A DNA stretch of 64,000 nt from Acidimicrobiia bacterium (GTDB taxonomy: Bacteria > Actinomycetota > Acidimicrobiia > Spongiisociales > ZC4RG35), in contig JANQRA010000010.1 in assembly GCA_028284765.1 (NCBI GenBank), positions 1 to 64,000 on the forward strand, given 5' to 3'. Below, piece by piece: positions 1-64,000 of this stretch (its first letter is position 1; the number at the start of each line of letters is the position of its first letter). The position numbers and the translations under genes were made by a program. The notes below the pieces were generated by a model. The model saw only the letters and a program-made list of their open reading frames with translations. It did no database searches and was not told the origin of the DNA.

Positions 1-1
1 T

Positions 2-1234
2 AGTGCGCTGAAGAACCTCGACTCGTTGTTGGCCCGGTTTGCCGACGAAGTGAGTGCAACTGGAGGAACGATCCACTGGGCCGGCAACGCTGCAGAAGCC
101 AACGACATTGTCCTCGACATCCTCGAGGCCACAGGATGTCGCACGGTCGTGAAGGCGAAGTCGATGGTCTCAGAAGAAATCGAGTTGAACCATCACCTTG
201 CCGGAGCCAGCATCGACGTCGTCGAGTCAGACCTAGGTGAGTTCATCGTGCAGCTCGCAGAGGACGAGCCGAGCCACATCATCGCTCCGGTCCTCCACAT
301 GACGGCTGGCGATGTTGGTCGGCTTTTTTTCGAGAAGTTAGGAGTGGATTTCACCGACGATCCCTTCGAGCTCAACGTGATTGCCCGTCGTCACCTGCGA
401 CAGGTATTCCTCGAGGCCGATGCAGGTATTTCCGGTGTCAACATGGCCGTCGCCGACTCTGGCTCGGTGGTCCTGGTCACCAATGAGGGGAATGGACGCT
501 TGACGACCACGGCTCCGAGGGTCCACATCGCATTGATGGGAATGGAGCGGATCGTGCCGTCGTGGCCCGACGCCGCGATTGTTCTCGAGACCCTTGCACG
601 GTCGGCCACCGGGCAGCGGCTGTCGGTCTACACCAACGTTGTCACCGGCCCGCGCCGAGAAGGTGACGCAGACGGACCGGAGGAAGTTCACGTCGTAATC
701 ATCGACAATGGCCGGAGTCGGGTACTCGCCGGCTCGACTGCAGAGATCCTTGCGTGTATTCGCTGCGGTGCCTGCCTCAACGCGTGCCCAGTCTTCAAGA
801 CATCTGGGGGACACGCCTACGGCACGGTCTATTCAGGACCGGTCGGATCGATCGTCACGCCTGGCCTGCACGGTCTGGAACCTTGGTGGGAGCTGCCGTA
901 TGCCTCAACGCTGTGTGGCGCATGCGAAGAAGTCTGCCCTGTCAGAATCCAGATTCCCTCGATGCTGCTGGAGCTTCGCAAGCAGGCGGCTGACGGCGGA
1001 CATCTGCCTGCGTGGCTGGAGCGGGGAATGTCCAGGTACTCGGCCACCGCTACGGACCCAAAGAAGTGGGCACGATCGAAGAAGTGGGCGTCTCGATTGA
1101 GTGGCGTCATCTCTCGAGATGGCTGGATATCGAGATTGCCCGGGCCCGGCCGAGGCTGGACAGACCATCGCGATATTCCGCGACCGGCCAAGGAGTCCTT
1201 CGCGGAATGGTGGAGGTCAAACCGTGGATCGTGA
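2..1234 (+). CDS. lutB: Lactate utilization protein B (LUD domain plus 4Fe-4S ferredoxin domain), 5' truncated by window edge
   Basis: Open frame continues to the window start (SALKNLDSL...); LUD-type sequence and CIRCGACLNACPVF / CGACEEVCPVRI cysteine motifs; followed by lutC. Confidence 0.85.
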   Translation, partial: SALKNLDSLLARFADEVSATGGTIHWAGNAAEANDIVLDILEATGCRTVVKAKSMVSEEIELNHHLAGASIDVVESDLGEFIVQLAEDEPSHIIAPVLHMTAGDVGRLFFEKLGVDFTDDPFELNVIARRHLRQVFLEADAGISGVNMAVADSGSVVLVTNEGNGRLTTTAPRVHIALMGMERIVPSWPDAAIVLETLARSATGQRLSVYTNVVTGPRREGDADGPEEVHVVIIDNGRSRVLAGSTAEILACIRCGACLNACPVFKTSGGHAYGTVYSGPVGSIVTPGLHGLEPWWELPYASTLCGACEEVCPVRIQIPSMLLELRKQAADGGHLPAWLERGMSRYSATATDPKKWARSKKWASRLSGVISRDGWISRLPGPGRGWTDHRDIPRPAKESFAEWWRSNRGS

Positions 1235-1877
1235 GGCTTTTCTCTCACGTGTGGAGTTGGCGACGCGCACAGCGAAATTGCCTTCGAGCCATACGTACGA
1301 ATCAGGGCTCCCGGAGCCGCCGGACTACGACCTCATCTCAACTTTCAGGGAGAACGCTCGAAGCGTCAACGCCGTGATACATGGGCCGGTGTTTCGACAT
1401 TCGGTAGTCACGGCCGTCGAGAGCATCGCCGCCGGCCATGATGTCTCTTCTTTCGTGGCTTGGGACGACCTTCCGGTTCCCGGTGTTCCCTCAGCCTTGG
1501 CGGCAAAGGGTCTCGAGCGTGTCGAAGCTGACACTCCAGTCGAGAGCCGCCGGGAGCGGCATCAGGAGTTCCTCGAAGTCGAACTCGGGGTAACCGGTGC
1601 GAACGCTGGACTGGCTGAGAGCGGCACGCTGATCCTGAGTCATGGAGAGGGGAGGTCCCGAATGGTCAGCCTCATTCCTGAGATCCACATTGCTCTACTC
1701 GACGTCAATCACATCTTTACCGGGATCGCGCATTGGGCTGAACAAAACGCTGATTCCGCATCCTGGACGACCAATCTGGTCTTCATCACGGGCCCGAGCC
1801 GGACCGGAGACATAGAACAACAGCTAAACCTTGGCGTTCACGGGCCGAGACATGTTCACATAGTGATGATCAAATGA
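1224..1877 (+). CDS. lutC: Lactate utilization protein C (LUD domain)
   Basis: Overlaps lutB stop; GTG start VDREAFLSRVELA; GVTGANAGLAESGTLIL and PEIHIALLDVNHIF motifs typical of LutC. Confidence 0.8.
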   Translation: MDREAFLSRVELATRTAKLPSSHTYESGLPEPPDYDLISTFRENARSVNAVIHGPVFRHSVVTAVESIAAGHDVSSFVAWDDLPVPGVPSALAAKGLERVEADTPVESRRERHQEFLEVELGVTGANAGLAESGTLILSHGEGRSRMVSLIPEIHIALLDVNHIFTGIAHWAEQNADSASWTTNLVFITGPSRTGDIEQQLNLGVHGPRHVHIVMIK

Positions 1878-2854
1878 GAGGCCTCGAGGCACCCCCAAAA
1901 GAAGACACCGCGAGCAGACTCGCCGCACGCATGGTGGTGCTGGTTCTGTTGCTTGGCGCCGCCGCCATTGCGATTTTCTCTGCCACGACCAATCAGCGAA
2001 TTGATCTGACAGAGATCACCCGCACGGGCGGCATCGAACTAGATGACGCGACAACGGTGGATGGAGTCCGCTTCAACGTCACTGAGGACCCAGGCGGCCC
2101 GCTTCCCGTCTTGATCCTGCATGATGTCGATGTGTCGGGATCGTTGCCTCTGGAGGCGCTCTCCCAATCCCTGGGGGATAAATACAAAGGTGTCCGCGTT
2201 GACATGGCCGGTTTCGGCTACTCCGATCGAGTCATCGCCGAGGGCCCGATTCACACTGCCAGCGGTATGGCCGACCTCATGGCCGGTTTGATCGAGGAAC
2301 GTTTCGACGGACCGGTCTTGGTCTTGGGTGTCGGTTTCGGCGGCGAGGTGGGAGCCGACCTGGCACTGACCTATCCGCACCTGGTGTCGGGTTTGGTGAT
2401 GGTCGACTCAGACTTCTGGGCGCGCACCGGATATCCAGAGAACCTCATGGGGCTTCCGTGGGTTGGACGTACCGCCACCTACACATGGGAGACCGGCGGG
2501 CGATTTGCACTCGAAAGCTGGTCCCCATACTGCGAGGAGGGTGGTTGGTGTCCGACCGCAGCTGAGGTTGGGCTTCGTGACAACATCATTCGCATCGCTA
2601 ACACGACGGACTCCAGGTACGCGTTCCGGCGGACCGCAGAGGCGGCCTTGGCCCCCTCGAACCTCGAAGATATTGAGCCGCCGGTGGCCTACGTCTGGAG
2701 CACCGACGGCCCAGTGTCGGAGGACACCGTCAATCGAGTCAGCGAGGGAATCAGCGGAATGGGCGTGGTCCAATCGTCGACATTCCAGGCCCAGTTCGAA
2801 GACTTTGCAGCAGTGACCGCAGCTCTCGACGACGTGCAGTCGCGCGGTGAGTGA
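1874..2854 (+). CDS. Alpha/beta hydrolase with N-terminal membrane anchor
   Basis: N-terminal TM segment, LILHDVDVSGS, VLGVGFGGEVGADLALTYPHLV nucleophile-elbow-like region. Confidence 0.65.
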   Translation: MRGLEAPPKEDTASRLAARMVVLVLLLGAAAIAIFSATTNQRIDLTEITRTGGIELDDATTVDGVRFNVTEDPGGPLPVLILHDVDVSGSLPLEALSQSLGDKYKGVRVDMAGFGYSDRVIAEGPIHTASGMADLMAGLIEERFDGPVLVLGVGFGGEVGADLALTYPHLVSGLVMVDSDFWARTGYPENLMGLPWVGRTATYTWETGGRFALESWSPYCEEGGWCPTAAEVGLRDNIIRIANTTDSRYAFRRTAEAALAPSNLEDIEPPVAYVWSTDGPVSEDTVNRVSEGISGMGVVQSSTFQAQFEDFAAVTAALDDVQSRGE

Positions 2855-2857
2855 GCT

Positions 2858-3298
2858 CTAGCCCTCTTCGACCTTCCAGCCCCTGAGACGCAGCTCTTCG
2901 GCTAGCACTGCATCAGGCAGCGCACTGAGGTCGTAGATATCCCGCTCGACTCCAAGCAGACGCTCTATGGGGTCCCGAAGGGTTCTGGCCCACGCCGCCC
3001 CTTTGGCCTCGGCCTCGAGGGAGAGTGTTGCGTCTGCATTGACGGTGTAGACACGCGCATGAGATTGAGGGTTGGCACGCGAGCCTTTTTCCCCATAGAC
3101 GAGCAACACGGACCCGGCTGGCACATCCTGAATCCCTCCGGCCGCCACGAAAGCGCCGTCAAAGGCCCAGCCCGATGACTTCGAAGTGTCGACGTTGTCG
3201 ACGACCTTGGCCCAGTTCTTGTGGCGATCGTCGCCGACTTGTGGCACATCGACGGCGACTTGAACTGTCTCGTCCATATGGTCGAGCGTAGGCGTCAA
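2858..3298 (-). CDS. Hypothetical protein
   Basis: 146-aa ORF with coherent codon usage between flanking genes; no recognised family. Confidence 0.5.
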   Translation of the reverse strand: MTPTLDHMDETVQVAVDVPQVGDDRHKNWAKVVDNVDTSKSSGWAFDGAFVAAGGIQDVPAGSVLLVYGEKGSRANPQSHARVYTVNADATLSLEAEAKGAAWARTLRDPIERLLGVERDIYDLSALPDAVLAEELRLRGWKVEEG

Positions 3299-3336
3299 GA
3301 CACGGTCTCGACTCTCTACGCTTTACTCTCACACTC

Positions 3337-4332
3337 ATGGCCAAGGTCCGACTCTTTGCAAACTTGCGTGAGATCGCAGGAACTTCACGCGTCGAGATTC
3401 CGGCGTCGACCGTCGACGACGTGCTTCGTCAGGCAAGTGAGCAGTTCGGGCCTGACTTCGAACGAGGCCTGGAAACGTCTCGAGTGTGGGTCAACGGAGA
3501 GGAAGCTTCCGGTTCCGATCAGGTGAGCGACGCAGATGAACTTGTCGTTCTGCCGCCGGTATCAGGCGGTAGTCAGCCCGCAACATTGACTTCTACCGAC
3601 GCTCTCAGGTTTGCCCCGCTGGCCTTGGCGCTGGTCGCAGTGCTGGCGAACTTGCAGGGTCAGGATCTGTGGGCTGCCTCACTGGTGGCCATCGCAGCAG
3701 TTTGGGCTCTCGACATGACCTCTGCTTTCGAGATGCGAGGGAAGGTGTTCGCACCGTTAGCTGTCGTGACGGCAACCGCGGCCTCGACCCTTACCGCACA
3801 CATTCTTGGACCGGCTGGGTACGGGCTTTCGATGGCGATTGCTGTGGTGGTTGTACTCGGGTGGTCGGTTGCCTTCGACGTATACCGCGAGGTCGACAAC
3901 TTCGCTCCCACTTTTCTTGTAGGTCTCATCGGCTCATTGGGGGCCGCTTCCCTAATCCTCTCTAGATCTTCGTTCACCCCGGATGAGAGGGCTGTGGATG
4001 TGTTCTTGGTCACAGTGATCGTCGCACTGGTTCTCGGAGCTGGAGTGAGTCGACTCCCCACCATTCCGTTCCTTGACCGGTTCTCAACCACCGCAATTGG
4101 GGCTGTGCTCGCCGCGATGGGCGCTGCCTCGTTCTGGGATCTCGACGTCGTTGGCTACCTCCTCGTGGGTCTAGGGGTTGCCGTTGCGCTCGTCGCCGGT
4201 CAGGGACTTTCGTCGATGATGAGGACCGGAACGGTCATCCTCACCGAACAACCGCCGGGCTACCTGGCATCGATCGACGGCGTGGCTCTCGCTGCTGCCA
4301 TCTACTTTCCGCTGATCAGGCTGGTCCTCTAA
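3337..4332 (+). CDS. MoaD/ThiS-like ubiquitin-fold domain fused to multi-TM CdsA-like membrane domain
   Basis: Residues 1-78 MAKVRLFANLREIAG...ELVVLPPVSGG are MoaD-like; remainder is hydrophobic with several TM segments. Confidence 0.7.
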   Translation: MAKVRLFANLREIAGTSRVEIPASTVDDVLRQASEQFGPDFERGLETSRVWVNGEEASGSDQVSDADELVVLPPVSGGSQPATLTSTDALRFAPLALALVAVLANLQGQDLWAASLVAIAAVWALDMTSAFEMRGKVFAPLAVVTATAASTLTAHILGPAGYGLSMAIAVVVVLGWSVAFDVYREVDNFAPTFLVGLIGSLGAASLILSRSSFTPDERAVDVFLVTVIVALVLGAGVSRLPTIPFLDRFSTTAIGAVLAAMGAASFWDLDVVGYLLVGLGVAVALVAGQGLSSMMRTGTVILTEQPPGYLASIDGVALAAAIYFPLIRLVL

Positions 4333-4345
4333 ACCCGACCGTTTG

Positions 4346-4711
4346 TCAGCCGACGAATCGACGTCCCATCGCCAGCCCTGCGAAGGCGGCGAGGATTCCA
4401 CCGGCTACTGAGATGGTGATCATCAGTGCCGCTTCGCCGGTACGACCGTTTTCCCACAGCGAGACAAAATCGAGCGAGAAGGTCGAGAAAGTGGTGAAGC
4501 CACCGAGGAGCCCTACCGTCACGCCGGTCCGTGTGGCGTCGAGTTCGGAGAATCCCCACACTCCGATCAACAGACCCAGGACGAAGCTCCCGACGACGTT
4601 CACTGCCACCGTTCCCCAGGGGTGGCTCGAATCGTTGAGTGCGCCGGCCAACCCGTAGCGAGCAACCGAGCCCGCGGCTCCTCCCAACGCGACCCAGAGA
4701 ACAGTTGACAT
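4346..4711 (-). CDS. crcB: Fluoride ion channel FluC/CrcB
   Basis: GGAAGSVARYGL, GTVAVNVVGSFVLGLL, GLLGGFTTFSTFS motifs. Confidence 0.9.
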   Translation of the reverse strand: MSTVLWVALGGAAGSVARYGLAGALNDSSHPWGTVAVNVVGSFVLGLLIGVWGFSELDATRTGVTVGLLGGFTTFSTFSLDFVSLWENGRTGEAALMITISVAGGILAAFAGLAMGRRFVG

Positions 4712-4774
4712 CGGCGGCGAGCGTACCGCGAACAACTACTCACAGCGGTCGCTCGGGGGTAGCATCTCAAGTGC

Positions 4775-5860
4775 ATGTCAGCCAAGAAGACGCCGCTCCG
4801 CGTCTTTCTCGTCCTTTCCATCGCTGCTCTAGCCGCGTCTCTGTTCCCGGCGACGTCTGGAGCCGTGACCAAGACACAGGTCGAACAGGCCTGTGCCAAC
4901 TCGCGTGCCCAGCTTGCTGATTATCGAGCGGCCCAACAGGACTTCGAAGAGGCTGCGTTTGCATACGAGGGCGTGCTCAATGAGGTCGAGTTCCTTGAAC
5001 GTCGCCAGGAACGGATTCAAAACGACTACGACTCCAAGACCGAGGAGCTCGGCGACGTTCAGAGTCAGCTCGAGGAGCAGGCCGTTCAGATGTACATGAT
5101 GGGCGGATTCAACAATCCAGGAATCATCCTCAGCGCTTCATCTGTAGATCAGGTGATGACCACATCGGAGTTCCTCAGCTCGGCGACGCTCGGTGGGCAG
5201 CAGTCGATAGACGAGATCCTCGCCTTCAAGGGCGAGTTGTCTCGATACCAAGAGGACCTCCAGGACAATCACGACGAGCTGAAGGCCAAGGAAGCTGAAG
5301 CGCAGGACCTGCTGAATCAGCAGGAGTCCGCCATGCAGGCAGAGAGATCCGCCTATGACAAGTTGGAAGGCGAGTGCAAGGAACTCACTGCGCAGTACGA
5401 CCGAGAGCAAGCCGAATTGGCGGCGGCAGCGGCGCGGAGGGCCGCCGGATCAGTCCAGGTCGGGCACTTCATCTGCCCAATGACGCCAGGAAGAACCTCT
5501 TTCATCGACTCGTGGGGATTCCCCAGGCCCGGAGGCCGGACCCACAAGGGTGTCGACATGTTTGCTGTCCGCGGTGAGCCCGTCTACGCAGTTCAAGCTG
5601 GAAGGGCAAGCGCCAGTTCCAACTCCCTTGGAGGTATCACCGTCCATCTCCGTGCTGACACCGGTCATACCTACTACTACGCCCACCTCGACTCCCGTTC
5701 GTTCTCCGGATCCATCAGGGTGAACCAAGGGGATGTGATTGGATACAACGGAAATACCGGCAACGCACGCACGACCGCACCTCACCTCCACTTCGAGATC
5801 AGACCCGGCGGCGGTTCGCCAGTGAACCCGTATCCCACGGTCCGGGCCGCCTGTTATTAA
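4775..5860 (+). CDS. Murein hydrolase activator-like, coiled coil plus peptidase M23 domain
   Basis: Signal peptide, long coiled coil, GRTHKGVDMFAVRGEPVYAV and HLHFEIRPGG M23 motifs. Confidence 0.85.
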   Translation: MSAKKTPLRVFLVLSIAALAASLFPATSGAVTKTQVEQACANSRAQLADYRAAQQDFEEAAFAYEGVLNEVEFLERRQERIQNDYDSKTEELGDVQSQLEEQAVQMYMMGGFNNPGIILSASSVDQVMTTSEFLSSATLGGQQSIDEILAFKGELSRYQEDLQDNHDELKAKEAEAQDLLNQQESAMQAERSAYDKLEGECKELTAQYDREQAELAAAAARRAAGSVQVGHFICPMTPGRTSFIDSWGFPRPGGRTHKGVDMFAVRGEPVYAVQAGRASASSNSLGGITVHLRADTGHTYYYAHLDSRSFSGSIRVNQGDVIGYNGNTGNARTTAPHLHFEIRPGGGSPVNPYPTVRAACY

Positions 5861-5870
5861 CCTGGGTCGC

Positions 5871-6401
5871 GTGAACGACAAACGCCGCCGCATCGATATC
5901 GTCCTCGAGCCGGAATATCTCGACGATCTAGCCGGTCTCGACCTCAACGAGGTCCGGCGTCGTCGCGACACTGCAGAGGATGTCGAGTCTCAGATCTCTT
6001 ACTACCGCCGCCTTCTTCACGGTCGTATGGACCTGTTGGACTTCGAGTTGAGGCGGCGAGCCGGAGAAGAGGAGCGTTCGCTGCTCGAGGCCCTGCCCGA
6101 GATTCTTGCGACGGGAATGGTCTTGGGGGCCGAGCCGAATCTGAAACACATCGAAACGATGCCCCCTCTGCCGTCAGTGACCGGTCGTCGCCTGATCGAC
6201 AAGATCATGGACGATGGCATTCTCACGAACCTTCCCGACCTCACCGAGGACGAAATCCACGAAGCGATTGACCGGTTACGAGAGGTTGAGACCCAGCTTT
6301 CGGAACAGCGTCGGTCTCTTCATCAGGTGATCGACACGTTGCAGGACGAGATGGTGTCGCGCTACCGCAGCCAGCAGGACGAGGCGCCGGTCTCCGGCTG
6401 A
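5871..6401 (+). CDS. RsiG-like c-di-GMP-responsive anti-sigma factor homologue
   Basis: Two copies of E(x)3S(x)2R(x)3H(x)3D (residues 39-54 and 140-155), matching the RsiG motif E(x)3S(x)2R(x)3Q(x)3D with Q to H. Confidence 0.7.
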   Translation: MNDKRRRIDIVLEPEYLDDLAGLDLNEVRRRRDTAEDVESQISYYRRLLHGRMDLLDFELRRRAGEEERSLLEALPEILATGMVLGAEPNLKHIETMPPLPSVTGRRLIDKIMDDGILTNLPDLTEDEIHEAIDRLREVETQLSEQRRSLHQVIDTLQDEMVSRYRSQQDEAPVSG

Positions 6402-6404
6402 TCC

Positions 6405-7343
6405 TTGCTCGCCGAACAGATTCGCGGGGACCAAGTTGAGACTTACCACGACGGTGCAGTAGCGATTGTTCGTGCGGATGGCACGTTGCTGTTCGCCCAC
6501 GGCGATATCGACCTTCCGTTCTTCTACCGATCCTCGGCCAAGCCCTTTCAGGCGTATGTCGCGATGGAGTCCGGTGCCGCTCTCGAGCCTCTGGAGCTTG
6601 CGTTGGCATGTGCTTCGCATCGCGGTTTCCCAGTCCACGTCGCGATAGTTCGCTCCGTCTTGAACAGCGTCGGTCTCGATGAGTCGGATCTTGGATGCCC
6701 GCCAGACTGGCCGATTGCTCAACCGGCCCGAGACCTGTTGGTGGCGTCGGGCGAGACCGAAGAGCGTCGTATCTGGCATAACTGTTCCGGCAAGCACGCG
6801 GGATTCCTCAGAGCGTGCGTGGCGTCGGGATGGGACACGGCCACCTATCTGGACCCCGAGCACCCGCTTCAGAAAAGGATCATCGAGTTTGCTTCTGAGC
6901 TGGGCGGTCTCGATGTGAGGCCCGTTGCTGTCGACGGATGTGGTGCTCCGGTCCTCCGTACGACGGTGCGGGCCATGGCCACGATGTTTGCCAAGCTGGC
7001 CACCGAGGACCGCTTCTCACGAATTCGGCAGGCGATGCACGCCTATCCGAGCCTGACCGGCTCCAACGGTGAAGGCGACTCGGAGATCGGCATCGCTGCC
7101 AACGCAGTTTCGAAGGGTGGGGCTGTCGGATGTGTTGGTGTCGCCCTCGATGGCCAGGTCGGCGCAGCAGCCAAGGCCTGGGACGGTTCAAATCTGATCG
7201 CCTATCAGGCGGTGGCGGTCGCGATGGGCCAGAGTGGCTTCCTGTCGCCTTCGATGCAGGACGTGCTTTCAGGCGTCATTTCGCCACCGGTGTATGGAGG
7301 CGGCCGGATCGTCGGCCGCTATGTATCCAAGCTTCAAGCCTGA
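6405..7343 (+). CDS. Asparaginase (L-asparaginase II family)
   Basis: FFYRSSAKPFQA, ACASHRG, HNCSGKHAGFL motifs. Confidence 0.8.
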   Translation: MLAEQIRGDQVETYHDGAVAIVRADGTLLFAHGDIDLPFFYRSSAKPFQAYVAMESGAALEPLELALACASHRGFPVHVAIVRSVLNSVGLDESDLGCPPDWPIAQPARDLLVASGETEERRIWHNCSGKHAGFLRACVASGWDTATYLDPEHPLQKRIIEFASELGGLDVRPVAVDGCGAPVLRTTVRAMATMFAKLATEDRFSRIRQAMHAYPSLTGSNGEGDSEIGIAANAVSKGGAVGCVGVALDGQVGAAAKAWDGSNLIAYQAVAVAMGQSGFLSPSMQDVLSGVISPPVYGGGRIVGRYVSKLQA

Positions 7344-8104
7344 CCATGCCGGCCAGCGCCGTCGCTGAACCGAGCCGCTCCCAGAGCAGTCTCTCCGGTG
7401 GAGATTGTTGCCAAACCCAGCTCGGTTTCTCGCGATAGTGCTGCTGCCTCGGGAACGCCCCATTGCTCGATCGTCGAGAGACGATCGTTTCTGAGGCATA
7501 CCTGCGGCAGGGCAATCAACTGCTCGGCGAGGGCAATCGCGGCCTGGAGCGACTCGCCAGCTGGAGCTACCCGGTTTGTGAGGCCAATCGCTTCGGCCTC
7601 CTCGCTGTCGATTGGCCTGCCGGTGAGTATCAGATCCATAGCTCTCCCATGGCCGATAATTCGCGGAAGTCGAACTGTGCCTCCGTCGACGAGTGGAACT
7701 CCGAAGCGTCTGCAAAACACGCCAAAGATGGCGTCCGTGCTGGCGACCCTCAGATCGCACCAGAGCGCTAGCTCGAGCCCTCCGGCGACGGCGTACCCCT
7801 CGATGGCAGCAATCACCGGTTTGGTGAGAACGAGTCGCGTGGGCCCCATTGGGCCGGGTCCGCTCATGCGGACCCTGTCGTTGGCTTCGCTGCCGATCGC
7901 GTGGAGGTCGGCCCCGGCACAGAAGTGGCCGTCGGCGCCGGTGAGGATCGCAACGTCCACATCCGGGTCCGCTTCGAACTCCTCGAAGGCCCCCAGTAAC
8001 AGCCTTGACGTTTCGTGGTCGACGGCGTTCCTCACATGTGGGCGATTGATCGTGACTATTCGGACTCGGCCCTGGGTTTCGATGGTGACTTTCTCTTGGC
8101 TCAT
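7334..8104 (-). CDS. Enoyl-CoA hydratase/isomerase family protein
   Basis: Crotonase fold motifs DVAILTGADGHFCAGADL, AIEGYAVAGGLELAL. Confidence 0.88.
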   Translation of the reverse strand: MSQEKVTIETQGRVRIVTINRPHVRNAVDHETSRLLLGAFEEFEADPDVDVAILTGADGHFCAGADLHAIGSEANDRVRMSGPGPMGPTRLVLTKPVIAAIEGYAVAGGLELALWCDLRVASTDAIFGVFCRRFGVPLVDGGTVRLPRIIGHGRAMDLILTGRPIDSEEAEAIGLTNRVAPAGESLQAAIALAEQLIALPQVCLRNDRLSTIEQWGVPEAAALSRETELGLATISTGETALGAARFSDGAGRHGQA

Positions 8105-8128
8105 GTCCGAAAGGCTACGGTCGCCCGC

Positions 8129-8548
8129 ATGAGAGAGCTGCTCGAAGAGCGCATCCGTCTCTGGGTCGAAGACGACGAGTCGGCGGTCGAGTATGCCGAG
8201 GAGGTCGAGGGTCGGTGGGCCGTGAGGATGCGCCAGGAAGTTCGAGATGCCACCACGGTGTGGTTCGACGTCGGCGAGCGAAGTCTTTGGTTTGAGGCGT
8301 ATGTCCTGCCGTCACCACCGCTGACCGGCCAGGTGCATCGTCAGGCTCTGATTCGCAATCGGTCCTCCTGGCGCGCCTTCTTCGCCCTGGACAAGGAAGA
8401 AGCCATCGTGATTAGGGGTCGGATCAGCTCGCCGCAGGTGAGTCTCGAAGAGCTAGACCTCGCCCTCGGCGAGGTCTACGAGATGGTGGAGTTGGCCTTT
8501 CGACCGATGCTGCAGACCGGCTTTCCGGGTCGCGAAAAATCGTGTTAG
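8129..8548 (+). CDS. YbjN-like / secretion-chaperone-like protein
   Basis: ORF from internal ATG MRELLEERIRLW; overall YbjN-like pattern. Confidence 0.5.
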   Translation: MRELLEERIRLWVEDDESAVEYAEEVEGRWAVRMRQEVRDATTVWFDVGERSLWFEAYVLPSPPLTGQVHRQALIRNRSSWRAFFALDKEEAIVIRGRISSPQVSLEELDLALGEVYEMVELAFRPMLQTGFPGREKSC

Positions 8549-8811
8549 AAACTTGTGAACAATGGGGTGTGGGTAACCCCTGTGGAAAACTCAGATTTCT
8601 GTTGGTAACCATGGTGGCAGCGGTAGAGAGTGACTGTTAGCGATAGTTAACACTCAACCAGCGGGATATCAGGGTCGTTGAAATCGATTGGCGGCCGACG
8701 TACATTCCGCCCTAGGCAGACGCCCCAGAGGCAAGCCGGAGAAGCGTCCGTTCGGGGAAGTGCGGAGGAGGCTCCGGAGGGTCGATGGGGCGTTTTGCTG
8801 TGTTCTTATCC

Positions 8812-8927
8812 CGGCCGACCGGCGCCTGTTTGGTCGACCGATCCACCTCGTACCAGATCAAGAGAGGGTGGAACCCTAGAGCGGTCCTAGGTCAGAGTCC
8901 GGGAGGAACCGCGACCAAAGTCGGCCG
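8812..8927. repeat. Structured palindromic repeat family R3, copy 1
   Basis: CGGCCGAC-[CGGCGCCTG]-TTTGGTCG ... CGACCAAA-GTCGGCCG; 8+8 bp stem with 9-nt bulge. Confidence 0.75.
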
Positions 8928-9023
8928 CTATCAATACTGCGGCCGACCGGCGGGCTTCGTCCGTGCGGCGGACCTGCGTCTGTTTTGCCGACAGACTCTT
9001 CCGGCCGACCGGCGCCAACGATT

Positions 9024-9136
9024 CAGGCGACCGGCGTCTGTTTGGTCGAATGATCCATCGTGTGGTGAATCCTCTGAGGGGGATCCCCCAATCGAATGAG
9101 GTTCAGAATCGGGAGACTTGCGACCAAAGTCGCCTG
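9024..9136. repeat. Structured palindromic repeat family R3, copy 2
   Basis: CAGGCGAC-[CGGCGTCTG]-TTTGGTCG ... CGACCAAA-GTCGCCTG; compensatory changes relative to copy 1. Confidence 0.75.
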
Positions 9137-9140
9137 ACAA

Positions 9141-9887
9141 TTAGCTGTGGCACATCCACCAGAACATCGTCGCCGTGAAGCATGACTGGCCCGGTGTCAC
9201 CGGTTTGTCAGGTCCAACGATCAGCGTGGTGGTAGTTGTGGGCGGCAGCGTCGTGGTCGTGGTTGTTTCTTGAGGCGTCGTTTGTTTCGGTGCTGGCTTT
9301 GGAGCTGACGTCGTCTCCGTTGATCCGCCTGAGGTTGTGGTGGGTTGAGCGGTGGTAGTGGTTGTGGTCCCGCCTCCACTCCCGGCGCCACCTGGACAGA
9401 AGTTCTGGGCGTTGGCCGAGCTTCCACCTTTGTTCATGAAGACCACGGTGACGTAGAGAACCCCGTTTGAGGTGTCAGTCCCGATCCCCACCTTGTTGTA
9501 CCCGCCGAGCACGTTCTTGCAATGACCGGTGGAGTTCATGAAGGCGTTGTGAAGACTGTTGACCGAGCCGCCTCGCCCGACATTCTCGCCGAGGGCAGAC
9601 CAACCCGATCCGGCAGCGGCACGCAACTCGTCGCTGCTCGAGTGGTAGATGCCATTGTTTTCGATCATGCGTCCGGTGTGAATCCGAGCCCACTCTTGAA
9701 GCCCGGCATCCATCGAGACCGAACCCAGGCCGGCAGCCGCCCGTTCGGCATTGATCTTGGAGAGAAAGCCCTGTTCAGAGCCGGAGTCGGCACCTGCGGA
9801 CGCGGACAAGCCGATGGTCGTCAGAGCGACCACCAAGCTGATCGATAGCCATTTGCGCTTCCCCAGCATGGGGTGGATATCGACCAC
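9141..9887 (-). CDS. CAP/SCP (PR-1-like) domain secreted protein with Thr-rich C-terminal tail
   Basis: Signal peptide; LSKINAERAAAGLGSV, GENVGRGGSVNSLHNAFMNSTGHCKNVLG; TTTTTT-rich tail. Confidence 0.85.
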   Translation of the reverse strand: MVDIHPMLGKRKWLSISLVVALTTIGLSASAGADSGSEQGFLSKINAERAAAGLGSVSMDAGLQEWARIHTGRMIENNGIYHSSSDELRAAAGSGWSALGENVGRGGSVNSLHNAFMNSTGHCKNVLGGYNKVGIGTDTSNGVLYVTVVFMNKGGSSANAQNFCPGGAGSGGGTTTTTTAQPTTTSGGSTETTSAPKPAPKQTTPQETTTTTTLPPTTTTTLIVGPDKPVTPGQSCFTATMFWWMCHS

Positions 9888-9941
9888 ACTGCGTGGTCGC
9901 TTTAGGTGTCGCCCGACCTATTCATGCGAATCGAGGGTTCG

Positions 9942-10832
9942 CTAAATCCCGAACATCAGCTCCCGGAGGGAGATAACTGTGGCGTCGTGGGTGGTGGGGT
10001 CAATACGCATCGAGCCCAAACGGAGGCCGGTCATGCCTTCCGCAACGTTGGTCACAACCCGGAGGGTGTCTTCATCGACCCGGAGAGTTCCCAGACCCAG
10101 GCATCCTCCGGCGGAGTCTTGAACACCAACCAGAACGTCGTGAAGTCGGTTGAGATTCAGACCGGAGGGAAGGGTTGGAGCAAACACGGTCTCCCTTACC
10201 TTCCAAGTCTCGAGTGGAGGGGCGAGGGCGGTGGCGAACCCCTCTCGACGCTTTCGAGCGCGATCGTCGGGACCCAATGGAATCAACCCCGGGTCGGTCG
10301 GCGAGGTCGTCACCTCGGCATCTAGAAATCGACGGAGCATTCCAACCACTGGCTCCATCTCTTCACCGCGTTGGAGGGCAATGACTCGGTCAGGTCGGCA
10401 CAACTCGGTTTTGTGATACTTCATCGTCTCTCCGGCGACACCGGAGGCCACGGCGGTGGTGTCGATGATGATCACATCGCCCATGTGGCGAGCACGTTCG
10501 ACCATCGCCGCGGTTGCCACCACCTGCTGAAGCACGAGACGCGATGGAGCGATTGTCCCAACGAAGTGGAGTGCGTCCGCCTCGTAGATGTTGTCGAAGT
10601 CGTCGGCGCTGCGGAACGCCTTAATCCCGACGCAAGTAGGAGGGCCAACAGTGGAGATGCCGACATCAGCGTCGACGAGGACGGGCTGGTGTCCGGCGGC
10701 CAAAGCCAGTCGAACTGCCTCGAGGGCAAGAGTGGTTTTCCCGGTGTCCAACCCACCGATCAGCATCGTGACCCCGGGGGTGGCCGCTTGGCGCGCGAGG
10801 GCTTCGTGGCTCGGATCGACCATCGCCGTCAA
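9942..10832 (-). CDS. Clp1/Grc3-type P-loop polynucleotide kinase-like protein
   Basis: Walker A GGLDTGKTT, VLVDADVGISTVGPPTCVG, IIIDTTAVASGVAG. Confidence 0.65.
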   Translation of the reverse strand: MTAMVDPSHEALARQAATPGVTMLIGGLDTGKTTLALEAVRLALAAGHQPVLVDADVGISTVGPPTCVGIKAFRSADDFDNIYEADALHFVGTIAPSRLVLQQVVATAAMVERARHMGDVIIIDTTAVASGVAGETMKYHKTELCRPDRVIALQRGEEMEPVVGMLRRFLDAEVTTSPTDPGLIPLGPDDRARKRREGFATALAPPLETWKVRETVFAPTLPSGLNLNRLHDVLVGVQDSAGGCLGLGTLRVDEDTLRVVTNVAEGMTGLRLGSMRIDPTTHDATVISLRELMFGI

Positions 10833-10880
10833 TATAGGTGCGTTCCGAAACCTGACCCGCTTCGTCTAGCGTCGCCTCGC

Positions 10881-11705
10881 ATGTCACTGCCTGTCAGCTT
10901 CCTTTCGGACTTTGGTCTCGAAGATGAGTTCGTCGGTGTTGTCCACGGGGTCATCGCCAAGCTCGCACCGGAATCGCGCGTGGTCGACATTGGCCACAAC
11001 TTCCCTCGTGGCAACGTCAAAGCAGCTGCCCTGGCCCTGACCAGATCGATCCAGTACGTGCCGGAAGGGGTTTGTTTGGCGGTCGTTGATCCAGGCGTTG
11101 GGACGGACCGACGCGCCATTGCTGCGGAGACCCCATGGGGGTTCTTCGTGGGTCCTGACAATGGGCTGCTGTCTCCGGCGGTGGCGATAGTCGGCGGCGC
11201 GACCGAGATCGTCTCTATCGAGAATCCAGAAGCCATGATCCCCTCACCCGGCGAGACGTTCCACGGACGAGACATCTTCGGACCGGCTGCGGCTCTGCTG
11301 GCTGCAGGGGATGCTGCCCTGGGTGATCTCGGCCCGAGTATTCCTGGCGAGACAGTCATGCCGATGATGCTCCCGTTGACCGACACCGAGGGCGACGTGA
11401 TCACAGGTGAGGCGTGGTGGGTCGATCGGTTCGGGAACGTCGAAACCAACATCTCACCAGAGGATCTGGTTCTCGCCGGTTTGGCCGAGGGCGACCATGT
11501 GACTGTCAAAGTCGGAGCGACGCTCCACACTGTGCCATGGGTCACCTCCTACGGTGAGGTCGAAGAAGGAGAAGCCCTCTTGCACGTGGACTCGGTCGGA
11601 TTGATGGCGTTGGCTGTGCGGGGTGGTCGTGCCGATGAAGAATTGAATGTCGGAGAGGGCGTTGCCGTGAGTGTTGTCGCTAGAAGATCAGCCACAGCTG
11701 AATGA
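10881..11705 (+). CDS. SAM hydroxide adenosyltransferase family (DUF62)
   Basis: FLSDFGLEDEFVGVVHGVI, VVDPGVGTDRRAIA, FVGPDNGLL, WWVDRFGNVETNI. Confidence 0.85.
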   Translation: MSLPVSFLSDFGLEDEFVGVVHGVIAKLAPESRVVDIGHNFPRGNVKAAALALTRSIQYVPEGVCLAVVDPGVGTDRRAIAAETPWGFFVGPDNGLLSPAVAIVGGATEIVSIENPEAMIPSPGETFHGRDIFGPAAALLAAGDAALGDLGPSIPGETVMPMMLPLTDTEGDVITGEAWWVDRFGNVETNISPEDLVLAGLAEGDHVTVKVGATLHTVPWVTSYGEVEEGEALLHVDSVGLMALAVRGGRADEELNVGEGVAVSVVARRSATAE

Positions 11706-11766
11706 TTCCGGCAACCGCGATGATGGCGAGAAGTATGAGTAGAACGATGGCAGTGGCCGGACGCAT
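11680..11766 (-). CDS. Possible 28-aa single-TM microprotein MRPATAIVLLILLAIIAVAGIIQLWLIF
   Basis: Short ORF absent from track; entirely TM-like; no strong Shine-Dalgarno seen. Confidence 0.3.
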   Translation of the reverse strand: MRPATAIVLLILLAIIAVAGIIQLWLIF

Positions 11767-11858
11767 GACCGGATCGTATGCCCAATCCGACCGCTTTCTC
11801 CATTCTGTGACGATTAGGGGGTCCAGGAGACCACTAGATCTTCACAGAACGGGTCAAA

Positions 11859-12035
11859 GGGGCCTCAAACATGTCGAGGCCCCCGAATGGTGGCGGGGGC
11901 CCCGACTACATGAAGGTTGGTTCTCCACCGTGGGGCGGGCTGGGAGGCTATCCGTTCACACCTTGGGAACGTGCCCTAGGCGTGAGGGGAGGAACCATCC
12001 TTCCTGCATGCATCGCGCTTATCGACCACGGAGAG
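11859..12035 (+). promoter_or_regulatory. Candidate structured 5' leader of glutaredoxin-like gene
   Basis: Overlapping hairpins GGGGCCTC/GAGGCCCC and GGCCCCCG/CGGGGGCC; CCGTGG (11928) pairs with CCACGG (12026), which abuts the SD GGAGAG. Confidence 0.4.
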
Positions 12036-12042
12036 TGAAACC

Positions 12043-12300
12043 TTGAGGATTTTGTCCATCAGATTTTTAACCCGTGAGGGCTGCCATTTGTGTGACGACG
12101 CACGGGAAGTTCTGGAGAAAGTGGCTGCTCAGCGTGGTGTTGCAATCAACGAGATCGATATCGACACCGACAAGGAACTACAGAAACTCTATGGCCTCAG
12201 GGTTCCGGTGATTCTCGATAGACATGACCAGGTAGTTGCAGAAGGTGTGATTGACGATGCTCGCCTTCTCACGAAGGCAATCGAGGACGCTATTCGCTAG
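12043..12300 (+). CDS. Glutaredoxin-like protein (CHLC motif)
   Basis: REGCHLCDDAREVL, LRVPVILDRHDQ; TTG start with GGAGAG SD. Confidence 0.75.
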   Translation: MRILSIRFLTREGCHLCDDAREVLEKVAAQRGVAINEIDIDTDKELQKLYGLRVPVILDRHDQVVAEGVIDDARLLTKAIEDAIR

Positions 12301-13316
12301 CTGTTGACAGCGGCTGACGCTTCTGCGTCTTCGCCACCGCCATCTGCAGGCTCGCCTTCTTCACCCTCCGCAGGTTCGCCTTCTTCGCCCTCACCGCTCT
12401 CGGACTCGACCAGGCCACAGTCAATGAGCGTCTCGTCTGGATCGGCCCCGCCAAAGCGGACTCTTTCGAATGCCGTCACCGAAGCCAGCTGCTCTTCCGT
12501 GAGAGCGGCATGACCGGGCATTCCTCCCGCGACGGGTTTGTTGGTATCTCCGTAGGTGTCGTCGGGCCAGCCGCCAGATCCAAGGAGAACCCACTCGATG
12601 TGGTCTGCACACGAGCCGAAGGTCGTCATGACACCCGTCAATCCCGGGAAGGCTCCGACGCCGGCACCATTGGCGCCGTGACAGCCAGCACAGCTGGACG
12701 CAGCCGTGACGTTGCCTGCGTAGAGCTCGGCCCCCAGTGAGATGAAGTCGGTGGATCCACCACCGGCGCCACTGCCGGTGAACTCTGATCCATCGCAGTT
12801 GACAATCGACCCGGTGATGACGTCTGTGCTGAGCTCCGTTCCCTCGCCGCAGGCGCCGGTCGCAGATCCGCCAAGGGCGAATAGTGCAACGAAGGGTGCG
12901 ACCACGAGGAGAGCCGTCAACCACTTGGGTATCGAGAAGTTGGTCCGCTCCTTGATTCCCGCCGTCGGGACCGTGATGACTTCGGGAAGATGGGCTGCTT
13001 CCCCCCGGGTCACCTCTGAGGGAATCGGTGCTCTCGTCGTGACCCCAGTGCTGGCAGTCGCTGCAACTGGCTCCGGGACTTCGACCTGCACAACGGGCTC
13101 GACGGCCACGGGTTCGGTCTTCTGAGTGGGAGTTTCGTCAGAAACTCCAATGTCTTCGGCGCTAGCCGAAGGCACGGATTCAACGACTTCCCCGCCTGCC
13201 CATGCGGCAAGGATCTCGTCGACGCTCTGGCCGGTTTCGGCGGCGCGGGCCGCGGCTGATCTCTCGACGAGTGTCTCCGGAAGACCTAGTGCTGCTGAAG
13301 CGCCAGCGAGGCTCAT
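12297..13316 (-). CDS. Membrane-anchored mono-haem cytochrome c with N-terminal RSA/ARA module
   Basis: CAGCH haem site, one TM, N-terminal LPETLVERSAAARAAETGQSVDEILAAW. Confidence 0.75.
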   Translation of the reverse strand: MSLAGASAALGLPETLVERSAAARAAETGQSVDEILAAWAGGEVVESVPSASAEDIGVSDETPTQKTEPVAVEPVVQVEVPEPVAATASTGVTTRAPIPSEVTRGEAAHLPEVITVPTAGIKERTNFSIPKWLTALLVVAPFVALFALGGSATGACGEGTELSTDVITGSIVNCDGSEFTGSGAGGGSTDFISLGAELYAGNVTAASSCAGCHGANGAGVGAFPGLTGVMTTFGSCADHIEWVLLGSGGWPDDTYGDTNKPVAGGMPGHAALTEEQLASVTAFERVRFGGADPDETLIDCGLVESESGEGEEGEPAEGEEGEPADGGGEDAEASAAVNS

Positions 13317-14071
13317 GAGCCCTCACCGTAGGACGACTCGGAGAGGTAGGCCACGAGGTAGCCGAGGTCCTCTTCGCTCAGCGACTGGCCGGGGTGTTCC
13401 CCACCTCCGCCGACGATGTCTTCCATTTGTGCTTGGTCCATTCTGGTTCCGATGTCCGCGAGGTCGGGGCCGAATCTCCTGGTGCCGAGCACCTGGTTGG
13501 TGTCGTTCAATGTGACTGGGCCGATGCCAACATCTGCGACCACTGGACGCACCATCTGCGTATGACACGCGGCGCAGCCGAGGTTCACGAAGAGATGCTG
13601 GCCCTCTTCGGCCGCTGACGAGTAGGAGATCTCCGACGTCCTGGCCCCAGGCTCTTCTATCGGGATCGAGGGTCCGACCAAGCCGACGAGAAGGACCACT
13701 GCGAACAGGCCGAGGATTGCGGCGAGCACCACCCCCGGACGGTCCTCGGTTCCGACCAGGACCGGCGGGACATAGGGGCCTGCCGCGACTGGCTCCGGAG
13801 TCGGAGGCGGCTGGCTCGGCACCGCGATGGTGGGCTCTGGCTCGGATGCTGGTGCTGGAGTGGCCTCCGGGGCCGGAGTCTCGTCAGAAACTCCATCGCC
13901 TTCTTCGCCAGCTGAAGGCGCCGTGACCGGTGCCGCTTCGCCTCCCGACCACTCGGTGAGTACGTCGTCAACCGACGCACCGATGTCGGCTGCCCTGGCC
14001 TCAGCAGATCTCTGAACTAGAGACTCGGGGAGGCCCAGCGCCGCAGCGGCCGCGGTCAGCAACTCACTCAT
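13313..14071 (-). CDS. CcoO-like mono-haem cytochrome c with N-terminal RSA/ARA module
   Basis: NLGCAACHTQMVRPV and GTRRFGPDLADIG are CcoO-like; N-terminal LPESLVQRSAEARAADIGASVDDVL. Confidence 0.75.
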   Translation of the reverse strand: MSELLTAAAAALGLPESLVQRSAEARAADIGASVDDVLTEWSGGEAAPVTAPSAGEEGDGVSDETPAPEATPAPASEPEPTIAVPSQPPPTPEPVAAGPYVPPVLVGTEDRPGVVLAAILGLFAVVLLVGLVGPSIPIEEPGARTSEISYSSAAEEGQHLFVNLGCAACHTQMVRPVVADVGIGPVTLNDTNQVLGTRRFGPDLADIGTRMDQAQMEDIVGGGGEHPGQSLSEEDLGYLVAYLSESSYGEGS

Positions 14072-15542
14072 CTGCAGTCACCTTTTCGACCAGAACCTCT
14101 TGCTTGATTGGCTCTCCGACGAAGACCGTTCCGAAAATGATCCCTGCGTATCCGATGAGCCCCAACAGAAGCACGGCTCCGAATCCGATTGCGATGAGCA
14201 GGAGGGCGTCGAACGTACCTCCAAGGCCCGCGGCCCATCCCTCGCCAACATCCACGAAAGCTCCGCTGTTGGATCCCCCGATCCAGGAGTAGCCGGCGAG
14301 TAGGCCTGCTGCTCCCAGCGTGATGAGCAGCCCGACCGATCCTGTCAACGTCAGACGGAAGAAGCTGCGCGCTCTTGACAACGTCTCCAGTTGGCGCCCG
14401 ACTGCTCGCTCGAGGGCCCCAAAGGCGACGCTTGCCACCAGGAAGGTCCCGACTCCCGTCAAGGCAACGAACTCGATGGCTTCCCAGAAGTGGGTCAGAC
14501 TGGCAGCGCTTCCAACCGTTCTGAATCCGGCCATCGCCGCGAGAATCCCGACACCGACTGCGAGGTAGAGGCCGTAGACCGCCGACTGAACGGCTGGTTT
14601 CTCACCGAGATCGCTCCAACTGCCCTCGAGAGTCAGCGACACATTGACCGCGTTGGCCAGCGTCCCGATTGGGAACGCCAACCCAAGGGCAGCGGCGACT
14701 CCTGCGACCCAGTCAGGACCCGGCCCGAAGAGCAGCTGGGCCGTGCCCCACCAGACTCCGGCAAATCCAAGGGACCAGAAACCCACCTGGGCGAGTTGTC
14801 TGCTCGCTAGTGGAACGTCGGCTTCCTTGACCACGGTGTAATAGGCAAGACCGGAGCCAACTGTGAACAGGAACATCGTGACGTACCCGGACGAGAGGAA
14901 CACCTGGGCGTAGGCGGACGTGATGCTCGAGACAGACGGCAGGTCGGCCACCAAATGGGAGAGGTAGAGAAGTGGCAGCCAGACCACTCCACCCATCACG
15001 AACCACAGTGTGACGAAGCTGCGTTTCTCAACGCGTTGGCGGATGGTGAGAAGGGTGACCAGGGCCGGAATCGCAAGCACCCCGACCATCGGGATATCGA
15101 GCCACCAGGGAAGCCCGAAGGGCTGTATCCCATCCCCGAGCCCGAAGAAGATGACAACCACCCCGGCGACAGACAGGGCAGACATTCCCAAGAGCCCCAA
15201 CCCGGCAAGTTCTGGGGCGGCGAGTCGTGACCCGGTGAGTCGTGGGAGCACGTAGTAAACGCCACCAGCCAGAGACACCACACCAAAGCCGACCATGAGG
15301 AGAAGATTGGACGAGGTCTCCAACCGTCCGTAAGAGATGGGCAGGATGTCGCCGAACCGCACGACGAAGAGCGCCAGAACCTGGACGATGCCTCCGAGGA
15401 CGAGGAACACCGCTCCTGTCATGAAGTGGGCGGCTGCAACGCGATCACCAGTCGCGCCACCGCCCAAGAGGGCTCTTAGATCTGCTGTTTGGGTTACGGC
15501 CAAGACGGGCGGGAGCATAACGACTTCACAGCACGATCCCAC
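14064..15542 (-). CDS. Haem-copper oxidase subunit I (CcoN)-like membrane protein, canonical His ligands apparently absent
   Basis: CcoN-like stretches (YGRL...[27 protein letters not shown]), operon with CcoO-like subunit; only three His in 492 aa. Confidence 0.6.
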   Translation of the reverse strand: [492 protein letters not shown]

Positions 15543-15651
15543 AGCTAGGTTTGTCTCGACATGTACTGGCGGCTTTGGGTTCTCAAAGCACCTTCAACCT
15601 GTGGTACAAACTCACCTACACAAAAGCACCAACTAGGACCCTCAAGAGAAG

Positions 15652-16254
15652 ATGTATCGACTCGCCGAACTGAGTGACGCTCGCCGGACCATGATCGGCG
15701 CAACTCTTCTCATCCTCGGGCTCCTTGGGATCGCTTTGGGTGTCATCTGGATCCACTGGGCTTCCTTCCCTGAGGACGAGGTCGTTGACTTCCTCAACTG
15801 GTTTCCGAGGGGGATTTACTGGAAGGGCTTTGGCTACCTGATCGTCTTTGGCGCCACCACCCTGGCGTTGATTGGTGGGTCGATGTTGTGGCTTCTCAAT
15901 CAGCCGATGACCTGGGCTCGCGCCACCCTCGCGTCGATCATCTCTTTCATGGCCCTGGTCTTCTACTTCGGAATGGTCCCCTCCGAATGGCTCAACTTCG
16001 CCCAGACCGACCTCGATTGGTCCTCACAGCGAGTGGCCCTGACGATTCCATCCTGGCTGGTGCTTGGCAACGATGTCACACTCTCGTGGGCATTCGTCAA
16101 GGACAACATCCAAATGGCGTACAGCCTCGGCATGCTGGCGTTCGGCGGCGTCTTCGCAATCCAGATTCAGAAGATGAAAGACGGTCGACCGGCGAGTGCC
16201 GTTTCGGCCGACCCGGTCTCTCCGTATGGCCGCCCACTGGTGAAGGGTGACTGA
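15652..16254 (+). CDS. Multi-TM membrane protein of cytochrome bc operon, unknown function
   Basis: Four or so TM segments; stop overlaps downstream ferredoxin start. Confidence 0.6.
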   Translation: MYRLAELSDARRTMIGATLLILGLLGIALGVIWIHWASFPEDEVVDFLNWFPRGIYWKGFGYLIVFGATTLALIGGSMLWLLNQPMTWARATLASIISFMALVFYFGMVPSEWLNFAQTDLDWSSQRVALTIPSWLVLGNDVTLSWAFVKDNIQMAYSLGMLAFGGVFAIQIQKMKDGRPASAVSADPVSPYGRPLVKGD

Positions 16255-16703
16255 TGCCGAAAGGTGTTGTCGATGAGACCCCGCCCATCAGGGACGACTA
16301 TCAGCTCGCGCTCGTCGAGGGTGACTACTTCACGGACAAGCTCCGCCCCAAGCAGTTCCTACACATCGACCAGTCGGAGTGCATCCTCTGCGAAGGATGT
16401 GTCGACATCTGCCCGTGGAAGTGCATTCACTACCTCTCCCTCGACGCGATCGATGAGGCCGTCAACGTCGACCACCCGGAAGAGGACTCTCAGAACTACG
16501 GGTTCTTCATCGTTGATGAGGACGAATGCACACGCTGTGCGTTGTGCATCGATCGGTGCCCCACAGGGGTCATCTCCTTGGGCAAGTTCGAAGGGTCATT
16601 GGCAGACCAAGCATCCGAGTTGGGTCTCGACATGCGACCCTGGGATTTCGACACAGGTCAGCGGGACTTCAAGAATGGCTACTCGTACGGAATGCGCTGG
16701 TAG
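16254..16703 (+). CDS. 2x[4Fe-4S] ferredoxin, NuoI-like
   Basis: [15 protein letters not shown] and [15 protein letters not shown]. Confidence 0.85.
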
Positions 16704-16711
16704 GAGGCGTT

Positions 16712-17488
16712 TTGGCTAACGGAAACGGAAGAGTCGGGCTCAGGGAGCGGATCAAAGAGGGCACAGACAAGCTGTGGAACTCCCAGCTCGCCGATTCGAT
16801 CATGCGCCCCGGGTCGCCCTTCAAGCAGGGCTACTCCGACTCACCAAGGAACCGTTCGTACGTGGTGATGAACAACGTGCTCTATCACTTGCATCCGGTG
16901 AAGGTGAAGCGGCACGGCGTGAAGCTGTCTTACACGCTCTGCCTCGGAGGGCTCAGCTTCTTCCTCTTCATCCTGCTGACCATCACCGGAATCTTCTTGA
17001 TGTTCTATTACACCCCGACCGCGGAGCTTGCCTACTCCGACATGGAGGCCCTGTCGACCAATGTCGCGTTCGGGTCACTCGTCAGGAACATGCACAGATG
17101 GGGAGCTCACCTGATGGTTCTGTCGGTGTTCCTCCATATGAGCCGTGTCTTCTACCACGGTGCTTACAAGCCACCGCGCGAGTTCAACTGGGTTGTCGGC
17201 GTGGTGCTTCTGTTCCTCACGCTCTTCCTATCGTTCTCCGGGTACCTGCTGCCATGGGACCAGTTGGCGCTCTGGGCCGTCACCGTGGGATCCAACATGG
17301 CTGGCTTCTCACCCGTGATCGGCGATCAGGTCAAGTTCGCATTGTTGGCCGGCGTTGAGGTCACCGGTGCAACCCTGCTCAGGTTCTACGTGCTCCATGT
17401 GCTCGCCTTCCCATTCATCATTGTCATATTCATGGCCGTTCACTTCTGGCGTGTCCGGAAGGACGGCGGAATCTCGGGGCCCCTGTAA
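16712..17488 (+). CDS. Cytochrome b, N-terminal (b6-like) half
   Basis: TTG start with [62 protein letters not shown]. Confidence 0.9.
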
Positions 17489-18480
17489 TGGCTGAGATAC
17501 CCGAAGATCTCCTGCGGCGTTCTGCCGAGGCGCGGGCGAAGGCACTCGGGGTCCCGGTGGAGGACGTCCTGGCCGAGTTCAAAGGCGAAGGCCCTCCTGT
17601 CGAGATCTCTCAGCCTGATCCTGAACCGGAGCCCGTCCAAGAGGCCGCTCCTGAAGGGTCTGACTCTGAGGAGACTCCGGAGGTCGAGGCAACCCCTGCC
17701 GAAGACGTCGCGGAGGCAATTCCGGCGGAAGCCGAGATCCCCGAGGAGTCCCCAGCGGCGATGGTCGCTGCCTCTCCTGGCGAGACGTCTTCGGCTGGTG
17801 CCGAATCAGAGCCTGCCGCGGCCGCGGTTGCCACCGAGGCCCCAGAAGCTCCTGCACCCCCCGGATCGAACGGTTCGTCCAACGGGTCGGGCAACGGCAA
17901 GGTTGCTTCTGTAGTCAGCCCACGGCCAAGTGTTCCTCCGGCGGGGTTGCCAGAAGGCGTCCGGACACAGCGACTGTTGACCGTCGTCAAGGCGCGTGCG
18001 ATCCAGAACGTCAAAGCCGAGCCGTCGGACAAAGTCAACACATGGCCGCACCTGATGCTCATGGAGTTCGGTGCCCTCCTCGCCATCACAGGGCTGCTGG
18101 TGGTCATGTCCGTGATCATCCACTCGCCCCTCCTCGAGCCTGCGAACTTCAACGCCACCCCCAACCCGTCGAAAGCCCCTTGGTACTTCCTCGGGCTTCA
18201 GGAGCTGTTGAGTTACTTCGATCCTCAGATCGCTGGTGTGATGGTGCCCCTGTTCATCGGAATGATCGGGTTCATGATGATTCCGTACATCGACAAGAAC
18301 CCCTCGACCCGACCGTCTGATCGCAAGTTTGCAATCATGCTCTACTCGGTGTTCCTCGCCGGTTCGGCCACGCTCACCATCATCGGAGTCCTCTTCCGAG
18401 GGAGGGGGTTCAACTGGGCCTACCCCTGGCGTGACGGTGTCTTCTTCGACGACCTCAAAGACTGGGTGAACTTCGAATGA
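17488..18480 (+). CDS. Cytochrome b C-terminal (subunit IV-like) half with N-terminal RSA/ARA module and acidic linker
   Basis: NPSKAPWYFLGLQELLSYFDPQIAGVMVP; N-terminal IPEDLLRRSAEARAKALGVPVEDVLAEF. Confidence 0.85.
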   Translation: MAEIPEDLLRRSAEARAKALGVPVEDVLAEFKGEGPPVEISQPDPEPEPVQEAAPEGSDSEETPEVEATPAEDVAEAIPAEAEIPEESPAAMVAASPGETSSAGAESEPAAAAVATEAPEAPAPPGSNGSSNGSGNGKVASVVSPRPSVPPAGLPEGVRTQRLLTVVKARAIQNVKAEPSDKVNTWPHLMLMEFGALLAITGLLVVMSVIIHSPLLEPANFNATPNPSKAPWYFLGLQELLSYFDPQIAGVMVPLFIGMIGFMMIPYIDKNPSTRPSDRKFAIMLYSVFLAGSATLTIIGVLFRGRGFNWAYPWRDGVFFDDLKDWVNFE

Positions 18481-19343
18481 GCTTCACCGACTGGATCCTT
18501 CTCGGCGTTGGCGCCTTTGCCATCCTTGGAGCTCTTGGTGCTTTCACGATCGCTTTCCGGCGTTCACGTTCGGACCGGCCAGAGCCGACCGCTGGGACTT
18601 CCGCGGAAACCCTCAAGGCCGATCGGTCAATGGAAGGCGTTCGCGTCGAGCCGATCGCGGTACCCAGCGAAGACATTGCAGTTTCTGAAGAAACTGCCCC
18701 TGACATTGAAGAAGCGGAGCCCGAGCCAGTCTCCACTGGCGTCGCCGTGGTCGAGACGCAGCGGGTCGTCGAGGTCACACCCGAAGAGTCGGGTGTCTCC
18801 CGGAGACAGTTCTTCAATCGAGCCATCACAGCGACTTTCGGCTCTTTCCTCGCTCTCTTCGGGCTCAACTCACTTGCCTTCTTCTGGCCCAAGCTGACTG
18901 GTGGCTTCGGCTCAGACGTCGACGCCGGAGCAGTTGGCGATCTGCTTTCGCAAACAGTGACTCCTGCCGGAACGACCGTTCCCGTTTTCATCCCAGAGGC
19001 ACGTGCCTACGTCGTGCCCGCGCCCCAGGAGCTGTCCGAGCAGTACGAAGGCAGAAGCGTTGAGGCTGCCGGGTTGATGGCCCTCTTCCAAAGGTGTGTC
19101 CACCTTGGCTGTCGTGTTCCTTGGTGTGGCACCTCGGTCGGGTTCGAGTGCCCATGCCACGGCTCGAAGTACAACTACGTCGGCGAGTGGTTTGATGGTC
19201 CTGCTCCACGAAACCTCGACCGCTTTGTCGTCGAGGTCCGGTCGGGCGACCGCTTCATCATCCGAACCGGCACGATCATCGAGACTCCGCGCGCACCCGA
19301 GCCGAGTGTGAACTATCCCCAAGGCCCGAGCTGCATCGGTTAG
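18477..19343 (+). CDS. Rieske [2Fe-2S] protein
   Basis: CVHLGCRVPWCGTSVGFECPCHGSKYNYVGE. Confidence 0.92.
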   Translation: MSFTDWILLGVGAFAILGALGAFTIAFRRSRSDRPEPTAGTSAETLKADRSMEGVRVEPIAVPSEDIAVSEETAPDIEEAEPEPVSTGVAVVETQRVVEVTPEESGVSRRQFFNRAITATFGSFLALFGLNSLAFFWPKLTGGFGSDVDAGAVGDLLSQTVTPAGTTVPVFIPEARAYVVPAPQELSEQYEGRSVEAAGLMALFQRCVHLGCRVPWCGTSVGFECPCHGSKYNYVGEWFDGPAPRNLDRFVVEVRSGDRFIIRTGTIIETPRAPEPSVNYPQGPSCIG

Positions 19344-19353
19344 GTGAGAGAGA

Positions 19354-21060
19354 TTGTCTGACGTAATCACAGTTCTCGCGGTTGTCGCCGGAATCATCTG
19401 GCTGGGCATCATGCTGGTTGCAGCATTCCGCAATAGGGGCGGTGCCGAGGAGGTTCCGCCAAACCTCCAGCCGGGGATTGACGATCAGCAGCTGGAGACC
19501 AAACGGCTGGAGACTGGTCAGAAGTACGCCATCGGCTTTGCTGCCTTCCTCGCAGTTTCGCTGCCGCTCTACTTCCTCACCGAACCTGCTCGCCAGGAGG
19601 GGTTTGTAGAGGAGTTCGACGAGGCTTCGATCGAGCGTGGTGAGCACGCCGTCGAAGAATTCGGTTGCTACGACTGCCACGGCCCGCTGGGGTCCGGCGG
19701 TGCCGCCTCGTTTGTCGAGGCGCGGTCCGGAGTTGCGGTCTCCTGGGCAGCACCAGCTCTCAACGACATCCTCTACAAGTACGACGAGGACGAGCTCAAC
19801 TACTGGATCACCTTCGGTCGTGCCAACTCTCCGATGCCCCCTTGGGGGGTCGCTGGTGGCGGCCCGATGAATGAGAAGCAGGTCATCGATGTCGTCAACT
19901 ACATCAGATCGATCCAGATCCCACAGCAGCAAGCAGTGGACAAGACGGTTGGTGAAGTCTCCGCCCAAATCTCTCGTCTCGACTCGGCGGACGCCACGGT
20001 TGCGGCTGCCATCATCAATCAATCACAGGTGGTTGCCGAGATAGACCAGGCTCCTGGAGACCTGGAAGTCATTGAACCACTCGACAAAGAAGCGGTGGAC
20101 TTGCTCGCGAATGCAGATGTTGGCATCGACACTGACGACGACGGTCTAGCCGACTCTGTCGAAGTACGGCTCTCAGAGATCTCAGCCGCGGCTGTCGCTC
20201 ACTATCGAGTTGTCGAGCCTGTCGCCCTGGACCCGGAAGTGGCTGACGCAGAACTGGTCGATGAGGGTTTGGCCGCATTGCAGGCACAAGTTGAAACCGA
20301 TCCAATCCTCCAGACCAGTATCGACGGGATCGAGGAAGCTCTCGCAGCTGACGAGATAAGTGAGGACTCACCTGACACCGACGGCGACGGAATATCCGAC
20401 GGTGGAGAGGCGCTGATCACCGGTCTCTTCACTGAGGCAAGTGATTCGACCATCCCCGGCACGGTTACAGAAATCTCTCTCGACCCGGCCAACCCAGAGT
20501 CGGTGTCCGGCGTCTCAGACCTCGAGACTGCTCAGGAGATGGTTGGTGGTCTCGACAGCACCGTCATCAACCTTCGTGTGGCAGTGGAGAACGAAGATCG
20601 CATCCGTGGCCAGCAAGAGGATGGTCTCCAGTTCCTGATCGACGCTCAAGCGGCCGCCGAGTGGACAATCGATATCCCTGGCGTGGCGGCGGCGATGGGA
20701 GTTTCGGAAGAAGAGGCTGAGCGGGCAGTCGCCCTATACAACGCCAATTGTGCCAGGTGTCACACGGCAGGGTTCAGCGCCGGCGTCCCCTACACACTGG
20801 AGGCGGGCTCGGGCAGCTTTGGTCCTGCGCTTTGGGACGGCAGGCCAGTCGTTCAGTTCGGTGACGCTCCTGCCCCTGACTCCACTGATCCAGACCTGTT
20901 GATTGACTTCTTGATCAACGGCTCCGTGGCCGAGCAGCCTTACGGGCTCAACGGTTTCGGGTCGGGACGGATGCCAGCATTCGGAACTGTTCTGAGTCAG
21001 GAAGACATCGATCTCCTGGCGCTGTATCTGCGCTCAGGCAACCTGGACGGGGTGGAGTAG
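19354..21060 (+). CDS. Di-haem cytochrome c with two embedded Ca-binding (TSP3-like) repeats
   Basis: CYDCH and CARCH; DTDDDGLADS and DTDGDGISDG. Confidence 0.8.
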   Translation: MSDVITVLAVVAGIIWLGIMLVAAFRNRGGAEEVPPNLQPGIDDQQLETKRLETGQKYAIGFAAFLAVSLPLYFLTEPARQEGFVEEFDEASIERGEHAVEEFGCYDCHGPLGSGGAASFVEARSGVAVSWAAPALNDILYKYDEDELNYWITFGRANSPMPPWGVAGGGPMNEKQVIDVVNYIRSIQIPQQQAVDKTVGEVSAQISRLDSADATVAAAIINQSQVVAEIDQAPGDLEVIEPLDKEAVDLLANADVGIDTDDDGLADSVEVRLSEISAAAVAHYRVVEPVALDPEVADAELVDEGLAALQAQVETDPILQTSIDGIEEALAADEISEDSPDTDGDGISDGGEALITGLFTEASDSTIPGTVTEISLDPANPESVSGVSDLETAQEMVGGLDSTVINLRVAVENEDRIRGQQEDGLQFLIDAQAAAEWTIDIPGVAAAMGVSEEEAERAVALYNANCARCHTAGFSAGVPYTLEAGSGSFGPALWDGRPVVQFGDAPAPDSTDPDLLIDFLINGSVAEQPYGLNGFGSGRMPAFGTVLSQEDIDLLALYLRSGNLDGVE

Positions 21061-21063
21061 CAG

Positions 21064-21426
21064 ATGTTCTTCCGTGAGTTCTTCCGTTCGATTTTCAGTG
21101 CAAATCTGTTCGTCACCGGCGTCGTGCTGTTCTTGGTGTCAGTTCTGCTCTTCTACGGCTCGATCTACCTCTTCAACCGCACGAACCTCGGAAGCCGTCT
21201 CGGCTTCCTCGTGACCGGAGCGGCTTCGTTCGGCTGGCTGACGATCAACTCGCTGTTGTTTGTCGTCTATGCACCCCGAGGCCCCAAGCCGGAGAATATC
21301 GAAGGCCTGAACGCGTTTGAGATCAGGATCATCCCCATCACCTACATGGTGGTTTCACTGGTCCTGTTCCTGGTCTTCCTGGTCGCCCTCAACCAATACG
21401 AAGAAACCAGGAACGCCGGCGGCTAA
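21064..21426 (+). CDS. Small membrane protein of cytochrome bc operon
   Basis: Three TM segments, follows cytochrome c by 3 nt. Confidence 0.6.
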   Translation: MFFREFFRSIFSANLFVTGVVLFLVSVLLFYGSIYLFNRTNLGSRLGFLVTGAASFGWLTINSLLFVVYAPRGPKPENIEGLNAFEIRIIPITYMVVSLVLFLVFLVALNQYEETRNAGG

Positions 21427-21433
21427 CCACGGT

Positions 21434-22390
21434 TTAGGCAAACCCCGGGTTCATATCGCCGGATACGGCTGATATCGGATCAAGAACCGCGATTGTCCTT
21501 CGAAGAGTGGAAGCAACTCGAGTCGGACTCTCGGTTACCTCCTGCCAGGTGAACCTCAACACTCGCCATCCTGCAGCCTGAGCAGCATTGTCTCGAAGAC
21601 GGTCGGTCTCGAAGGCTTCGGACTTGCTGTGCCAGCGGCGGCCGTCGACCTCGACGATCAGAAGCGAGTCCGGGTAGGCGAAGTCCACGCGACCGTTTAC
21701 TCGCCGCAGCCATGGAGCTCGGAACTGTTCGATCGGTTGTGGCAGGTCGAAATCCCTCAACAGGGACCGGAATCGTCGCTCGAGCTCGCTCTCGTCAGCC
21801 GACGGTGGTCCTGCCAGATTCTCGAGAGTCTTTCTCAGTGAAGCTGTACCTGGCTTTCCCCTGCGTGCTATCTCGAGGAACGTGGTTTCCAGCAGATCGA
21901 GATCGACGATGCCACGTGCGAGACTTCCTTCAAGCACTCTCTGCAGGTGCTTTTCGCCGACCACTGCCGACAGGTCGATGATCGTTCGCTCCGGTGTCGT
22001 CACTGGCAGCCCGTCGATCTCCACCACCTGAGCAAGGGTGAGGTCGGCCACCTGGTGGATCGTGCATCCTTCGTACGACTTGGTCTTGTTGCGCGGCACG
22101 CTGATCGTGAGCTTGATGTTGGGTGGCCGATCAAGATCGTGGATGTGGGCCGCTGCCTGGTGGGAGACCACGGCGCCTAGCTTCCGACAAGCGGCATGTA
22201 GATCGATCAGGTAGTTGTCTATCGCTCCCGGCAGAGCGAGAAGACCAGGCCGAATTCGCGTGAAGACACCGTCGCTCACCCTTCGCCGGAGTGTCGTCTC
22301 GGCCATACCGAGGGCGATGGCTTCTTCGCGCGTGACGACGCCTCCATGAATTCGTGCGAACTCAATGACTCTGAAGAGAGCATTTCCCAT
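21434..22390 (-). CDS. AbiEi-like N-terminal HTH plus DUF559 (Vsr-like nuclease fold) protein
   Basis: C-terminal VDFAYPDSLLIVEVDGRRWHSKSEAFETDRLRDNAAQAAGWRVLRFTW; N-terminal winged-HTH-like region. Confidence 0.75.
   Translation of the reverse strand: MGNALFRVIEFARIHGGVVTREEAIALGMAETTLRRRVSDGVFTRIRPGLLALPGAIDNYLIDLHAACRKLGAVVSHQAAAHIHDLDRPPNIKLTISVPRNKTKSYEGCTIHQVADLTLAQVVEIDGLPVTTPERTIIDLSAVVGEKHLQRVLEGSLARGIVDLDLLETTFLEIARRGKPGTASLRKTLENLAGPPSADESELERRFRSLLRDFDLPQPIEQFRAPWLRRVNGRVDFAYPDSLLIVEVDGRRWHSKSEAFETDRLRDNAAQAAGWRVLRFTWQEVTESPTRVASTLRRTIAVLDPISAVSGDMNPGFA
21441..21487 (+). repeat. Palindromic repeat family R1, copy a (47 bp)
   Basis: aaccccgggttcatatcgccggatacggctgatatcggatcaagaac. 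Confidence 0.85.
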
Positions 22391-22435
22391 GTCGTTGAGA
22401 GTCGTGGGTGTGGAGGCTCGGGTCTACCCCCTTGT

Positions 22436-22482
22436 GAACTTGATCCAATACCCGCCACATATGGCGATATGAACCCCGGGTT
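22436..22482 (-). repeat. Palindromic repeat family R1, copy b (47 bp, inverted)
   Basis: gaacttgatccaatacccgccacatatggcgatatgaaccccgggtt. Confidence 0.8.
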
Positions 22483-22502
22483 CAGTCAGCGCCGAGAGGG
22501 GC

Positions 22503-23111
22503 TTAGCCGTAGTAGGAGAGGATTTGGAGCTCGGTCGAGAGGTCGACCTGACGGACCGGGACTCCATCTGGAACCCGTACTCGCGCGGGTGCGAAGTTGA
22601 GGATCGAGGACACCCCCGCATCGATGAGCTCGTCGGCCACCTGTTGTGCCGAGCCTGCCGGCACCGCCAGGATCGCCATGTCGAACAGACCCCCAAGACA
22701 GTCCGAATGAGCTGATTCCATCTTGGTGATCGCCACGTCTCCGATCTTCTCGCCGATCCGGTCCGGATCCACGTCGTACACCGCAACCACGTCGAATCCC
22801 CGCTGACTCAGGCCGCTGTATCTGGCTAGGGCCGTTCCGAGGTTCCCGGCCCCAATGATGGCCACCTTCCGCCGCCCTTCGATGCCCAACTCCTTGCGTA
22901 TGCGTTGGCGAAGATCAGCAACCGAATAGCCGACTCCTCGAGTCCCCTGGAACCCGAGATCGGACAGGTCTCGCCGCACGTTCGCCGCATTGACCCCGGC
23001 CGCAACGGCTAGCTCTTCCGAGCTGACCGTTGCCTGACTCTCTCTGACGGAGTCGAGCAGACGCAGGTACCTGGGCAGCCTGGCGACTGTTGCCTTTGAT
23101 AGCTCCGTCAT
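22503..23111 (-). CDS. rex: Redox-sensing transcriptional repressor Rex
   Basis: YLRLLDSVRESQATVSSEELAVAAGVNAANVRRDLSDLGFQGTRGVGY, AIIGAGNLGTALARY. Confidence 0.93.
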   Translation of the reverse strand: MTELSKATVARLPRYLRLLDSVRESQATVSSEELAVAAGVNAANVRRDLSDLGFQGTRGVGYSVADLRQRIRKELGIEGRRKVAIIGAGNLGTALARYSGLSQRGFDVVAVYDVDPDRIGEKIGDVAITKMESAHSDCLGGLFDMAILAVPAGSAQQVADELIDAGVSSILNFAPARVRVPDGVPVRQVDLSTELQILSYYG

Positions 23112-23173
23112 GTGCCAGAGACGTTACCGGGGCACTTACTGGTTCCCCATTCGAGGCTTTACGATCAAGGGTG

Positions 23174-24412
23174 ATGTCAGATCCTCAAGTGCTTGTCGTC
23201 GGTGGAGGCCCAGCCGGATCGGCTGCGGCCTACTGGCTAGCTCGCGACGGGGCCGAAGTCGTCCTCGTCGAGAAGAAGGAGTACCCGCGCGAGAAGACCT
23301 GTGGAGACGGGCTGACTCCCAGAGCCATCTACCAGCTCAACGACATGGGGTTCGACTTCGACGTGCCCGAGTTCCACAAGATCACGGGTCTCCGCTCGTA
23401 TGCCGGTGACGATCTGATGATCGAGATGAATTGGCCCGACCACACCAAGTTCCCCAACTGGGGTGGCGTCATCAGACGCAAGGACCTCGACGAGCAGGTG
23501 GCCCGATTGGCGGAAAAGGAAGGCGTCGTCATTCGCGAGAAGACATCCGCCACACCCGTGATCGAGAACGGTCAACTCACCTCGGTAGAACTCGCCAATG
23601 GGGGGACGACCGAGACCATCAAACCCAAGCTGGCAGTCATCGCCGACGGCTCGATGAACCGCTTCGGGCGAGATCTCGGAACTGCCCGGAGACGTGACTA
23701 CCCATTGGGTATGGCCGCTCGCGGCTACTACAGCTCGCCTCGCTCGGAGGACCCATTCCTGGAATCCCAACTGGACCTCAGGGACTCCAACGGCAACACG
23801 ATGCCGGGATACGGCTGGGTCTTTCCTCTCGGTGACGGCACGGTCAACGTGGGTGTCGGCCTGCTTTCAACCTTCCGTCACTGGAAGGACATCAACACCA
23901 CTCACATGATGAATGACTACGTCGCGACGGCCCCCGACTACTGGGAGCTGAGCGAGGAAGGGCGGCTCAGCAAGCCGATGGGTGGCAAGTTGACGATGTC
24001 CTATTCAAAGAGCCCGCTCGTCGGCAACAACTGGCTGACGATCGGCGACGCAGCCGGAGCCATCAACCCATGGAACGGTGAGGGGATTTCGTACGCGTAC
24101 GAGACTGGGCGGATCGCCGCCGACTACATCCATCAGTCCCTCGGCGCTGACGACCCGAGTCTCCTCAGTCGCTATCCACAGCGTCTGGATGACGAGTACG
24201 GGCTCTATTACAAGATGGCCCGGATCTTCGTGAAGTTGATCGGCTACCCGTCGGTCATGCGCACCCTGGCCCACACCGGCCTACGCAATCGACCACTCAT
24301 GGAGTGGACGCTGAAGGTGATGTCGAACCTCTTGGATGAGGACGACAAGCACATGGGCGAGCGAACCTATGACGCTCTCGCCGCTGTCGTAAAGACCCTT
24401 CCCACCAAGTGA
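23174..24412 (+). CDS. Geranylgeranyl reductase family FAD-dependent oxidoreductase
   Basis: VLVVGGGPAGSAAAYWLARDGAEVVLVEKKEYPREKTCGDGLTPRA; GDAAGAINPWNGEGISYA. Confidence 0.88.
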   Translation: MSDPQVLVVGGGPAGSAAAYWLARDGAEVVLVEKKEYPREKTCGDGLTPRAIYQLNDMGFDFDVPEFHKITGLRSYAGDDLMIEMNWPDHTKFPNWGGVIRRKDLDEQVARLAEKEGVVIREKTSATPVIENGQLTSVELANGGTTETIKPKLAVIADGSMNRFGRDLGTARRRDYPLGMAARGYYSSPRSEDPFLESQLDLRDSNGNTMPGYGWVFPLGDGTVNVGVGLLSTFRHWKDINTTHMMNDYVATAPDYWELSEEGRLSKPMGGKLTMSYSKSPLVGNNWLTIGDAAGAINPWNGEGISYAYETGRIAADYIHQSLGADDPSLLSRYPQRLDDEYGLYYKMARIFVKLIGYPSVMRTLAHTGLRNRPLMEWTLKVMSNLLDEDDKHMGERTYDALAAVVKTLPTK

Positions 24413-24435
24413 ACCCGGATCTACGATGTTGGTCC

Positions 24436-25104
24436 ATGGGTGGGCCGAAGCTTCTTGTTTTCGACGTCAACGAGACTCTCCTCAGCCTCGATCCGATTCG
24501 GGAGAATCTTGAGGCGACCTTCGGGGCAGATCCTCCGATCGGAGAGTGGTTTGCCAGGCTCCTCCACGGCTCACTGCTCGCTAACGATCTCGACCAGTAC
24601 CGCTCCTTCAGTGATATCGCCGCCGAGTCATTGATCAACGTTGCCGCTCGACGCGGGCTCCTACTCAGAGCGGAGGATGCGATCGCCGCCATCGCACCCA
24701 TGAAAGAACTCCCCGCACATCCCGATGTTCTGCCGGCTTTCGAGAGACTTCACGCAGCAGGTTTCGCGATGGCGACGCTGACCAACGGAAGCTCTGAGGT
24801 TGCAGCTGCTCAGATCAAGAACGCCGGTCTCGACCCCTTTGTGCAGCGGACGATCTCCGTCGACGAGGTCAAGCGCTTCAAGCCGGACGAGGCGACTTAC
24901 AACCACGCAGCAGAGGTTATGGATGTGAATCTCTCCGACCTGGTGATGGTTGCTTCACACGACTGGGACTGTGCCGGAGCCATGGCGGCCGGAGCTCAGG
25001 CTGTATTCGTGAAACGTCCGGGCGCCATCTGGGGATTGCCGGTCGAACCGCCCGACAAACAGGTCCCCGACCTGCTGCAAATGGCCTCCGCTCTAGGCGC
25101 GTAG
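24436..25104 (+). CDS. Haloacid dehalogenase type II
   Basis: LLVFDVNETLLSLDPI; RFKPDEATYNHAAEVM; MVASHDWDCAGAMAAGAQAVFVKRPG. Confidence 0.85.
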   Translation: MGGPKLLVFDVNETLLSLDPIRENLEATFGADPPIGEWFARLLHGSLLANDLDQYRSFSDIAAESLINVAARRGLLLRAEDAIAAIAPMKELPAHPDVLPAFERLHAAGFAMATLTNGSSEVAAAQIKNAGLDPFVQRTISVDEVKRFKPDEATYNHAAEVMDVNLSDLVMVASHDWDCAGAMAAGAQAVFVKRPGAIWGLPVEPPDKQVPDLLQMASALGA

Positions 25105-26286
25105 TTCCTGCAGCACGTCGAGGACGCGGTCGACCTCATCGGCCGTGTTGTAGTGGACGAATCCGATCCGCACCAGACCTCCAGACTCCATAAGGCCGAG
25201 TCGGTCCATGACGTTCACCGCGTAGTAGTGGCCCGACCAGACGTAGAGGCCGCGCTCTCGAAGCGTCGTCGCAACCCTGTCCGGGTGAAGGCCATCGACT
25301 GAGATGGCGAATGTGGCCACCCGATTCTCGTTCATTTCAGGTACGCCCCAGAGGCGGACATGGTCCATACCCTCGATTCCTGCCAGGAAGCGCTCACCCA
25401 AAGCGGTCTCGTGCTCTTGAATAGCCCCCCACCCAACAGACTCGATGTGCTCGATCGCGGCAGTCACCCCGGCCAGAGATTCGAAGCTCTGGGTTCCCGT
25501 CTCCCACTTGCCCGGAGGATCTGAAGGAGCCGGCCGGACCTTGTACGCCTCGAGTGTCGCGAGCTGGTCCAGTTGGCCCCAGAGGATCCCGGTATGGGGG
25601 CCGAAGAACTTGTAGGCACTGGCGGCCAAGAAGTGGCAACCCATCTCTGCGACGTCGATGCGGTGGTGGGGCCCGGCATGGACGGCGTCGACATAGGCGA
25701 GTGCACCGGCCCGTCGAGCGGCTTCCGAGATTGGTTTGACATCGACCACCGTGCCGAGAGCGTTGGATGAGAGGCAAACCGCCACGAGCCGAGTGTTGTC
25801 GTCGATGAGCCCGATCACCGACTCAGGTGCCAGCCGGAAGGTCTCAGTGTCGAACTCGGCGACCCTGACCTCGACACCCGTTTCCTGGGCGGCTGTCGCC
25901 CACGGAGCAAAGTTCGCGTCATGGTCCAGGCTGGTGAGAACGATGTTGTCGCCGACACTCCAAGTCCTGGCCAGCGCACGACTCACGGCAAAGGTCAGGC
26001 TGGTCATGTTCTGACCGAATGCGATCTCGTCTGGCGAGGCGTTGATGAATCGGGCGACCGCATCCCGAGCTTCGGCAGTGATCCGCACTGCGTCGTCCGA
26101 AGGTCCGTATCCGCCGCCAAGGTTGGAAATGCCGTCGCGCAGCGGTGCGGTCATGGCCTCGATCACTGAGGAAGGAGTTTGGGTCCCTCCCGGCCCGTCC
26201 AGATACGCGGCCGGATGTGGGCCTTCGGCCCTGCTGAGGGCGGGAAACTGACTGCGGATTTCGTCGATATCGAATGGCTCTGACAC
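25093..26286 (-). CDS. Cysteine desulfurase-like PLP-dependent aminotransferase class V
   Basis: YLDGPGGTQTP, AYVDAVHAGPHHRIDV, FLAASAYKFFGPHTG. Confidence 0.85.
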   Translation of the reverse strand: MSEPFDIDEIRSQFPALSRAEGPHPAAYLDGPGGTQTPSSVIEAMTAPLRDGISNLGGGYGPSDDAVRITAEARDAVARFINASPDEIAFGQNMTSLTFAVSRALARTWSVGDNIVLTSLDHDANFAPWATAAQETGVEVRVAEFDTETFRLAPESVIGLIDDNTRLVAVCLSSNALGTVVDVKPISEAARRAGALAYVDAVHAGPHHRIDVAEMGCHFLAASAYKFFGPHTGILWGQLDQLATLEAYKVRPAPSDPPGKWETGTQSFESLAGVTAAIEHIESVGWGAIQEHETALGERFLAGIEGMDHVRLWGVPEMNENRVATFAISVDGLHPDRVATTLRERGLYVWSGHYYAVNVMDRLGLMESGGLVRIGFVHYNTADEVDRVLDVLQELRA

Positions 26287-26302
26287 CGGCTCAGCCTAAG
26301 CG

Positions 26303-26318
26303 TGTGAATTACCTCACA
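26303..26318. promoter_or_regulatory. Candidate Rex operator upstream of nuoA
   Basis: TGTGAATTACCTCACA fits TGTGA-N6-TCACA; rex lies 3.2 kb away. Confidence 0.5.
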
Positions 26319-26326
26319 AGCTTGCT

Positions 26327-26752
26327 GTGTCCTATTCTCCGAAGGTGACCCTGGCTGACTACGCACCAGTCCTCGTCATGCTCGTGCTAGCAACGGGCTT
26401 CGTGGCGGTATCTCTTCTGGTCTCGCGTCTGTTTCGTCCGGATCGACCCACTCCCGAGAAGCTGGAGCCGTACGAGTGCGGGATCATCCCCGAGGTCGAG
26501 CCTTCGCAGCGGTTCCCGGTCAAGTTCTATCTCGTGGCGATGCTTTTTGTCATCTTCGACATCGAAATCATCTTTCTTTTCGCCTGGGCCTCGATTTGGG
26601 ATCAACTCGGTTGGTACGGAGTGGCCGCAATGCTGATCTTCACTTTCTTCGTGGTTGAGACGCTTATGTACGTCTGGAAGCGGGGAGCCCTCGATTGGAA
26701 CGTTAAGAGGCGAGCGCGATACATCCCCGATGAGCTTCAGGACGCGGCGTAG
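26327..26752 (+). CDS. nuoA: NADH-quinone oxidoreductase subunit A (operon 1)
   Basis: [44 protein letters not shown]. Confidence 0.93.
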
Positions 26753-27219
26753 TGGCCACGACTCCACCCGGCAATCTGCTTATGACCACGGTCGATAAGG
26801 CCGCGAGTTGGGCACGCACGCGCTCGATGTTCCCAGCGACATTCGGTCTCGCCTGCTGCGCGATCGAGATGATGGCAACCGGTGCCGCGCATTACGACCT
26901 TGCCAGGTTCGGCATGGAGGTATTTCGGGCATCTCCACGTCAGGCGGACCTCATGATTGTCGCCGGAAGGGTCAGCCAGAAGATGGCGCCAGTACTTCGA
27001 CAGGTCTATGACCAGATGCCAGACCCGAAGTGGGTCATCTCAATGGGCGCGTGTGCCAGCTCCGGTGGGATGTTCAACAACTACGCCCTAGTACAGGGCG
27101 TGGATCAGATCGTTCCTGTTGACATCTATGTGCCGGGCTGCCCCCCTGGACCCCAGAGCCTGATGCACGGAATCCTCTCCTTGCACGACAAGATCATGTC
27201 GGGGGAGGTGGCGTCGTGA
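26752..27219 (+). CDS. nuoB: NADH-quinone oxidoreductase subunit B (operon 1)
   Basis: [44 protein letters not shown]. Confidence 0.95.
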
Positions 27220-27677
27220 AGGTCCTCGCCGAGGCCTTCGAGTCGGTCACCTGGACCGAGTCACATGAACAAACAGTGGCAGAAGTGCCCGCTGAAGATT
27301 GGTATGCCTTCGCCGAAGCAGCCAAGGACGCCGGGTTCGAGGTCTGTGTCGACGTGACTGCGGTCGACTGGATGCGGCAGCGGCCGAAGCGGTTCGAGGT
27401 TGTGGCAAACCTGCTCTCTATGAAGGACAAGCAACGCTTGCGAATGGTCACGGGACTGGACCGACAGGATCCGACGGTTGCCTCCATCACCCCCATCTGG
27501 CCTGGAGTCGGTTTCGCCGAACGTGAGGTCTACGACATGTTTGGCATCGTGTTTGAAGGTCATCCCGACCTGACTCGAATTCTCATGCCTGACGAATGGG
27601 AGGGGCACCCGCTCCGCAAGGACTTCGGAGTCGGCTCCGTACCGGTCCAATTCAAAGAATCCCACAAGGTGAATTGA
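27216..27677 (+). CDS. nuoC: NADH-quinone oxidoreductase subunit C (operon 1)
   Basis: [36 protein letters not shown]. Confidence 0.93.
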
Positions 27678-27678
27678 G

Positions 27679-29019
27679 ATGACTGCCGAGGAGAAAACAC
27701 TCGATATCTGGGTAGCCGGCACGGAGGAGCCGGAGTTCTCGCCAACCGACGAAGGCGAGCAGGAGTTCTCGGACTCCGAATCCGAAGACCGTCTCGCCGA
27801 TCAATACGGACGGGTTATCGATGACGACTACGTCTTCGATGACGAGGTCGCCGACGATGAGCGCATGGTGGTCAACATGGGGCCCCAGCACCCCTCCACG
27901 CACGGCGTTCTTCGACTTCAGCTCGAGATGGAGGGCGAAGTCATCCGGCGGACCAAGCCGATCATCGGTTACCTCCACACAGGCATGGAAAAGACGGCCG
28001 AGCAGCTGACGTTCTCGCAGGGCCCCACCAACGTGACCCGCATGGACTATCTGGCTCCGCTCCATGGTGAGCTGGCCTACTCCCTTGCGGTGGAGCGTCT
28101 CCTCGACGTCGAAGTGCCGCCTCGGGCAGCGGCGATCCGCATTCTGATGACTGAACTCAATCGGGTGTCCTCGCACCTGGTCGCCCTTGCCACCAACGGC
28201 ATGGATATCGGCGCACTGTCGATGATGATCTACGGCTTCCGAGAGCGCGAGTCGATTCTGGCCTTCTTCGAGAAGACCACCGGGCTCCGCATGAATCACA
28301 ATTTCATACGTCCGGGCGGGGTCGCAGCCGACCTCCCGCCAGGTTGGAAAGACGATGTCTCGGCAATTCTCAAGGACATGCCTGAGCGTATGGAGCAATA
28401 CGACGACCTGCTCAGGAACAACCCGATCTGGCTGGCACGGACCGAGGGTGTCGGTGTCATCACTGCCGAGGAGGCGACTGCGTATTCGATCACGGGTCCC
28501 GCACTACGTGCCACGGGTGTCGACTGGGATATTCGAAAGGCGTTCCCGTATTCAGGGATCGACCAGTACGAGTTCGACGTCCCCGTCGGTGAGAACGGTG
28601 ACGTCTATGACCGATACCGCGTCCGTGTCGAAGAGATGCACGAGTCGCTCAAGATCGTCGAGCAAGTCATGGACTCCATGCCGAAAGGCGACTACCGGGT
28701 CGGTGATCGAAAGATCACGCCACCTCCGCGAGCGCGGATCGATGAGTCGATGGAAGCCCTCATCCACCACTTCAAGCTGTTCACCGAGGGGTTCAAGGTC
28801 CCGGCCGGTGAGACTTACGTTGCTGTCGAGTCACCACGTGGTGAGCTCGGTTGCTATCTGGTGTCGGATGGCAACGCGACGCCGTACCGCATGCACACAC
28901 GAGCGCCGTCGTTCTACAACCTCCAGGCGTTGCCGATAGCCATGGGCGACTCCTTGGTCGCGGACACGATCGCAACCATCGCATCGATGGACCCGGTAAT
29001 GGGGGACGTTGACAGATGA
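27679..29019 (+). CDS. nuoD: NADH-quinone oxidoreductase subunit D (operon 1), acidic N-terminal extension
   Basis: NMGPQHPSTHGVLRLQLEMEGE, GYLHTGMEKTAEQ. Confidence 0.95.
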   Translation: MTAEEKTLDIWVAGTEEPEFSPTDEGEQEFSDSESEDRLADQYGRVIDDDYVFDDEVADDERMVVNMGPQHPSTHGVLRLQLEMEGEVIRRTKPIIGYLHTGMEKTAEQLTFSQGPTNVTRMDYLAPLHGELAYSLAVERLLDVEVPPRAAAIRILMTELNRVSSHLVALATNGMDIGALSMMIYGFRERESILAFFEKTTGLRMNHNFIRPGGVAADLPPGWKDDVSAILKDMPERMEQYDDLLRNNPIWLARTEGVGVITAEEATAYSITGPALRATGVDWDIRKAFPYSGIDQYEFDVPVGENGDVYDRYRVRVEEMHESLKIVEQVMDSMPKGDYRVGDRKITPPPRARIDESMEALIHHFKLFTEGFKVPAGETYVAVESPRGELGCYLVSDGNATPYRMHTRAPSFYNLQALPIAMGDSLVADTIATIASMDPVMGDVDR

Positions 29020-29143
29020 AATCTGTTTCGAGAACGATGAAATCGTTCTCTGACCGAGTTGGTCAGATGACGTGCCATGAAATGACTGCGGAGAACGATG
29101 CAATCGTTCTCCTTTCTGGTGCGAGGGAAAGCCGATTGAAATC
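29012..29143. repeat. Array of palindromes in nuoD-nuoE junction
   Basis: ACAGAT-gaa-ATCTGT (29012-29026), GAGAACGAT-gaa-ATCGTTCTC (29030-29050), CAT-gaa-ATG (29076-29084), GAGAACGAT-gca-ATCGTTCTC (29091-29111), GATtgaaATC (29134-29143). Confidence 0.85.
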
Positions 29144-29176
29144 GTTCTTGGACCTGCCGCAAGGAGCAGTCAGGCG

Positions 29177-29800
29177 ATGAGCATCTGGTCAGAGGCCACT
29201 CAACAGCGAGCCCGAGACATTCTCTCCCGTTACCCGGAGAAGAGGTCCGCGGTCATGCCACTGCTCTATCTGGCGATGGCTGAGGAGGGCCATCTCACCA
29301 ACGAAGGCATGGCAGAAGTGGCCAATTGGTGTGAGATCACACCAGCTCAGGTTCAGGCGGTTGCCAGCTTCTACACCATGTACAAGCGCGAGCGCACCGG
29401 GAAGTATCTGGTGTCCTGCTGCACCTCGATCTCCTGCATGTTGCTTGGTGGCGACGATGTGCTTCATGCGGTGGAGGATGAATCAGGAGTCCCTCACGGC
29501 GAGACCGACCAAGAGGGCGTTCTCTCAGTCGAACATGTCGAATGCATCGGCGCTTGCGGCGGTGCGCCTGCGGTCCAGGTCAACTACGAGCTGATCGAAG
29601 GTGTCACACCGGAAAAGGCTCGCGAGTTGGTGCAGTGGCTCAAGAAGGCCAAGCCAGAAGTAGTCAACACCGACGAGATGCAGCAGCTGTTTGGTGGTAC
29701 CCGCAGCTTTGATTGGGGAATCGCAGAGCAGGGCGGCGCCGTCGGTCCCTATCCAGCTTTCCAACCACTGGGCACGGTGGAGAGCGAGGCGGAGGTTTGA
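29177..29800 (+). CDS. nuoE: NADH-quinone oxidoreductase subunit E (operon 1)
   Basis: VSCCTSISCMLLGGDDVL, EHVECIGACGGAPAVQVN. Confidence 0.93.
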   Translation: MSIWSEATQQRARDILSRYPEKRSAVMPLLYLAMAEEGHLTNEGMAEVANWCEITPAQVQAVASFYTMYKRERTGKYLVSCCTSISCMLLGGDDVLHAVEDESGVPHGETDQEGVLSVEHVECIGACGGAPAVQVNYELIEGVTPEKARELVQWLKKAKPEVVNTDEMQQLFGGTRSFDWGIAEQGGAVGPYPAFQPLGTVESEAEV

Positions 29801-31176
29801 GCACGCCGCTGATCGTGACGAAGCGGATGGTCGACCATCCCTCGGACTCACACACGCTCGAGCGCTACGAGGAGACTGGTGGCTACGTCGAGGCCAAGAG
29901 GGCTCTCGGATTGACTCGGGATGAGCTTGTCGAAGAGGTCAAGGCATCAGGTCTTCTGGGCCGCGGAGGAGCAGCGTTCTCGGCCGGTCTCAAGTGGAGT
30001 TTCCTTGCGCCGGCTCGCCCGTCGTATCTCGTCATCAACGGTGATGAGTCCGAGCCAGGAACCTTCAAGGATCGTCAGCTTCTCGAGCGAGACCCTCATC
30101 AGATGATTGAGGGGATCATCATCACGGCAATCGCTAACGAGGTTCATCACGCTTTCGTCTACATCCGCGGCGAGTATCCCAAGCCGGCCCGAAGGGTCCA
30201 GACCGCCGTCGATGAGGCCTATGCGAATGGCTACTTGGGGAAGGGCATCTTCGGGTCGGACTACGACCTCGAATTGACGGTCCACCTTGGAGGCGGTGCC
30301 TACATCTGTGGCGAAGAGACAGCTCTGATCAACTCGTTGGAGGGCCAGCGTGGCGAACCGAGGCTGAAGCCTCCGTACTTCCCGGCCGCAAAGGGTCTCT
30401 ACATGATGCCCACGATCGTCAACAACGTCGAGACGGTGTCCAACCTGCCGCACATCCTGGCCATGGGCTCCGACGACTACGCGAGCCTGTCGGACAACGC
30501 AGACACAGGCACGTTCATGATGTCTCTCTCCGGGCACGTGAACCGGCCTGGCAACTATGAGCTTCCACACGGGATCACCTGGCGCGACCTCATCTATGAC
30601 ATCGGAGGCGGGATTACGGGCGACAAGGAACTCAAGGCGTGGATCCCCGGTGGTGCCTCTGCTCCATGGTTCGTTCCTGAAGAGCACCTCGACTTGGAGA
30701 TCTCGAAAGACGCGACTGCGGCCGCAGGTTCGATGCTCGGTTCCGGGGCCGTCATCGTCATGGATGAAGACACCTGCATGGTTCGGGCCGCCGAACGGGT
30801 GGTTCGGTTCTTCGCCCACGAATCGTGTGGTCAGTGCACCCCCTGCCGGGAGGGCACGACCTGGCTCGAGATGATCCTGCGGCGCATCGAAGAAGGCCAG
30901 GGGAGAGCGGTTGACCTCGACCTGGCGGTTGATGTCTCCGATGGGATTTCGATAGGACTCGGATGGCCGCCGAAGATGACGACTATCTGCCCCCTTGGTC
31001 CATCAGCTGTGTCGCCAATCAAAGCTCTGAAGGACTACTTCATCGATGAGGTTGACAGACACGTCGCCGAAGGCGGCTGCTGGTTCCCTGGGGCCAAGAA
31101 GACCTTGAACACCCCCGTGCTCGTTGGCAGTCCGACCACGCGCGCCAGTCGATCGGCACCCAGGGCGGAGTCGTGA
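29797..31176 (+). CDS. nuoF: NADH-quinone oxidoreductase subunit F (operon 1)
   Basis: LLGRGGAAFSAGLKWSF, INGDESEPGTFKDR, ESCGQCTPCREGTTW. Confidence 0.95.
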   Translation: MSTPLIVTKRMVDHPSDSHTLERYEETGGYVEAKRALGLTRDELVEEVKASGLLGRGGAAFSAGLKWSFLAPARPSYLVINGDESEPGTFKDRQLLERDPHQMIEGIIITAIANEVHHAFVYIRGEYPKPARRVQTAVDEAYANGYLGKGIFGSDYDLELTVHLGGGAYICGEETALINSLEGQRGEPRLKPPYFPAAKGLYMMPTIVNNVETVSNLPHILAMGSDDYASLSDNADTGTFMMSLSGHVNRPGNYELPHGITWRDLIYDIGGGITGDKELKAWIPGGASAPWFVPEEHLDLEISKDATAAAGSMLGSGAVIVMDEDTCMVRAAERVVRFFAHESCGQCTPCREGTTWLEMILRRIEEGQGRAVDLDLAVDVSDGISIGLGWPPKMTTICPLGPSAVSPIKALKDYFIDEVDRHVAEGGCWFPGAKKTLNTPVLVGSPTTRASRSAPRAES

Positions 31177-31237
31177 TGAGTCTCATTCTGAGGGCTGTGG
31201 ACTTCGCTATGCGATGGTACGAACCCAGGGTTCGCAT

Positions 31238-33613
31238 ATGACTGACCTGGTTCATGTCACGATCAATGGGACGCAGCATGAAGTTCCTGCTGGTGAGCTC
31301 CTGATCAAAGCCGCCCAGGACAACGGCACCTACATCCCACGCTTCTGCTGGCACGAGCGGATGAACCCTGTCGGCATGTGTCGTATGTGCCTCGTCGAGA
31401 TCGAGACACCGCGTGGCCCGATGATGGTCACCGCCTGCACCAATCCTGTCTCCGACGGCATGGTCGTCGATACCGAGAACGCCGAGGTCAAGAAGGCTCA
31501 AGAAGCCATCCTCGAGTTCCTGCTAGCCAACCACCCGCTCGACTGCCCGGTATGTGACAAGGGCGGAGAGTGCCCGCTACAGGACCAGGCAATGGCCTAC
31601 GGGCCGGGTGAAAGCAGATTCGTCGAGATCAAACGCCACTACGAGAAGCCGATTCCGATCTCAGACTTGGTGCTGCTCGATCGAGAGCGTTGCATCCTCT
31701 GCGCTCGTTGCACTCGGTTCAGCGACGAGATCTCAGGAGACCCGCTCATTGAGTTCAAAGATCGGGGGAACGCAACCGAAGTCAACACCTTCCCGGAGCT
31801 TCCGTTCTCGTCGTACTTCTCCGGCAACACGGTTCAGATATGTCCCGTTGGCGCCCTCACCGCTAAGCCTTATCGCTTTCGGGCCCGTCCTTGGGACCTC
31901 CAAAAGGTCGAGTCCTCCGGCATGTTCGATACCGCTCATCCCCGGCTGGAGATTCACGCGTCGCAGAACGAGATCCTCCGGTACACCGGCGTCGACAACG
32001 ACGCGACCAATCACGGCTGGCTCTCCGACAAGGACCGATTCGGTTTCGAGTACCTGCGCGCACCGGACAGGCTGACCAAACCGCTCGTGCGTCGCGACGG
32101 TGAATTCGTCGAAGTCGAGTGGCCGGAAGCGTTGGACATCGCAGCCGGTCGGCTCGAGCTGATCATCGACGAAGACGGTGGGTCGGCGATCGGAGTCATT
32201 GGTGGCGCAAACGGCACCAACGAGGACGCTTACGCCCTGTCTCGATTTGCACGCGACGTGATCGGGACGCCACATGTCGATTCACGCATGGACGACGCTT
32301 TGGCATCTCACTTTCTCGCCGCCACCGTCGACCGAGCGCTCATCTCCGACATTGACGAGGCAGACACGATCGTCGTTTGGGGTCCGGACCTGAAAGAAGA
32401 GCATCCGACGCTCTATCTGCGGGTGCGGAGAGCGGCGCAAGAACTCGGCAAGACGCTTGTCGTCGTTCACCCCCGGGCCACCGGCCTCGACGATCGGGCC
32501 ACTATCAAGGCCACCTATCGACCAGGTGGCGGATTCGAACTCCTCGACGAGATCGCAGAGGGCGATCATCCTGAGATCTCCGAAGCACTGTCCGTGGACA
32601 AGGTTGTGGCAATCGTGGGCATCGCCAGTCACGCCGATGGACCGCAGCTAGCCGAGTCGGTTGCTGCTCTGGTCCGCCAGAAGTCGTCCGGCACCAAAAT
32701 CCTACCGCTCAATGGACGTGCGAACACTTTCGGTGCGCTCGACATGGGGCTGGCTCCTGATCTCGGTCCAGGACGGCTCAATATCGAATCCCCGGGAATG
32801 TCAACAGCAGAAATGATGGAGGCTCTCGACTCTGGCGAGCTGCGGGCTCTCGTCATGGTTGGTGCCGACCCCATCGGAAACATACCGGATCCACGCTCTG
32901 CAATCAACGGGCTGGATGCGGCCGAATACGTGATTTCGATAGATCTGTTCGTCAACGAGTCCAACCTCAACGCTGACCTCATCCTCCCTGCCTCTGGGTT
33001 CGGGGAGAAGGAGGGAACTGTCACCAACGTCGAAGGAAGGGTCCAGAAGGTCAATGTCGTACGCCCCAGCCCGGGTGCAGCACGAGATGATTGGGAGATC
33101 CTCGAAGACCTGTCGCGTCACATGGGTAAAGGCATGGGGTTCAGTTCCTCAGAGACAATCGCCAAACAGATCTCAGAGACGGCCCCCGCGTATAGCGGTG
33201 TGACCCATGATCTTCTGGAATGGGACGAACGAGATGGCGTGGTCGTGCCGATTGATGGAGGCCAGAGCTTCGATCACATTCCGGTTGCCCTCGAAGGCCC
33301 CAAGGCTCCCGGCGCACAGTTCACGCTGCATAGTGCCCGCGTTCTCTATGACGACGGCGTGCGGGTTCGCCACTGCGCCTCGCTCGCACCCCTAGCCCGT
33401 GGACCGGTCGTTCAAGTGAATCCCCAAGACGCTCCCGGGCTCGGCGCTCAGGACGGCTCGTCTGTCAAGGTGACGACTGGCCACGGCACGGGCGAGTTCA
33501 CAGCGGTCCTCGACCCAGACACTCCTTCGGGTGTGGTCTTCATCCCCTTCGATCAACCCGGCGCACGCTCTCTAGGAACCGATCCGGTTGTTCGCCTGAA
33601 GGTGGTCAACTGA
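31238..33613 (+). CDS. nuoG: NADH-quinone oxidoreductase subunit G (operon 1)
   Basis: RFCWHERMNPVGMCRMCLVEIE, HPLDCPVCDKGGECPLQDQ, RERCILCARCTRFSDEISG. Confidence 0.95.
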   Translation: MTDLVHVTINGTQHEVPAGELLIKAAQDNGTYIPRFCWHERMNPVGMCRMCLVEIETPRGPMMVTACTNPVSDGMVVDTENAEVKKAQEAILEFLLANHPLDCPVCDKGGECPLQDQAMAYGPGESRFVEIKRHYEKPIPISDLVLLDRERCILCARCTRFSDEISGDPLIEFKDRGNATEVNTFPELPFSSYFSGNTVQICPVGALTAKPYRFRARPWDLQKVESSGMFDTAHPRLEIHASQNEILRYTGVDNDATNHGWLSDKDRFGFEYLRAPDRLTKPLVRRDGEFVEVEWPEALDIAAGRLELIIDEDGGSAIGVIGGANGTNEDAYALSRFARDVIGTPHVDSRMDDALASHFLAATVDRALISDIDEADTIVVWGPDLKEEHPTLYLRVRRAAQELGKTLVVVHPRATGLDDRATIKATYRPGGGFELLDEIAEGDHPEISEALSVDKVVAIVGIASHADGPQLAESVAALVRQKSSGTKILPLNGRANTFGALDMGLAPDLGPGRLNIESPGMSTAEMMEALDSGELRALVMVGADPIGNIPDPRSAINGLDAAEYVISIDLFVNESNLNADLILPASGFGEKEGTVTNVEGRVQKVNVVRPSPGAARDDWEILEDLSRHMGKGMGFSSSETIAKQISETAPAYSGVTHDLLEWDERDGVVVPIDGGQSFDHIPVALEGPKAPGAQFTLHSARVLYDDGVRVRHCASLAPLARGPVVQVNPQDAPGLGAQDGSSVKVTTGHGTGEFTAVLDPDTPSGVVFIPFDQPGARSLGTDPVVRLKVVN

Positions 33614-34689
33614 TGGGTTGGGTCGAGTGGGGAGTGGTCGTTCTGAGGGTCCTTCTGGTGTTTGTCCTGCTCTTGGGTGCAACCATCATCAACGTTTGGG
33701 CCGAGCGAAAGATCGTCGCGGACATGCAGAGCCGAATCGGCCCGAAGCGCGCCGGTCCTTGGGGGATCTTGCAAACGGTCGCAGACGGTCTCAAGCTCTT
33801 CTTCAAAGAGTCGGTGACGCCACGGAAGGTTGAGCTTGGTGCTTACCTCCTGGCGCCGTTCCTCGCCGTGATCCCCGCCTTCCTGATCTTCATGGTGATC
33901 CCCTTCGGTGCCCCGTTCATGATCGGCGACACCGAAATCGCACTCCAAGGGGCCGACCTCAACGCCGGGCTCCTGTTCATCCTGGCCATGTCATCCATGG
34001 CGGTGTATGCGGTAGTTCTGGCCGGATGGTCGTCTGGTTCGAAGTATCCGCTGATTGGCGGTGTGCGGGCGACCGCCCAAGCCATCTCGTACGAAGCAGC
34101 GATGGGTCTCGCCATGGTGGCCGTGGTGATGTTTACGGCGACCCAAGGTCCAGGCGGCACACTGAGCCTCTCCGAGATCGTCGCCCGACAAGATGGAACC
34201 TGGCTGGGCTTCATTCCTCAGTGGAACGTCTTTCCCCAGATCGTTGCCTTCGTCATCTTCATGATTGCCATCGTCGCCGAAACCAACCGTGCCCCCTTTG
34301 ACCTCGTCGAGGCCGAGCAAGAGATTGTCGGCGGATTCCACACCGAGTACTCCGGGATGCGTTTCGCGATGTTCTTCCTTGCGGAGTACATCAACATCTT
34401 CTCGATGTCGGCCCTCGCCGCCACCCTCTTCCTCGGAGGATGGAATGGCCCGACCTGGGAGGGCACGGTGCCAGCGTTCGTGTCGGCCATCCTTCCCACC
34501 GTATGGTTCCTGCTGAAGACCTACTTCATCGTCTTCATCTTCTTCTGGATCCGTGCCACTCTTCCTCGGCTGAGATACGACCAACTGATGTCAATCGGAT
34601 GGAAGCGGCTGATTCCCGCCGCCCTCGCCTGGATCGTGCTTTCTGCGATTTCGATCGGTGTTCGTCAATTTGGACTGCCCTGGAGCTGA
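33613..34689 (+). CDS. nuoH: NADH-quinone oxidoreductase subunit H (operon 1)
   Basis: AERKIVADMQSRIGPKRAGPWGILQTVADGLKLFFKE; ETNRAPFDLVEAEQEIVGGFHTEYSGM. Confidence 0.95.
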   Translation: MGWVEWGVVVLRVLLVFVLLLGATIINVWAERKIVADMQSRIGPKRAGPWGILQTVADGLKLFFKESVTPRKVELGAYLLAPFLAVIPAFLIFMVIPFGAPFMIGDTEIALQGADLNAGLLFILAMSSMAVYAVVLAGWSSGSKYPLIGGVRATAQAISYEAAMGLAMVAVVMFTATQGPGGTLSLSEIVARQDGTWLGFIPQWNVFPQIVAFVIFMIAIVAETNRAPFDLVEAEQEIVGGFHTEYSGMRFAMFFLAEYINIFSMSALAATLFLGGWNGPTWEGTVPAFVSAILPTVWFLLKTYFIVFIFFWIRATLPRLRYDQLMSIGWKRLIPAALAWIVLSAISIGVRQFGLPWS

Positions 34690-34692
34690 CGC

Positions 34693-35343
34693 ATGGGACT
34701 CATTTCTGAACTGGTCAAAGGACTTCGGGTCACCGGAGGCACCATGCTTCGCACCATCACCGGCCGTGAGTTGGTGACCACGGAGTATCCCCACGAGATG
34801 CGGGAGAAGCCTCAACGATTCCACGGTCGTCATGTTCTCAACCGCTATCCCGACGGCATGGAGAAGTGCATCGGTTGCCAGCTTTGCGCCGGTGCTTGTC
34901 CAGCGGATTGCATCTACGTACGTGGCGAGGACAACGACCCGGACAATCCGACGTCCCCAGGCGAGCGGTATGGCTACGTCTACGAAATCAACATGCTTCG
35001 TTGCATCTTCTGCGGTCTGTGTGTTGAGGCGTGTCCGACAGAAGCCATCACGATGACGCACCTGTTCGAGATGTCGACGACCAATCACCAAGACGCCATC
35101 TACACCAAAGACGAGTTGTTGATGAAGTCCGACGGATCGGTGCCTCACATGTTCCCGGATGACCAACTGGCGGATCACGATGAGCTGTTGACGGCAGACG
35201 GATGGGTGCGAGCTACCTCTACCTCGGGTGTCGCCGCCTATCAAGGCGTTCAGATGTGGCAGGGGACGCCGGGCCCGGCGTCCTGGGAGCCCGAACCATC
35301 GCAAGACATCAGGGATGCGATGTCTGAGGACGACGATGGTTGA
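34693..35343 (+). CDS. nuoI: NADH-quinone oxidoreductase subunit I (operon 1)
   Basis: [34 protein letters not shown]. Confidence 0.95.
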
Positions 35344-35863
35344 AACTCTTCTCTTCGTCGTGATGGCGCTGGTGGCGATTGCCGGTGCCGCTCTTGTTGT
35401 CCTGGCTCGGAATCCCGTTTATTCCGCTCTTGGCCTACTCGGAACTCTGCTGTCGGTCGCCGTGCTCTATGTGGTTCAGCTGGCGCACATGGTTGCCGCC
35501 GTGCAGGTCATCGTCTACGCCGGGGCGGTACTCACGCTCTTCCTGTTCGTGATCATGCTCATCGGGGTCGACAAAGACGAGCCTTCCCGCGACGAGACCC
35601 TCCCATTCCAGCGCTGGATTGTTGGTGGTGTGGCTGCCGTCATCGTTCTCTTCGCCGCCGGGCTGACTCTCTTTGGCGACTTTGACTGGGTGCCAGCTGC
35701 CAGTTCGGACGTTTTGCCAGAGGCAACCAACGGGACGATCGAAGCTATCGCCGAGCCGCTGTTCACCGATTGGGTACTTGCTTTCGAGGCGACGGCGTTG
35801 CTGTTGACAATTGCCGCAGCCGGTGCGATCGCCCTCGCCCACTACCGCCGGAGAGAGGGCTGA
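35336..35863 (+). CDS. nuoJ: NADH-quinone oxidoreductase subunit J (operon 1)
   Basis: [40 protein letters not shown]. Confidence 0.92.
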
Positions 35864-36165
35864 TGGTCGATCCCGGGTGGTACATGGGCCTCGCGGCCGT
35901 GCTCTTCACGATCGGCTCGCTTGGCCTGCTGGTCCGTCGAAACGCATTGGTCATGTTCATGTGTATCGAACTGATGCTCAATGCGGTGAACCTCACGCTG
36001 ATCTCTGCCGGTCGCGCCCTGGGTGACATCAATGGCCAGGTGGCCGTCTTCTTCATCTTGGTGGTCGCCGCGGCGGAGGTAGTGGTCGGGCTGGCCATCA
36101 TCGTCTCCATATTCCGCCTTCGTTCAACGGCCTCGGTCGACGAGCTCTCGGAGCTCCGCGGATGA
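35863..36165 (+). CDS. nuoK: NADH-quinone oxidoreductase subunit K (operon 1)
   Basis: [38 protein letters not shown]. Confidence 0.93.
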
Positions 36166-36179
36166 CCCTCTCTCCGCCG

Positions 36180-36226
36180 AACCCCGGGTTCATATCGCCA
36201 TATACGGCTGCTATCGGATCAAGAAC
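36180..36226 (+). repeat. Palindromic repeat family R1, copy c (47 bp)
   Basis: aaccccgggttcatatcgccatatacggctgctatcggatcaagaac. Confidence 0.85.
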
Positions 36227-36256
36227 GGTTGCCGCCTGGGCAAATCGGGGGCGGAC

Positions 36257-38143
36257 ATGATCGATCTCCTCTGGCTGATCATTGCCCTGCCGCTGGCCAG
36301 TGCCATCGGCCTCCACTTCTTTGGTCGCTTTCTCAAAGAGCCGCTTGCCGGATGGGTGGCCAGCGCCGCGATCGTCGGATCGTTTAGCATCGCCCTGGCT
36401 GCGGCTATTCCGTTCATCCAGGGCGGGGAGCACGGCGAGACAGTCCTGCTCTGGGAGTGGATGCCGGCGATAGGCGCCAACCTCGAGATTCTCTGGGATC
36501 CGCTTTCGGCGCTCATGGTGCTAATCGTCACCGGCGTCGGCACCCTCATCCACATCTTTGCGATTGGATACATGCACGGCGACGAGCGGTTCCATCGTTT
36601 CTTCACGAATCTCAGCCTCTTCGCAGCCTCCATGTTGATCCTGGTTCTCGGTGGCAACTACGCCATGCTCTTCCTCGGGTGGGAGCTCGTCGGTCTCTGC
36701 TCCTATCTTCTGATCGGGTTCTGGTTCACCAGGCCGTCGGCGGCTGCAGCTGCGAAGAAGGCCTTTGTCGTCAACCGAATCGGCGACTTCGGCTTCATGG
36801 TCGGCCTCATGCTGGTGTTCGTGACCTTCGGCACTCTTTCCTACACGGGGGTCTTCGATCGGGCCGGAGACGAGCTAACGACTGGTCTTGCCACTGCAAT
36901 CGGCCTCTTGTTCCTGGTGGGAGCGGCGGGCAAGTCAGCCCAGATCCCTCTTTACGTCTGGCTCCCGGATGCCATGGAAGGACCGACGCCGGTATCAGCC
37001 CTCATCCACGCGGCGACGATGGTCACGGCCGGCGTCTATCTGATCGCCAGGTCGGCAGTGATCTTCGAGATGTCGACCGCAGCGCAGGTGACGGTGGCCA
37101 CGATCGGTGCGGCCACGGCCCTTGTCGCAGCCACGATCGCCCTCGCCCAGCGCGACATCAAGAAGGTCCTCGCGTACTCGACTGTTTCGCAGCTGGGGTA
37201 CATGTTCTTGGCCGTGGGGACGACCGCATACGTCGCTGGCATCTTCCATCTCATGACGCACGCCTTCTTCAAAGCACTGCTCTTCTTGGGTGCAGGGTCC
37301 GTCATCCATGCCATGAGTGATGAACAAGACATGCACAAGATGGGTGGACTTCGCAAGAAGATGCCGGTAACGGCCCTCACCATGGGCATCGCGACGCTGG
37401 CGATCGCAGGCATTCCCCCTCTGGCAGGCTTCTGGTCGAAGGATGAGATCCTTGGTTCAGCGTTTGGCCGTGGCGGATGGTTCTCTGTTCTCTGGATTGT
37501 CGGGCTGATCACAGCCCTGCTCACTGCCTTCTATATGACCCGTCAGTGGGTGATGGTCTTCCTGGGTGAGCCCAGGTGGGACGAGGGTCAGAAGCCCCAC
37601 GAGTCACCGCGAGTAATGACCATTCCACTCGTGATACTTGCCGTGCTTTCGATTGTCGGCGGGCTGATCAACACACCTTTCGCGTTTGGCCTCGAGCACT
37701 TCCTCGAACCGTCTTTTGAACTGGTGGACATCGCTCACCCACCTGACGGATGGGGAGCCTTCATCCTTCTCGCCGGGCTCTCGGTGATGGCTGGGCTGGC
37801 CGGTGCGGCAGCCGCCTATCTCACCTATCGGCAGTCGCCGGAGAGCTGGCAGGGATTCGAAGATGGGTTCGAGCCTCTGTGGGGCACTTGGGAGAGTGCC
37901 TACAACGTGGACGACGTATACGGCAGGGTCATCGTGGCACCCGGCAAGAAGGCAGCTGAGGTGGCGGCATTCGATGTGGACCTACCTGTGATCGATGGCG
38001 CTGTGAATGGTGTGGCCAAGCTCGTTCGCAACATCGGTGAATGGACCCGGCCGCTTCAGACGGGCTTCGTCAGGAACTACGGCGCGCTCTTCCTCGCCGG
38101 GACCGTGACCATCGTCATCTGGATCGTGGTGGGTGCGGGATGA
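36257..38143 (+). CDS. nuoL: NADH-quinone oxidoreductase subunit L (operon 1)
   Basis: LPDAMEGPTPVSALIHAATMVTAGVYLIAR, YSTVSQLGYMFLAVG. Confidence 0.95.
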   Translation: MIDLLWLIIALPLASAIGLHFFGRFLKEPLAGWVASAAIVGSFSIALAAAIPFIQGGEHGETVLLWEWMPAIGANLEILWDPLSALMVLIVTGVGTLIHIFAIGYMHGDERFHRFFTNLSLFAASMLILVLGGNYAMLFLGWELVGLCSYLLIGFWFTRPSAAAAAKKAFVVNRIGDFGFMVGLMLVFVTFGTLSYTGVFDRAGDELTTGLATAIGLLFLVGAAGKSAQIPLYVWLPDAMEGPTPVSALIHAATMVTAGVYLIARSAVIFEMSTAAQVTVATIGAATALVAATIALAQRDIKKVLAYSTVSQLGYMFLAVGTTAYVAGIFHLMTHAFFKALLFLGAGSVIHAMSDEQDMHKMGGLRKKMPVTALTMGIATLAIAGIPPLAGFWSKDEILGSAFGRGGWFSVLWIVGLITALLTAFYMTRQWVMVFLGEPRWDEGQKPHESPRVMTIPLVILAVLSIVGGLINTPFAFGLEHFLEPSFELVDIAHPPDGWGAFILLAGLSVMAGLAGAAAAYLTYRQSPESWQGFEDGFEPLWGTWESAYNVDDVYGRVIVAPGKKAAEVAAFDVDLPVIDGAVNGVAKLVRNIGEWTRPLQTGFVRNYGALFLAGTVTIVIWIVVGAG

Positions 38144-38160
38144 GATCAGCCTTGCTGTCC

Positions 38161-38207
38161 GTATTCGATCCGATATCAGCCATATATGGCGATATGAACC
38201 CCGGGTT
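38161..38207 (-). repeat. Palindromic repeat family R1, copy d (47 bp, inverted)
   Basis: gtattcgatccgatatcagccatatatggcgatatgaaccccgggtt. Confidence 0.85.
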
Positions 38208-38213
38208 GCTGAA

Positions 38214-39742
<1,529 letters not shown>

Positions 39743-39746
<4 letters not shown>

Positions 39747-41200
39747 TTACTCCCGAGATCAGCTGGATCGCGATTTTTCCCGAGCTGCTTCTCGCCTTGG
39801 GTGCGGCAGGTGTCCTTCTGGTCGAGGTCCAGTGGAAGCCAGACAAGTCGGTGCTGGGCACGATCGCAGCCGGCTCCGTCGTCTTCGCAGCTGCCTTCAC
39901 AGTCCTGCAGTGGGTTGACGCCTCAGACGCTGTCGAGGCCGGAGCTGTCGGTGACCTCGTCGCTTTCTCTGGAATGGTGCTGATGGACGGCATGGCCATC
40001 TTCGGCCGGTTTGTGATCCTCGCTGTCACCGGGTTCGGGATCATGGCCGGCTGGCGCTACATCGAGTCACTGGGCCGGAGGAGCGCAGAGGCGATTGCTC
40101 TGGTGTTACTGGCTTCGGCCGGATTCTCGATCATGGTCGCGTCGAACAACCTCGTGATGATGTTCCTGGGGTTGGAGGTCGGCTCGATCGCCCTGTATGT
40201 GCTGGCCGGCATGTCGCGGGAGCGGGTGAGGTCGGACGAGGCGGCGATCAAATACTTCTTGCTCGGCTCCTTCGCCTCTGCGGTCTTCATCTACGGCGTC
40301 GCCCTTCTCTATGCGGGCACCGGGCAGTTTGAGGTTCTCGCCATTCGGCAGTTCCTGTCCGACACGCTGCTTCTATCCCCGGCCGTCGCACTGATTGGAA
40401 CTGCCCTCGTAATTGTCGGCCTTGGGTTCAAGGTTTCCGCCGCACCGTTCCACTCTTGGGCTCCGGACGTGTATCAAGGCGCTCCTTCGGGTCTCGTGGG
40501 TTACATGGCCGCCATAGCCAAGATCGCCGGCTTCGTCGCCATAGCGAGGATTCTTCTGACGGGGCTCTCGGAATTTGAGCTCAATTGGCTTCCGATCGTC
40601 GCTGGAATAGCGGCTCTTTCGATGCTCCTGGGTTCGATGGTCGCCCTGGTGCAGGGAGACGTGCGCCGGATGCTTGCCTATTCGGGTGTCGCTCACGCCG
40701 GATTCATCATGACGGGCGTGGTCGGGGCTTCGACCTCAGGAATCCTGTTCTATCTGGCCGTCTATGCCCTACAGCTTGTCGGGGCGTTTGCTGTCGTGTC
40801 AGCCGTCAGTGGTCCCGCCAACGCCGGCTCTGAGATCGACGACTATCGCGGATTGTCAACGCGGTCTCCGATGCTGGCTCTCTCATTCGCCGTGATCCTC
40901 CTTGGAATGGCCGGTCTGCCGTTGACCTCAGGATTCATCGCGAAATTCGGGGTGTTCGCCTCGGCGTGGTCCACCGGATATGAATGGCTCGTCATCGTCG
41001 CCGTTCTGGCATCGGTGATTGCCTTTGCTTTCTATCTGAGAATCATCGTTGTCATGTTCATGACTGACGATGAGGGCGACGATCTGCCGGTTCCCGGGAC
41101 CTTGAGGTGGGTGCTCGGTGTCGCAGTGGTCACGACGATCGTGTGGGGTGTCCTGCCAGGTTCTCTGCTGAGGGCGGCCACGGATGCGCTACCTCTTTAG
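39743..41200 (+). CDS. nuoN: NADH-quinone oxidoreductase subunit N (operon 1)
   Basis: FHSWAPDVYQGAPSGLVGYMAAIAKIAGF, MLAYSGVAHAGFIM. Confidence 0.93.
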
Positions 41201-42344
41201 ATACGGAGCCGTTGCCCTAGTCGCGATCCTGTCAGTTCTCTTGATGGATGCTCCGGTCTCGGCAGCGGAAACGTCCAACTCGGAATCAGTGATCATCCCG
41301 ACTGACGATGTCCTGGAGGACGATCTTTATGCCGGGGCGATCCGTGTCATCGTTGACGGAACCCTCGACGGAGACTTGATCGCCTTTGCGGGTGAAGAGG
41401 TGGTGATCAACGGTGTGGTGACCGGGTCTGTCTTCGCTATGACACCATCAGTAGTCGTTAACGGTCGTGTGGATGGATCACTTCGTGCCTCAGGTGGCGA
41501 GGTCGTGGTCAGCGGTGAGGTGGGCCGTGACGTGGTTGTCGCCGGGTTCGCACTAAGCCTTACCTCGGAGTCGAACGTCACCGGTGATGTTGTGGCTTGG
41601 GTCTGGTCCGGAGAAGCACTCGGCTCGATAGGAGGAGACCTCGGTGGATCCTTCAACAGTCTCGATGTGGCCGGCCAGGTCGATGGCGATATCGAAGTCT
41701 CGGTTTCTCAACTGAGGGTTGTCGAACAGCTGGTTGTCGGGGGCGATCTCGGCTATCGCTCGGCGTCGGACGCTGAGGGCCTGGAGTTGGCTGAAGTCGG
41801 CGGGGCGACAGTCAAGGAGACTCCGCTGCCCCCCAACATTCGGGTTCGGGCGCTGGGGTTCATGGCCCGCTTCATGGTCGTTCTGTTCCTGACAACGACG
41901 GCGCTGGCGGTTGCCTATGGATGGCCAAGCCAGACCAATCGGGCTGTGTCGATGGTCGGATCGAGACCGGCCCGTTCGTGGCTGACCGGCTTGGCTCTGC
42001 TGTTGACCCCGGTGTTTGTGGCGGCCATCGGTGCGTTGATTTTCAACCTCGCCCCGGCGTCTGCTGCGTTCCCACTTCTGCTGATCATTGCGCCAGTGGT
42101 GTTGGCGCTCTTCGGGGTTGTCTTCGCTCTGCTTCTCGTCGCCGGAATACCAGCCGTCGCCTGGCTGGCTGGCGTCCTCTTCAAGAAGGCAGACCTCTAC
42201 GGCGCGATCCTCATCGGGGGCCTCGGAGCCGGGCTCCTCTGGTACCTCCCGATCCTGGGCGTACTGGTACCCCTGGCGGTGCTCCCGCTCGGGCTAGGTG
42301 CCTGGGTCCTGAGCCGGTCTCAGGAGACGGCAGCGGTCGGCTGA
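41184..42344 (+). CDS. Bactofilin-like repeat domain plus multi-TM membrane protein
   Basis: Signal peptide, repeated GxxxGDxxxxxxxVxxxGxVxG pattern, C-terminal TM helices. Confidence 0.65.
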   Translation: MRYLFRYGAVALVAILSVLLMDAPVSAAETSNSESVIIPTDDVLEDDLYAGAIRVIVDGTLDGDLIAFAGEEVVINGVVTGSVFAMTPSVVVNGRVDGSLRASGGEVVVSGEVGRDVVVAGFALSLTSESNVTGDVVAWVWSGEALGSIGGDLGGSFNSLDVAGQVDGDIEVSVSQLRVVEQLVVGGDLGYRSASDAEGLELAEVGGATVKETPLPPNIRVRALGFMARFMVVLFLTTTALAVAYGWPSQTNRAVSMVGSRPARSWLTGLALLLTPVFVAAIGALIFNLAPASAAFPLLLIIAPVVLALFGVVFALLLVAGIPAVAWLAGVLFKKADLYGAILIGGLGAGLLWYLPILGVLVPLAVLPLGLGAWVLSRSQETAAVG

Positions 42345-42502
42345 GCCTGGTCTTCTGGAAGGTTCGACTTCGAGAATTCGATCTGCACGTGTCCACACGT
42401 GTCGCACACTGAACGACCGATCCCCGCGTGAACGGTTCTGGTCATCGTGTCGTGTCGGCAACTCTGCATCGATCGCATTCGCTTGCGGTATTTGGCAGTC
42501 AT
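42320..42502 (-). CDS. Mini zinc-ribbon-like protein (60 aa)
   Basis: SCRHDTM...RSVCDTCGHVQIEF. Confidence 0.5.
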   Translation of the reverse strand: MTAKYRKRMRSMQSCRHDTMTRTVHAGIGRSVCDTCGHVQIEFSKSNLPEDQAQPTAAVS

Positions 42503-42569
42503 ACCTATGAGATCGGCAAGCCCGGTGTTGAAACTTGGGGGTCATTCGCATTCAGCCCCGAGTGTCTAG

Positions 42570-42743
42570 TCACGTGATCTGGCGGAGTTGTTCCTGCTCC
42601 TCGGCGAAGACGTCGTATAGGAAATCAACCGTGACGGCACCACATCGTTGGCAGACGGTGCGGCGCAGACCAGCGGTCTCCAGACTCTTCTTCTTGCGGT
42701 GCCGACACTCGATTCGCTCATGGCGGCCGCGTTTTGGACTCAT
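42570..42743 (-). CDS. Mini zinc-ribbon-like protein (57 aa), paralogue of 42320-42502
   Basis: MSPKRGRHERIECRHRKKKSLETAGLRRTVCQRCGAVTVDFLYDVFAEEQEQLRQIT; too short for the ORF track. Confidence 0.5.
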   Translation of the reverse strand: MSPKRGRHERIECRHRKKKSLETAGLRRTVCQRCGAVTVDFLYDVFAEEQEQLRQIT

Positions 42744-42800
42744 GCCACGTTGATCGGCTTCGGCCGTTTGCGGCTGTTTGGGCCAGACGACCCAAGTTGG

Positions 42801-43163
42801 TCAGACGGTCTGAACTGCCTTCTGCAGTTGGCCGACCAATTGGTCCTTTTTGACCAGTCCCGAGTGCCTGAACCTCTGCCGAACACCTTTCCCGGTGGGT
42901 GTTACGAGGATGAATGTCGGTGTTGACTTGACCTTGAACATCGCAAAAAGGTCGGGGACGTGCTCGACGTTGACCTTGAGGACCACCGCTTCATCTTGAA
43001 ATTCGTCCGCGAGCTCGTTGACGATCCCGTCCATGACCTGACAGGGGCCGCAGTTGTACTTCATGAAGTCCACAAAGACCGGCTTGCCTGAGGCCAGCGC
43101 CTCTTCAAAAGCGTCCATGCTCTTCACTTGTTGCGCTTTGACGCGCTTCTTGAATAGCGCCAT
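42801..43163 (-). CDS. Thioredoxin family protein
   Basis: VFVDFMKYNCGPCQVMDGIV, VKSTPTFILV. Confidence 0.85.
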   Translation of the reverse strand: MALFKKRVKAQQVKSMDAFEEALASGKPVFVDFMKYNCGPCQVMDGIVNELADEFQDEAVVLKVNVEHVPDLFAMFKVKSTPTFILVTPTGKGVRQRFRHSGLVKKDQLVGQLQKAVQTV

Positions 43164-43233
43164 GGCTCACATTCTCTGTGCTGAGTTGGCCAACGCCTAA
43201 TCGTTTGTCGTTGTTCCGGCTTAGTGTCTCGGT

Positions 43234-44235
43234 GTGGCTCCACTCGACGTCTTCGATCGCGGCTTGCGAGATCTCCGAATCTCGGTGACCGACCGGTGCA
43301 ACTTTCGTTGTACCTACTGCATGCCCAAAGAGGTGTTCGGACCGGGCTACGAATTCCTCCCACGCGACCAACTCCTCTCATTTGAGGAGATCACCCACGT
43401 CGTCGAGCGGTTCGTGGAGAGGGGAGTCAACAAGGTTCGAATCACCGGCGGTGAACCACTATTGCGTAGGGAGATCGAAGGCTTGGTGTCGATGATCAGC
43501 GCAATCGAAGGCGTGGACGATCTGACCCTGACCTCAAACGCCTCGCTCCTTGCCCGCAAGGCAGAAGGGCTTAAGCAGGCAGGTCTGGATCGGGTAACGG
43601 TCAGTCTGGACGCCCTCGATGACCCGACGTTCCAGGCGATGAACGATGTCGGCTTTCCCGTTGCAACAGTCCTCGAAGCAATAGAGGTCGCCTCGGGGGT
43701 TGGACTCGGCCCGATAAAGGTCAACGCTGTGATCAAGCGAGGTGTCAACGAGCACGCAATCGTCGATATGGCGGAGCACTTTCGAAACAGTGGCCACATC
43801 GTCCGGTTCATCGAGTTCATGGATGTGGGGAACACCAACGGCTGGAGGCTGGACGACGTGGTTCCAGCAGCGGAAATGATCGAGTCGATCAATCAGCGGT
43901 TCCCCCTCGAGCCCGTCCCGCCGAACTACCCGGGAGAGGTTGCCAACCGGTTTCGCTACCTCGATGGATCCGGAGAGGTGGGGGTGATCGCTTCAGTTAC
44001 TCAGCCGTTCTGTGGCAGTTGCACCCGTGCCCGGGTATCCGCTGAAGGGAGTCTCTACACCTGCCTCTTCGCGTCCGAGGGCACGAGTCTCCGCGATGCC
44101 CTGAGAGCGGGTGAGGATCTAGGACAGGTCATCGACGAGGTTTGGGGCAAGCGTGACGATCGTTACTCGGCGATCAGGTCGTCTAACACGTCGCGACTGT
44201 CTGTACCCGTCGAGATGTCCTACATCGGTGGCTAG
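43234..44235 (+). CDS. moaA: GTP 3',8-cyclase (molybdenum cofactor biosynthesis protein A)
   Basis: LRISVTDRCNFRCTYCMPKE, ITGGEPLLRREI, FCGSCTRARVSAEGSLYTCLF. Confidence 0.95.
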   Translation: MAPLDVFDRGLRDLRISVTDRCNFRCTYCMPKEVFGPGYEFLPRDQLLSFEEITHVVERFVERGVNKVRITGGEPLLRREIEGLVSMISAIEGVDDLTLTSNASLLARKAEGLKQAGLDRVTVSLDALDDPTFQAMNDVGFPVATVLEAIEVASGVGLGPIKVNAVIKRGVNEHAIVDMAEHFRNSGHIVRFIEFMDVGNTNGWRLDDVVPAAEMIESINQRFPLEPVPPNYPGEVANRFRYLDGSGEVGVIASVTQPFCGSCTRARVSAEGSLYTCLFASEGTSLRDALRAGEDLGQVIDEVWGKRDDRYSAIRSSNTSRLSVPVEMSYIGG

Positions 44236-44253
44236 CTGCAAATCTGGCGACGA

Positions 44254-44673
44254 ATGAAGACCGCACTTGCCATATCGATTGCTGCGTTGACGCTGGCTGC
44301 CTGGGGTGGGCGCATCGGGTTGTTGACTGAGGGTGAGGCTGGTCTCTGGGACTGGATTCGAATCGGCGGCAGCCTGGCGATCGGCTTGTTCACTGCTGTC
44401 GCTTTGCTCGTACCGGCTCTGGAGTCGGTCCGGAGCCCTGCGCTCGTTGTCTTCGCCGTATGGAGTGTTGTGCTTTGGGGGCGGGCATTGATCGTCAACT
44501 GGGCAGGATCAGGCTCGCTCCCCTTCAAGCTGGTCCACACGGTCCTCGCTGCCGCCTTCTTTGCTTTGGCGGTTTGGGCTTGGTCCACGAGCACCGGAGG
44601 CGACCTTGTATCCAGCCCAGATGAAGCTAACGGCCAACAGCAGGGACACGGCGAAACCGCTGGCCTCGCCTAA
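44254..44673 (+). CDS. YrdB/DUF2568-like membrane protein
   Basis: Four-TM small protein; 3' end overlaps convergent ORF. Confidence 0.5.
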   Translation: MKTALAISIAALTLAAWGGRIGLLTEGEAGLWDWIRIGGSLAIGLFTAVALLVPALESVRSPALVVFAVWSVVLWGRALIVNWAGSGSLPFKLVHTVLAAAFFALAVWAWSTSTGGDLVSSPDEANGQQQGHGETAGLA

Positions 44674-45240
44674 CGCCAACCCTGTGCCGCCCCACGCAGC
44701 GGCACCCGTGCCCAGCAGAATCAAGGCGTTGCCCCAAACGATTCGACGGTTCTTCTTCCAGAAGCGAATCAGGCTGACCAGAGCCAACACGATCAGGATT
44801 GTTGTCCCAGTTGCGCCACCGATGATTGCAAAGAGCCTGGGCCCAAAACCCGAAGCGAACATGTCGTGCGGTATCCCACCGTCGGGAAGGGGTCGTTCGA
44901 AAGGAACTGTCAGGGTGAGCGTGGTGGCGATGGCCGTAATGGCACCGATCGCGATGGTCATGATGTGACCCGCTCGTTTGCCTACGACCAGGAACATCGA
45001 GCCCAGGGCCAGGAGTGGGATGTTGAGGACCCCGCCGAACAGGAAGAAGGTTCTGTAGACGGGGCCCGTCCAGCCCCACGTGACGCCGATGAAGAGACAC
45101 CAAGTTGCGATGGCAAAGAGAGTTATTCCGAGCGCGTACGCCGCGATGTGTGGTCTCGGCCGCTTCCGGTAGTCGCGCCACAGGTCGGCTGCGAAGGCCG
45201 CAGCCGCGATACCGGCTGCCGCTGCAAACACGCTGTCCAT
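44509..45240 (-). CDS. Multi-TM membrane protein of unknown function
   Basis: Several TM segments; adjacent to iron ABC operon. Confidence 0.55.
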   Translation of the reverse strand: MDSVFAAAAGIAAAAFAADLWRDYRKRPRPHIAAYALGITLFAIATWCLFIGVTWGWTGPVYRTFFLFGGVLNIPLLALGSMFLVVGKRAGHIMTIAIGAITAIATTLTLTVPFERPLPDGGIPHDMFASGFGPRLFAIIGGATGTTILIVLALVSLIRFWKKNRRIVWGNALILLGTGAAAWGGTGLALGEASGFAVSLLLAVSFIWAGYKVASGARGPSPNRQSKEGGSEDRVDQLEGERA

Positions 45241-45251
45241 CGCTGCTGAGA

Positions 45252-46277
45252 TTAGGACTGTGCCGGGAACACCCGGGCATGCGTGGCCCGCACGCGAACC
45301 CGGTCTCCGGAAGTGTATGTGGGGCGAGGGCCGATCCTCGATCGGACCCGACCACCTCCGGGTAGAGCCACAGTGATCAGCTGGTCATGTCCGAAGAATT
45401 CGGTGTGATCGACTACAGCATTTGCGGCCTCACCAATCGACAGCAACACATCTTCTGGTCTCACCACCACCAGCACCGGGCCGCGGATGTCGGTCTTGAA
45501 TCTCCCTAGCGCCGTGTCTGCATACCCCCGGTGCCCGGTAGCGCTCATTACGTCTGCCTCACCCAGGAACTCCGCAACCCAGGGATCTGCAGGACGCGTG
45601 TACAAGGCCGCCGGAGTGTCGAACTGAACCACCTTTCCCTGGTGCATGACAGCGACAAGGTCCGAGGTAGCTAGTGCTTCCTCCTGGTCGTGTGTCACCA
45701 GGACCGCCGTTGCCCGGGCCTCGGCGAGGATGAGCTTCAACTCCCTCCGCACACGATCGCGAAGGCCGGCGTCGAGATTCGAAAACGGCTCGTCCAGAAG
45801 GATGACGTCCGGTTTCGGTGCGAGCGCCCTGGCAAGGGCGACACGTTGCTGCTGGCCCCCGGAAAGCTCAGCTGGCATGCGGGCACCGAGACCCGACAGC
45901 CCGACAAGGTCGAGTGTCTCTTCGACGCGTCCAGACTCCGGCGACTTGGGAAGCCCGTATGAGACATTCTTGGCCACCGTCATATGGGGAAAGAGGGCGT
46001 AGTCCTGAAACACCATTCCGACTCGTCGCTTCTCAGGAGCGACAAAAACGCCGTCGCCGAGAACCTTTCGCCCCCGTATCTCGACACTTCCTTCTGCATG
46101 CTCGAAACCGGCAATCACTCGCAACGCAGTTGTCTTGCCGCAGCCAGACGGGCCGAGCAGCGTCAAGAGGCTGCCGTCCCAAACGTCGAGGTTGAAGTCG
46201 TCCAGAGCGAGCACATCGCCGTACGACTTTCTCAGGGCTCTCGCCCGGATTGTGAGTCTGTCAGGTGCTGAGGTCAC
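45252..46277 (-). CDS. ABC transporter ATP-binding protein, FbpC-like (Fe3+)
   Basis: LLGPSGCGKTTALRVIAGFE, LSGGQQQRVALARALAPKPDVILLDEPFSNLD. Confidence 0.9.
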   Translation of the reverse strand: MTSAPDRLTIRARALRKSYGDVLALDDFNLDVWDGSLLTLLGPSGCGKTTALRVIAGFEHAEGSVEIRGRKVLGDGVFVAPEKRRVGMVFQDYALFPHMTVAKNVSYGLPKSPESGRVEETLDLVGLSGLGARMPAELSGGQQQRVALARALAPKPDVILLDEPFSNLDAGLRDRVRRELKLILAEARATAVLVTHDQEEALATSDLVAVMHQGKVVQFDTPAALYTRPADPWVAEFLGEADVMSATGHRGYADTALGRFKTDIRGPVLVVVRPEDVLLSIGEAANAVVDHTEFFGHDQLITVALPGGGRVRSRIGPRPTYTSGDRVRVRATHARVFPAQS

Positions 46278-47853
46278 GTCGTGTCATCACCAAGAGTGGC
46301 ACGATCGAGACGGCAATGAGAGCCAGGCTTGCGGCGCTGGCCCGCGTGTAGAAGCCTTCCCCGGTCGAGCTCCAGATTCGGATGGCGAGAGTCTCAAAAC
46401 CGTTGGGTCTCAGCAGAAGCGTGGCTGGCAGTTCCTTCATGACCGAGAGGAACACCAGAGCGGCCCCAGCCAGTAGGCCCGGAGTGGTGATCGGGAGCGT
46501 CACACGCCGCAGGGTCTGGGTCCACGACCTGCCCAGACCTCTCGAAGCGTCTTCGAGGTCTGGGGAGGATCGCGCAAGCGCGTCCTGGATTGGACCCACC
46601 GCTTGAGCAAGGAACATGCCCATGTAAGCGATGAGCAGGAGTGCCACGGTTTGGTATAGGGGGCGCATGTATTGCAAGGCGAACGCCACAAATGCGACAC
46701 CCACGGTGATGTGTGGCAGCGAATACGCCGCCCACACCGAAGTGTCAACCAGCGCAGATGCTTTGGCCCTCCGCCACGTCGTCACCATTGCCATGGGAAA
46801 GGCAGCGACAACGGCAAGCAGGGCCGCGGCCACACTCACGCTCAGTGACCTTCCGACTTCGGACCAGAGCCCGGTGACCTCGTTGCCGGCACCGATCCCA
46901 CGCACCAGCCAGTAGCCAAGAACCATGGCCGGCATGAGAAGGGAGAATGCCACATAGGTTCCGAGCAAGCCCTGGCCCAGGGTCCTCCCGGCCGTTCCGA
47001 GTTCGATATCACGTCGTGCGCGTCGGGAGGAGGAAGCGGTATACGAAGCACGTGACCGTGTCCTGCGCTCGATGAGGAGGATGACGAGTGCCAGGACCAT
47101 CAAGACCACCGAGAGGGTGGCTGCAGGTCGCCGGTCGATCTGGCCTGCGTAGAGGGTGTAGATCGCCCTAGTGAACGTGTCGAAACGCAACAGTGACACG
47201 GCACCAAAGTCAGAGATTGTGTAGAGCCCGATCATCAGGCCGGCTGAGACCAACGCCGGGCGGAGCTGGGGGAGAGTGACCGTGAAGAAGGCTCTGGTCT
47301 GACTTGCGCCTAGGCCGAGGGCCGCTTCTTCAGTGGCGGGATCGATTCCCCGTAGCGAGGGGGTCACGATCAGGTGTGCCATCGGCGCGAGAAAAACTGA
47401 CAGGGCGAGCCAAGCTCCGGTGAACCCGTAAGGGGTGGGGATTTCGATACCAAACCAAGAGTCGATCAAGCCCCCAGGTCCCGTAGCTCCGATGATCGTC
47501 AATGCCGCCATGTAGGACGGGATCACGAGAGGCAGTGCGACAAGGATCGACCAGGCCCTCCGGCCTCTGAGATTCGTTCGGGTCGTCAGCCACGCGGTCC
47601 CGATCCCGATTGCCAAAGCGGTTGCGGTGACGGCGACGGAGAGGGCGAGTGTGCCGAGCATCAGTTCCACAAGTCGCCCTATGGGCACGGTGGAGACAGC
47701 TCCATCGGAAACGACCTGCCAGCCGAGAGTGATCGGCGGGATCAGCGCCGGGAGCAGTACAACGGCGGTTGCTGACCACCATCCCCATCCCTTGCGGTAA
47801 GAGGTCCGGCGGGTTGTCCGCCGTTGAGGCCTGGTGGCCAGCCCAGCCGTCAC
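46261..47853 (-). CDS. ABC transporter permease, FbpB-like (fused two-domain)
   Basis: Two BPD permease regions, EAALGLGASQTRAFFTVTLPQLRPAL and DASRGLGRSWTQTLRRVTLPITTPGLL. Confidence 0.9.
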   Translation of the reverse strand: MTAGLATRPQRRTTRRTSYRKGWGWWSATAVVLLPALIPPITLGWQVVSDGAVSTVPIGRLVELMLGTLALSVAVTATALAIGIGTAWLTTRTNLRGRRAWSILVALPLVIPSYMAALTIIGATGPGGLIDSWFGIEIPTPYGFTGAWLALSVFLAPMAHLIVTPSLRGIDPATEEAALGLGASQTRAFFTVTLPQLRPALVSAGLMIGLYTISDFGAVSLLRFDTFTRAIYTLYAGQIDRRPAATLSVVLMVLALVILLIERRTRSRASYTASSSRRARRDIELGTAGRTLGQGLLGTYVAFSLLMPAMVLGYWLVRGIGAGNEVTGLWSEVGRSLSVSVAAALLAVVAAFPMAMVTTWRRAKASALVDTSVWAAYSLPHITVGVAFVAFALQYMRPLYQTVALLLIAYMGMFLAQAVGPIQDALARSSPDLEDASRGLGRSWTQTLRRVTLPITTPGLLAGAALVFLSVMKELPATLLLRPNGFETLAIRIWSSTGEGFYTRASAASLALIAVSIVPLLVMTRRDLST

Positions 47854-47856
47854 GAT

Positions 47857-48840
47857 CTAGACCAGTCCGGCCTCAGCTACGAGCCGGGTGGCGTCGTCGA
47901 GAACGTCCGCCAGTTCGGAAAGGTCGATGTCCGGCGCGTTTATCTCGTCGATGCGGGGTAGGCCCTCCGGAGGACTGACGTCGCCCACCAATGGGAATTC
48001 GAAGGTCTCGTCTGCGAAGTACTGCTGGGCCGCATCCGAAAGCAGGTATGTGACGAACTCCAGCGCCTCTTCAGATTGCTCCGACCCGTCGATGATTCCA
48101 ACGCCCGCTGGCATAACGAGCGATCCGACGTCTCCAGCCGGGATGAACCAGTTCTCAGCAGAGTTGCCCTCGCCTTCGGCGCGCAGTCTGAGGAGGTAGT
48201 AGTGGTTGACGAGGCCTCCATCGACTTCACCCGCGTCAGCGGCAGCAACAATGGGGCTGTTCTTGGGGAACTCCTGCGGGTCGTTGTCGGCCAGGGCCTC
48301 GAGCCACTGGAGCGTGGCGTCTTCGCCTCGCTCCAAGATCATGGCGCTCACAAACGCGAGGAACGAACCGTTGGTCGGAGCGACGCCTACTTCACCTGCC
48401 CATCGCGGGTCTGTGGCGTCGTCGATGGTCTGAGGGAGTTCGATCTGGGTGTCGGTGTTGTAGATGAATGTCCTCACCCGTCCCGATGTGCCCACCCAGC
48501 GACCATCTCGGTCTGCAAACTTGGGGTCGACCGAATCGAGGACGCTTTGGTCGAGTTGAGTCAGCATCTCGGCCACCGACCCCAGCGAGGCCGGGTCTTG
48601 TGCGTAGAAGACGTCGGCGTCCGTGGTGTCACCTTCCGCCAGCAGGGTTGCAGCGAGCTCCGGGGAGTCGCCGTATCTGACCTCGACCTCGATTCCTGTT
48701 TCGGCTTCAAACTCGTCGATCAGCGGTTGCACCAGCTCTTCACCGCGACCTGAATAGACCACCAAAGGTCCGTCGGATTCTGTCGTGCAGGCGGCAATGG
48801 TGAGCACAGCCAGAGCCGCAAGAGGGATGAGACGTTTCAA
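47857..48840 (-). CDS. Fe3+ ABC transporter substrate-binding protein, FbpA-like
   Basis: Lipoprotein signal AALAVLTIAACTTE; VVYSGRGEELVQPLIDEFE; TTG start with GGAGGA SD. Confidence 0.88.
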   Translation of the reverse strand: MKRLIPLAALAVLTIAACTTESDGPLVVYSGRGEELVQPLIDEFEAETGIEVEVRYGDSPELAATLLAEGDTTDADVFYAQDPASLGSVAEMLTQLDQSVLDSVDPKFADRDGRWVGTSGRVRTFIYNTDTQIELPQTIDDATDPRWAGEVGVAPTNGSFLAFVSAMILERGEDATLQWLEALADNDPQEFPKNSPIVAAADAGEVDGGLVNHYYLLRLRAEGEGNSAENWFIPAGDVGSLVMPAGVGIIDGSEQSEEALEFVTYLLSDAAQQYFADETFEFPLVGDVSPPEGLPRIDEINAPDIDLSELADVLDDATRLVAEAGLV

Positions 48841-48853
48841 TTCGATCCTCCGA

Positions 48854-48875
48854 GATCGTTTGGTACCTAACGATC
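48854..48875. promoter_or_regulatory. Near-perfect 22-bp palindrome, candidate iron-regulator operator
   Basis: GATCGTTtGGTACCtAACGATC immediately upstream of fbpA-like SD. Confidence 0.5.
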
Positions 48876-48888
48876 TTCAAAGGTATTA

Positions 48889-48906
48889 GCACTATGGCCG
48901 TAGTGC
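48889..48906. promoter_or_regulatory. Inverted repeat GCACTA-N6-TAGTGC in fbpA-ferritin divergent region
   Basis: GCACTAtggccgTAGTGC. Confidence 0.4.
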
Positions 48907-48983
48907 AAATGATTCTTGGGTGGGAATGTGGGAAGGTTGTGGCTCATTACCATTCGCGATTGCCCTAGATAGAAGAGGTCTAA

Positions 48984-49484
48984 ATGGAGATGTCCACCGA
49001 GCTCGCAGCAGCTTTCAACAAGCAGATAACCATGGAGCTGGCTTCGTCGACTGCCTACATGCAGATGGCGGCCTACTTTGATGCCGCGAATCTCACCGGC
49101 ATGTCTGCATGGATGCGTCACCAGTCCGACGAGGAGCGGGAACACGCTGAGCGCTTCTTGGAGTACGTGCTCGACCGTGGCAATCAAGTAGTGATCGGTG
49201 CCCAAGAGGCGCCACCGGCAGAGTTCTCTGGTGCTGCCGAGGTGTTCGCCAAGGCTCTCGAGCAAGAGGAAGCTGTCACCGCGTCGATCCATGATCTCTA
49301 TCGCCTGGCTACCGAAGCCGGCGATCTTGCATGTATTCCTTTCTTGCAGGAGTTCATCGAGGAACAACTGGAGGAAGAGTCGTCAGTCGGAACCATTCTC
49401 GACCGTGTGAGATTGGCGCAGGATCAGCCGGCGGCGCTCCTTCTCATTGACAGTCAGCTAGGCGAGCGCGACACCACCGAGTGA
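48984..49484 (+). CDS. Ferritin
   Basis: FNKQITMELASSTAYMQMAAYFD, MRHQSDEEREHAERFLEYV, FLQEFIEEQLEEE. Confidence 0.92.
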   Translation: MEMSTELAAAFNKQITMELASSTAYMQMAAYFDAANLTGMSAWMRHQSDEEREHAERFLEYVLDRGNQVVIGAQEAPPAEFSGAAEVFAKALEQEEAVTASIHDLYRLATEAGDLACIPFLQEFIEEQLEEESSVGTILDRVRLAQDQPAALLLIDSQLGERDTTE

Positions 49485-49485
49485 A

Positions 49486-49998
49486 TTGAGTCTCACGCGG
49501 CCGGTCACTGTCCAGTTCCTCAAGAACCCGGTCATCCTCCACTGGGGGTTTGACGCGTCCTGGCTGGGTGAAGATGAGTTCGGTGTCTGGCTGGCGGTAC
49601 CAGCGGGCACCAAACGATGGAAGGGAGAGGAGAGTGTTCGTCCGACCGGCGTGGACGCGGTCTTCTGCGCACCACATCAAGGCTGGTGGCATCTTCACTA
49701 CAACGGGGCGTCAGGCCACTACTCGCATTTCGTCGACATCGTGACCCCACCGGTGTGGGTGTCGGAAAACCGGTATGAGATGGTCGATCTCGACCTCGAT
49801 GTCGGCCGCCGCCAGGACGGCACGGTCGTGGTGGAAGACGAAGACGAGTTCGAGGTCCATCAGGTGAAGTACGGCTACTCGGATGAGATGATCAGCATGG
49901 CTGAAGAGGAAACGGCCCTGGTCGTTTCGATGTTCGAGCAAGGCACCGAGCCATTCTTCGAGGTTGCAGCATCGTGGCTGCGCAAACTGACCCCCTGA
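49486..49998 (+). CDS. DUF402 domain protein
   Basis: WWHLHYNGASGHYSHFVDIVTPP and DLDLDVGRRQDGTVVVEDEDEFE. Confidence 0.75.
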   Translation: MSLTRPVTVQFLKNPVILHWGFDASWLGEDEFGVWLAVPAGTKRWKGEESVRPTGVDAVFCAPHQGWWHLHYNGASGHYSHFVDIVTPPVWVSENRYEMVDLDLDVGRRQDGTVVVEDEDEFEVHQVKYGYSDEMISMAEEETALVVSMFEQGTEPFFEVAASWLRKLTP

Positions 49999-50011
49999 TC
50001 TCCTTCTATCT

Positions 50012-50056
50012 CGAACCTGCATCGCGTTTCGCCTAGCGCGCTCCCGTGCAGGCTCA
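50012..50056 (+). repeat. Palindromic repeat family R2, copy a
   Basis: cgaacctgca...tgcaggctca with internal agcgcgct. Confidence 0.85.
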
Positions 50057-50083
50057 ACGAAGAGGCTTCCTCCCTCCTTCCCT

Positions 50084-50128
50084 CGAGCCTGCAGGGAGTC
50101 CCGCCTGGCGCGCTTCGGTGCAGGCTCG
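50084..50128 (+). repeat. Palindromic repeat family R2, copy b
   Basis: cgagcctgca...tgcaggctcg, perfect 10-bp arms. Confidence 0.85.
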
Positions 50129-50169
50129 ACAAAGGGGTTGACTTCGGGTTGTAGACGGCTCACGTTGGA

Positions 50170-51105
50170 GTGGTGACTGATGTGCGAGCGCTCAACGAGA
50201 TTGCGCGGCGTCAACACGGCGTGTTCAGTCTGCGTCAGGCAAGACGGGTTGGTTTCGGGCGCTCGGCGACACTCCGCAGACTCGATTCAGGGGAATGGGT
50301 ACGACTCGACCATCGGGTCTATGGCCTTAGCTCAGCTCCGACGTCCTGGCACCGAGATCTCATGGCTGCAGTGTTGAGCCAGCCTCAAGCGATCGTAGGC
50401 CACAGGTCTGCTGCCCACCTCCTCGGCCTGTACGACATTGCGAGAGGATCTCCAACGATCGTGGTGCCCAAGGGGTCGAACACTCGCTCGGGGCTGGCAC
50501 AGGTCATCGAGTCGGACCAGTTCGCCAGGCTCGCCACAACGACGGTGGGCGCATTCCAAGTGACAACGGTTCCCGAGACGATGCTGGCGCTCGCCGCTGA
50601 TCTCGAAGGTGAACAGCTGACTGACCTGTTCGATGCCGCTCTGCTGGCTGGCAAGCTCGACCTGAAGGCTCAGTTCGTCATCTTCGATCGGGAAGTTGGT
50701 CGCCGACCGCGAGGAATCAAACACCTGCGGCAGCTGGCGTTGAGTCGTCTTCCAACGGCCCCGTCTCATGGTTCCTCTTACCTGGAGGCAATGCTCGAGC
50801 GCGTTCTCAAGGCTTCCCAGCGGCTACCGGCATGGACGCGGGAGTATCCGTTCACAGTGAATGGCTCAGAAGCACGGGTGGATGTATTCATCCCGGATTG
50901 GAGCCTGGTGGTCGAATCAGACGGCCGAAACTGGCACATGCGGAACCAGGCCTTCGAATCCGACCGCGCCCGAGATATCGAGCTCGCTACCGGCGGACTG
51001 CAGGTACTGAGATTCACCTATGACATGTTGCTCTCGGACAGCCACGGCTGCCTCGACCAGATCCTGAAGGTGGGGTCCGTCCGAACTGCACAGCGTTTCG
51101 CTTAG
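50170..51105 (+). CDS. AbiEi-like N-terminal HTH plus DUF559 (Vsr-like nuclease fold) protein
   Basis: VDVFIPDWSLVVESDGRNWHMRNQAFESDRARDIELATGGLQVLRFTYD; N-terminal HTH-like region. Confidence 0.75.
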   Translation: MVTDVRALNEIARRQHGVFSLRQARRVGFGRSATLRRLDSGEWVRLDHRVYGLSSAPTSWHRDLMAAVLSQPQAIVGHRSAAHLLGLYDIARGSPTIVVPKGSNTRSGLAQVIESDQFARLATTTVGAFQVTTVPETMLALAADLEGEQLTDLFDAALLAGKLDLKAQFVIFDREVGRRPRGIKHLRQLALSRLPTAPSHGSSYLEAMLERVLKASQRLPAWTREYPFTVNGSEARVDVFIPDWSLVVESDGRNWHMRNQAFESDRARDIELATGGLQVLRFTYDMLLSDSHGCLDQILKVGSVRTAQRFA

Positions 51106-51125
51106 CGCGCTTCCGTGCAGGCTCG
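51082..51125 (+). repeat. Palindromic repeat family R2, copy c (contains stop codon of DUF559 gene)
   Basis: cgaactgca...tgcaggctcg; TAG at 51103-51105. Confidence 0.85.
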
Positions 51126-51153
51126 ACGGATGCGGCAAGGCCGTTGACACCCT

Positions 51154-51198
51154 CGAACCTGCACCTCGTTCCGCCTGGCGCGCTCCCGTGCAGGCTCG
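51154..51198 (+). repeat. Palindromic repeat family R2, copy d
   Basis: cgaacctgca...tgcaggctcg. Confidence 0.85.
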
Positions 51199-51209
51199 AC
51201 GACTAGGCG

Positions 51210-52268
51210 CTATCCGAGGAGGAGGGGGATTTCCATCTCGTCGGGTGACAGGCCGCCGTGGTAGGCGTGGAGTCGCCTGTCAAAGGCCGGTGGATACAGC
51301 CCGGAGTCGGGCGGGGCATGGACCCAGAGTTCGGGCGCTCTTCCGATTGTTGCCTCTGTGGGATCGGGACCGAGCAACGACAAGCCGTCTACAGCCTTCC
51401 CTCCGAACCGGTCAACAACCTCACCCGACCTCTCTCCCCATACCTGGAGCACCCGCGAGTCTCCTGCGAATCGCAGATTCTCCAGTCCTCGGACTCGGAT
51501 CTTGGCCTCTTCTGCGACAGCGAGGAGTCCGTGGTCCGAGGTTCCGACAACCGGTACCCCGGGTTCGACGCCGGCAGCGATGCCCTCCCAAATCGCGGCT
51601 GCCACTTTCATGGCCTCTCCGAACTCCCGGGACCCGAGACCGAAGGAATGCCCGGCCACATCGACGAAGGGAACGTAGGTGAAGATGAACCGACCAGGTT
51701 CTCGGGCGAGGACCGTGGTCGCTTCGATTAGGTCAGGCCAGTCCCACGCCGTCTCAAATCGCGCCCCTCGGTAGAGGGCCCGACTGAGCGGGGAGCCCTG
51801 GAAACTGCCTGGTTGGACGGTTATCGGTTCCACACCTTGCTCTCTGAGCCGCTCCCAGAGATTCGGCATCGGAAGGATGTTCGGGTAGTCGAAGGGCACC
51901 GGCTGACCCGTTAGGTCCATCCACTTCAGGGTGTTGACGACTTTGCCCAGGTCATCTCGGTAGACGAGGTGGCCGATCGTGCCGTGCTGCGACGGCGGCA
52001 GGCCGGTGGCGATCGTGGACAACGAAGCAGACGTGGTCGATGGAAAGCCACAGGTCAGCGTGGTAGAGAGGGACCGCGCAAAGGCTCCGGCTTCCGGATG
52101 TGACAGCTGAGCCGCACCCAGCCCGTCGAACAACACGAGGACGTAGGTCGGAGCTTCGGGGAGCGATTCGTCTAGTCCTGAGGCCGGTGCCGAACCGATC
52201 ATCCTGGTCTCGATTTCGGCCATGAGATTGACCAACCCCGTGCCTCGGTAGGAGGGCAGTTTTTCCAC
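51210..52268 (-). CDS. Alkaline phosphatase family protein (nucleotide pyrophosphatase/phosphodiesterase-like)
   Basis: YVLVLFDGLGAAQL, CGFPSTTSASLSTIATGLPPSQHGTIG, VVGTSDHGL. Confidence 0.85.
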   Translation of the reverse strand: MEKLPSYRGTGLVNLMAEIETRMIGSAPASGLDESLPEAPTYVLVLFDGLGAAQLSHPEAGAFARSLSTTLTCGFPSTTSASLSTIATGLPPSQHGTIGHLVYRDDLGKVVNTLKWMDLTGQPVPFDYPNILPMPNLWERLREQGVEPITVQPGSFQGSPLSRALYRGARFETAWDWPDLIEATTVLAREPGRFIFTYVPFVDVAGHSFGLGSREFGEAMKVAAAIWEGIAAGVEPGVPVVGTSDHGLLAVAEEAKIRVRGLENLRFAGDSRVLQVWGERSGEVVDRFGGKAVDGLSLLGPDPTEATIGRAPELWVHAPPDSGLYPPAFDRRLHAYHGGLSPDEMEIPLLLG

Positions 52269-52352
52269 CGAAACAAGGGTAGATCGCTGACTTCGACCTA
52301 AAAGCTGTCATGCGTATACTCGCCCGCGGTCAGTCCCCGACCTAGTTGAGGC

Positions 52353-52718
52353 ATGAGCCCATATTTTGAGAGCTATTTGACGGTCGGCGCCTTCGCCGCT
52401 CTGGGAGCGGTTTTGGTGCTAGCGATGCTTGGCGTTGCCGCTGTGTTGCGCCCGGCGAAACCTTCCAAGACCAAAAACATGACCTACGAGTGTGGGGTCG
52501 ACCCAGTCGGGTCGGGTTGGAGCCAGACCTATGTCCGCTACTACGTATTCGGTCTCTTGTTCGTGATCTTCGACGTAGAAGCAGTCTTCATCTTCCCTTG
52601 GGCGATTCAGGCCGAGCAGCTCGGAGTGTTCGGGTTGGTGGCGATGATTCTCTTCATGCTCACCCTCCTCGAGGGTCTCGCCTATGCAGTGAAGAAGGGC
52701 GTACTCAAATGGGTTTGA
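52353..52718 (+). CDS. nuoA: NADH-quinone oxidoreductase-type subunit A (operon 2)
   Basis: [42 protein letters not shown]. Confidence 0.93.
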
Positions 52719-53206
52719 TCGACAAGTTCGGCGCCCCCAAACCCGTTTCCTGGCTTCTCAACTGGTCCCGTAGCTATTCGATGTGGCTCTTCCAGTTCGG
52801 CCTCGCCTGTTGTGCGATCGAGCTGATGGCTGCCTCAGGACCGAGATACGACTTCATGCGATTCGGGATCATCCCGCTTCCGGCGTCTCCCCGCCAGGCC
52901 GACTTGATGGTTGTGGCAGGGACGGTCACGGACAAGATGGCTCCTTCGGTCAAACGTCTCTACGACCAGATGCCCGAGCCGAAGTATGTGATTTCGATGG
53001 GTTCCTGTTCGAACTGTGGGGGCCCCTACTGGGATTCCTATTCAGTCACGAAGGGTGTCGACCAGCTGATTCCAGTCGATGTCTACGTCCCAGGTTGCCC
53101 CCCTCGCCCCGAGGCGCTCATGGAGGGCATCGTCCTTCTCCAGAAGTTGATTCAGAACGAAGACGTGAAAGAGAAGTGGAATCAGCGTGACACAGTCCCC
53201 GTCTGA
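52709..53206 (+). CDS. nuoB: NADH-quinone oxidoreductase-type subunit B (operon 2)
   Basis: [36 protein letters not shown]. Confidence 0.95.
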
Positions 53207-53804
53207 GGGCGAGGCCGCAGCCTCGGCCCCGGAAGAGGCTGAGGTCCACCCGCTGCAAGAGTTCGCCGATCGCGTTGCGGCCGCAGTCGGTGGCGATGCC
53301 GAGATTCAGTTCGACACTGTCAAGGTGAAGGTCCCCGCCGACCAGTGGGTCGATGCGCATCAGACTGCGCGTGACGATCTCGATCTGGTCTTCTTCTCGT
53401 GGCTCTCGGCCATTGACTGGGCCAACGAGGTCGAAGCCGGAGACCCCCTCTCCGAGGAGGTCGACGAGCGTTTCGAAGTGATGAGCGCTCTATCAGACCT
53501 GACCGACGGCAATCTCGTCGTGATGTCGACTGACCTGGACAAGGAAGAAGCGTCGCTGGCCACGCTCACCTCGGTTTACGCCGGTGCGAATTGGCACGAG
53601 CGCGAGGCCTACGAGATGTTCGGCATCGACTTTGCAGGACACCCCCAGCTCGAACACCTCTACCTCCCCGACAGCTTCGCAGGCAATCCGCTGCTCAAGA
53701 GCTATCCATTGTTGAGCCGAGAGGTGAAGCCGTGGCCCGGCACTGTCGACGTCGAGGCCATGCCCGAGAAAGACGAACCCACGACGGAGAACCCGGAGTC
53801 ATGA
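53187..53804 (+). CDS. nuoC: NADH-quinone oxidoreductase-type subunit C (operon 2)
   Basis: [37 protein letters not shown]. Confidence 0.92.
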
Positions 53805-54994
53805 CAACTCTTGACGCCGACACAGTCCGTCACCTGAGCGAGGCGCAGGTCTCGGTCGAGCTTCAGACCGAAGACATGACGCTGAACATCGGGCCGCAGC
53901 ATCCCTCGACCCACGGTGTCCTCCGTCTCGTCGCCAGAGTCAATGGCGAGCAGGCGTACGACGTGAAGCCGGTCATCGGGTACATGCATCGCGGGTACGA
54001 GAAGCTGTCAGAGGTTCGCACCTACCCCCAGATCACGACGATCGTCAATCGCATCGACTGGGTTTCCGGGTATGCCAACGAGGTCCCGTTCATCGTGGCC
54101 GCCGAGAAGCTCATGGAGATCGAGGTTCCGGAGCGAGCCCAGTACATCCGGCTGATCCTCACCGAGATGGCACGTATCTCATCACACCTCGTTTTCAACG
54201 CCTCGTATCCTTTGGAGTTGGGCGCTGCCACTCCGCTGTTCTTCGCCCTTCGTGAGCGGGAGCGGATCCTCGATCTTCTGGAGAGTGTCACCGGAGGCCG
54301 CTTCCACCCCAACTTCAATCGCATAGGTGGGGTGAAGCCCGCCTATGGGTCGGGTTCGACCACGAGGAAGCAGGTGCAGGACCTTCCGGCTGGCTTCTTG
54401 GCTGAGACCAGGAATGCGATGGATCAAGTCGCCATCGCCGTTGACGAGCTGGAGAACCTCGTTGCCGGTAACGAGATAATCCTCGCCCGCACCAAAGGCA
54501 TCGGCATCCTTCCACCTGAAGTTGCGGCGGCCTACGGAGTCTCCGGACCGAATCTGCGGGCGAGCGGTGTGCCGTTTGATCTTCGTAAGACTCAGGACTA
54601 CCTCCCGTACGACAAGTTCGACTTCGACGTCATCACCGGCGAGAACGGTGACTGCTGGGACCGTTGGTACGTCCGGCTGGCGGAGATTCGAGAGTCGGCG
54701 AAGCTCGTGCAGCAGGCCATCGATTCCATCCCAAGCGGACCGCTGCAGGCGAAGGTCCCCAAGGTCATCAAGGTGCCGAAAGGCGAGACATACGTTCGAG
54801 CCGAGAACCCCAAGGGTGAGATGGGTTACTACCTCGTCTCTGACGGTGGCTCCGGCCCGTACCGCCTGAAGATTCGGTCGGCGAGCTTCTCCAACATCTC
54901 AATGCTGCCCTGGATTCTCGAGGGTGCCCTGGTGCCAGACATCATCGCCATCATGGGCTCACTCGACTTCGTGCTCGGAGACGTGGACCGCTGA
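53801..54994 (+). CDS. nuoD: NADH-quinone oxidoreductase-type subunit D (operon 2)
   Basis: NIGPQHPSTHGVLRLVARVNGE, GYMHRGYEKLSE. Confidence 0.95.
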   Translation: MTTLDADTVRHLSEAQVSVELQTEDMTLNIGPQHPSTHGVLRLVARVNGEQAYDVKPVIGYMHRGYEKLSEVRTYPQITTIVNRIDWVSGYANEVPFIVAAEKLMEIEVPERAQYIRLILTEMARISSHLVFNASYPLELGAATPLFFALRERERILDLLESVTGGRFHPNFNRIGGVKPAYGSGSTTRKQVQDLPAGFLAETRNAMDQVAIAVDELENLVAGNEIILARTKGIGILPPEVAAAYGVSGPNLRASGVPFDLRKTQDYLPYDKFDFDVITGENGDCWDRWYVRLAEIRESAKLVQQAIDSIPSGPLQAKVPKVIKVPKGETYVRAENPKGEMGYYLVSDGGSGPYRLKIRSASFSNISMLPWILEGALVPDIIAIMGSLDFVLGDVDR

Positions 54995-55998
54995 TGGACG
55001 CGATTCTCGACCTGTTCGACAACTTCTGGGTCTCCCTGGGCGGGAAGCTCCTCCTCGTCGCACTGATGATCCCCCTCATCGGAATGGTCATCGGATTCGC
55101 CGAGATGAAGCTCTCGGCCAAGATGCAGTACCGGGTCGGCCCCTACTTTGCCGGTGGCCGCTGGGGTTGGGCTCAGCTGATCGCCGATGGTGTGAAGTTC
55201 TTCCAGAAGGAAGACATCATCCCCACCGACGCCGATCGGCCGGTCTTCAAGGCCGCACCGATCCTGGTGCTGGTCGGGACAGTCGCTCTCTTCGTCGTCA
55301 TCCCGTTCGGCCCGGGCCTGATCTTCAACGACCTCGACGTCGGCATCTTCTACGCCCTGGCCATCTCGTCGCTGAGCACCATCGGTGTCTTGATGGCCGG
55401 TTGGTCGTCAGCCAACAAGTACTCCCTGATGGGTGGTCTCCGAGCGGCCGGACAGCTGATCGCATACGAGCTCCCGCTGGTGCTCGCGGTGGTCGGGTCC
55501 GTCATCCTCGCCGGCACGATGAGCATGCAGGGCATCGTCCAGGCTCAGATCGATGCCGGGTACCCCTACATCGTCTTCCAGCTTGTCGGCTTCGTCATCT
55601 TCATGATTGCTGCCCTCGCCGAGCTGACCCGGATCCCGTTCGACATGCCGATTGCGGAGTCCGAGCTTGTGATGGGGTACGTCACTGAATACTCAGGATT
55701 CCGCTTCCTGTTCTTTTTCCTCGCCGAGTTCGCAAACATGTTCACGATGTCGGCGATCGCCGTCACTCTCTTCCTTGGCGGCTACTGGCTTCCCGGTGTC
55801 CCTCAGGACGTTCTGGAGTGGGCCGGCCCCTTCATCCTGATGGGCAAGGTGTTCCTGCTCGTGTTTGCGATGATCTGGTTCCGCTGGACGTTCCCGCGTT
55901 TCCGCGAGGACCAGCTCCAGAGTCTTGCGTGGAAGATCCTCGTGCCGATCGCGATCCTCAACATCATCGTGACGGCAACTTTGAAGGTGGTGTTCTAG
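54994..55998 (+). CDS. nuoH: NADH-quinone oxidoreductase-type subunit H (operon 2)
   Basis: AKMQYRVGPYFAGGRWGWAQLIADGVKFFQKED; ELTRIPFDMPIAESELVMGYVTEYSGF. Confidence 0.95.
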   Translation: MDAILDLFDNFWVSLGGKLLLVALMIPLIGMVIGFAEMKLSAKMQYRVGPYFAGGRWGWAQLIADGVKFFQKEDIIPTDADRPVFKAAPILVLVGTVALFVVIPFGPGLIFNDLDVGIFYALAISSLSTIGVLMAGWSSANKYSLMGGLRAAGQLIAYELPLVLAVVGSVILAGTMSMQGIVQAQIDAGYPYIVFQLVGFVIFMIAALAELTRIPFDMPIAESELVMGYVTEYSGFRFLFFFLAEFANMFTMSAIAVTLFLGGYWLPGVPQDVLEWAGPFILMGKVFLLVFAMIWFRWTFPRFREDQLQSLAWKILVPIAILNIIVTATLKVVF

Positions 55999-56499
55999 AT
56001 GGCAACGAACAGCAGACCCGCAATCCCGGGGATGGGGATGATCAAGGGCCTCGGGGTGACAATCACCACGATGTTCAAGACGATCTTCCTTCCTGGGAAA
56101 CACCTCCGCACGGTCAACTATCCGAAGGTCAAGGAGACACCCGTCCCACGTGCACGTGGGGTAATCGCTCTGGATCAGGACGCCTGCACCGTCTGCATGC
56201 TGTGCGCCCGCTCCTGTCCCGATTGGTGTATCTACATCGAAGGCCACAAGGAAGAGATTCCGCCTGAGAAGCCAGGTGGCCGTATCAAGGTGCGTGCCAA
56301 ACTCGATCGCTTCGACATCGACTATGCCCTCTGTATGTACTGCGGCATCTGTGTTGAGGTTTGCCCGTTCGATGCGCTCTTCTGGAGCCCGGAGTACGAG
56401 TACTCCGAGTACAAGATGGGCGAAATGCTGCACGACATGCATCGTCTGCAGGATGAGTGGCTGCCAACTGTCCCCGAACAACCGGCGCTCGAAAAATGA
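55999..56499 (+). CDS. nuoI: NADH-quinone oxidoreductase-type subunit I (operon 2)
   Basis: [34 protein letters not shown]. Confidence 0.94.
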
Positions 56500-57047
56500 C
56501 CTTTGAGACATGGATCTCCGAGCCGGTCAACTGGGCGTTCTCCGCGATCGCCCTGGCTGTCCTGTTCTCGGGTCTGCGCGTCGTCACGGCCAAGAACGTG
56601 GTGCACGCAGCTCTCTATCTCGTGGCGACTCTCGCCGGGACCGCTGGTCTCTTCCTTATCCTCTCCGCAGAGTTCGTGGCCTGGGTGCTCGTTCTCGTCT
56701 ACATCGGCGCGGTGATCGTCCTCTTCCTGTTCGGAATCATGATCACGAGAGCGCCCACCGGGTTGGACGAGGGCCTCGACGTCGAAAAGAAGCTGTGGCC
56801 TGCCCTTCTGTCTGTAGCGGTGTTCGTTGCCATGGCGTGGGCGTCTGTCAACGCATTTGGCACTCAAGAGATCCTCGACACCGGCAACCCGACATCCACG
56901 GAGATTCTTGGTGAAGCACTTCTCGGCCGGTTTGTGATCCCGTTCGAGATCGTCGGCTTCATCCTTCTCGCTGCTCTCGTCGGTGGTATCACCGTCGCTC
57001 GGAAGGACCTGACTCCCGCTGAGGAAGAAGAGGAGGCCGCGGTCTGA
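56496..57047 (+). CDS. nuoJ: NADH-quinone oxidoreductase-type subunit J (operon 2)
   Basis: [55 protein letters not shown]. Confidence 0.92.
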
Positions 57048-57352
57048 TGGTTGTCAGTCAGTTCCTCGTCCTCGCGGCAGCCCTGTTCGCAATGGGCGTG
57101 TACGGCCTGCTCATTCGACGCAACATCGTTCTCATCCTGCTGTCGGTCGAGTTGATGCTGAATGCGGTCAATATCAACCTCGTTGCCTTCGAGTCGATGA
57201 TCGTCACCACCGAGGCTCTTGGTCAGGTCTTTGCCATCTTTGTCATCACGGTTGCCGCCGCCGAAGTGGGTGTCGGTCTCGCCATCGTCTTGATGATCTT
57301 CAGGAATCGTCAGTCCGCCAACGTCGACGAGCTCGACCTGATGAGGTATTAG
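57047..57352 (+). CDS. nuoK: NADH-quinone oxidoreductase-type subunit K (operon 2)
   Basis: [25 protein letters not shown]. Confidence 0.94.
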   Translation: MVVSQFLVLAAALFAMGVYGLLIRRNIVLILLSVELMLNAVNINLVAFESMIVTTEALGQVFAIFVITVAAAEVGVGLAIVLMIFRNRQSANVDELDLMRY

Positions 57353-57359
57353 TTCGATG

Positions 57360-57455
57360 GCACACCGACTTTTCCCTCGCCCACCTTCACCTTCTTTGAG
57401 AGGAATGTGCGTCGCGTCTGCGCAGGCTCGGGAAAACAGACGCCGGTCGGTGTGC
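57360..57455. repeat. Structured palindromic repeat family R3, copy 3 (opposite orientation to copies 1 and 2)
   Basis: GCACACCGAC-TTTTCCC ... GGGAAAA-[CAGACGCCG]-GTCGGTGTGC; bulge is the exact reverse complement of copy 2 bulge. Confidence 0.75.
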
Positions 57456-57484
57456 AGCTACCGCCGCGCTGGAGGTGAGTTGTA

Positions 57485-59536
57485 GTGCGTGGCTTCTTGT
57501 ACGACTTAGCCATCCTCGCCGTTGACGAGGGAAAGGCCATCGAGGCCGGTGACGGCGGCTTCTGGGCAGATACCGCGGGCATCATGCTCATCACTCCGTT
57601 CATCGCCTTCCTGGCGATCCTCGCTGTGGGCAAGAAGCTCAAGCACAACGGTGGTGAGATCGCCGTAGCCGCGCTGGCCATCAACCTTCTTTGGGCCAGT
57701 GTCCTGTTTGTCATGAACATGACCGGCGGGGTCCTCACCGAGACAACCTTTGAGATCGCGCGGATCGGGTCCGACCTCGTTTTCGAATTGGGATGGGCGG
57801 TCGACGGCCTGTCGATCATGATGTACTTCCTGGTCAACTTTGTTGGCCTACTCGTCTTCATCTACGCCATCGGTTACATGAAGGGCGACGTCAGGGTCCA
57901 CTGGTTCTTTGCAGCCTTCTCCCTGTTCGCCGGTGCGATGTTGATCCTCGTCGGCGCTCCCAACTTGGTGCAGCTCATCATCGGCTGGGAAGGCGTGGGT
58001 CTCGCCAGCTACTTCTTGATAGGCTTCTACTGGGACGACCTTGACAACGTGAAGGCCGGCAACAAGGCGTTCATGACCAACAAGGTCGCCGACGTCGGTC
58101 TGATCCTCGGAGCGATCATCCTCGGCGTATCAATCGGAACCTTCGACTTTGGAGAGCTCTCCAAGCTGGCAGCCGAGCACGATGAAGCACTCGGCGCTGT
58201 CGCCCTCGTAGGTGGTTTGCTTCTCTTCTTCGGAGCCATGGGCAAGAGCGCTCAGTTCCCGTTGCACATCTGGTTGCCCGACGCCATGGCAGGCCCGACC
58301 CCGGTGTCAGCGCTCATGCACGCCGCAACGATGGTTACGGCTGGCATCTACTTGATGGCCCGAACGTTCCCTCTGTTCCAGAACTTCGATGATCTGGCTG
58401 GCGACGGTCGGATGTGGATGGTCGCCATCGGGACCATCACCCTCTTTGCCATCGGCCTTCTGGCTCTCGTCGCCGACGACATCAAGAAGGTGCTGGCCTA
58501 TTCGACGGTCTCTCAGCTCGGCTACATGATGACCGCTGTCGCAGCTGGCGGCTACACCGCCGGACTCTTCCATTTGTTCACACACGCCTTCTTCAAAGCA
58601 CTTCTGTTCCTCGGTGCCGGCTCAGTGATTCACGCGGTCCACTCCAACAACATGAGTGACATGGGTGGTTTACGGAAGTACATGCCGACTACCTATTGGA
58701 CGTTTGTTGTCGGTTCGCTCGCGCTCGCCGGAATCATCCCGTTGGCCGGCTTCTGGTCGAAGGACGAGATCCTCGCCACCCTTGGCCACGAGGGCTTCAC
58801 GCTTGTGATGTGGATTGCCATCGCCGGTGCTTTCGTGACTGCGTTCTACATGACCCGAGCGGTGGCTCTGACGTTCCACGGTGAGTACAAGGGTCACGGA
58901 GAGCCTCACGAGTCGCCACCGATCATGACTGGTCCGCTCGTCGCACTCGCCATTCCCTCGATGCTGTTCGGGTTCCTCAATGTGCCGGGTCTCAGCCTTC
59001 CCGGAATTGGGAACTTCACCGAGTGGCTCGGTGTGCGAGTGGTCGCGATGGGTGACTATCACCCCGAGTCGGTCGACTGGGGTCTGGCCGCGATCGGACT
59101 TGCAGCTGCCCTACTCGGAATCGCACTTGGATGGCGTCTGTGGGGCCCGGACAAAGACACGCAGGCTGCCCGAGATCGCTTCAACGTGCCGGTGCTGTAT
59201 CCGCTGCTCAGACGCAAGTACTACATCGATGACGCTGCATTGGGGATCGTTGGAGCGACCACCGGACCTATCGCCCGCTTCATCGATTGGACCAACACCT
59301 ACATCTTCGACGGCATTGTCAACGCAGTTGGTGGCATGACCAAGTGGCTGGGGGGAATCACCTACAACTTCCTCGATCAGCTGGGTGTTGATGGAGTTTT
59401 CAACGGTTTGTCGGCTGCGGCCGACTCAGCTGGATCGTCGGTCCGCAAGTTGCAGACCGGTCGGGTCCAGCAGTACGCATCCGGCTTTGTAGCCGGTGCA
59501 CTGATACTCGTAGTCCTATTCGTGTTCGTCATATGA
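57485..59536 (+). CDS. nuoL: NADH-quinone oxidoreductase-type subunit L (operon 2)
   Basis: LPDAMAGPTPVSALMHAATMVTAGIYLMAR, AYSTVSQLGYMMTAV. Confidence 0.95.
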   Translation: MRGFLYDLAILAVDEGKAIEAGDGGFWADTAGIMLITPFIAFLAILAVGKKLKHNGGEIAVAALAINLLWASVLFVMNMTGGVLTETTFEIARIGSDLVFELGWAVDGLSIMMYFLVNFVGLLVFIYAIGYMKGDVRVHWFFAAFSLFAGAMLILVGAPNLVQLIIGWEGVGLASYFLIGFYWDDLDNVKAGNKAFMTNKVADVGLILGAIILGVSIGTFDFGELSKLAAEHDEALGAVALVGGLLLFFGAMGKSAQFPLHIWLPDAMAGPTPVSALMHAATMVTAGIYLMARTFPLFQNFDDLAGDGRMWMVAIGTITLFAIGLLALVADDIKKVLAYSTVSQLGYMMTAVAAGGYTAGLFHLFTHAFFKALLFLGAGSVIHAVHSNNMSDMGGLRKYMPTTYWTFVVGSLALAGIIPLAGFWSKDEILATLGHEGFTLVMWIAIAGAFVTAFYMTRAVALTFHGEYKGHGEPHESPPIMTGPLVALAIPSMLFGFLNVPGLSLPGIGNFTEWLGVRVVAMGDYHPESVDWGLAAIGLAAALLGIALGWRLWGPDKDTQAARDRFNVPVLYPLLRRKYYIDDAALGIVGATTGPIARFIDWTNTYIFDGIVNAVGGMTKWLGGITYNFLDQLGVDGVFNGLSAAADSAGSSVRKLQTGRVQQYASGFVAGALILVVLFVFVI

Positions 59537-59570
59537 GAAGTCACGTCACCATCACCAAGAGAGGCAACTA

Positions 59571-61193
59571 ATGGAATGGTTCGAGACCTGGGGGTTGACC
59601 ATCACGGTCTTCCTGCCCGTTGTGGGCGCGGTGCTCCTGGGGTTCATCAAAAGAGACAATGAAGATGCGCTGAAGCGCACCGCACTTGTGGTGTCGCTTG
59701 CCGCGTTCGCAGCGTCGGTGCTGGTGGTCGCCGGTTTCGACTTCGGCGCCAGCCAGTACAACACGTACCAGTTCGAGGTCAGTGAGACCTGGATCGGTGC
59801 GATCAACGCCAACTACCACATCGGTGTTGATGGGATCAGCTTGCCTCTCCTGGTCCTCTCAACGTTCGTGATGGTGCTGGCGGTGATCTACTCCTGGAAC
59901 CACTGGGAAGAGCCGAAGAACCCGAAGGCATTCCTGATCCTGATGCTGATCCTGGCGACAGGCATGAACGGAACGTTCGTCGCTCTCGACCTCGTGTTGT
60001 TCTTCATCTTCTTCGAGATCGTGCTGCTCCCGATGTACTTCATGATTGGCATCTGGGGTGACAAGTCGCCGAGGAAGGTCCCTGGCTTCTCGAAGGTGTT
60101 TGAGACCCGGCTTTACGCGTCGATCAAGTTCTTCCTGTTCACACTGTTCGGCTCGGCGTTCATGCTGCTCGGTTTCCTGGCGCTCTACTTCGAGTCGGGA
60201 GACGTGGCAGGGGAACGGACATTTGACATCGTTCAGCTCACTGAGCTCGGTTCAGCAGGTGCGTTCACCGGCACCTTCGCATTCCTGGTCTTTGGAGCGA
60301 TGTTCCTCGGCTTTGCAGTGAAAGTTCCGATGTGGCCTCTCCACACCTGGCTCCCGGACGCTCACACCGCAGCGCCCACGGTGGGCTCGGTGCTCCTGGC
60401 CGCCATCCTCCTGAAGCTCGGTTCGTACGGCTTCATCAGGATCTCGCTCCCCATCCTTCCCGAGGAGGCAGCGAGTTGGGCTCCGTTCATAGCGATCCTC
60501 TCGGTGATCGGAATCATCTACGGCTCGTTGGCCTGTTTGGCCCAGAGCGACATGAAGCGGCTCATCGCGTTCTCGTCAGTGGGTCATATGGGATTCGTCA
60601 TGCTTGGTATCTCGACCATGACCGACGTCGGCATCAACGCCGCCATCATCGGAATGGTCGCCCACGGTTTGATCACCGGACTGCTGTTCTTCCTTGCCGG
60701 GTCGATGCATCACCGCTACCACACGAGGGAGATGGCTCGCCTCGGCGGCAACATCAAGCTGATGCCGGTCATGGGTGGAATCCTCGCCTTCACCGCGATG
60801 GCGTCACTCGGTCTTCCGGGCCTCGCCGGGTTCTGGGGCGAGTTCATGGCCCTGGTGTCCGCTTACAACCCGCTTGACGGTTTGAGCCTTGGTGTGTTCC
60901 GGACCGCAATGGTGCTCGGCGCCATCGGCACTGTCTTGACCGCCGGCTACATGCTCTGGATGCTGCAGCGCGTCAACCTCGGCGAGCCTAAGGAGGAGTG
61001 GGAAGGACACGAGTTCAAAGATGTCGACCGCTTCGAGATGACCGCCTGGGTCCCCCTCATCATCCTCATCGTCATCATTGGCTTCTATCCCCGAATCGTC
61101 TTCGATTCGACGACCGACGCCGTGACATCCCTGGTCGACATGGCATTCGGATCTGACGCCACGGCCTCTATCTCGAGCATCACCGGAGGTTGA
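59571..61193 (+). CDS. nuoM: NADH-quinone oxidoreductase-type subunit M (operon 2)
   Basis: LPDAHTAAPTVGSVLLAAILLKLGSYGFIR, IAFSSVGHMGFVML. Confidence 0.95.
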   Translation: MEWFETWGLTITVFLPVVGAVLLGFIKRDNEDALKRTALVVSLAAFAASVLVVAGFDFGASQYNTYQFEVSETWIGAINANYHIGVDGISLPLLVLSTFVMVLAVIYSWNHWEEPKNPKAFLILMLILATGMNGTFVALDLVLFFIFFEIVLLPMYFMIGIWGDKSPRKVPGFSKVFETRLYASIKFFLFTLFGSAFMLLGFLALYFESGDVAGERTFDIVQLTELGSAGAFTGTFAFLVFGAMFLGFAVKVPMWPLHTWLPDAHTAAPTVGSVLLAAILLKLGSYGFIRISLPILPEEAASWAPFIAILSVIGIIYGSLACLAQSDMKRLIAFSSVGHMGFVMLGISTMTDVGINAAIIGMVAHGLITGLLFFLAGSMHHRYHTREMARLGGNIKLMPVMGGILAFTAMASLGLPGLAGFWGEFMALVSAYNPLDGLSLGVFRTAMVLGAIGTVLTAGYMLWMLQRVNLGEPKEEWEGHEFKDVDRFEMTAWVPLIILIVIIGFYPRIVFDSTTDAVTSLVDMAFGSDATASISSITGG

Positions 61194-61198
61194 CGTAG

Positions 61199-62677
61199 TT
61201 GACGCCTGAAATCGACTACCTGGCCTTAGCGCCCGAAATCGTCATCGTGGTGACGCTTCTCGGCGCGCTCACACTCGACCTGTTTCTCCCGAGGCCACAG
61301 AAGTACTGGATAGCGACCCTCGCAGTCGCCGGTACGGCGTTGGCATTGATTCCGCTGGGGATCCTTGCCATCAACGGAGAGACCATTTCGATGTTCGATG
61401 GGTCGTATGTGGTCGATGAGTTTGCCCTGGTCTTGAAGGGGCTCTTCTTGATCTCCGCCTACATCGTGTTCCTGATGTCGGTCAACTTCATCGAAAGTGA
61501 TCGCTATTACCAGGGTGAGTACTACTTCCTGCTGCTGGCATCGTTGCTCGGGTCGTTGGTTATGGCCTCCTCGCGAGATCTGATCATCCTGTTCATCGGT
61601 CTCGAGCTGGTCACCGGGCCGTTGTATTTGCTGGCCGGTTGGCGCAAGGGAGACGTGAAGTCCAACGAGGCGTCGATGAAGTACTTCATTCTCGGCGTGC
61701 TCTCCACCGCGATCCTGCTCTACGGCATGTCACTTCTCTTCGGGCTCACCGGTGAGGTGACGTTCGCCGGAATCGCAGAAGCAACTCAGGGGATGAGCGA
61801 GCCAGCCCTGACGATGGCGATCCTCTTCATGATCGTCGGCTTTGGTTTCAAGATCTCAGCGGTGCCGTTCCACTTCTGGGCTCCCGACACCTATGAGGGT
61901 GCGCCGACTCCGATCACGGCTTACCTCTCCGTCAACTCGAAGGCTGCGGGCTTCGTGGCGATGTTGATAGTCATGTATCAGGCGTTGCCTGGGCAAAGTG
62001 ACGTCTGGGCTCCGGCCTTGTGGCTACTGGCTGCATTGTCGATGACGATCGGAAACCTGTCAGCGCTGAGGCAGACCAACATCGTTAGGCTGCTGGCGTA
62101 TTCGTCGATTGCCCAAGCTGGGTTCATGTTGGTCCCGTTCGCCGCTGCCGCCGTCGCCGGCGCCGACCTCGAATCCGCCTTTGGTGCCACGCTGATCTAC
62201 CTGGTCATCTACGCAGTGATGAACTTGGGTGCATTTGCCGTGGTCATCGCTGGTGCCAGAAAGACCGGCACGGGCGAGATCGACGGATGGGCTGGGCTTG
62301 GAAAGGTCGATCCGATCCTCGGTGTTCTGACTGCGACCTTCTTCTTCAGCCTTGCCGGCATCCCGCCACTCGCTGGCTGGTTTGCCAAGTTCGAGATGTT
62401 CCGCTCGGTGATGATCGCCGATCCGGCCACGATCTCATTGGCAGTGATTGCGGCGATCAACGCGGTCATCGCGTTCTACTACTACGCCAAGGTCATCAAG
62501 GCGGTTTGGTTGGACGATGCCGTAGATACTTTCACCGACGAGGCCGACCAGCCACCCGCCGGCGCACTTCGCCTGGCATTGGGTGTCTCGGTGGCCCTCA
62601 CCATTGCCATCGGCATCTACCCATCGATCGCAGCGTTCGTCCGCGACGCCGCTCAGGTCCTTGCCTCTGGGGGATGA
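61199..62677 (+). CDS. nuoN: NADH-quinone oxidoreductase-type subunit N (operon 2)
   Basis: FHFWAPDTYEGAPTPITAYLSVNSKAAGF, LAYSSIAQAGFML. Confidence 0.95.
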   Translation: MTPEIDYLALAPEIVIVVTLLGALTLDLFLPRPQKYWIATLAVAGTALALIPLGILAINGETISMFDGSYVVDEFALVLKGLFLISAYIVFLMSVNFIESDRYYQGEYYFLLLASLLGSLVMASSRDLIILFIGLELVTGPLYLLAGWRKGDVKSNEASMKYFILGVLSTAILLYGMSLLFGLTGEVTFAGIAEATQGMSEPALTMAILFMIVGFGFKISAVPFHFWAPDTYEGAPTPITAYLSVNSKAAGFVAMLIVMYQALPGQSDVWAPALWLLAALSMTIGNLSALRQTNIVRLLAYSSIAQAGFMLVPFAAAAVAGADLESAFGATLIYLVIYAVMNLGAFAVVIAGARKTGTGEIDGWAGLGKVDPILGVLTATFFFSLAGIPPLAGWFAKFEMFRSVMIADPATISLAVIAAINAVIAFYYYAKVIKAVWLDDAVDTFTDEADQPPAGALRLALGVSVALTIAIGIYPSIAAFVRDAAQVLASGG

Positions 62678-62708
62678 CATCCCCTGGAGATTGATGCAAT
62701 CAATCTCC
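62670..62708. repeat. Tandem palindromes at end of nuo operon 2 (possible terminator)
   Basis: GGGGAT-gac-ATCCCC (62670-62684) and GGAGATTGAT-gca-ATCAATCTCC (62686-62708). Confidence 0.65.
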
Positions 62709-62726
62709 AAACGGGTCAAACCAAGC

Positions 62727-63305
62727 TCAGGCGGTTGTCGCCCCTCTGCGGGCTGATCGGTACTCACGATCGAGCAACGACCAGAGCGAGTGGTCGACCC
62801 AGTTGCCGCGGATCAGCAGCTCCTCTCGCAGCACACCTTCTCTGGTGAACCCGAGCTTCTCCGCGACCCGGTCGGATGCGTCGTTCCCGACTGCGATCCG
62901 AAGCACCACCTTGTGGTAGCCCAACGAGTTGAAAGTCTCCGCCAACAGTGCGTTCACGGCTTCGGTGCAGACGCCCCGCTTGGTCTCGTCAGAGCGGACC
63001 CAATAGCCGATCTCGGCGATCTTCCCCAGCTTGGAGACCGTCCAAAAGGAGATGTTGCCTATGTGCCTGCGAGGCTCCTCCTGGGTTCTGATGGAATAGT
63101 CCCAAGCTCGTTCCTCTTTCCATGCCTGAATGGATTCGCGAATGAACGCATGGGTGTCTGACGGTGTGTAGTCCATCCGCGCCCACGGAAGCCATTGGTT
63201 CAACTCAGGCAGGGAAGACCGGATCGCATCGTCCAGCGTCGTGGAGTCCTTGCGCGTGAATCGCTGCAGGACCAGCCGATTTGTCTCGAGAAGGGGGCGA
63301 GGCAC
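62727..63305 (-). CDS. GNAT family N-acetyltransferase (RimJ/RimL-like)
   Basis: LETNRLVLQRFTRKD, EIGYWVRSDETKRGVCTEAVNALL, VAEKLGFTREGVLRE. Confidence 0.88.
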   Translation of the reverse strand: MPRPLLETNRLVLQRFTRKDSTTLDDAIRSSLPELNQWLPWARMDYTPSDTHAFIRESIQAWKEERAWDYSIRTQEEPRRHIGNISFWTVSKLGKIAEIGYWVRSDETKRGVCTEAVNALLAETFNSLGYHKVVLRIAVGNDASDRVAEKLGFTREGVLREELLIRGNWVDHSLWSLLDREYRSARRGATTA

Positions 63306-63345
63306 CGGGTCAGAGTACTTCGGGGCTTAGTCTTCTCCATCCATC

Positions 63346-63873
63346 ATGTGGGACCGCATCAACTACGTAGAGAGCCATCCTGAGCCTGACGAACGCCCCA
63401 TGGCAGCGGTATTGGCCCCTCTGTTTGAAGACGATGTGGGCGATGTCCGCGCTGTTCTGACGAAGCGTCCCGACACCATGCCGACCCATGCCGGCCACAT
63501 CGCGTTCCCGGGAGGTCGCCCTGATCCCGGTGACAAAGGACCGATCGATACGGCTCTCCGTGAGGCGCACGAAGAGGTCGGGATCGAGAAACGACAGGTC
63601 GATGTGCTTGGTTTCCTGCCTCCCATCGACACTGTGGAATTCAGTCTGTTGGTCGTGCCCGTCGTAGGCAGGGTCTCCACTCCTCTGGGCCTGGTTCCAT
63701 CTGAGCGCGAAGTGGCCAAGATCTACACGCCTCGTCTCGAGGATCTGGCCGACGAACAACGCTGGTGGAGCATCCCCTGGAACGGCTGGGAGGTCTGGTA
63801 CTACGACCTGGAGGGTGACACCCTTTGGGGTGCGACTGCCCGCATGGTTCGACAACTTGTCGGCCTCGACTGA
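63346..63873 (+). CDS. NUDIX hydrolase (CoA pyrophosphatase-like)
   Basis: HIAFPGGRPDPGDKGPIDTALREAHEEVGI Nudix box. Confidence 0.88.
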   Translation: MWDRINYVESHPEPDERPMAAVLAPLFEDDVGDVRAVLTKRPDTMPTHAGHIAFPGGRPDPGDKGPIDTALREAHEEVGIEKRQVDVLGFLPPIDTVEFSLLVVPVVGRVSTPLGLVPSEREVAKIYTPRLEDLADEQRWWSIPWNGWEVWYYDLEGDTLWGATARMVRQLVGLD

Positions 63874-64000
63874 ATAGTCCTTTCGACCCTCAAGTTTTCG
63901 GTCTGGTTCTGCCGAGAAAACCAAGGTGAGAACATCCGCCTCGTCGGCGGCTCAAGAGCGCTTCCATCGCTATATAGCTGTGTTGTTTGCGACGACGGTT

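Follow-up and report, generated by a model that had tools for sequence, protein, structure and literature searches.

Repeat-bounded DUF559 genes of an acidimicrobial genome: apparently an undescribed self-spreading DNA with a homing-type nuclease

A nuclease gene and the two inverted repeats that bound it form a unit at positions 21441–22482 of the window, by which we mean the whole 64,000-nucleotide stretch of DNA analysed here. We consider it probable, at roughly two chances in three, that this unit belongs to a REPIN/RAYT-like system whose enzyme is unrelated to RAYTs. More generally, repeat-bounded DUF559 genes have the appearance of a type of self-spreading DNA not described before, based on a homing-type nuclease. 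With slightly less assurance, we also favour the broader view that DUF559-type (EDxHD/Vsr-fold) nucleases, either fused to an AbiEi half or stand-alone, are a second, independently evolved class that maintains and spreads private populations of palindromes in bacterial chromosomes, in Actinomycetota at least. The main rivals are an operator or regulon role for the repeats, and a homing parasite residing in repeats that are spread by something else.

The unit is intergenic, between the convergent genes rex and cytS (a cytochrome-oxidase gene), and is made up of three features:

21434–22390, minus strand: AbiEi_4 + DUF559 gene of 318 aa, with an AbiEi-like DNA-binding half and a Vsr/EDxHD nuclease domain (assigned from Pfam, Foldseek and conserved residues)
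21441–21484, plus strand: R1a, on the 3′ side of the gene, encoding the last protein residues by read-through
22439–22482, minus strand: R1b, the inverted counterpart, upstream of the gene and between its start codon and rex

R1a and R1b are inverted copies of 44 nt, 82% complementary and separated by 954 nt, which bears out the preliminary description of this DNA as a single AbiEi+DUF559 gene between inverted repeats. The outer ends of the two repeats, given there as the same, are near-identical, with a single-base difference (AACCCCGGGTT and AACCCGGGGTT). Within the window, four sites match the outer 20-mer of R1 at no more than 3 mismatches (0.00 expected). The last codons of the gene had been assigned to R1a; the gene does end inside the repeat, but with a stop codon up to 7 nt beyond the edge of the unit, and the tail has no counterpart in homologues. 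Because homologues end before the R1a-encoded stretch, the C-terminal tail is simple read-through, and we rejected a functional role for it. As single-stranded DNA, single R1 copies form weak hairpins (z −2.3 to +1.5), in which they differ from most other families; a strong single-strand hairpin as a general rule for the repeat families fails for R1.

Pfam identifies PF13338 (AbiEi_4, residues 7–54, 1.8e-11) and PF04480 (DUF559, residues 235–298, 4.7e-9) in the 318-aa protein. In Foldseek, its AlphaFold2 model (mean pLDDT 88) has matches in the AbiEi antitoxin 6y8q and in the I-Bth0305I catalytic domain (3r3p, TM-score 0.79 on the target), with a weaker match to Vsr, and sequence profiles agree with Foldseek on the nuclease part, an EDxHD homing endonuclease. 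As modelled, the protein joins an AbiEi DNA-binding half to a homing-endonuclease domain of EDxHD type. Neither Pfam nor Foldseek found a Y1/HUH tyrosine transposase domain, only AbiEi and DUF559/EDxHD. Residues E204, D236, E247, H254 and D263 are kept in nearly all of 76 homologues, as expected for an intact active site, and dN/dS between close homologue pairs is 0.10–0.24, a sequence-based sign that the protein is under purifying selection. In its own promoter, AbiEi binds inverted repeats of 11 bp set 27 bp apart (PMC3985639), and I-Bth0305I forms a dimer on a target almost 60 bp long (PMC3943268); this operator layout and this target length both fit the repeats that bound DUF559 genes.

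Since PADLOC AbiEi models match the N-terminal half and the C-terminal half is a Vsr-like nuclease, the protein could also be an AbiEi-like defence or restriction nuclease whose repeats mark self or are by-products. We judge this very improbable: no AbiEii nucleotidyltransferase toxin gene is adjacent to 21434–22390 (the neighbours are rex and the cytochrome-oxidase subunit gene), the locus has no defence-island context, and private repeats at both ends would be left unexplained.

Seven genes of the genome score above the Pfam cut-off for DUF559. All seven have repeats on both flanks, a different family bounds each gene, and six of the seven families have dispersed extra copies; for the family at C18:28113, a search of the six non-R1 families together returned no copies beyond the flanks of its own gene. 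The second unit that the preliminary description placed at 50–51 kb, with another repeat family, is real. This family, R2, has two copies per side, that is, four at its own gene, and two elsewhere in the genome. The window also holds a dispersed copy of a third family:

50170–51105, plus strand: second AbiEi_4 + DUF559 gene, 311 aa, bounded by R2
50010–50066, plus strand: R2 copy 1, upstream of the second gene
50082–50138, plus strand: R2 copy 2, upstream of the second gene
51079–51135, plus strand: R2 copy 3, downstream, overlapping the last codons of the second gene
51152–51208, plus strand: R2 copy 4, downstream of the second gene
31192–31236, plus strand: dispersed palindrome copy of the family that bounds the DUF559 gene at C22:161807, ending just before an ATG

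Two of the DUF559 genes (C18:52349–53231 and C18:28113–28987) are broken by frameshifts or stops and have kept both flanking repeats. At C19:19243–19376, two different repeat families stand side by side, some distance after a ribosomal protein L10-like gene. An AbiEi_4 gene without DUF559 (C23:51933–52088) has short palindromes on just one of its flanks, in contrast to the genes that carry the nuclease. Further duplications in the window are two diverged respiratory complex I clusters at 34–39 kb and 54–60 kb, about 21 kb apart (direct repeats D2–D5), and the two-copy repeats 13116–13173/13862–13919 (58 nt, 76%) and 8792–8826/8982–9016 (35 nt, 74%).

The association extends to relatives. From a DUF559 search of 79 genomes of the family and order we took 69 AbiEi+DUF559 loci, which with the seven here make 76. 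Each was scored by the best local alignment, in either orientation, between its 550-bp upstream and 480-bp downstream flanks; flanks paired at random between genomes served as the null (99th percentile 23.5). Scores of at least 24 were reached by 57 of the 76 loci, and of at least 22 by 60, in a set that includes orthologous sites and is thus not independent. The same threshold of 24 was reached by 3 of 26 rex loci, 24 of 234 shifted windows (a DUF559 unit is present in one of their source loci) and 1 of 379 offset windows of the 64-kb window. The common flank repeats are typically about 45–60 nt long, at times two per side, and are laid out directly as well as inverted; self-complementarity exceeds all of 100 shuffles in 41 of 60. 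Nearly all of the genomes compared are metagenome assemblies. In genus g23, a conserved homologue has no flanking repeats, which shows that the gene can do without the repeat.

That DUF559 homologues elsewhere are repeat-flanked thus holds for seven of seven genes in this genome and for 57 of 76 loci when relatives are included. The preliminary description had argued for a gene–repeat partnership from two cases. The flank counts support this pairing, as do the R1 mapping and the empty sites described below, and to it we add the dispersal of the repeats, the rule of one family per gene and the EDxHD nature of the nuclease half. In most of 11 cases examined, short stand-alone DUF559 genes of relatives are likewise bordered by long hairpin-rich repeats, from which it follows that the nuclease domain alone may carry the repeat association.

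R1 is not confined to its gene. Two further copies in the window (36180 and 38188) enclose nuoL, with no DUF559 gene between them:

36180–36228, plus strand: R1 copy between nuoK and nuoL, where several relatives have a gap of 5–11 bp
38159–38207, minus strand: R1 copy between nuoL and nuoM, where several relatives have a gap of 8–13 bp

Genome-wide mapping, a check suggested in the preliminary description, located 34 sites in the whole 2.9-Mb assembly at up to 2 mismatches. We therefore rejected the idea that R1 is exclusive to the DUF559 gene, as its 34 sites are mostly next to ordinary genes; the flanking genes are housekeeping genes (best 25 of 92 families). Some copies are full palindromes or inverted doublets about 100–120 bp long. 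No transposase was found among the best 25 of the 92 families that flank R1 (30 loci), nor at two further R1 loci, and within that scope no known IS or MITE accounts for R1. An ordinary IS or MITE with the gene as cargo between two copies would explain why inverted repeats bound a 1-kb unit and why solo and paired copies exist. Given the lack of a transposase in or next to the R1 copies in that search, and a layout that recurs in many genomes with a different repeat family per DUF559 gene, we give this explanation hardly any weight.

R1b is situated some 50 bp ahead of the start codon, which raises the prospect that the repeats are operators: the AbiEi half would repress its own promoter, just as the AbiEi antitoxin recognises, in its own promoter, a palindrome of comparable size (PMC3985639), the dispersed copies would form a regulon or act as decoys, and the nuclease would do something else. 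In most loci, however, a matching copy is also found downstream of the gene. Around 30 R1 sites, the adjacent genes are convergent at 13, tandem at 14 and divergent at 3 (genes called by coding score, with a few sites belonging to one pair), so dispersed R1 copies mostly avoid divergent promoters. Doublets and lineage-specific insertions, moreover, need a copying process. A purely operator role seems quite unlikely to us, and upstream repeat copies may nonetheless double as operators.

Repeat families track their genes across genomes. R1 is present here in 33 copies and missing from 44 relatives. The palindrome GCGTGWGCAG-N-CTGCWCACGC, which belongs to the DUF559 gene on contig C15, is present in 4 of 45 genomes, all with an orthologue of the cognate gene, and a fifth orthologue (in G043) has a diverged palindrome; the hypergeometric probability that all four palindrome genomes fall within the five orthologue carriers is 3e-5, ignoring common ancestry. 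The inner 23 nt of the dispersed copies of this family are homogenised, being 77% alike within a genome and 33% between genomes (0 of 10000 permutations), as predicted if copying took place inside each genome after divergence. Among pairs of loci from different genera, 61% share a repeat (score of at least 24) at 50–60% protein identity and about none below 40%. Most of these pairs come from syntenic sites; elsewhere the trend between protein and repeat is modest but present.

Comparison of the same sites between genomes shows insertion in particular lineages. rex and cytS are convergent neighbours across the order, and in at least 14 relatives the gap between them is 11–160 bp with no DUF559 gene; these are the empty sites that the preliminary description had proposed to look for, though the relatives are strongly diverged and the junctions are not placed to the base. 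A unit of about 1 kb is found there in this genome and in G013, with DUF559 genes of different lineages: the G013 gene has 47.6% identity to the 50-kb gene of the window and 35% to the gene at the rex site of the window, and is bounded by another palindrome. Between nuoK and nuoL, where R1 is located here, G013 has an inverted doublet of the palindrome from its own rex site. The nuoK–nuoL gap (36165–36256 in the window) is a repeated landing place, and G006 has a AACCCAGGGTT-like repeat there.

Many DUF559 loci are old, vertically inherited sites conserved across genera, which implies that gene movement is rare. Only one long match to the gene was present in 72,556 plasmid records and none was found in a phage search, and this near-absence fits a resident chromosomal system. 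We rejected frequent hopping of the gene on both grounds, the conservation of sites across genera and its scarcity on plasmids and phages. The same data bear on the possibility that the repeats are REP-like and spread by another enzyme, with the nuclease gene as a homing parasite that enters vacant repeats through cutting and repair. The nuclease domain is indeed of homing type, solo repeats would be the vacant sites, and the unit has the expected repeat–gene–repeat structure. Against this, each gene has its own family, the family is missing where the gene is missing, no transposase adjoins R1 copies in the best 25 of 92 families, and plasmids and phages almost never carry the gene. We regard a homing parasite of this kind as unlikely.

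The layout also occurs beyond the class. We searched contigs for homologues with a closer alignment subset, as the full alignment was too diverse, and the closest named contigs were from Acidimicrobiia. The same layout is present in cultured actinobacteria, for example Planotetraspora sp. A-T 1434, Curtobacterium sp. MCBD17_013 and Pseudoclavibacter helvolus DSM 20419. The Curtobacterium sp. MCBD17_013 genome has 62 half-sites of the palindrome GAGATCGCASTYGTTGCCG, about 36 palindromes by clustering, and two other Curtobacterium genomes have none.

In the REPIN/RAYT-like system that we favour, each AbiEi+DUF559 protein is the partner of one short palindrome family. Its AbiEi-like half would bind the repeat of about 45–55 bp, as AbiEi does the inverted repeats of its own operator, and its EDxHD domain would cut DNA at or beside the repeat. 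As the break is repaired, a new copy of the repeat, single or as an inverted doublet, would arise at another intergenic location on the same chromosome; on rare occasions the whole repeat–gene–repeat unit would be copied. The sequences show the partnership and the insertions; binding, cleavage and copying caused by the protein are steps that we infer.

If this is true, the same way of life would have arisen more than once, in an unrelated enzyme family, and DUF559, a large family of unknown function, would gain a function. Candidate nucleases would also become available, each predicted to have a long palindromic target private to it, and the reasons for which bacteria maintain repeat populations, and the ways in which they do so, would become testable in culturable strains. 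We found no description of a DUF559–palindrome system in the open-access literature searched. There, no title or opening of an abstract on DUF559 is about repeats, and nothing links Vsr with REP, or palindromes with homing endonucleases in Actinobacteria.

The repeat-bounded DUF559 units share features with several known systems. Like IS elements and MITEs, they have inverted repeats that bound a mobile-looking unit with short derivatives; unlike them, they have a separate terminal repeat family for each DUF559 gene, and no transposase was found next to R1 among the best 25 of 92 flanking families. The N-terminal half has the AbiEi fold (6y8q) of the AbiE type IV toxin–antitoxin system, and the AbiEi palindrome has a similar layout, whereas the locus at 21 kb lacks an AbiEii partner, a C-terminal nuclease is added, and the repeats flank the gene on either side and also occur dispersed. 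The DUF559 half has the same catalytic fold and motif as EDxHD homing endonucleases such as I-Bth0305I; in contrast to I-Bth0305I, the unit is intergenic rather than in an intron, intein or phage gene, an AbiEi-like half is fused on, and dispersed palindromes are associated.

Where dispersed bacterial palindromes have a cognate gene, the standard explanation is a RAYT. The resemblance is extensive: in both systems a gene, here that of a DUF559 nuclease, lies between two palindromes of a family private to it, with dispersed extragenic solos and (inverted) doublets, largely vertical inheritance and several systems per genome (PMC2817692, PMC3116915 for RAYT-REPIN). The DUF559 repeats differ from REPINs in being longer (about 45–60 bp) and fewer (2–36 copies), and their hosts are Actinomycetota. 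Unlike a RAYT, the protein combines an AbiEi-like half with an EDxHD/Vsr-fold nuclease, with no HUH/Y1 domain found, and because the enzyme is unrelated we place the DUF559 system outside the RAYT-REPIN family.
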